Made by a program: the position numbers and the translations under genes. The notes beneath the pieces are model-generated. The model was not told where the DNA came from, searched no databases, and saw nothing but the letters and a program-made list of their open reading frames with translations. Shown here one piece after another: positions 1-23,826 of a stretch of 23,826 bases of DNA; positions within the stretch are counted from its first letter, which is position 1, and every line of letters begins with the position of its first letter. Source of the stretch: a virus; IMG/VR virus record IMGVR_UViG_3300025112_000193, positions 1 to 23,826 of that record; one strand, written 5' to 3'.

Positions 1-354
1 CTAAGGCAATATACAACGGAACGGCAGCTACTCTTGCTGCGGATTCTGGCGTTGTGACAATGGGTTCAACTACAGGAGCTACCGTTTCAGCCGCTGGTAT
101 TGTAAATGTTAACAACACAACTGATGCTGCTAGTAAAACTGACGGTTCGCTTCAAACAGACGGTGGATTGAGTGTTGCTAAGGCAATATACAACGGAACG
201 GCAGCTACTCTTGCTGCGGATTCTGGCGTTGTGACAATGGGTTCAACTACAGGAGCTACCGTTTCAGCCGCTGGTATTGTAAATGTTAACAACACAACTG
301 ATGCAACCAGCACTACTGACGGTTCGCTTCAAACAGACGGTGGATTGAGTGTTG
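1..354 (+). repeat. Two 177-bp tandem repeats inside the fibre gene
   Basis: Unit 1 (1-177) and unit 2 (178-354) have the same length and frame (59 codons). The first 126 nt are identical base for base (1-126 equals 178-303); differences are confined to a short patch at 127-139 versus 304-316. Unit 1 touches the window edge, so more copies probably lie upstream. Synonymous positions are identical too, which points to recent duplication or gene conversion. Confidence 0.95.
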
Positions 355-2006
355 CTCTAGACGCTGTGGTCGGTAATGATCTTATTTTGAAGTCCGAAGA
401 CGCGCAGATCGCTTTCGGTGCAGACTCGGAGATTACTTTAACTCACGTTCCAGATATCGGCTTGCTGATGACGAGCGGGGTTACAACCGTCCCGGTATTT
501 GAGCTTAAAAATACCAACGATGATGCAGCTGGTGCCACGCTTAAATTTAATATGAACGGCTCAAGTGCAGGCGACGGCGATGTTCTTGGTAATGTTGATT
601 TTGTTGGTGAAGATTCTGGTAATGCCGCTACAACTTATGCTAGAATTCTAGCAAAGAGTGATGATGTAACCGCTGGTTCAGAACAAGGTAGCTTGGAATT
701 CTACGTTGCTGAACTTGACGGCACGTTGACGAAAGGTATGGATATCAAAGGGCTCGCCTCTGATGCTAATATAACGGTAGACATCTCAACTCACGATGGT
801 GCTGCTGGTGGCTTGATGCTCGGGGGCACGCTCGTTACAAAGACCGCCTCAGAAATCAATAATTTGGTTTCAACAAGCGCTGCAAACACTTTTACTGAGG
901 ACCAGACGCTCACCAGCGGGGACGCTTCTCAGCCTGTACTTAACATCACGAATACACATGATGGTACAACTTCTGGTGAATTAAGATTTAATAAAGACAG
1001 CACAGGCGATGACGGCGATGTTATGGGCTTGATATCTTTCTATGGCACTGACAGCAGTGATAACGCGCACGAAAGACTAGCATACATGGACGCGATTATT
1101 ACAGACTCGGCTCATGGTTCTGAAGCTGCTTCCTTGAGATTCTATACGGCAGTAGATGATGCTACTTTAGTTCAAGGTTTAGTAATTTCCGGTCAAGCTG
1201 ATGATGCTGGCGAAGTTGATGTAGGTCTCGGCGCAGGCGCAGCCTCTACCACGTCCGTTGCCGGTACCTTTAACACTGTTGGCGCGGCAACTCTAGCAAG
1301 TCTTGTTTGCACCGCAGGCGCATCCTTCGGCGGTGGGGCACTGGTGTTCGGCGGCAGCGGTGGGGCATCAATCTCTAGTGACGGTGATCTTGCGTGTGAT
1401 GGCCAACTTGCCTGTAAGCTTACGGGTAGTTTTGGTACCGGCGCGGCTGGAAACGGCGCGGAGGTTTATTTCTATAGTGATACCCCCGGCACTAATTTTA
1501 AATGGGACGGCTCAGCATCCGGCGACGACGAACTACAATTCATTCGCGGCAGCTCGACCCTTCTGACTATTGGCAACGACTCCGATAGCGACTATATGAT
1601 TGATGTAGTCACCGGTAACAACAATACAAATAAAATTCGTGCAGAGGCTTTTGTTACTCACTCAGACGAACGCTTGAAGAAAGATATTCGGCCAATGACG
1701 AATGCAATAGATAAAATCAATAGATTGCAAGGTGTTACCTATAACTTGAAATCATCAGACAGGAAGGTCAAAGGGTGGAGAGCGCAGCAGATTGGGTTTC
1801 TTGCTCAGGATGTGAAAAAAGTCTTGCCGCAAGTTGTAACAACCGATGTCGCTGGTGGTATGGGGATTGATTATTCCAAGCTAACTGCTGTTCTCACTGA
1901 GGCAGTCAAACATCAAGATGCTGAAATCAAAACCTTGCGCAAGACACTATCTACTGTATTAGAATCTCAGGAACTTCTTCTTGAGCGCCTGGGAATTAAA
2001 AAGTAG
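1..2006 (+). CDS. Tail fibre / receptor-binding protein with C-terminal S74 chaperone domain (5' end missing)
   Basis: This is a phage fibre protein whose reading frame is open to the left edge (first full codon at 3), so the ATG at 54 is internal and the true start lies outside the window. The N-terminal part seen here is two copies of a 59-residue Gly/Thr/Ala-rich repeat. The middle holds beta-rich segments of the kind NLILKSEDAQIAFGADSEI that are common in marine phage fibres (from memory of the family). The last ~115 residues are a Peptidase_S74 intramolecular chaperone: SDERLK at nt 1662-1679 carries the Ser and Lys expected for the self-cleaving dyad (Ser codon 1662, Lys codon 1677), followed by the typical IGFLAQDV and a terminal coiled coil. 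Family knowledge: this domain trimerises the fibre and then cuts itself off just before the Ser. Which fibre it is, and its receptor, cannot be told. Confidence 0.85.
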   Translation, partial: KAIYNGTAATLAADSGVVTMGSTTGATVSAAGIVNVNNTTDAASKTDGSLQTDGGLSVAKAIYNGTAATLAADSGVVTMGSTTGATVSAAGIVNVNNTTDATSTTDGSLQTDGGLSVALDAVVGNDLILKSEDAQIAFGADSEITLTHVPDIGLLMTSGVTTVPVFELKNTNDDAAGATLKFNMNGSSAGDGDVLGNVDFVGEDSGNAATTYARILAKSDDVTAGSEQGSLEFYVAELDGTLTKGMDIKGLASDANITVDISTHDGAAGGLMLGGTLVTKTASEINNLVSTSAANTFTEDQTLTSGDASQPVLNITNTHDGTTSGELRFNKDSTGDDGDVMGLISFYGTDSSDNAHERLAYMDAIITDSAHGSEAASLRFYTAVDDATLVQGLVISGQADDAGEVDVGLGAGAASTTSVAGTFNTVGAATLASLVCTAGASFGGGALVFGGSGGASISSDGDLACDGQLACKLTGSFGTGAAGNGAEVYFYSDTPGTNFKWDGSASGDDELQFIRGSSTLLTIGNDSDSDYMIDVVTGNNNTNKIRAEAFVTHSDERLKKDIRPMTNAIDKINRLQGVTYNLKSSDRKVKGWRAQQIGFLAQDVKKVLPQVVTTDVAGGMGIDYSKLTAVLTEAVKHQDAEIKTLRKTLSTVLESQELLLERLGIKK

Positions 2007-2018
2007 AGAGAGGACATA

Positions 2019-2522
2019 ATGGCGAAAGGTGATTCAGTACCGGGAACCTATAGACAAACTTCAGGATTGGGACACGTCCCGGCATATCAGGTCTCCGGTA
2101 GACCGTGGATGACGGGCTCAACCATTGCGCCTTCTGGTACGCTTACAATAGAATTTCCGAGTGTAACAAAGAACTTTACTGTTGTCAATACGCGGCACCA
2201 TGCTGGTCTCGCTATTGAGAATACTTATACTGGCTCTTTGGCAATTTATTTTGGACCCACCCCTGGAGTTACCTGGGATGGCACAAACATTGATCAGATA
2301 ACAAAAAATCATTATGTCTTTTTAGATGAGCCAAATGATGCATACACATTTGATACTAAGACAAAGACATTGCACATTACCTGCTTGGGATACGGCAACT
2401 ATGCATCGGGGGTGCCTACGCAAACTTCCGGTGTTTCCGGCTCGGTTCGCATCTTTGCGGAGTTAACAGGTATTGAAGCAGATGACATGTATGCACTGAC
2501 TGGTTCGGGAATTGACGCTTAA
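2019..2522 (+). CDS. Small putative virion structural protein (fibre- or head-associated)
   Basis: A 167-residue protein with a strong ribosome site (GAGAGAGGA, 2006-2014) 12 nt after the fibre gene, so both are probably on one transcript. The N-terminus (GDSVPGTYRQTSGLGHVPAYQVSGRPW) is followed by many Thr/Val/Gly strands and a short segment FPSVTKNFTVVNT. I associate the pattern 'YQVSGRPxxTGS ... FPxVTK' with small beta-rich structural proteins of marine T4-like phages, but cannot name the role. No signal peptide, membrane segment or catalytic motif is visible. A fibre tip, fibre adaptor or capsid decoration are all possible. Confidence 0.6.
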   Translation: MAKGDSVPGTYRQTSGLGHVPAYQVSGRPWMTGSTIAPSGTLTIEFPSVTKNFTVVNTRHHAGLAIENTYTGSLAIYFGPTPGVTWDGTNIDQITKNHYVFLDEPNDAYTFDTKTKTLHITCLGYGNYASGVPTQTSGVSGSVRIFAELTGIEADDMYALTGSGIDA

Positions 2523-2544
2523 AAGGTATTTACCTGTTGAAGAT

Positions 2545-2552
2545 ACTATTTA
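2545..2552 (+). promoter_or_regulatory. Putative phage late promoter (ACTATTTA) for the capsid unit
   Basis: ACTATTTA lies 44 nt before the ATG at 2589, in the 66-nt gap after the preceding gene. The same octamer recurs at 8069, 11061 and 12950 at nearly the same distance from a start codon. If it sits at -10, the leader would be about 30 nt. No host-type -35 box is evident. Inferred from recurrence and position only. Confidence 0.5.
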
Positions 2553-2588
2553 TTTGTGATAAAAATAACTTTGGTTAGGAGTACCAAA

Positions 2589-3602
2589 ATGTCCAAAATG
2601 TTACAAGAGGCAATTATCGATGCAGAAGCCTTGAAAGAAGCCGCATTGCGTAATGCTGAGCAAGCAATTATTGAAAAATATGAGGCTGAAATCAAAGATG
2701 CTGTTACGACTTTGCTAGAGCAGCCTGAAGAAGAGGAGGAGGACCCTCTTGGACTTGGTGGCGGGTTAGACATGGAATTGGGTGGCGAAGAAGGAATGGA
2801 ATCAGATGAGGCTGTGGCCGACCAATTGGTTCCTGCCGCTGTAGACGGCGAAGACCTTTGTGCTTGTCCAGATATGCAAGACCCAGCCAATAAGAAAGTT
2901 GAAATTGATTTGGACCAATTGGTTGCCGCAGCTAACGCAGAAGAAGAAGCCGAGGAAGAAGAAGCAGCAGACATGGGTCTAACAAGCGCTATGGCTTTGG
3001 AAGAAGAAGTTGATTTGAGCGAAGAACTCCTTGCAGATTTGATTGAGACATTGACTGTAGACGTCACACCAAAGTCAGACGGTTGGGCTGGTGCCAATTC
3101 TGCTGAGCTTGAAGAAGCAGAAGAGCAAGCTGTTGCAGAGGAAAAAGATTCTGAACTGGCCGAAGAGAACGAAGAATTAAGAAAAAATGTAAAAGAGCTT
3201 GAAGAAAGGCTTGAAAAATATACAAAACAAATTAAATCAATTAAAGAAGAAAAAAATAAAATTAAGAACGTTGCATTGAAGATGCGTGACCATGTAGAAG
3301 GCACAAATCTTCAAAATGCACGATTGCTCTATACGAATCAAGTTTTGATTAGTGACTCCTTGAATGAGCGACAAAAAAATAAGATTGTCGAAGCTATTTC
3401 AAAGGCAGATTCCGTAGATGAGGCGAAGATGATATTTGAAACACTTCAGAGCGCGGTGGGCTCTTCTTCTAAGAAGACGCCAAAATCACTGAGCGAAGTT
3501 GTAGAACGTCGATCTTCCACATTGCCACGGGCAACCAAGGCAAAATCATCCGACCCGGCAACGGATAGGATGAAACTTCTAGCAGGAATTGTTAAGAATT
3601 AA
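2589..3602 (+). CDS. Prohead core scaffolding protein, gp22-like
   Basis: A 337-residue, very acidic, Ala/Glu-rich protein placed immediately before the major capsid gene, as gene 22 is in T4 (gp22 is 269 residues). Visible parts: helical N-terminus with many Ala and Glu, a Glu run with Gly-rich stretch near residues 40-75, a long charged coiled coil at roughly 172-235, and a basic C-terminus ending in a short Met/Leu/Ala helix. Family role: it forms the internal core on which the gp23 shell assembles and is later degraded by the prohead protease, which is not in this window. The start is ATG 2589, preceded by TTAGGAG (2576-2582); an upstream in-frame GTG (2556) lacks a ribosome site and falls where the leader should be. 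Confidence 0.7.
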   Translation: MSKMLQEAIIDAEALKEAALRNAEQAIIEKYEAEIKDAVTTLLEQPEEEEEDPLGLGGGLDMELGGEEGMESDEAVADQLVPAAVDGEDLCACPDMQDPANKKVEIDLDQLVAAANAEEEAEEEEAADMGLTSAMALEEEVDLSEELLADLIETLTVDVTPKSDGWAGANSAELEEAEEQAVAEEKDSELAEENEELRKNVKELEERLEKYTKQIKSIKEEKNKIKNVALKMRDHVEGTNLQNARLLYTNQVLISDSLNERQKNKIVEAISKADSVDEAKMIFETLQSAVGSSSKKTPKSLSEVVERRSSTLPRATKAKSSDPATDRMKLLAGIVKN

Positions 3603-3625
3603 ACACATTTAAGGAGGATTTAAAA

Positions 3626-5305
3626 ATGTCTGTTTTACAGAAGTTGACGGAAGGAATTGTCAACCGTAGTCTCGAAAAGGATGGTCAGGCTCTACTTGAT
3701 AAGTGGAATCGTACTGGTCTTTTGGAGGGGTTGGGTTCTGACCGCAAAAAGAATAGTATGGCTTGTCTCTTAGAGAACCAAGCTAAAGAGCTTCTTCGCG
3801 AAGCATCTGCCATGTCCCAAGGGGATGTGGAAGGATTTGCAGCAGTTGCATTTCCGATTGTTCGCCGTGTATTCGGTGGACTCGTAGCTAACGACCTCGT
3901 TAGCGTTCAGCCCATGAGCTTGCCTTCTGGTCTGATCTTTTTCCTTGATTTCACTCACACGGATACCAAGGTGGGGGCAGGAGCGACAGCGCGAACTACT
4001 TCCGTTTACGGTGGTGGCGCTGTGGCCAGTGGAATCGCTAGCGGTGTAGGCACCTTGTCTGAAACCGGTTACTATGACCTTCAGAGTGGCTACGCCTCTC
4101 CGACTGGTTCTGCGTCTGTTACTTTGGCGGCTGTGTCCGCCCTGACCGCTACTTTGGTAAGCGCTCTAAGTGAGGCGCAGAAGAAGCTTGTCAGGTTTGA
4201 CCCTGACCTTCTTGCTGACACGACCGCGCAGATCGCGCAGTTCACCTTTACAGCGCCCGCAAATCTGAATACCAATAATCTTGGTGCTTTGGATTTGACC
4301 CTTGCTGCTGAAGATGTTGTGATTCGTCGCCTGACTTCCATTAGTGGTACCACCATAACGGTTACCATTATGGATACCACAAGCAACACTGTTGCTGCGG
4401 CTGCTACCGAGTCAAAGACTGCCACATACGCTGTGGCTGATAGCTTTGCAGCCAGCACTGCTGCTGGTTCTGTTGTGGGTGGTACTCCGTGGGGTCTTGA
4501 AACTACTGGCGACACCGGTCTGGGCCTTGCAGGAGCGAATGCGGATATCCCCGAAATCGATATCAAAGTCGATTCTATCGCGGTAACCGCAATCACCAAG
4601 AAGCTCAAGGCTAAGTGGACCCCGGAATTGGGACAGGATCTCAATGCCTACCACAACCTTGACGCTGAAGTTGAGCTTACTGGTATTCTCTCTGAGCAGA
4701 TTGCTCTAGAGATTGACCAAGAAATTCTCAACGACTTGGTACAGGGTGCTACTGCTGGTACGCTCTATTGGAGCCGTCGCCCCGGTCAGTTCTTGGACCC
4801 CGAGGCTGGTACCAGTATTACCAGTGCTACCGCACCTCCCGACTTTACGGGTACGGTTTCTGAGTGGTATGAGACGCTTGTTGAGACAATCAACGACGTT
4901 TCCGCTCGCATCCACCGTAAGACCCTTCGTGGTGGTGCCAACTTTATCGTTTGTGGCCCCGAGGTTGCAAACCTCCTTGAGTTCACTAGCGGCTTCCGTG
5001 CGAAGGTCACCGCTGATGACGACAAGGGTGAAGTTGGTGCTGTGAATGTCGGCAGCATCTCAAAGAAGTGGGACGTTTTCGTCGATCCTTACTTCCTACG
5101 GAATGTAATTCTTGTAGGTCGCAAGGGTAGCAGCTTCCTTGAGAGTGGCTATGTCTACGCTCCGTATGTACCGCTTCAGGTTACTCCTACTATCTTTGGA
5201 CCCGAGGACTTCTTACCCCGTAAGGGCGTGATGACTCGCTACGCTAAGAAGATGGTACGACCTGACTTGTACGGTCTTGTGGTTGTAGAAAACCTTATTG
5301 GTTAA
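3626..5305 (+). CDS. Major capsid protein, gp23-like
   Basis: 559 residues against 521 in T4 gp23. The N-terminal region is diagnostic: a 'LLENQAKELLREASAM' segment (about 48-63), then 'FAAVAFPIVRRVFGGLVANDLVSVQPMSLPSG' (about 71-102), which parallels the T4 gp23 segment running from LLENQA through PLVRRAFPNLIA to VGVQPL. This is the HK97-type shell subunit. Residues ~110-320 are Ala/Thr/Gly-rich and longer than usual, likely including an insertion domain. Candidate prohead-protease sites of the (L/I)xE type lie at residues 32-34 and 48-50, but which is cut is not known. AAGGAGG at 3610-3616 gives a very strong ribosome site. It shares the capsid transcript with the core gene and is closed off by the terminator at 5332. 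Confidence 0.92.
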   Translation: MSVLQKLTEGIVNRSLEKDGQALLDKWNRTGLLEGLGSDRKKNSMACLLENQAKELLREASAMSQGDVEGFAAVAFPIVRRVFGGLVANDLVSVQPMSLPSGLIFFLDFTHTDTKVGAGATARTTSVYGGGAVASGIASGVGTLSETGYYDLQSGYASPTGSASVTLAAVSALTATLVSALSEAQKKLVRFDPDLLADTTAQIAQFTFTAPANLNTNNLGALDLTLAAEDVVIRRLTSISGTTITVTIMDTTSNTVAAAATESKTATYAVADSFAASTAAGSVVGGTPWGLETTGDTGLGLAGANADIPEIDIKVDSIAVTAITKKLKAKWTPELGQDLNAYHNLDAEVELTGILSEQIALEIDQEILNDLVQGATAGTLYWSRRPGQFLDPEAGTSITSATAPPDFTGTVSEWYETLVETINDVSARIHRKTLRGGANFIVCGPEVANLLEFTSGFRAKVTADDDKGEVGAVNVGSISKKWDVFVDPYFLRNVILVGRKGSSFLESGYVYAPYVPLQVTPTIFGPEDFLPRKGVMTRYAKKMVRPDLYGLVVVENLIG

Positions 5306-5331
5306 TAGCCTAGTTATTGGCCTTTAAAATT

Positions 5332-5370
5332 AAAGCCCCGTGTTAGTTCGCTAACACGGGGCTTTTCTTT
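5332..5370 (+). terminator. Strong intrinsic terminator after the major capsid gene
   Basis: A perfect 15-bp stem, 5332-5346 with 5351-5365, closes a TTCG tetraloop and runs into TTTTCTTT. It is 27 nt past the capsid stop codon and should end the capsid transcript. Confidence 0.93.
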
Positions 5371-5405
5371 TGTTGAAAAACTAATTACACTTGAGGAATA
5401 CTGCC

Positions 5406-6677
5406 ATGGCAACACCAACTTTACTTCCAGCTTCAAGCACGTCCGTTTCAAGATTATCTTCAACGGGTACGCACAGCGGCGTCGTATCATCTTTGGCTTA
5501 TGGAATATATTCTAGTGCGGCTTTTGTTTCAGGAGCAGTAGACCAAGTTGCTTATACTTATCAGAAGTTAGGTGGCGATATTCTTGATATTGAACTGAAA
5601 GACGATCAGGTTTATAATGCGTATGAAGAAGCAACGTTAGAATATTCTTATCTTGTGAATGTCCATCAGGCCAAGAATATGTTAAGTAATGTTCTTGGTG
5701 GAACGACAGGCTCATTTGATGAGGACGGGCAGATTGTATCAGGTCATTCGCTAGAGAATGTTAATGTTAATCTCAGATTGCCACGGTTTGATTTTGCCTA
5801 TGCACGACGAGTTGCGGAAGGTATTTCTGGGGAACTCGGCATGGCTGGGGCACAAATACATTCTGCTTCTTTTTCTTTGGTGGGAAGCCAACAAGATTAT
5901 GATTTGCAATCTATTATTTATAGCGCGTCAATTGACGCTGATAATAGTGCTTTTCCATATTATAACAAAGTCGGAAAAAATAAAATCACAATTACCAAGG
6001 TATTCTATAAAACGAAAACGGCTAGTTGGCGATTTTATGGCTATTATGGTGGTCTCAACACGGTAGGTAATTTGGGTACTTATGGGCAATATGCTGACGA
6101 CTCAACGTTCCAAATTATTCCCGTGTGGCAGAATAAAGCACAAGCCATGGCTTATGAAGATTCAATTTATACGCGGAATTCACACTGGTCATATGAACTG
6201 AAAAATAATAATATTCGCGTCTACCCCATTCCCCCATCGGGCTCAAGCTACCCAGACAAGCTCTGGGTAGAATTCTCAGCTGGTGATGTTGATACCTGGG
6301 TTGAGCAAGCCGACCGCAAAGAGGGTGTAGAGGGAATTAATAATATAAACACTTTGCCATTTGAAAATATCCCGTATCAGAACATCAACGCAATTGGTAA
6401 GCAGTGGATTCGTCGCTTTGCCTTGGCAATATCCAAAGAAATGCTTGGATATACAAGAAGCAAATTTGCTTCAATTCCCATCCCTGGAAATGACATATCT
6501 CTAAACGGAAGCGATTTAATTTCTCAGGGGAAAGAAGAACAAACCGCGCTGAGAGATGAATTGAAAACAGTATTAGACGAGCTAACGTATGGACAGCTTA
6601 TGTCCAATGATGCAGAAACCGTTGATTCCTCAAGCAAAATTCAACAAAATGTGCCCATGCTAATTTTTAGTGGATAG
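5406..6677 (+). CDS. Putative neck / head-completion protein (gp13-like by position)
   Basis: 423 residues. The start is ATG 5406 with GAGGAA at 5393-5398; an in-frame TTG at 5391 overlaps that ribosome site and is rejected. Residues ~40-95 contain an acidic helical segment (LKDDQVYNAYEEATLEYSYLV) of the sort found in head-tail connector proteins, and the C-terminal third has a helix with 'NAIGKQWIRRFALAISKEML'. It opens a three-gene set between capsid and tail sheath, the place of genes 13-14-15 in T4, although T4 gp13 is only 309 residues. The assignment rests mainly on gene order; I see no catalytic motif. It may be a fused or enlarged neck protein. Confidence 0.45.
   Translation: MATPTLLPASSTSVSRLSSTGTHSGVVSSLAYGIYSSAAFVSGAVDQVAYTYQKLGGDILDIELKDDQVYNAYEEATLEYSYLVNVHQAKNMLSNVLGGTTGSFDEDGQIVSGHSLENVNVNLRLPRFDFAYARRVAEGISGELGMAGAQIHSASFSLVGSQQDYDLQSIIYSASIDADNSAFPYYNKVGKNKITITKVFYKTKTASWRFYGYYGGLNTVGNLGTYGQYADDSTFQIIPVWQNKAQAMAYEDSIYTRNSHWSYELKNNNIRVYPIPPSGSSYPDKLWVEFSAGDVDTWVEQADRKEGVEGINNINTLPFENIPYQNINAIGKQWIRRFALAISKEMLGYTRSKFASIPIPGNDISLNGSDLISQGKEEQTALRDELKTVLDELTYGQLMSNDAETVDSSSKIQQNVPMLIFSG
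6248..6270. repeat. 9-bp perfect inverted repeat inside the neck gene
   Basis: CTACCCAGA (6248-6256), 5-nt spacer, TCTGGGTAG (6262-6270). It would make a stable RNA hairpin within the coding sequence. No T-tract follows, so it is not an intrinsic terminator. Confidence 0.8.
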
Positions 6678-6690
6678 GGGGAAATAAAGG

Positions 6691-7185
6691 ATGGCAGATC
6701 CGAACAACAACTGGACACAACCTACTGCGCCCCCACCTCCATTATTTGCTGGAGAAAAGGAACGGAACCTTGTTAAACAGGTTAACGATGAATTAATTGA
6801 GAGGGTGATAGGACAACAAATTGCTTATTATCCAATCAATATTGTACATACAGATTTTCATCCACTATATGGTGAAGCGATTAAGAAAACTTTCCTCCCA
6901 CCAGTCCGTGTCTATGTGCTTGTTGAGTGGGAGGGGAGTGAAACCACCACATCAAATTTTGGGATTGACCGTAAGGCTTCAATTACTGTGCATTTCCACC
7001 GAAGAAGGTTGGTTGAGGACCAAGACCTATATGTGAGAGAAGGTGACTTTGTTGCTTATGGAAGTCAATTTTTTGAAATTGTGACAATCGGACAACCTAG
7101 AGAGATATTTGGGCAAACTGAACATAAAGTAGAGATTGTGGCGAAATGTATAAAGGCTCGCGAGGGTGTGTTCGATGCCGAATAA
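6691..7185 (+). CDS. Putative neck protein (gp14-like)
   Basis: 164 residues, starting at ATG 6691 after GGGGGA (6677-6682), 13 nt past the previous stop. A Pro-rich N-terminus leads to a compact beta-rich domain with 'YYPINIVHTDFHPLYGEAIKK', 'FGIDRKASITVHFHRRRLVED' and 'VREGDFVAYGSQFFEIVTI'. The order 'xxLYGEAxxKxF ... PVRVxxLVE ... GDFVxYGxxxFEIV' agrees with what I remember of T4-type gp14 neck proteins, though T4 gp14 is longer (256). Family role: closing the portal and joining head to tail. The end overlaps the next gene by 11 nt. Confidence 0.5.
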   Translation: MADPNNNWTQPTAPPPPLFAGEKERNLVKQVNDELIERVIGQQIAYYPINIVHTDFHPLYGEAIKKTFLPPVRVYVLVEWEGSETTTSNFGIDRKASITVHFHRRRLVEDQDLYVREGDFVAYGSQFFEIVTIGQPREIFGQTEHKVEIVAKCIKAREGVFDAE

Positions 7186-8044
7186 TTATAAACCGGACGC
7201 TAAATTAAAAGAGGTGCCGTTTCAGCCGTCTTCGGTTGAGACAATTGACCATGCTATCACAGATTGGTTGAATGGTGTTAATATTAATGTTGCAACAAAT
7301 AAAGGATGGAAGCCTGTGCCGGTTTTATGGGTTGCAGCTGAACGTTCATTCTCTGTTAAGAATAATAAAGACCTGAGAGATTCTAGTGGGGCGATGAAGC
7401 TACCTCTTATTACAATTGAAAGAACGTCAATGACGAAAGACCCTTCGCGAAAAGGCACTGCGTGGGCACATATCCCCCCTGTGGGCGATTATAAGGGCGG
7501 TTCAATCACGGTGGCTCGCAGGATTCAGCAGAAGAAAAGTTCTGCGTTTGCTTCAGCAAAAACTAAAGATATCTTTGGTCAAAAGACTTTTCCATATAGA
7601 AACAACAAAGTTGTTTATGAAACAATAACCATGCCAATGCCTGTTTATGTTGATGTTACTTACAAAATAAGCACCCGTACAGAATATCAACAGCAGATGA
7701 ATCAAATAATGCAACCGTTTATTACCAACACGGGAGCTATCAATTATTTTATTATAGAGCACGATGGACATCGTTTTGAATCTTTTATGCAAGACAATTT
7801 CGCACAAGAAAGCAATGTTGCTGAGATAGGAGAGGACGAGAGATATTATCAAACAACTTTTGATGTGAAAGTCTTGGCTTATCTGATAGGGGCAGGAGAT
7901 AATCAAGACACTCCAAGGGTTGTTATTCGTGAGAATGCAGTTGAGGTAAAGATAGGAAGGGAGCGAGTCGTACTTGAGGACGACATAGAACACTTAGAAT
8001 CTAAAAATCGGAAACCCGGTGACGGTGGGAACTATCGGAGCTAA
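7175..8044 (+). CDS. Putative tail terminator / sheath stabiliser (gp15-like)
   Basis: 289 residues, close to T4 gp15 (272) and in its place, after two neck genes and before the sheath. The central segment 'MPMPVYVDVTYKISTRTEYQQQMNQIMQPF' followed by 'HRFESFMQDN' is the beta/helix pattern seen in myovirus tail terminators. Family role: hexameric cap that stops tube and sheath growth and binds the neck. ATG 7175 is chosen because GAGGG (7162-7166) lies 8 nt before it; a GTG at 7166 sits inside that ribosome site. The 11-nt overlap with the preceding gene suggests coupled translation. Confidence 0.55.
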   Translation: MPNNYKPDAKLKEVPFQPSSVETIDHAITDWLNGVNINVATNKGWKPVPVLWVAAERSFSVKNNKDLRDSSGAMKLPLITIERTSMTKDPSRKGTAWAHIPPVGDYKGGSITVARRIQQKKSSAFASAKTKDIFGQKTFPYRNNKVVYETITMPMPVYVDVTYKISTRTEYQQQMNQIMQPFITNTGAINYFIIEHDGHRFESFMQDNFAQESNVAEIGEDERYYQTTFDVKVLAYLIGAGDNQDTPRVVIRENAVEVKIGRERVVLEDDIEHLESKNRKPGDGGNYRS

Positions 8045-8068
8045 AAATGGTTTTTCGGTTTTTATATG

Positions 8069-8076
8069 ACTATTTA
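8069..8076 (+). promoter_or_regulatory. Putative phage late promoter (ACTATTTA) for the tail sheath
   Basis: ACTATTTA stands 45 nt before the sheath ATG, with AAGGAG at 8100-8105 between them. Same octamer and spacing as at 2545, 11061 and 12950. I saw no clear terminator in the 24 nt before it. Confidence 0.5.
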
Positions 8077-8113
8077 CTAGAGAAAAATTCTTTGGCTTGA
8101 AGGAGAAATAATC

Positions 8114-11026
8114 ATGTCAGTAAAGAGATTTAAGTTCGTATCACCTGGCGTTTTTGTCAATGAGATTGACAATTCGCAATTGCCATCAATACCAGCCCGC
8201 ATTGGGCCAGTTGTTATTGGCAGGACCGAGAGAGGACCGGGAATGCGCCCGGTAACTGTAGGGTCACAATCTGACTTTGTTGAGATGTTCGGAAATGCCA
8301 TTCCTGGTGGCCTCTCAAATGATGTTTGGCGCAATGGCAATTATCAATCGCCAACATATGCTTCATACGCGGCTATGGCATATCTTCGGAATAATGGACC
8401 TGTGACGGTGGTTCGCCTCTTGGGGCACGAACACCCGAATAAAACAACTGGCGCTGGTGAAGCCGGTTGGAATGTCTCCACCGATGCTTATGGCCTTTGG
8501 CTGTGGCCATCGAGTAGTGACACTCAATTCCAAGTAACAGGAACCTTGGCAGCGATTTGGTATATGGACGTAGGCGTGATTGCACTTTCCGGTACACAAC
8601 ACGTTGCTGAAACTGCTGTCGGGACCGCAAAAGAATCTACTTGTATGGCTATCAAGTCTGTTGGACCCAACAAGGAGTTTAAGGCGACAATTTATGAACA
8701 TGAAACAACCCATGATTCTACTACTCAAATATTACAGACGACATTCAATTTTAATAAGAATTCTGATAAATTCATTCGTAAGGTGTTTAATACCAACCCC
8801 TCTCTCGCTAGTGATGGGGATGAGATTAGCACTGTTGGCACCACAAAAGGAAAAGTCGCAAAAGAATATTGGCTTGGTCAGACGTTTGAGGATTCTCTTG
8901 GAGATGTATTGTCGGGTAGCGGCGACGATACGAACGTGAATGGAGACGGCGGATGCGTTGGTATGATAACACCTTTAATAAGTGCTGTCGGTGACACAAA
9001 AAGTTTTCAAGACTTCCGAATGACCGCGCAAAATGCAAATTCTGGCTGGGTGATATCGCAGCAGATTTCTAGTGATTCCGGCAGTTTCAACCCAAAGGCG
9101 ACGGTGCCCGAAGGTTGTGATAAATTATTTAAATTTCACGCTCTTGATGGCGGTGAGTGGACATCTAGCAATTTAAAGGTTTCTATTGAGGACGTTCGTT
9201 ATTCGCGTAACGAGGCGGAAAATCCTTTTGGCTCATTTACGGTTAAGGTGAGGCAGAGACAAGATAATGATATGGCACCTAAAGCCGTAGAGGTATACAC
9301 AAACTGTAATCTCAACCCTCAGTCTGCAAATTATGTCAAAAGAAAGATTGGCGACCAGACTTTAAGCTGGGACGAGGCTGAGCGACGTTACAGGGTTGTG
9401 GGTGATTACCCCAATAATTCAAAATTTATTAGAGTTGAAGTGAATACTGACTTGGATAACGCTGCTTTAGACCCGCTGCTTCTGCCTTTTGGCTTTCAAG
9501 GACCACCGGGCCTGAATCCGATTATTGCTCCCGGTGGTGGCGGCTATACTGTTGCCTCTACTCGTACTTCATCAGGCGATGTGGATATTCTATTTGGCGT
9601 AACCACCAAGGCGCATCGCGGCGGCAACACTGCACAACTTTATTTTGGCAGTGATACGCTTAGGTTGCAGTGGCCAACCCTACGTTGTAGGAAAAGTTCG
9701 GCAGAGGGCAACCTTTCAAATCGCCGCGCAGCCTATTGGGGCGTTGATACCCTGGCTTCCGGCAGCTCAAAAACAACCAATCCTGGTTGGAGTGACTTGA
9801 TGTATCCTCATCCTGAAAATATCGCGATGGGTGACGCTTCAGCTCCTTCAGCAAGTTTTGCCTTCACGTTGGATGATGTTGCGTTGAGTGGCGGCGAAGC
9901 AACTTGGGCTGAAGGCAAACGCACCGATGGTTTGTCTTACAGCGTTAGGGGCGCTTTAGACACCATTGGCTCTGGTAGTTGGCAGGACACTCTTGATCAA
10001 GGTATTGATAAATTTACTATGCCTCTTTGGGGCGGCTTCGACGGCCTTGACGTTAAGTCTCTTGACCCCTTTTCAACCCGTCACATAGGGACCACTGATA
10101 AGGGAAGCTATGAGTATTATTCAATCAGGAAAGCGATTGATACATGTGCCGACTCTGAAGTTGTTGAGTGTAATCTTATGGCAGTGCCGGGTGTTACGAG
10201 CAACGGCATTAACCAGCATATCGTGAACGTTGCTGAAAACCGTGCTGACTGCTTGGCAGTATTAGATATCGCTGGCGGCTACCAGCCACGGGCAGGTAGG
10301 GTTGCGACTGCGGCGTTTAGCACTTATGGCGGCACTGTTGATGCAACTTTGACTAATCTTAAGGACCTTGGTATTAATTCAAGTTACGCTTGCACATATT
10401 ATCCGTGGGTTCAGATTCGTGACACGGCCCAAGATGCGGTGGTCTGGGTGCCACCATCCGTGGTTGCTATTGGTACGATGGGAAGTTCCGAGACTAAATC
10501 TGAAGTGTGGTTCGCACCTGCTGGTTTTACCAGAGGTGGGCTGACCGAGGGTTCGGCGGGTATGCCGGTTGTTGGTGTGCGCGACAGGTTGACTTCTAAG
10601 CAGAGAGATGAGCTTTATCAGCAGAATGTTAATCCGATTGCAACGTTTCCAGCGGAAGGTATTGTAATTTTTGGTCAGAAGACCATGCAGGTTACAGCGT
10701 CCGCGCTTGATAGAATTAATGTTCGTCGTTTGATGATTTTCGTTAAGAAGGAAATCTCAAGAATGGCAGCAACCACTTTATTTGACCAGAACGTACCGGT
10801 TACCTGGAATCGCTTCTTGAGTCGTGTAGAGCCATTTCTTCGCAGCGTGCGTACTCGTCTGGGTTTGCAATCTTTCAAGGTTATCCTAGACGAGACGACT
10901 ACAACGCCAGAGCTTATGGACCGCAACATCATGTACGCAAAAATCTTGATGAAACCGGCAAGAGCTATTGAGTATATTGCGATTGATTTCGTGATTACCG
11001 ATAGCGGAGCTTCATTCGAGGATTAA
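8114..11026 (+). CDS. Contractile tail sheath protein, gp18-like
   Basis: 970 residues, much longer than T4 gp18 (659). The N-terminus 'VSPGVFVNEIDNS...PARIGPVVIGRTERGPGMRPV' is the sheath signature, and the conserved C-terminal sheath domain runs from about 650 to the end ('VECNLMAVPGVTSNGI', 'DCLAVLDIAGG', 'LDRINVRRLMIFVKKEIS', and the closing 'YIAIDFVITDSGA'). The extra length lies between about residues 120 and 640, in Gly/Ser/Asp-rich beta segments that are probably surface domains. Family role: hexameric rings stacked around the tube that contract to drive it through the cell envelope. It has its own putative promoter and a downstream hairpin, so it is probably a one-gene unit. Confidence 0.92.
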   Translation: MSVKRFKFVSPGVFVNEIDNSQLPSIPARIGPVVIGRTERGPGMRPVTVGSQSDFVEMFGNAIPGGLSNDVWRNGNYQSPTYASYAAMAYLRNNGPVTVVRLLGHEHPNKTTGAGEAGWNVSTDAYGLWLWPSSSDTQFQVTGTLAAIWYMDVGVIALSGTQHVAETAVGTAKESTCMAIKSVGPNKEFKATIYEHETTHDSTTQILQTTFNFNKNSDKFIRKVFNTNPSLASDGDEISTVGTTKGKVAKEYWLGQTFEDSLGDVLSGSGDDTNVNGDGGCVGMITPLISAVGDTKSFQDFRMTAQNANSGWVISQQISSDSGSFNPKATVPEGCDKLFKFHALDGGEWTSSNLKVSIEDVRYSRNEAENPFGSFTVKVRQRQDNDMAPKAVEVYTNCNLNPQSANYVKRKIGDQTLSWDEAERRYRVVGDYPNNSKFIRVEVNTDLDNAALDPLLLPFGFQGPPGLNPIIAPGGGGYTVASTRTSSGDVDILFGVTTKAHRGGNTAQLYFGSDTLRLQWPTLRCRKSSAEGNLSNRRAAYWGVDTLASGSSKTTNPGWSDLMYPHPENIAMGDASAPSASFAFTLDDVALSGGEATWAEGKRTDGLSYSVRGALDTIGSGSWQDTLDQGIDKFTMPLWGGFDGLDVKSLDPFSTRHIGTTDKGSYEYYSIRKAIDTCADSEVVECNLMAVPGVTSNGINQHIVNVAENRADCLAVLDIAGGYQPRAGRVATAAFSTYGGTVDATLTNLKDLGINSSYACTYYPWVQIRDTAQDAVVWVPPSVVAIGTMGSSETKSEVWFAPAGFTRGGLTEGSAGMPVVGVRDRLTSKQRDELYQQNVNPIATFPAEGIVIFGQKTMQVTASALDRINVRRLMIFVKKEISRMAATTLFDQNVPVTWNRFLSRVEPFLRSVRTRLGLQSFKVILDETTTTPELMDRNIMYAKILMKPARAIEYIAIDFVITDSGASFED

Positions 11027-11033
11027 TAAAAAA

Positions 11034-11068
11034 AGTTAGGGGCAAATTAATACGCCCCTAACTATTTA
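11034..11068 (+). terminator. Stem-loop terminator after the sheath gene, overlapping the next promoter motif
   Basis: A perfect 10-bp stem, 11034-11043 with 11054-11063 (AGTTAGGGGC / GCCCCTAACT), around a 10-nt loop, followed only by ATTTAATAAT. The short T-tract makes it a leaky terminator or a transcript-end stabiliser. The right arm shares three bases with the ACTATTTA motif at 11061. Confidence 0.6.
11061..11068 (+). promoter_or_regulatory. Putative phage late promoter (ACTATTTA) for the tail tube
   Basis: ACTATTTA begins 44 nt before the tube ATG at 11105; AAGGAG follows at 11089-11094. Its first three bases are the last three of the sheath hairpin, so transcription ends and restarts at the same place. 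Confidence 0.5.
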
Positions 11069-11104
11069 ATAATAGCCGCATATGGTTTAAGGAGAATTAA
11101 GAAA

Positions 11105-11674
11105 ATGGCATTTTGGTCAGACCGAACAACAGAGCCGAAAAGGGCTTATAGATGGGTTTTATATATGGGGGGAATCCCTCAGTGGATATGTAAGAAGGTT
11201 TCAAAGCCGAGTTTCACAATTTCTGAAACGGAACATACTTATTTAAATCATAAGTTCTGGTATCCCGGTCGCGTAGAATGGAACACTGTTTCTGTGACGC
11301 TAGCGGATCCTGTTAGCCCTGATGCCGCCGAAACCATGATGGCAGTTATTGATGCCTCTGGCTATAAACTTCCTTCAGACCCGAATCAAATTCAATCTAT
11401 GTCTAAGAAGAAGGCGATTGATGCCCTTGGTCGTGTTGCGATTCAGCAGATTGGACCTGAAGGCAAAGAGATTGAAGAGTGGGTGCTTGTTAATCCGTGG
11501 GTTAAAGATGTTAAATTTGGAGAGCTTGATTATACGTCAGACGACATGGTTGATATTGAACTTGAGATTCGTTATGACTATGCTATCTTGAATAAGATTG
11601 AGGATGGCAAATACAAGAATGCCGCCGCGATGGGTGCAGTGGGTGACTCTGACGCCATCGGGAATGTTGGGTAA
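11105..11674 (+). CDS. Tail tube protein, gp19-like
   Basis: 189 residues (T4 gp19 is 163). 'MAFWSDRTTEPKRAYRWVLYMGG' followed by 'VSKPSFTISETEHTYLNHKFWYPGRVEWN' and 'VNPWVKDVKFGELDYTSDDMVDIELEIRYDYA' is the usual tube-protein pattern: a small beta barrel that stacks as hexamers. It follows the sheath, as 19 follows 18 in T4. Role: the inner tube through which DNA passes. No unusual features apart from a slightly long Ala/Gly-rich C-terminal tail. Confidence 0.88.
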   Translation: MAFWSDRTTEPKRAYRWVLYMGGIPQWICKKVSKPSFTISETEHTYLNHKFWYPGRVEWNTVSVTLADPVSPDAAETMMAVIDASGYKLPSDPNQIQSMSKKKAIDALGRVAIQQIGPEGKEIEEWVLVNPWVKDVKFGELDYTSDDMVDIELEIRYDYAILNKIEDGKYKNAAAMGAVGDSDAIGNVG

Positions 11675-11703
11675 AAAAGTAAAAAAAGGCTTAACAAATC
11701 TTT

Positions 11704-11730
11704 TATAATCTTCTATTCTATACTATAGAA
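11704..11730 (+). promoter_or_regulatory. AT-rich gap with TATAAT and a 7-1-7 palindrome
   Basis: The 81-nt gap between tube and gp26-family genes holds TATAAT at 11704-11709 and a perfect palindrome TTCTATA-C-TATAGAA at 11716-11730. There is no matching -35 box 16-18 nt upstream of TATAAT. ACTATAGA at 11722-11729 differs from the ACTATTTA motif in two bases and is 34 nt from the start codon. It may be a weak promoter or protein-binding site. Confidence 0.25.
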
Positions 11731-11755
11731 ACTTTTTGCTTTAACGAGGTGATTG

Positions 11756-12667
11756 ATGGCAAATAGAAACAATGAGGACCGCACAGGCGAACGTCGTGCG
11801 GCGGGCGCTAACGCCCCTCCTCAAACGATATCTCCTATGATACCGTCTAGTGAAACAACTGGGCCAGCAGGCAGGCCACTTGATTTTACTTGCCCGACAG
11901 AATTCGTAGACATCCCCTCCAAAGGGCGGTTTTATCCAAAAGACCACCCACTTCATAATAAGGATAGTCTTGAAATTCGTTTTATGACTGCGAAGGATGA
12001 AGACATCCTTACGTCAAAATCTTTACTGAAGAAGGGTGTCGCTATTGACAGGTTTTTGCAGAATATTATTGTTGATAAGAGTATTGAACTTTCATCCCTT
12101 ATCGTGGGCGACAAGAATGCGATTGTTGTTGCCTCTCGTATCACTGGTTATGGTGCAGATTACGGCACGAAGGTAACATGTCCCGCTTGCGGTGCATCTC
12201 AAGACTATTCATTTGATTTAGAATTGGGCAAGGTTAGTGAGGGCGGGACCGAAGGATTAAAAGACAATCCTGAAATGGCGGCTGCTGTTGATTCAACTGA
12301 TAACAATACGTGGGTTATTGATTGTCCCAAAAGCAAGGCAATAGTTGAAATGAAACTTCTAACTGGGGTTGATGAGAAACATATGCTCAAATCTCAGGCT
12401 ATGAAAAAGAAGAATAAACTTCCTGAAGCGCTTCTCACTGATCAGTTGCGACAAACAATTGTATCGGTCAATGGGGATTCTAGTAAACTTAATATTAATA
12501 GGTTTATTGATGTTATGCCTGCGTTAGATTCACGATATGTGCGTAGCATTTATGAAAAGCTAATGCCGAATGTTGATTTGACTCAGGAATTTGAATGCCA
12601 CTCTTGCGGCTTTGAGCAAGAGATGGAGGTGCCTTTTACTACGGACTTTTTTTGGCCTAAGCAATAA
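11756..12667 (+). CDS. gp26-family baseplate hub assembly protein / tail assembly chaperone (zero-frame product)
   Basis: 303 residues. The segment 'FVDIPSKGRFYPKDHPLHNKDSLEIRFMTAKDEDILTSKSLLKKGVAIDRFLQNII' (about 51-106) is typical of the T4 base-plate protein family (PF12322, T4 gp26). Two CxxC pairs, C142/C145 (CPAC) and C281/C284 (CHSC), probably bind one zinc ion. Family role: an assembly factor for the hub, not a part of the finished tail. ATG 11756 is preferred over the adjacent TTG 11753; ACGAGGTG (11744-11751) serves as ribosome site. Near the 3' end the frame crosses seven T's at 12647-12653, where ribosomes could shift into the next frame (see next entries); without a shift the protein ends in ...DFFWPKQ. 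Confidence 0.7.
   Translation: MANRNNEDRTGERRAAGANAPPQTISPMIPSSETTGPAGRPLDFTCPTEFVDIPSKGRFYPKDHPLHNKDSLEIRFMTAKDEDILTSKSLLKKGVAIDRFLQNIIVDKSIELSSLIVGDKNAIVVASRITGYGADYGTKVTCPACGASQDYSFDLELGKVSEGGTEGLKDNPEMAAAVDSTDNNTWVIDCPKSKAIVEMKLLTGVDEKHMLKSQAMKKKNKLPEALLTDQLRQTIVSVNGDSSKLNINRFIDVMPALDSRYVRSIYEKLMPNVDLTQEFECHSCGFEQEMEVPFTTDFFWPKQ
12647..12653 (+). other. Putative programmed ribosomal frameshift site (T7, +1 or -2)
   Basis: The zero frame reads GAC TTT TTT TGG CCT AAG CAA TAA. A +1 slip on the T run gives GAC TTT TTT (T) GGC CTA AGC, which enters an open frame extending to 12890. tRNA-Phe can re-pair perfectly. An SD-like GGAGGT at 12625-12630 lies 16 nt upstream. The site is 15-18 nt before the zero-frame stop. 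Confidence 0.5.
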
Positions 12668-12890
12668 TTATATCGAATCTGTTTACGAGCAGTTTTTTCT
12701 TCTTAAGTATCATGGCGGGTGGAGTTTCATTGAGGCTTATAACTTGCCGGTGAAAATCCGAAATTGGTTTGTGGACCGTCTCGCGAGACAATTTGAAGAA
12801 GAGAAGCAAGAGATGGAGAAGGCAAAGGCAAACTCAAAGTCTAAATCGGGCGGTTCAAGACCAAGTATGCCTTCCGGTCGTAAGCGATAA
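12654..12890 (+). CDS. Frameshift-encoded C-terminal extension of the gp26-family protein
   Basis: 78 residues in the +1 frame beginning 'GLSNNYIESVYEQFFLLKYH'. The body 'WSFIEAYNLPVKIRNWFVDRL' is a compact helical unit like the small proteins encoded beside gp26 in other T4-type phages (from memory), and it ends in a charged helix and a Ser/Gly/Arg tail. No start codon with a usable ribosome site exists for it: the only upstream starts in frame are TTGs at 12591 (AGGA only 2 nt before) and 12612, both deep in the gp26-family gene where this frame gives implausible protein. The simplest reading is a fusion of about 377 residues made by slippage at 12647-12653, as in the tail assembly chaperones found before tape-measure genes of many phages. 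Confidence 0.6.
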   Translation, partial: GLSNNYIESVYEQFFLLKYHGGWSFIEAYNLPVKIRNWFVDRLARQFEEEKQEMEKAKANSKSKSGGSRPSMPSGRKR

Positions 12891-12908
12891 GATTTAAATT
12901 ATAAGTAT

Positions 12909-12938
12909 AAAGGGGTTCCATTCGTGGAGCCCTTTTTT
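12909..12938 (+). terminator. Intrinsic terminator after the gp26-family gene
   Basis: Stem 12913-12920 with 12925-12932 (GGGTTCCA / TGGAGCCC, one G-U pair), TTCG tetraloop, extended by A-T pairs into TTTTTT at 12933-12938. It lies 19 nt after the stop of the shifted frame, which supports that frame being a real gene end. Confidence 0.9.
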
Positions 12939-12949
12939 ATTATGCGAGA

Positions 12950-12957
12950 ACTATTTA
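12950..12957 (+). promoter_or_regulatory. Putative phage late promoter (ACTATTTA) for the tape-measure unit
   Basis: ACTATTTA begins 42 nt before the ATG at 12992 and 12 nt after the terminator T-tract. AAGGAG (12978-12983) is 8 nt from the start. Note that 12952-12959 read on the - strand is TATAAATA, the T4 late-promoter box, but nothing on the - strand is coded there. Confidence 0.5.
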
Positions 12958-12991
12958 TAGTGAGTTATTATACCCAAAAGGAGATGAGCTG

Positions 12992-13333
12992 ATGGATAAC
13001 AACGAACAAGGGGACTTGACCCCGATTGTCATTGACTTGGATGCCTTAAAAAGTGGTAAGATAGATGAGTTTAATGTATTGCAGCAGATGGGTAGCGCCG
13101 TTAAATTAATTATGCGTCAGATGTTTGGTGGCTCGGCAATCCCTGTATCAGTGAGGGGAAGTCGCAGCGATGTTAAGTCTTTTGCCAAAACAGTCGGTAG
13201 AGAAAAGAGATATATGAGCGCATATAAAAAGTTTGGCTTGAACGACCCGCGAACCTATAAGAGCAAGTTTAAATTAAATAAGTCTGTACGCGACTTTGAA
13301 CGCAAAACCAAATTAAAGTGGCCTTTTAAATAA
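12992..13333 (+). CDS. Small conserved T4-type phage protein of unknown function
   Basis: 113 residues, basic. The C-terminal half 'KKFGLNDPRTYKSKFKLNKSVRDFERKTKLKWPFK' follows a pattern I recall from short proteins of many T4-like phages ('YGLxDPRTYKNKxxLxxAxxxFExxTGxxWPF'), whose role I cannot name. The N-terminal half is acidic. It lies between a terminator/promoter pair and the tape measure, so it should be made late and at the same time as the tape measure; a chaperone or hub part is possible. The ribosome site AAGGAG and the start overlap a 2-codon ATG-AGC-TGA whose stop shares one base with the ATG. Confidence 0.6.
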   Translation: MDNNEQGDLTPIVIDLDALKSGKIDEFNVLQQMGSAVKLIMRQMFGGSAIPVSVRGSRSDVKSFAKTVGREKRYMSAYKKFGLNDPRTYKSKFKLNKSVRDFERKTKLKWPFK

Positions 13334-13353
13334 GGATTATGGAAACTTTCTAA

Positions 13354-16300
13354 ATGGCTGATAATGGATTCCGCACCCCAGCAGAAATAGAAGCTGAAAT
13401 CGCTGCCGAAAATAAGCGTTTGGATCTTCTTGGTGAACTTACCAATGAAGCTGAACGCACTTATGCCATAGAGCAGAAGCGAGCTGATTTGGCTAGAGAG
13501 CAGCGGGAACATATTGCATATGTTAAAGCCAACTTTCACGAATTAAATGACATAAAACAAAAAGAAATCTTCTATGCGGAAGAGGCGTTAAAAAAGGCTA
13601 AAGCGAATACAGATATCACTCGCGCTCAACTGGCCGAATTGAAAGAGGGCCTTGAAGTTCTCTATGAACAACAAGACGCCCTTTTTGAAGTAAACAGCAA
13701 CGCTGAAACGCTACTTGGGACTTATAGCAAGATTGAAGAGGAGGCAGGAAAAGCTGCTGATGAGCTTAGAGAAGCTGTAGAATCAGCAGCGGGCTTGGGT
13801 GAGGCTGTTAAGGATGCTGCGTCTGCCTTAACTGGCATAGGCCCCATGTGGCGAAAGAGCGCGATGGGCGCATTTGTTTCAGCTGGTCAGACAAAGGGCT
13901 GGGCAGCTGCCATGTCCGAGGTAGGTGAGAACCTAGCTAAAACCCTCTCACCAATGAATATAGCTGGGTCACTTATGGCTGGTGTTGTTCAGCAAACCAT
14001 GTTTATGGTCGGAGCAATTGACAGCGCTCGCTCTGGTTTTAATAAGGCTACGGGAGCTGGTGGCGCATATAATGACGTTCTTATGGAGGGTTATGAATCT
14101 AACCGGCAGCTTGGCGTTGATATCGGAGAAATGAGTGAAGCCATTCAAGGCTTAATGGGGAGTATGGCTGGCTTTGGTCAGATGGGTAAAGCAGCCAAGA
14201 AAGAATATGCAGGGATGGCAGCTGTACTGCAAGAGGTTGGCGTTAACGCAGGAACTTCCGGTGAGTTATTTTCAAATGCTTCAAAGATAATGGGCAAGAA
14301 CGCTCAGCAAACTAAGGCATTAGTGGGCGAGTTTAAAGGCTTGGCGAAAACACTAGGGACATCACTTGGTCCGTTGATGGATGAGTTTAATGCGTCAATG
14401 AGCGACTTAGCTGTGTATGGTGATCAGGCACCAGAAATATTTAAACGCTTGAAAGGTGCGTCAGAGGCACTCGGGATTTCAGTTGGCAGTCTGGTCGGTA
14501 CAATGAAGGAACTTGATACCATTGAGGGTGCAGCTGCACGCGCCGGTCAATTAAACGCAGCGCTGCAAGGCCAATTTTTAGACACTAATGAATTATTAAA
14601 TGCCAGTGTTGAAGATCGTATTATACTGACTCGCAAAGCTCTAGAAGACTCTGGAAAAGAATGGAAGTCAATGGGCCGCGCAGAAAGACAAATGGTTGCA
14701 AATGCTGCTGGCTTTTCTGATATGGCTGAAGCGGCCAAATTTATGAGTAAATCTACTGCTGAGTTGGAGCAGGCGATGAACAAGGCTGGTAAGGCATCAA
14801 GTAGCTGGCTTGAAGTCAGAGATTCAGCAGCGGCAGCACAATCAGTGAAAGATAAGCTAGCTGCTACGATGGCGAACTTGGCTGTTCTTGCAGAGCCGCT
14901 TGTGGAATTGTTACATCTGCTTGCCGAGGGTCTGGCATATGTTATAGGCAGGCCGTTTGGCAAGTGGGCTACGATAGCTGCGGCAGGGATGTATCTGATT
15001 GGCTCTGGGGCGCTGACAGCAGCAGGGGCTATGGCTGGGGCATTCTTCTCTGCCATCTGGGCTGGTATATCTGCGATTGGTGTGCTTATCTTAAAGATGG
15101 GTATCTGGATCGCATCGAAAATAGTGAACCTCGGTTGGACGTGGGCACAAATTTCCGCAATGTTTGTACAAGAAAAGGCGACAAAGGGAGTTACCGAGGC
15201 CATTGAAGACCAGGCAGACGCCCAGAAAGAGGTGTCCAGCACGGGCAGTGGTTTTATTAGTTTTCTTAAAGCGCTTCTTGAAGTTGCTAACGATAACTGG
15301 AAGGGGCTACTTGCCCTTGGCGCAGCCTTTTTGATGGTTGGTATTGGGGTGGGCCTTGCCGCTTTTGGTTTAAGCTTTTTTGTGAAGGCGTTTGCCGGTA
15401 TGTCGCCTGCACAAATTTTGGCTATCTCTGTGGCTTTGGCTGTATTTGGTGCCACGATGGTCACGATGGCTTGGGTTTTGGCGGCAGCTGCGCCTGGTTT
15501 GACGGCAGCTGCGTGGGGGCTATTGGCTTTCGGCGCGGCGATGATGATGATGGGACTTGCGATGATATTGGCAGCAGGCGGGTTTGCGATATTTATAGCT
15601 GCGTTACTAACGTTAGTTCCTCACATACCTTCCCTTTTCCTGGCTGCTCTCAGTTTGGGGTCACTTGCACTAGCGGGGATGCTTATGCTGCCTAGCGGGA
15701 TTATGGCTATGATTGGATTGTTCATGCTTGCCGTTGGGTTGGGCGCGTTGGCTATATCTTTGGCGCTCATTAAGACAGATGATTTGCAAGCGCTTGGCGT
15801 GATGATGATGGGGCTAAGCATGATCGACTTAGCAGCGTTAAGGCACGCACCAGCGGCGGTCGAAGATTTACTGGACGCACTTGAAGACGCCAACGAAACA
15901 TTGGCTGGCGCTTTGATAACGTTTTCTATATTAGGGTCAGCGTTTATGTCTTTTGGGTTGGGCGCTCTTATGGCTTCAATATTTTTGCAGCTGCTCGTTT
16001 CTCCACTAGCTAGCTTGGCTGAGCATGGTCCCGTTGCAGCAACGGCATTGGCTGCAATTGCCAGTGCGGGTACGATGTTCGTTCCAATTGTTGGGGTATT
16101 TGCAACGGTGGGCGCGTCCCTTATCACCCTGGGGTATGGAGCTTTTCTAGCTACAGCATTTTTGCAGCTGCTTATTCCTCCACTGTTTGCAGTTGGTCTG
16201 GGAGTTATAATATTGACCTTTGCTATAACAGCATTGAACGCAACGTTGCCAATATTCTTTTCTTTCTTGCCCCAGTGGTGGGAGATATTATTCATATTTA

Positions 16301-16974
16301 CGGCGCTAGTCCCACTGATTGTAATGTTAACCGGTGCTATTTTGATTATGGCGATGTTTGGTATGCTTGCTGCGGTTGGTTTATGGTGGATTTCTTGGGG
16401 TTTGTTAAGCGTTGGTCACGCGCTATGGGCTCTGCCGCTGTTCACGCTAGTTGCCTTTGCTGGTTTTCTTGGAGAAATCAATTCATTGACAGACACTATG
16501 ATTAGTAGAATAGGTGACTTGGCGTTGGTAATTTATGATATGGCCGACGCCCTTTGGTGGCTCAGTATGTGGAGGGTCGTGAGGTTTACAATGTTGCTGC
16601 ATGAAATAGGGTATGCTGGTAAGCACGCAGCTAAGATAACACCAGCTGTGGTGAGTAATGTTGAAACTTTGGTGGGCACTGCTAAAGAATATGGCCGCAT
16701 CAAGTGGGACGTCCTTGGTAGCGGCAAAGGCCCCGATATGAATCCATTTGTTGAGATGCTTAAGGCCGCTTCTAAAGTTAATTTCGGAGGTGGTGCCAAC
16801 GGTGGCAAAGGCAAAGGTGGCGCTGGTGGCGCTGGGGGCGAGGGTGGCGCTGCCGCTGGTGCCGGTGCTGGTGGCCCCACGACCATTATTCTTGAGCTTG
16901 ACGGCAAAGAATTGGGTCGGACGGTAGAAGCCCTTTTAAGCAAGCGCAATAATTTGAGGACTGTTACCACATAA
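13354..16974 (+). CDS. Tail tape measure protein
   Basis: 1206 residues, the longest gene here. N-terminal ~110 residues are a charged coiled coil; residues ~110-530 are helical and Ala/Gly/Met-rich; about 538-1045 is a long array of hydrophobic, membrane-like helices (for example 'LLALGAAFLMVGIGVGLAAFG' split by short charged links); about 1144-1174 is a Gly/Ala linker followed by 'TTIILELDGKELGRTVEALL', a common tape-measure ending. Family role: sets tail length and is ejected ahead of the DNA, when hydrophobic parts may enter the host inner membrane. It is twice the length of T4 gp29 (590). The ribosome site is weak (GGAA 13340-13343; AAGGA is 17 nt away), so it may depend on ribosomes arriving from the gene 20 nt upstream. 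Confidence 0.88.
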   Translation: MADNGFRTPAEIEAEIAAENKRLDLLGELTNEAERTYAIEQKRADLAREQREHIAYVKANFHELNDIKQKEIFYAEEALKKAKANTDITRAQLAELKEGLEVLYEQQDALFEVNSNAETLLGTYSKIEEEAGKAADELREAVESAAGLGEAVKDAASALTGIGPMWRKSAMGAFVSAGQTKGWAAAMSEVGENLAKTLSPMNIAGSLMAGVVQQTMFMVGAIDSARSGFNKATGAGGAYNDVLMEGYESNRQLGVDIGEMSEAIQGLMGSMAGFGQMGKAAKKEYAGMAAVLQEVGVNAGTSGELFSNASKIMGKNAQQTKALVGEFKGLAKTLGTSLGPLMDEFNASMSDLAVYGDQAPEIFKRLKGASEALGISVGSLVGTMKELDTIEGAAARAGQLNAALQGQFLDTNELLNASVEDRIILTRKALEDSGKEWKSMGRAERQMVANAAGFSDMAEAAKFMSKSTAELEQAMNKAGKASSSWLEVRDSAAAAQSVKDKLAATMANLAVLAEPLVELLHLLAEGLAYVIGRPFGKWATIAAAGMYLIGSGALTAAGAMAGAFFSAIWAGISAIGVLILKMGIWIASKIVNLGWTWAQISAMFVQEKATKGVTEAIEDQADAQKEVSSTGSGFISFLKALLEVANDNWKGLLALGAAFLMVGIGVGLAAFGLSFFVKAFAGMSPAQILAISVALAVFGATMVTMAWVLAAAAPGLTAAAWGLLAFGAAMMMMGLAMILAAGGFAIFIAALLTLVPHIPSLFLAALSLGSLALAGMLMLPSGIMAMIGLFMLAVGLGALAISLALIKTDDLQALGVMMMGLSMIDLAALRHAPAAVEDLLDALEDANETLAGALITFSILGSAFMSFGLGALMASIFLQLLVSPLASLAEHGPVAATALAAIASAGTMFVPIVGVFATVGASLITLGYGAFLATAFLQLLIPPLFAVGLGVIILTFAITALNATLPIFFSFLPQWWEILFIFTALVPLIVMLTGAILIMAMFGMLAAVGLWWISWGLLSVGHALWALPLFTLVAFAGFLGEINSLTDTMISRIGDLALVIYDMADALWWLSMWRVVRFTMLLHEIGYAGKHAAKITPAVVSNVETLVGTAKEYGRIKWDVLGSGKGPDMNPFVEMLKAASKVNFGGGANGGKGKGGAGGAGGEGGAAAGAGAGGPTTIILELDGKELGRTVEALLSKRNNLRTVTT

Positions 16975-16990
16975 TAATTTGTTGTGGTGA
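16964..16990 (+). other. Stem-loop around the tape-measure stop codon
   Basis: TTACCACA (16964-16971) can pair with TGTGGTGA (16983-16990) with one G-U pair; the stop TAA (16972-16974) begins the 11-nt loop. No T-tract follows, so it is not a standard terminator. It could protect the RNA or be chance. Confidence 0.35.
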
Positions 16991-17015
16991 TAATTATATT
17001 AAGGGGGGATAAATT

Positions 17016-17774
17016 GTGAGTGAAGTTTTTTCTTTTGGTGCTGATGAATCTGATGAATTAGCGAACAAACACCGATATATAATTGACTTCTATCATGTAC
17101 CCACTGGCAGGAGTGTCACCTTCAAAGCTTGGGTTTCTAGTTTTTCGGATTCATATGAGTCTAATTGGGATACAACAGATGTTTACGGAAGGATGGATCC
17201 TATTTCAACTTTTCAGAACACAAAAAGAAATATTTCTATGGAGTGGGATGTTATAGCAGGGAGTCTAGCAGAAGCAAAAGATAATATGGGGAGATGTGAA
17301 ATGCTCTTCGCGATGCTTTATCCCACATATGACGGAGATACAGATAACGCTTCCAACCTTCAACAAGCCCCACTTTTTAAGATTAAATTTGGCAATCTGA
17401 TTACAGCACCGTCAACTGCGAATGCGGCGACTGCTGAAAATGCAGGGCTGCTTGGCACACTTAGTGGTTTTGAATACTCTCCTGATTTTGAAGCTGGGTT
17501 TTTCACACCAGCGGTCGGGATGATGTATCCTCAATCAATTACCTTGAGTGCAGAATTTCAAGTTTTGCACAGCTTCCCCCTTGGGTGGAACAAAAATAAG
17601 TTTCGCGGTGGAGAGAAATTTCCATATGGTGAATCATCTTTTTCGCAACCTGGTGGCCTCTCTGAGCCGCCACCAGAGCAACCAACGCAGTCGCTGGTGG
17701 AACCAACGCAGTCGGTGCCTGCGGATGAGACAGCAGCTTCAGAAATGACATCAGACAGGAGTCAGTCAAGATAA
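17016..17774 (+). CDS. Putative baseplate tail-tube initiator (gp48/gp54-like)
   Basis: 252 residues from GTG 17016, with AAGGGGGG at 17001-17008. The core reads 'YIIDFYHVPTGRSVTFKAWVSSFSDSY', 'VYGRMDPISTFQNTKRNISMEW', 'LFKIKFGNLI' and 'GFEYSPDFEAGFF...MYPQSITLSAEFQVLHSFPLGW'. The last part resembles the C-terminal fold of T4 gp48 ('IRFDKTPNG...LPSTFTLEITMREI'), one of the proteins that cap the hub and start tube growth. Its place after the tape measure and before gp53 agrees. It is shorter than T4 gp48 (364). The last ~45 residues are Pro/Ser/Thr-rich with a 21-nt near-repeat (17681-17693, 17702-17714) and probably disordered. Confidence 0.5.
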   Translation: MSEVFSFGADESDELANKHRYIIDFYHVPTGRSVTFKAWVSSFSDSYESNWDTTDVYGRMDPISTFQNTKRNISMEWDVIAGSLAEAKDNMGRCEMLFAMLYPTYDGDTDNASNLQQAPLFKIKFGNLITAPSTANAATAENAGLLGTLSGFEYSPDFEAGFFTPAVGMMYPQSITLSAEFQVLHSFPLGWNKNKFRGGEKFPYGESSFSQPGGLSEPPPEQPTQSLVEPTQSVPADETAASEMTSDRSQSR

Positions 17775-17789
17775 CGGGGGAAACAAACA

Positions 17790-18134
17790 ATGTCAGTTGG
17801 AAGTAGATATCAAGTTAGAGCTATTTATGTAACAAAGAACCCGTTATATGCTAAAGATTTAAAAGCACGCGGTCTTAATCAATTTCGTTTTTACGAGACA
17901 CCTCGTTTTACGCAACCGACAGCTTTTGAGAAAAGTGAATTCGAAAATGTTGGACATGTATGGAATCTCGGAGATAGATATTATAAATTGGCTCATGAGC
18001 ACTATGGCGATAGCGAGTTGTGGTGGATAATTGCGTGGTATAATAACAAACCCACTGAGGCTCATGTAAAGATTGGAGAGGTTATTAATATTCCAACTCC
18101 ATTGTGGAAAGTAAGAGCCGCATACAGGGTATAA
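17790..18134 (+). CDS. Baseplate wedge protein with LysM-like domain, gp53-like
   Basis: 114 residues. The C-terminal half is a LysM-like module: 'HVWNLGDRYYKLAHEHYGDSELWWIIAWYN', then 'KPTEAHVKIGEVINIPTP' (about 56-104). The N-terminal 'RYQVRAIYVTKNPLYAKDLKARGLNQFRFYETPRF' also follows gp53-type proteins of T4-like phages. T4 gp53 (196 residues) joins neighbouring baseplate wedges around the hub; this copy is trimmed to the core. ATG with GGGGG at 17775-17779; tight spacing to both neighbours indicates one baseplate transcript. Confidence 0.8.
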   Translation: MSVGSRYQVRAIYVTKNPLYAKDLKARGLNQFRFYETPRFTQPTAFEKSEFENVGHVWNLGDRYYKLAHEHYGDSELWWIIAWYNNKPTEAHVKIGEVINIPTPLWKVRAAYRV

Positions 18135-18140
18135 GTTACG

Positions 18141-20660
18141 ATGGCTGACAAAGAAACAGAGCCAGTAATCTCTGATAATGAGGATGCAGCTTCTCAACAT
18201 CAGGAGCGGTTTAATCAACAGTGTTATTTGATGGACCATTGGCGAACTTATTGTAACAAAAAAAACAATCCTGGTGGGTTCAGACACTTTACTTGCATTG
18301 ATGCCCCGCCAACCGAACTGATTCAAAAATTAACATCTGGGCTGGGTCGCCAGGAATTCATGAATATAACTACGGGTCAGACTTCTCTATTAACACCAAA
18401 AATTAAATTATTTAAGGTGCTGCTTAAGCCAGACGGGAAGCCAATAAGCGGCTTGGGCCAGGAGATAATTTTTAGAACGCATTATGATGAAGCAACCATT
18501 TCTGACATAACTTCAAATAAGACAATTCGTGGTGATGCTGTTGGTTTGAAGGAGCTTACTTATGAACTTTATGATGCGGGCTCAAAGGAGATGGCAGGCC
18601 GAAGACAGAATGTTACTATAAAGTTTTTTGCAGAAAGTCTGGCAGCTCTTGCTAAAAAAGCACCCAATGGTGCAGCACCACTTGAATTGGCTATAGCGTC
18701 AAGCAAATACACAGAAGATACGAAGGGCAATTTAGTACCCAATTCTGAGCGCTATGCGATGAAGCTTGTTTATGGATGGGCCATTCCTAAAGAAAATCAG
18801 GAGTTCATTCCAAAGGGAGTTAAGATGGCATTAGAAGCCTCAGTTCAAACTCTGATGTTGACTTTGAAGGACCATTCTATTTCTTGGAATGAAAATGGCA
18901 GTGTTGAACTAGAGTTAGAATATGAAGGTTATATCGATACGAAGCTTGACGAGGTTCAAAGAAACATTTTATGGCCCGACCCGAAAGTAAAAGCGAAACT
19001 TCAAGAGGCTGAGTTAAAAGCGGCACAAGCAGGGAAGAAGGAAGAAGAAGCAAAGAAAGAGCAGGAGGAGGCGGGAAAGGAACAGGCAAAGGAAGAGGCA
19101 GCGGGTGGGTCTAGTGGTTTCTTTTCTAGTTCCACCCAGAAGGAAGATGCGCTTAAGAAATCCGAAGATGGTTTAGAAAAAGCTGCCGAAGAAAAGAAAG
19201 CATCGGATGAGGAATTGGCAAATTTGAGGGCGGTTGACAAGACAGCAAAGTATCGTCGCCTGTTGAGCGAGCTAGAAAAGTTTAATAAAATATGGTATGT
19301 GGATGTTGACGCGGCTCAGATTGGATTGATGCAGGAAGGGGGGAGGATTTCAGACAGAGAAGTGCGGATGGATATGAGCAAGACTAGGGTGGCGGCAAAG
19401 TCCCAAGAAGAGATTGATAAGATGTCACCAGAGGAGAAAGAAAAATATCAGAAAGATCTTGCTAAGTCTTCCGAGGCGCAAGAAAATGAAAAGGCGGCTC
19501 CTCCGCAGAGAGGCGGCTCAGCAACAGCCCTTCAGGGCGGCTCTGAAGCTATCCAGAAAGCGGGCCAAGAAAAAGAGTCAGCTGACAAAGAAGAGGAGCT
19601 AGAGAAATTTAGTAAGGCCAATAAAACTCAGAAAGGCAAGGAAGAAAATAAAGTAAGAATTAATTATATGTATTTTGGTGATATTCTCTCCGTTGTTTTG
19701 TCAGTAAGTTATAGCGGAAAGCAATTGCCGATTCGCTATTTGCTTGGTTCATTGTCGTTTACTGACCCCCGTACTGGGAGGAAGGAACGTATAAATATAG
19801 CAGATATTCCTGTTTCTTTAAATCTTTTTACTGAATTCTGGATTAAGAATGTTGTTTCGCAGACGCGGGAAATTTATACAATAAAACAATTTATACAGGC
19901 GTCCGTTAAAGAGTTGATTGTTGCTGCGTTGGGTGATGGTTGCTATGATGGCGCGGGCAACACGACCACCAGCGTGAATAATGTTAGCTTCACAACGTTC
20001 GGTGCCCAAACCAAGCAGGGCGGGTCAGACCCGCTTGGACCAAAAAGCACGAAGCGCATTAGTGAAGCCCATCTTAATAACTTGGCTCCTTTTCCCAATA
20101 GCACATCAGACGTAAAAGGCAGTCCGCAGTTCGCCAAGCCGACTGATCATTATGAATATTTATTTGTTTACTGTGCTTCTTGGTCTTCAAGAGAATTGCG
20201 TGAGAACAAACAAGAAGACAATGCGCGCGGCATCTACCATATTGCAGTTGGCCAAGACAGAGGACCAGTTAAAAAAATTGCATTTGAAAAGTCAGACATC
20301 CCATATCAAAGAACCGCAGCGTTAGCAGGCGGTAGTTCAACATATAGCAGGTTGGCAGCTGCCTATAAGGCAGGCGTATCAATGATAGGAAATACGCTTT
20401 TTATGCCAGGTAATTATGTATATATTGCTCCGACTTCAATGGGGTTATCTCGGAGCACCGCAAGCGAGCTGGGACTAGGGGGTTATTATGTAATTGGGAA
20501 ACTGTCTGGCAAGGTGGATTCTTCTGGCTGGACGTGTGATGTGGGGTGTCGCCCCATAGGTCCAACTGGAAAGAAAGCCGGTTCCACAACATCCCCGGCC
20601 CCGACGTCCCCAGAAGCCGCCCTAGCCGCTGCTGGGGTTAACCCTGAAAAGAAATCTTAG
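18141..20660 (+). CDS. Large baseplate hub-like structural protein with charged coiled-coil inserts
   Basis: 839 residues. Residues ~30-275 are a beta/helix domain (for example 'FRHFTCIDAPPTELIQKLTSG' and 'LLTPKIKLFKVLL'); ~282-370 and ~410-500 are two very charged Glu/Lys/Ala/Gln-rich regions, likely coiled coils or disordered; ~503-810 is a second globular domain with 'RINYMYFGDILSVVLSVSY' and a C-terminal part 'GIYHIAVGQDRGPVKKIAFEKSDIP', 'GNTLFMPGNYVYIAP' and 'LGLGGYYVIGKLSGKV'. The 'PGxxxYIxP ... LGLGGYYVI' pattern is one I link to hub/tail proteins of marine T4-like phages, and the position after gp53 fits. Whether it plays the part of gp27, or another wedge protein, is not settled. Ends in an Ala/Pro/Thr-rich tail. 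Ribosome site weak (AGGG 18125-18128). Confidence 0.55.
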   Translation: MADKETEPVISDNEDAASQHQERFNQQCYLMDHWRTYCNKKNNPGGFRHFTCIDAPPTELIQKLTSGLGRQEFMNITTGQTSLLTPKIKLFKVLLKPDGKPISGLGQEIIFRTHYDEATISDITSNKTIRGDAVGLKELTYELYDAGSKEMAGRRQNVTIKFFAESLAALAKKAPNGAAPLELAIASSKYTEDTKGNLVPNSERYAMKLVYGWAIPKENQEFIPKGVKMALEASVQTLMLTLKDHSISWNENGSVELELEYEGYIDTKLDEVQRNILWPDPKVKAKLQEAELKAAQAGKKEEEAKKEQEEAGKEQAKEEAAGGSSGFFSSSTQKEDALKKSEDGLEKAAEEKKASDEELANLRAVDKTAKYRRLLSELEKFNKIWYVDVDAAQIGLMQEGGRISDREVRMDMSKTRVAAKSQEEIDKMSPEEKEKYQKDLAKSSEAQENEKAAPPQRGGSATALQGGSEAIQKAGQEKESADKEEELEKFSKANKTQKGKEENKVRINYMYFGDILSVVLSVSYSGKQLPIRYLLGSLSFTDPRTGRKERINIADIPVSLNLFTEFWIKNVVSQTREIYTIKQFIQASVKELIVAALGDGCYDGAGNTTTSVNNVSFTTFGAQTKQGGSDPLGPKSTKRISEAHLNNLAPFPNSTSDVKGSPQFAKPTDHYEYLFVYCASWSSRELRENKQEDNARGIYHIAVGQDRGPVKKIAFEKSDIPYQRTAALAGGSSTYSRLAAAYKAGVSMIGNTLFMPGNYVYIAPTSMGLSRSTASELGLGGYYVIGKLSGKVDSSGWTCDVGCRPIGPTGKKAGSTTSPAPTSPEAALAAAGVNPEKKS

Positions 20661-20672
20661 GAGAATTATTAT

Positions 20673-21869
20673 ATGGCAGCACCTTTTGATACAGTTACCC
20701 CCATTACAGTCGCGCTTGGGAATAACAAGTTAGGGCCGACAGCTTCGTATATGTTTCGGAAGTATTGGAAGGAAGATGGCATGCCAACTGTCGCAGCAGT
20801 TGACCCTGAACCGATTGATTTTTGGTATGGAAAACTTTTTCATGGGAGAATAGACGGAAGTGGGGTAGTGGTGTACCCGTCTGAAACCAATCTTAAACAA
20901 ATACCATCTAACGACAAGCGTACTTACTGGGCTTTTGATTTTGTTGTGGACGCTTTTTCGGGCCTTCAGTCACATTATAAGAAAGCAGCGTTTAAAGGCT
21001 TGATAACGCCAGAAAGTAATATCACTCAGATAATGCCTAAACGTGCGTGGGTGAGCATTCATCAAAATTATAATGTATATATGGAGAATTTGTACAACCA
21101 TCTTGTTACCTTCTGGTTTCAAAAAGAGCAGCGCAACTCAAAAATTAAAAACTTTTCGGAGTTCTTACACGAATTTATGGAGTTGGTTCAATTCGAAGGT
21201 GGCGCACTACCATTCACCAAGAGCGCATACATTCTTTCAAGGTACTTCTCTCCTCTATCAAGTGGTTTTATTATAGAGATTGCAGAGGACGATCACTCTT
21301 TGGATGAAAATAAAGAAAAGAACTGGACAGAAGACCCAAACTTTTCTTTTTATAGAAATTCAGCTGCGAACTTTGGATTCATTATTGACAAGAACGCTCC
21401 ATGGAGATTGGTAGCGGATATCAATAGTCCCATTATGGCGCAATATATGAAACCATATGGCCTCGTCGGTGGAGCTAATGATTTATTTGAAACATACTAT
21501 TATCAAAGTCATCTTTTTGACATTGAAAATCTGAAGCGTTATCTTTTAGAGATGTATAATGCTTATGTGTTGGCCTATCCTCAAGCGAAAATCTTTAGAA
21601 CGAAGCTGAAGGGCGCGGGCGGCATTCAGACTGTGAGCAAGTTGATTAATCGCAGACCAATCAGCATTGAGGATGTGAATCGGCAATTTAGCCCTGCATT
21701 TTGGCTAAAAACTTATTATTATATAAGGTTGCGAGAGCTGGGTGTTCCCCGCGACCCTGTTAAATTTAATAAAGAATTAAAAAAGATCCTTCAGGAGTAT
21801 AAATTGCTTGACTTTGAACGGGCTTTGAGTTATATTAATGATAACATCCGTCGTTTAAAGGTTCGTTAG
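20673..21869 (+). CDS. Conserved phage protein of unknown function, probably structural
   Basis: 398 residues, start ATG 20673 after TAGGAG (20659-20664). Visible features: Trp- and Tyr-rich sequence, 'DFWYGKLFHGRIDGSGVVVYP' near residue 50, a helical middle ('FSEFLHEFMELVQFEGGALP'), 'FGFIIDKNAPWRLVADINSPIM' at about 235-256, and a helical C-terminus ('DFERALSYINDNIRRLKVR'). 'DKNAPWRLVADxxSP' is familiar to me from unassigned proteins of marine myoviruses. No catalytic motif, signal peptide or membrane segment. Its stop TAG shares its last base with the GTG of the polymerase gene, so the two are translationally coupled. Confidence 0.55.
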   Translation: MAAPFDTVTPITVALGNNKLGPTASYMFRKYWKEDGMPTVAAVDPEPIDFWYGKLFHGRIDGSGVVVYPSETNLKQIPSNDKRTYWAFDFVVDAFSGLQSHYKKAAFKGLITPESNITQIMPKRAWVSIHQNYNVYMENLYNHLVTFWFQKEQRNSKIKNFSEFLHEFMELVQFEGGALPFTKSAYILSRYFSPLSSGFIIEIAEDDHSLDENKEKNWTEDPNFSFYRNSAANFGFIIDKNAPWRLVADINSPIMAQYMKPYGLVGGANDLFETYYYQSHLFDIENLKRYLLEMYNAYVLAYPQAKIFRTKLKGAGGIQTVSKLINRRPISIEDVNRQFSPAFWLKTYYYIRLRELGVPRDPVKFNKELKKILQEYKLLDFERALSYINDNIRRLKVR

Positions 21870-23050
21870 TGTTATTTCAGCCAATTGATGAAAAAAGATT
21901 TATAGGTATATACGTTCACGGAATGATTCATCGCGATATCCTTCCCGCTGGCCTAAAAGCCACATGGCGACCATGCCCCTTTCTTTCTGATGAGTATGTA
22001 TATGCAAGCTTATACTGTGGTGGCAAGTCTTTAAGCGAAGTGTGCCCAGAATATTTGCTTCCGAGGTGGGAACAGACAAGCGGTCGCCTTAAAGCTCATT
22101 TAACGGCATGCCACACGGCGCAAGTAAATTTACAGGAGATTCCTTTTCTTGATTTAATACCAGAGGAGTTGCTTTTGGAGTTTTGTGAAATTAAAAATCA
22201 AATCACTGAGCATGTTTTATTAAATTATCCGAGACCCGAAAATTATGATTTTCTTCTTGACCTTGAGAGGACTTTGGAAAATATACGCAACCATAAAATT
22301 AATTTAAATCTTGGTGTTCTCCAACCATATTTAACAACTGTTCATGCGCGGTCATCATATAAAAAATTAAAGAGGTCGCGAAGGGTTGTTGATTATGATG
22401 CGTTTAAAGTAAAGACTGGGCGCTTGACAACAAAGAAGGGTAGTTTTCCGATTCTAACCTTGAGTAAGCCGTTTCGTCGGGCCATTGAGCCCAACAACGA
22501 TTATTTTGTAGAACTAGATTACAATGCCGCCGAGCTTCGGACTTTGCTAGCACTATCTGGGAAAGAGCAGCCCTGTGATGACATTCATGAGTGGAACGCT
22601 AAGCATGTTTACCCAGGATTGGCAACAAGAGAAGAGGCGAAGAAGAGAATTTTTGCTTGGTTATATAACCCCGAGTCAAAAGACCAGCTCTCTAGTCGCA
22701 CTTATGATAGAAGCTCGGTGGTTAAAAAATATTATGACGGGAGTCAGGTGGAAACCTTTTTTTCCAGAACAATACCGTCAGACGATCATCACGCATTAAA
22801 TTATATTATTCAGAGTACAACAAGCGATTTGTTCTTAAGAAGGGCGATAGAAGTTGGTAAAATACTACAAGGAAAGGAATCTTATATTGCGTTTACCTTA
22901 CATGACTCATTGGTTATTGATTATGCTAAAGAGGATAAGGATTTGATTAAGCAACTGTATGACACATTTAAAGATACTGATTTAGGACAATTCGTGGTGA
23001 ATGTTTCCACGGGTAAGAACTTTGGTGAGATGACGAAGTTGGAGCTATGA
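21869..23050 (+). CDS. Minimal family A DNA polymerase (polymerase domain only)
   Basis: 393 residues, from GTG 21869 (AAAGGT 21857-21862). Family A palm and finger motifs are present in order: 'TGRLTT' (183-188, cf. TGRLSS), motif A 'LDYNAAELR' (216-224; catalytic D217, E222), motif B 'REEAKKRIFAWLY' (254-266; R254, K258, F262, Y266 exactly RxxxKxxxFxxxY), 'NYIIQSTTSD' (311-320; Gln 315) and motif C 'LHDS' (344-347; catalytic D346). The usual HDE is HDS, and Tyr266 is followed by Asn not Gly. There is no 3'-5' or 5'-3' exonuclease domain, and only ~180 residues precede TGR, so the thumb is small. Function inferred: template-directed DNA synthesis, perhaps specialised, since T4-type phages normally use a family B enzyme. 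It overlaps the MazG-like gene by ATGA. Confidence 0.8.
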   Translation: MLFQPIDEKRFIGIYVHGMIHRDILPAGLKATWRPCPFLSDEYVYASLYCGGKSLSEVCPEYLLPRWEQTSGRLKAHLTACHTAQVNLQEIPFLDLIPEELLLEFCEIKNQITEHVLLNYPRPENYDFLLDLERTLENIRNHKINLNLGVLQPYLTTVHARSSYKKLKRSRRVVDYDAFKVKTGRLTTKKGSFPILTLSKPFRRAIEPNNDYFVELDYNAAELRTLLALSGKEQPCDDIHEWNAKHVYPGLATREEAKKRIFAWLYNPESKDQLSSRTYDRSSVVKKYYDGSQVETFFSRTIPSDDHHALNYIIQSTTSDLFLRRAIEVGKILQGKESYIAFTLHDSLVIDYAKEDKDLIKQLYDTFKDTDLGQFVVNVSTGKNFGEMTKLEL

Positions 23051-23358
23051 AGGTATATAATAAATTGGTGAGGGATAAGATCCCATCTATAATTGCCAAG
23101 CACGGGAAAGCGTTTTCCACACACAAAGCCTCCGAAGAAGAATACTTAGAAAAGTTAAAAGAAAAGCTCTTAGAAGAGGTAGAAGAATTTCTTGAAGAAC
23201 CTTGCCTAGAAGAGCTGGCTGATATTTTTGAAGTATTTAGCACACTGATTGGTACCTTGGGCCATACAGTGGGTGAGCTACGAGAGTGTGCAATGAAAAA
23301 GGTTGCAGAGCGAGGGGCTTTCAGTTCCAGAATCATTCTGGAGAGTGTAGAGGACTGA
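23047..23358 (+). CDS. MazG-like / phosphoribosyl-ATP pyrophosphohydrolase-like NTP pyrophosphatase
   Basis: 103 residues. The opening 'YNKLVRDKIPSIIAKHG' is the hallmark of the short PRA-PH/MazG-like all-alpha family, and 'EEVEEFLEE...LEELADIFEV' supplies the EExxE ... ExxD metal-binding acids. Family role: hydrolysis of nucleoside triphosphates to monophosphate and pyrophosphate, often cleaning the nucleotide pool or altering (p)ppGpp levels; the substrate cannot be told. Start ATG 23047 overlaps the polymerase stop (ATGA). Coupling to a polymerase gene suggests work on the dNTP pool used in replication. Confidence 0.8.
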   Translation: MKVYNKLVRDKIPSIIAKHGKAFSTHKASEEEYLEKLKEKLLEEVEEFLEEPCLEELADIFEVFSTLIGTLGHTVGELRECAMKKVAERGAFSSRIILESVED

Positions 23359-23359
23359 T

Positions 23360-23826
23360 ATGAAGACGATTATCGGATTGGGGAAGGCGGGCGTTGGCAT
23401 CGCTGACCAGTTTTCAAAATATCCTCAATACAATATATTTAAAATCAAGGTTGGCCCCCGCAAGGAGAGATCAAAGACAGTATTTAGCATACCCAAGAAA
23501 CAAACGCCAGAAAGTTATGAGAAAAACTGTCCATCTTTAAAGACCTTTTTGAAAGATGTAAACGGGGATGTGGTATTTGTTGTAGATGGTTCAGGATATG
23601 TTTCTGCCGCTTCGTTGAGAATTATGCAGCAGCTTAAAGATTGCCAGATTACCGTATTGTATATCAAGCCGGATATCCAATTTTTATCAGATACTTGTCG
23701 CCTGAATGAGAGAGCAGTGAGGGGTGTACTACAGGAATACGCGAGGTCGGCGGTTTTCAAAAGAATATATCTGGTTGACGTGCCGCTTGTCGCAGCAACG
23801 CTGGGAGATGTGCCAATTAAACTTTT
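23360..23826 (+). CDS. Putative diverged tubulin/FtsZ-fold protein (3' end missing)
   Basis: The frame from ATG 23360 (one base after the previous stop) stays open to the window end, at least 155 residues. It begins 'MKTIIGLGKAGVGIADQF', like the first strand and Gly loop of FtsZ. Residues ~70-108, 'DVVFVVDGSGYVSAASLRIM' then 'QITVLYIKPDIQF', can be laid along FtsZ 'VFVxAGMGGGTGTGAAPVIAEI...TVGVVTRPFxFEG', and ~111-145 'TCRLNERAVRGVLQEYARS...YLVDVPLV' fits the next FtsZ helix and strand. The signature GGGTGTG is replaced by DGSGYVS, so GTP binding may be altered or lost. A Rossmann-type nucleotide-binding protein is the main alternative. The C-terminal half is outside the window. Confidence 0.5.
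   Translation, partial: MKTIIGLGKAGVGIADQFSKYPQYNIFKIKVGPRKERSKTVFSIPKKQTPESYEKNCPSLKTFLKDVNGDVVFVVDGSGYVSAASLRIMQQLKDCQITVLYIKPDIQFLSDTCRLNERAVRGVLQEYARSAVFKRIYLVDVPLVAATLGDVPIKL

What the first reader, a model, noticed from the sequence alone, without database searches (positions are those of the whole stretch)
12600..12890. Programmed +1 (or -2) frameshift in a gp26-family gene before the tape measure
The gp26-family frame and the next open frame meet at seven T's (12647-12653). A +1 slip joins ...DFF to GLSNNYIESVYEQ... and yields a fusion of about 377 residues. The second frame has no usable start codon, reads as good protein only downstream of the T run, and its stop is followed 19 nt later by a strong terminator. 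Overlapping frames by slippage just before the tape measure are the rule for tail assembly chaperones in lambda-, P2- and Mu-type phages. A T4-superfamily case would suggest that gp26/gp51-type assembly factors are the T4 equivalents.
Basis: partly seen in the sequence, partly recalled or inferred. Interest (0 to 1): 0.8.

Follow-up and report, generated by a model that had tools for sequence, protein, structure and literature searches.

The report
Plus-one ribosome slip in tail chaperone
In a large group of marine and freshwater T4-like viruses of bacteria, the gene for the helper protein that assembles the tail appears to make a second, longer protein when ribosomes slip forward by one base at a fixed U-rich site; this is a forward version of a trick that related phages do backward.

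Summary
ORF1 (11756-12667, PF12322, the gp26 family) and the next frame meet at TTT TTT TGG (12647-12655). ORF2 lies in the +1 frame. All 160 IMG/VR and phage loci I could score keep this arrangement, as do cultured Microcystis, Flavobacterium and Rhodothermus phages. ORF2 similarity starts exactly after the site, and dN/dS is 0.08 in the +1 frame against about 1.6 in the other two. Sites such as TTC TTT TGG and TTT CTT TGG rule out slippage on a T7 run, and the first also rules out -2. The shared rule is P-site YUU followed by U, that is, +1.

Other T4-like lineages (cyanophages, jumbo phages, RAS14) encode a homologous C-domain in the -1 frame at U UUU UUY. In the +1 set the base before the Phe-Phe pair is almost never T (1 of 127); in the -1 set it always is (14 of 14). 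T4 itself has two PF12322 genes, 26 and 51. Best explanation: a tail assembly chaperone (TAC-N and TAC-NC) made by +1 frameshifting.

TACs in T4-like phages were published in 2022 (Vladimirov et al.; text not held). What looks new is the +1 direction and the -1/+1 switch. No expression data exist.

The parts
11756..12667 (+). ORF1, short product (TAC-N), 303 aa, gp26 family; TTG at 11753 is an alternative start
   Evidence: PF12322 E 7.9e-14, phrog_150 baseplate hub E 1.9e-14; AlphaFold2 pLDDT 89.7
12647..12655 (+). Slip site TTT TTT TGG: P-site UUU 12650-12652, A-site UGG 12653-12655
   Evidence: YTT then T in 127 of 127 distinct junctions
12644..12646 (+). GAC codon before the Phe pair; codons ending in T are avoided here, which would disfavour -1 slipping
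   Evidence: GAC 60: GAT 1 against a background of 783: 1863
12654..12890 (+). ORF2 as used after a +1 slip (TAC-C, 78 aa, GLSNNYIESVYEQ...); the whole open frame is 12582-12890
   Evidence: dN/dS 0.08 in this frame; three helices, pLDDT 87.1
12625..12631 (+). Shine-Dalgarno-like GGAGGTG inside ORF1, about 19 nt before the P-site codon; role unsure
   Evidence: SD-like pairing exceeds synonymous shuffles in the family; not present in all relatives
12909..12936 (+). Intrinsic-terminator-like hairpin after ORF2
11105..11674 (+). Tail tube protein (gp19-like), immediately upstream
   Evidence: phrog_4542 E 1.7e-22
13354..16974 (+). Putative tape measure protein, 1206 aa, downstream
   Evidence: weak similarity to the annotated tape measure of Flavobacterium phage immuto, E 2e-4; position and size

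Best explanation
11756-12890 is one gene with two products: a tail assembly chaperone of the T4 superfamily. Most ribosomes should read ORF1 to its own stop and make the 303-aa short chaperone (TAC-N). A minority should pause with peptidyl-tRNA-Phe on UUU and UGG waiting in the A site, slip forward by one base (UUU_U to UUU), and read on in the +1 frame. That makes a 377-aa long chaperone (TAC-NC) with a 78-aa helical C-domain. By analogy with lambda G/GT, the N part would coat the tape measure and the C-domain would recruit tube subunits. Shown here: the frames, the site, its conservation, coding selection on ORF2, and homology to gp26/gp51 and to the -1 frameshift versions. Inferred: that slippage happens in cells, its efficiency, and the chaperone role.
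For: Frame arrangement in 80 of 80 nearest relatives, 78 of 78 scorable loci from a second seed and 11 MAG contigs. 127 distinct junctions: second codon TTT 124, CTT 3, TTC 0, always followed by T, while a nearby conserved Phe uses TTC 13 of 55. ORF2 dN/dS 0.08 against 1.6-1.7 in other frames. Same +1 arrangement in cultured phages Mel-JY01, immuto and RM378, and in SP-15, LIS04 and GXN1 with other Phe-Phe sites. ORF2 is homologous to the C-domain in the -1 frame of other T4-like phages (hhalign Prob 96.4; eight column-shuffled controls at 7.3 or less), and that one to the T4 gp51 tail (Prob 75). T4 gp26 and gp51 are both PF12322. The codon before the Phe pair avoids T in the +1 set and is always T-ended in the -1 set. 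The top PDB fold match to ORF1 is the HK97 tail assembly chaperone, but it is not significant (E 1.9).
Against: No peptide, ribosome-profiling or reporter data. No downstream RNA structure beyond background. The upstream SD-like element lies too far away for the prfB type of stimulation and is not universal. UGG is a sense codon, so what makes the ribosome pause is unproven. The direct hhalign between ORF2 and the T4 gp51 tail is null; the link runs through the -1 group. The tape measure assignment is weak by sequence.
Confidence: 0.88

Rival explanations
1. The join is a -2 ribosomal slip, as in phage Mu, giving DFFFGLSNN.
For: Frame arithmetic is the same, and T7 allows it in most members, including the window.
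Against: At TTC TTT TGG (L022, L042, L074) and TTC TTT CGT (GXN1, L167) a -2 slip would put UUU on UCU; at AAC TTT CTA (L083) on ACU. +1 re-pairs in all of these.
Confidence: 0.04
2. RNA polymerase slips on the T7 run, making a mixed mRNA population, rather than the ribosome slipping.
For: T7 is present in most members.
Against: Members with the run broken (TTCTTTTGG, TTTCTTTGG, TTTCTA) keep the same frames and C-domain. The bias against T just before the run would not be expected, since a longer run would help polymerase slippage.
Confidence: 0.04
3. ORF2 is a separate gene translated from its own start, by re-initiation after ORF1.
For: Some relatives have an ATG, GTG or TTG in the ORF2 frame near the join (44 of 127 within 30 nt). 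Bacterial injection-system versions often show ATGA/GTGA start-stop overlaps.
Against: 33 of 127 have no common start codon before the upstream stop, and the window has only a TTG 63 nt upstream. The slip site is conserved at synonymous positions, which re-initiation does not explain.
Confidence: 0.03
4. Sequencing or assembly indel in a homopolymer; really one unbroken gene.
For: Homopolymer at the join.
Against: Same state in 160 independent contigs and several cultured isolates, including sites without a homopolymer.
Confidence: 0.01

Closest known systems
T4-like phage tail assembly chaperones (Vladimirov, Gautam and Davidson 2022, Virology 566:9-15; text not held, known through PMC10274946 and PMC12846349)
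   Same: gp26/gp51-family gene, short and long chaperone, poly-T join, location in the tail module.
   Different: As cited, the T4-like slip is -1 and poly-T. Here it is +1 at YUU_U with a sense codon in the A site. I could not read the paper to see whether any +1 group is in it.
-1 versions in cyanophages, 121Q, RaK2, XacN1, RAS14 and others (read here)
   Same: Homologous N protein and homologous C-domain; Phe-Phe pair at the join.
   Different: U UUU UUY with T before it and shift -1, against non-T before it and U after it and shift +1.
T4 genes 26 and 51
   Same: Both PF12322; gp51 has a C-terminal extension related to the -1 C-domains.
   Different: Two separate genes and no frameshift.
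Phage lambda G/GT chaperone
   Same: Short and long forms by slippage, just before the tape measure.
   Different: -1 slip at another site type (PMC5009743; GGGAAAG from memory); no sequence relation was tested or seen.
Influenza PA-X and bacterial prfB +1 sites
   Same: P-site UUU or CUU slipping +1 (UUU_C; CUU_U). Streptococcus phage GXN1 has UUU_CGU, the PA-X tetramer and A-site codon.
   Different: [quoted passage not shown] PA-X is eukaryotic with a rare Arg codon.

Membership tests
Tail assembly chaperone, frameshifted type (TAC-N/TAC-NC) | Two overlapping frames, the second without its own conserved start, joined at a conserved slip site | tested here: met
Tail assembly chaperone, frameshifted type (TAC-N/TAC-NC) | Gene between tail tube and tape measure | tested here: met
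   tube gp19-like 11105-11674, large ORF at 13354; same order in immuto, where it is annotated as tape measure
Tail assembly chaperone, frameshifted type (TAC-N/TAC-NC) | Second frame under protein-coding selection | tested here: met
   dN/dS 0.08 in the +1 frame against 1.6-1.7 in the others
Tail assembly chaperone, frameshifted type (TAC-N/TAC-NC) | Both products made, long form in the minority | not testable with these tools
   needs proteomics or ribosome profiling
Tail assembly chaperone, frameshifted type (TAC-N/TAC-NC) | Binds the tape measure and tube; absent from the mature virion | not testable with these tools
   needs biochemistry
PF12322 / T4 gp26-gp51 family | Profile match over the curated cut-off | tested here: met
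   52.3 bits against a cut-off of 24.5; T4 gp26 and gp51 match the same model
T4 26/51 two-gene arrangement | Short and long forms from separate genes | tested here: not met
   one PF12322 match in the window's record, which is a 23.8-kb fragment
-1 frameshifted T4-like chaperones | C-domain in the -1 frame at U UUU UUY | tested here: not met
   frame is +1; base before the Phe pair is C
prfB-type +1 site | CUU or UUU slip codon followed by U | tested here: met
   127 of 127 junctions
[quoted passage not shown]
   A-site UGG (UAC in two); SD-like element about 19 nt upstream and not universal
DUF6760 (PF20546) | ORF2 matches over the curated cut-off | tested here: inconclusive
   17.2 bits against 27 for the window; 48 of 79 relatives match at E up to 0.1, best 1.7e-5

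The most novel reading that the evidence does not exclude
Within one homologous chaperone family the direction of the programmed frameshift has switched between -1 (U UUU UUY) and +1 (YUU_U). The sign may be set by only the bases flanking a Phe-Phe codon pair: T before gives -1, non-T before and U after gives +1. A whole branch of environmental T4-superfamily phages uses a +1 class without a stop codon, a close SD or a downstream RNA structure.
Probability: 0.65. Interest if true: 0.68.

Novelty: new variant of a known kind. Interest (0 to 1): 0.58.

Why it matters
TACs were long missing from T4-like phages, and in most annotations seen here the long form is unlabelled: ORF2 is a stray 'hypothetical protein' or is missed. 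This gives a rule for finding it, a +1 site class that seems to work without the usual known stimulators, and a natural set of related genes in which frameshift direction can be tested by changing one or two bases. The C-domain also links to DUF6760 of bacterial contractile injection systems, which suggests that those machines carry tail assembly chaperones too.

Tried and rejected
Downstream RNA structure as stimulator: mean z -0.67 against -0.51 to -0.57 in control regions. Rfam: nothing. PDB sequence search: no relatives. PDB fold search: nothing significant; the HK97 chaperone was top for ORF1 at E 1.9. Genome scan with SP-15 as query: no relatives. First tree held one misframed row (L083) and was rebuilt. 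Rejected readings: -2 slip, transcriptional slippage, separate gene, sequencing indel (see rivals).

Full report
Observation. In the window, ORF1 (11756-12667) reads ...ACG GAC TTT TTT TGG CCT AAG CAA TAA, with seven T's at 12647-12653. The next open frame (12582-12890) is +1 to ORF1. ORF1 matches PF12322 (T4_baseplate; 52.3 bits, cut-off 24.5) and phrog_150 (baseplate hub). A 12-pair hairpin with a T tail follows the ORF2 stop (12909-12936). The window is a 23.8-kb virus record with a T4-type head and tail module: major head protein, sheath, tube.

Conservation. 80 relatives were fetched from IMG/VR. In all 80 plus the window, ORF2 is in the +1 frame and its similarity begins at the first residue after the join. 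A second seed, the cultured Microcystis phage Mel-JY01, brought 80 more; the 78 whose ORF1 ends inside the locus show the same, and so do 11 MAG contigs. Across 127 distinct junctions the site is TTT TTT TGG in 116, TTT CTT TGG in 3, CTT TTT TGG in 3, TTC TTT TGG in 3 and TTT TTT TAC in 2. The P-site codon is thus always YTT and always followed by T. Background Phe usage in the same genes is 27% TTC, and a conserved Phe a few codons upstream uses TTC in 13 of 55. ORF2 evolves as a protein: over 18 pairs median dN/dS is 0.08 in the +1 frame and 1.6-1.7 in the other frames, with substitutions by codon position 125, 74 and 397.

Direction. TTC TTT TGG allows perfect +1 re-pairing (UUU to UUU) but -2 would place UUU on UCU. 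GXN1 (TTC TTT CGT) and the jumbo phage LR756508 (AAC TTT CTA) also allow +1 (UUU to UUC) and not -2. CTT sites alone do not separate the two directions. Broken T runs also exclude polymerase slippage as the shared mechanism. Precedents for P-site slippage on UUU_C are in PMC3498833, and +1 in phage genes is known (PMC5009743).

Wider family. Cultured phages with the +1 arrangement are Mel-JY01, Flavobacterium phage immuto, Rhodothermus phage RM378 (TTT TTT TGG), Bacillus SP-15, Listeria LIS04 and Streptococcus GXN1. The other lineages examined use -1: Escherichia 121Q, Klebsiella RaK2, Vibrio 2.275, Pseudomonas Callisto, Xanthomonas XacN1, Stenotrophomonas RAS14, Agrobacterium Atu_ph07, cyanophages S-SM1 and P-SSM5, C48C1, Vibrio VmeM-32, Rhizobium LG08, Cronobacter S13 and LR756511. 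All 14 have T TTT TTY. The +1 and -1 C-domains are homologous (hhalign Prob 96.4, E 1e-9; eight column-shuffled controls at 7.3 or less). The -1 profile also matches the C-terminal tail of T4 gp51 (Prob 75), although the +1 profile does not match it directly. T4 gp26 and gp51 both belong to PF12322. On a protein tree the +1 rows cluster with one -1 row near their base. That implies one or two changes of direction, but deep branches are weak and several rows are long.

A flank rule. In the +1 set the base just before the Phe-Phe pair is T in 1 of 127 and C in 97. The one T is in a TTC TTT site (L074), where -1 is blocked anyway. Asp there is GAC 60, GAT 1, against 783 and 1863 elsewhere in ORF1; Asn, Ser, Gly and Thr show the same avoidance of T-ended codons. 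In the -1 set this base is T in 14 of 14. Sequences are related, so the nominal p (8e-31) is not a true probability, but the pattern spans many clades and five amino acids. The simplest reading is selection against -1 slipping on the same poly-U.

Stimulators. Nothing beyond background downstream. Upstream SD-like pairing is stronger than in synonymous shuffles (mean minimum -7.7 against -5.0 kcal/mol), but it is spread over several positions, about 19 nt from the P site in the window, and missing in some members, so its role is open. UGG or UAC in the A site may be slow.

Structure and role. AlphaFold2 gives confident models for ORF1 (pLDDT 89.7) and ORF2 (87.1, three helices). Nothing in the PDB is significant; the top hit for ORF1 is 2ob9, the HK97 tail assembly chaperone, E 1.9. 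BFVD hits are gp26-type proteins including SP-15 (E 2.9e-17). With position between tube and tape measure this supports the chaperone role, which remains inferred.

What is known. Vladimirov, Gautam and Davidson 2022 identified TAC genes in T4-like phages and proposed separate short and long genes for some. I could not read it. PRFect summarises the two-gene solution, and the phage Adele paper cites it for polyT -1 signals in T4-like TAC genes. From memory, its abstract names genes 26 and 51 and says that frameshifting is conserved in several T4-like groups. The +1 direction, this site class and the flank rule were not found in anything I could read.

Noticed in passing
L198 668-1668; L201-L211, L218, L221, L225 (bacterial genomes): Bacterial contractile injection loci have (L198) sheath, gp19 tube, a ~120-aa protein, then DUF6760 in the -1 frame. 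The ~120-aa protein matches the C-terminal half of phage ORF1 (hhalign Prob 91; shuffled controls 0.3 or less). The join is GGGGGAA in about a dozen loci and an ATGA/GTGA-type overlap in others. DUF6760 may be the chaperone C-domain of these machines.
   Followed up: partly
L186 (CP070664.1, candidate division WOR-3 chromosome): A 2.85-Mb bacterial MAG chromosome holds one +1-type chaperone locus nearly identical in layout to the phage ones: prophage or misassembly.
   Followed up: no
L082 6701-6943 and L081 6734-6970: In deposited genomes the C-domain is mis-annotated: as a short hypothetical fragment in immuto, and as a separate hypothetical gene started upstream in the +1 frame in Mel-JY01.
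   Followed up: yes
L169 3998-4877 (Rhodothermus phage RM378): The thermophile phage RM378 has the same TTT TTT TGG join, but its chaperone gene is not followed by a tape measure: a tail tube gene on the other strand comes next.
   Followed up: no
window 12992-13333: 113-aa ORF between the terminator and the tape measure with no Pfam or PHROGs match.
   Followed up: no
window 21869-23050: DNA polymerase-like fragment (phrog_17, E 2.2e-16) of only 393 aa, directly behind the tail genes.
   Followed up: no

Follow-up and report, generated by a model that had tools for sequence, protein, structure and literature searches.

The closest described counterparts of the polymerase gene reported here are the divPolA1 genes, which Yutin et al. 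(2024, PMC11348598) described in 14 phages, three marine GOV bins and Flavobacterium phage immuto among them. Their products have a truncated thumb and lost or inactivated exonuclease residues, the palm residues being kept, and they occur alongside a regular polymerase, which may belong to family A, B or C (PMC11348598). The replication context of divPolA1 is the more conserved, the role of the "regular" polymerases being less obvious, and Yutin et al. proposed that divPolA1 is involved in replication while leaving open both its role and which polymerase does what (PMC11348598). A second type, divPolA2, is without a homologous thumb and is found in variable neighborhoods (PMC11348598). Beyond this article and its preprint we found no literature naming divPolA1, and the paper on Baltic Flavobacterium phages has nothing on immuto or on polymerases. 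We describe here a related gene in a 23,826-base stretch of viral DNA (the window).

The mini-PolA gene and its product

The gene at 21869–23050 (+ strand) begins with GTG and codes for a 393 aa mini family A DNA polymerase of the divPolA1-like type (mini-PolA), as identified by Pfam, PHROG, alignment and AlphaFold2. The match to Pfam PF00476 (DNA_pol_A) scores 42.8 bits (E 4.4e-11), above the curated cut-off of 34.3 bits, and the open reading frame also matches the PHROG 17 DNA polymerases (E 2.2e-16). A preliminary description of this DNA had placed all of the family A motifs within the 393 residues and proposed a PF00476 search as a check, and both the search and the alignment of the window protein with 74 relatives bear this out. 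Four motifs lie on the + strand: the TGRL motif (T183-G-R-L, residues 183–186; 22415–22426), in the region of E. coli R668 and invariant in the family; motif A (D217-YNAAELR; 22517–22540), with the first catalytic Asp and invariant D217, E222 and R224; motif B or the O helix (22628–22666), with R254, K258, F262 and Y266 all invariant; and motif C (H345-D346-S347; 22901–22909), with the second catalytic Asp, in which the H and D are invariant and a Ser replaces Glu in 99% of the aligned proteins. The N311..Q315 motif is likewise invariant. Because each of these key positions is either invariant or conserved in at least 99% of the aligned homologues, the motif set is not a product of chance, and with motifs A, B and C, the two catalytic Asp residues and a palm and fingers fold the protein is a family A DNA polymerase.

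The HDS that stands in place of HDE, a point raised in the preliminary description, is thus real, yet it is not unique. The ordinary Pelagibacter phage polymerase of HTVC033P also has HDS, and gp199 of immuto has HDQ, so the motif C Ser is not diagnostic, and we rejected HDS as the mark of an unusual enzyme. To judge from the sequence, the exchange of Glu for Ser could lower the activity of mini-PolA, although an ordinary phage polymerase has Ser too. The same exchange, together with the strongly shortened thumb and fingers described below, would suit a catalytically dead polymerase retained as a DNA-binding or scaffolding protein, but the invariance across the family alignment of both catalytic Asp residues and of R254, K258, F262, Y266, N311 and Q315 makes this very improbable.

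An AlphaFold2 model built on the family alignment is confident (pLDDT 92.8, pTM 0.89). Foldseek ranks Pol I-type polymerases at the top for this model, and VIA-align superposes it on the Bst and Taq Pol I large fragments with Z ~25 over 350–372 residues. The palm and finger fold, whose absence would have spoken against a polymerase, is therefore predicted with confidence, and the modeling of the thumb region that had been proposed gives a Pol I fold with a stub thumb. Counted from the GVxID-like position to TGR, this thumb has 40 residues; E. coli Pol I has ~122, SuMoo 130, T7 196 and HTVC033P 229. It thus falls well short of a full Pol I thumb, which PF00476 does not require. The fingers are shortened as well, with 53 residues from the O-helix Lys to the Q-motif Asn compared with 87 in E. 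coli. No exonuclease family matched mini-PolA in a profile search, which agrees with the earlier observation that no exonuclease domain is attached; loss of the exonuclease residues is judged here by this absent family match rather than by residue-wise structural superposition. The structural alignment pairs residue 1 onwards of mini-PolA with residue 316 onwards of Bst Pol I, a position inside the exonuclease domain, and on the strength of the model the N-terminal ~95 residues may therefore be a shrunken remnant of that domain rather than a novelty.

Relatives and flanking genes

With the single protein as the query, a scan of viral contigs yielded 290 relatives of mini-PolA, and an alignment-based scan shows that at least 596 viral contigs encode it, most of them fragments and with near-duplicates that are not independent. 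Set against the 14 genomes from which divPolA1 was known (PMC11348598), the larger number shows that mini-PolA is common in an abundant lineage of phages. The aligned relatives are all 391–399 aa long. This near-constant length in 74 relatives, together with the intact upstream gene that they share, excludes a broken long enzyme, and no sign was found of the upstream frameshift or truncation that the preliminary description had named as a possible refutation. Among cellular genomes there is a single match, in a WOR-3 MAG (CP070664.1; L109:8704-14063). N runs join this phage piece to the bacterial sequence, so that it is probably a mis-scaffolding artefact; the MAG is uninformative on the host, and a host assignment from it was rejected.

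More distant relatives are present in three other genomes. Immuto encodes a 441 aa mini-PolA (gp001) in addition to a ~780 aa PolA with an exonuclease (gp199). Microcystis phage Mel-JY01, on which we found no paper, has a 408 aa mini-PolA in the same gene position (PP395634.1, 50397-51623; WWT39333, annotated as hypothetical) and a separate 848 aa PolB, and LR756508, a 484 kb record, has a mini-PolA and a DnaE. The three share gene order and the stub thumb with the window type, and gp001 matches the Mel-JY01 and LR756508 proteins over 89–99% of its length. The "DNA polymerase I" label of Mel-JY01 WWT39339 is probably a misannotation, since its sequence carries the 5′-3′ exonuclease domain PF02739. 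In hhalign the immuto-type and window family profiles are matched with a probability of 98.7 (E 1.8e-16, 268 columns), and the two group together against regular PolAs at 99/98 in a tree of 15 rows with long branches and a midpoint root.

These findings correspond to the published features of divPolA1. First, the window protein is related to immuto gp001, by both hhalign and the tree. Second, it has the truncated thumb, the lost exonuclease and the kept palm residues. Third, a regular polymerase is co-encoded in its relatives (DnaE in 17 of 17, see below), the 23.8 kb window being too short to show one. Finally, conserved replication genes follow downstream (SSB, RecA, FEN and DnaB in contigs L004 and G001). 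As it agrees with the description on every tested feature we file it as a member; its sequence fits a divPolA1 member or a close sister, the marine GOV records (e.g. QDP51333, MK892584) having been compared by description only.

Upstream of mini-PolA the window contains a T4-type structural cluster, as had been stated, with genes for a tail fibre-like protein (3–2006), a T4-type major head protein of 559 aa (3626–5305), a long tail sheath of 970 aa (8114–11026), a tail tube, a baseplate hub and a baseplate wedge. Its last member (20673–21869, + strand) is a conserved gene for a 398 aa protein without Pfam or PHROG identification, and its stop codon overlaps the mini-PolA start by 1 nt (TAGTG). 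The overlap is real, and the preliminary description had spoken of translational coupling at this point. However, although a gene of ~400–680 aa precedes mini-PolA in most relatives, most have a gap of ~2–54 nt and no overlap, so coupling to the upstream gene is not a conserved feature. The position directly after the baseplate-side cluster and the 1 nt overlap are also what could be cited for a polymerase packaged in the virion, as the preliminary description had considered, and acting at DNA entry. Beyond this adjacency nothing speaks for it; the overlap is not conserved, the genes that come next downstream are replication genes, and the adjacency reflects the point at which the structural module gives way to the replication module. 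Of all the explanations weighed here we hold packaging to be the least credible.

On the downstream side a MazG-like gene of 103 aa (23047–23358, + strand) overlaps the end of mini-PolA by 4 nt. It has a weak match to PF12643 (E 0.04, below the cut-off), and in relatives a gene of this kind between mini-PolA and the following gene is present in L004 but not in all. Next comes a gene for a tubulin/FtsZ-fold protein, of which the window holds the first 155 codons (23360–23824, + strand) before its end. Homologues of ~275–312 aa are full length in L004 (L004:2261-3097) and L040 (L040:6423-7277), and in at least 33 loci such a gene follows mini-PolA, either directly or past a short gap or small gene. 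A Pfam search of this protein gave no match, but the AlphaFold2 model of a full homologue (pLDDT 92.9) aligns with CetZ at Z 24.6, TubZ at 23.5 and FtsZ at ~21–22. Its signature is altered, with a GGSGxISGAS-like sequence in place of the usual GGGTGTG, and we looked for a canonical T7 loop and saw none. A phage tubulin-fold protein adjoining the replication module is an observation in its own right.

L004 (67% identity), the nearest relative with sufficient sequence downstream, has the order mini-PolA, MazG-like, tubulin-fold, gp32-like SSB, RecA/UvsX, a hypothetical gene, flap nuclease (FEN) and DnaB helicase, in which SSB, RecA, FEN and DnaB are named by their likeness to Pfam-identified genes of G001, a 186 kb contig. 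In G001 the PolA-SSB-RecA-FEN-DnaB order recurs; here a DnaK gene separates FEN from DnaB, and ribonucleotide reductase and DnaE come after DnaB. The flap nuclease (PF02739) was matched in 30 of 35 records, the remaining five having less than 3 kb after mini-PolA, and wherever a searched contig is long enough to include it, it lies 3.3–9.1 kb downstream of mini-PolA. Apart from these genes, G001 (L090-L099) holds in its intervals 151254-152822 and 173907-175784 the genes for DnaK (HSP70, E 4.6e-251) and, to judge by the start of its sequence only, GroEL, and it also has IMP dehydrogenase-like and ribonucleotide reductase genes.

A second polymerase and the predicted role of mini-PolA

Phages of the T4 superfamily had been expected to carry a family B polymerase, and the preliminary description proposed looking for one, or for a separate DnaQ-type exonuclease, in the rest of the genome. 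Neither was found in the marine relatives: PF00136 matched nothing in 33 marine contigs, four of which are 190, 186, 156 and 147 kb long (the PolB of Mel-JY01 was recovered as a control), and the searched marine contigs gave no DnaQ-type and no PolA-type 3′-5′ exonuclease. In this group the expectation fails, and the second polymerase belongs to family C. Among 38 marine contigs searched, all 17 that extend at least 17.8 kb beyond mini-PolA, not all of them independent, have a DnaE, located ~13–22 kb downstream and on the same strand; one more contig ends inside a partial DnaE, and contigs with less downstream sequence show none. The DnaE of G001 is 1142 aa long with PHP, palm and finger domains, and all eight DnaE proteins checked keep the three catalytic Asp residues as well as the nine PHP metal ligands that align with DnaE1 (structure 5lew). 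Mycobacterium tuberculosis DnaE1 is a model for proofreading through PHP, and with the ligands intact in eight of eight the DnaE proteins of the relatives are plausibly able to proofread in the same way. The window ends 776 nt after mini-PolA, and its own DnaE and FEN are predicted from the relatives; by analogy with these, the window phage most likely has as its main replicase a family C polymerase of the DnaE type, separately encoded and bearing a PHP domain.

With a separate, intact family C replicase in the relatives, and with three other carriers that have an additional A, B or C polymerase, the reading of mini-PolA as a replacement replicase is not supported. One might still argue that mini-PolA is the main replicase and DnaE the accessory enzyme, as mini-PolA heads the conserved replication module and, according to Yutin et al. 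(PMC11348598), the regular polymerases have a less clear context. We find this improbable in view of the stub thumb, the lack of proofreading, the PHP-bearing DnaE intact in all 17 far-reaching contigs, and the second polymerases of three families in the other carriers: mini-PolA is not the sole polymerase in its relatives and has no 3′-5′ exonuclease match.

The explanation that we favor, and think probable, is that mini-PolA is an accessory second PolA of the divPolA1 type, without exonuclease and with a stub thumb, that fills gaps beside DnaE as the main replicase. Since its neighbors are SSB, RecA and FEN and the DnaE probably proofreads, gap filling after primer removal is the simplest role, and among the four offered in the preliminary description (replacement replicase, split enzyme, gap filling, virion packaging) it is the best fit, as a role assigned by analogy. 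Studies of Pol I are the basis for expecting a weak DNA grip and short synthesis from a polymerase with a stub thumb and no exonuclease, and it is from such comparisons that we infer catalytic activity, low processivity and a gap-filling role for mini-PolA; gene neighborhood in itself does not prove function. Holding DNA weakly and making short additions, mini-PolA would synthesize short stretches and then hand over. Its template would be DNA coated by the neighboring gp32-like SSB, and where the separate FEN removes primers from lagging-strand fragments mini-PolA would fill the resulting gaps, perhaps also doing so at recombination intermediates. Mini-PolA and FEN would then be the equivalent of a bacterial Pol I divided between two genes and lacking proofreading. 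The suggestion of a split enzyme with its exonuclease elsewhere thus holds for the 5′ flap nuclease, which is separate and a few kb downstream, but not for a 3′-5′ exonuclease, the searched marine contigs having none of the DnaQ or PolA type.

The main rival to gap filling is recombination-linked synthesis, in which the polymerase would extend D-loops or repair breaks with SSB and UvsX/RecA and start recombination-dependent replication before DnaE takes over. The gp32-like SSB and RecA are directly downstream of mini-PolA, closer than the helicase or DnaE, and in immuto and Mel-JY01 RecA lies between PolA and FEN. However, FEN belongs to the same cluster and fits primer removal equally, and the T4 replicase itself extends D-loops; we consider this rival unlikely. 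Somewhat more doubtful still is a working PolA that dispenses with its thumb, the grip on DNA being supplied in trans by SSB, RecA or the tubulin-fold protein, and that would be a recombination-linked or lagging-strand specialist beside the PHP-bearing DnaE. For gap filling, the fact that mini-PolA is constantly paired with an intact DnaE, and with a flap nuclease on its own gene, points to a division of labor that can be tested.

Comparison with known systems

Among described polymerases immuto gp001 is the nearest in character. Both are small PolA proteins with a truncated thumb and no working 3′-5′ exonuclease, encoded in addition to a regular polymerase, and both genes are located between baseplate-side genes and SSB-RecA-FEN-helicase. 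They differ in sequence (~20% identity): the window type keeps ...ELR in motif A, Arg in motif B, and HDS, and the immuto counterparts are an HLR-like sequence, no Arg and YDA. The divPolA2 candidate of barbavirus Barba18A (gp034) is also a small exonuclease-less second PolA beside another polymerase, but in one multiple alignment, and as a candidate only, it aligns poorly and is without TGR, the Q motif and the motif B Y. T4 has a similar virion gene cluster, but its replicase, gp43, is of family B, for which the 33 marine contigs gave no PF00136 match. With bacterial Pol I (Klenow and the Bst and Taq large fragments) mini-PolA shares the palm, the O helix, the catalytic residues and the overall fold; it differs in its thumb (40 residues against 122) and its K-to-N finger span (53 against 87), in having at most a possible remnant of the exonuclease domain, and in that the 5′ nuclease is on a separate gene. 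Nearly thumbless, mini-PolA is a natural minimal Pol I.
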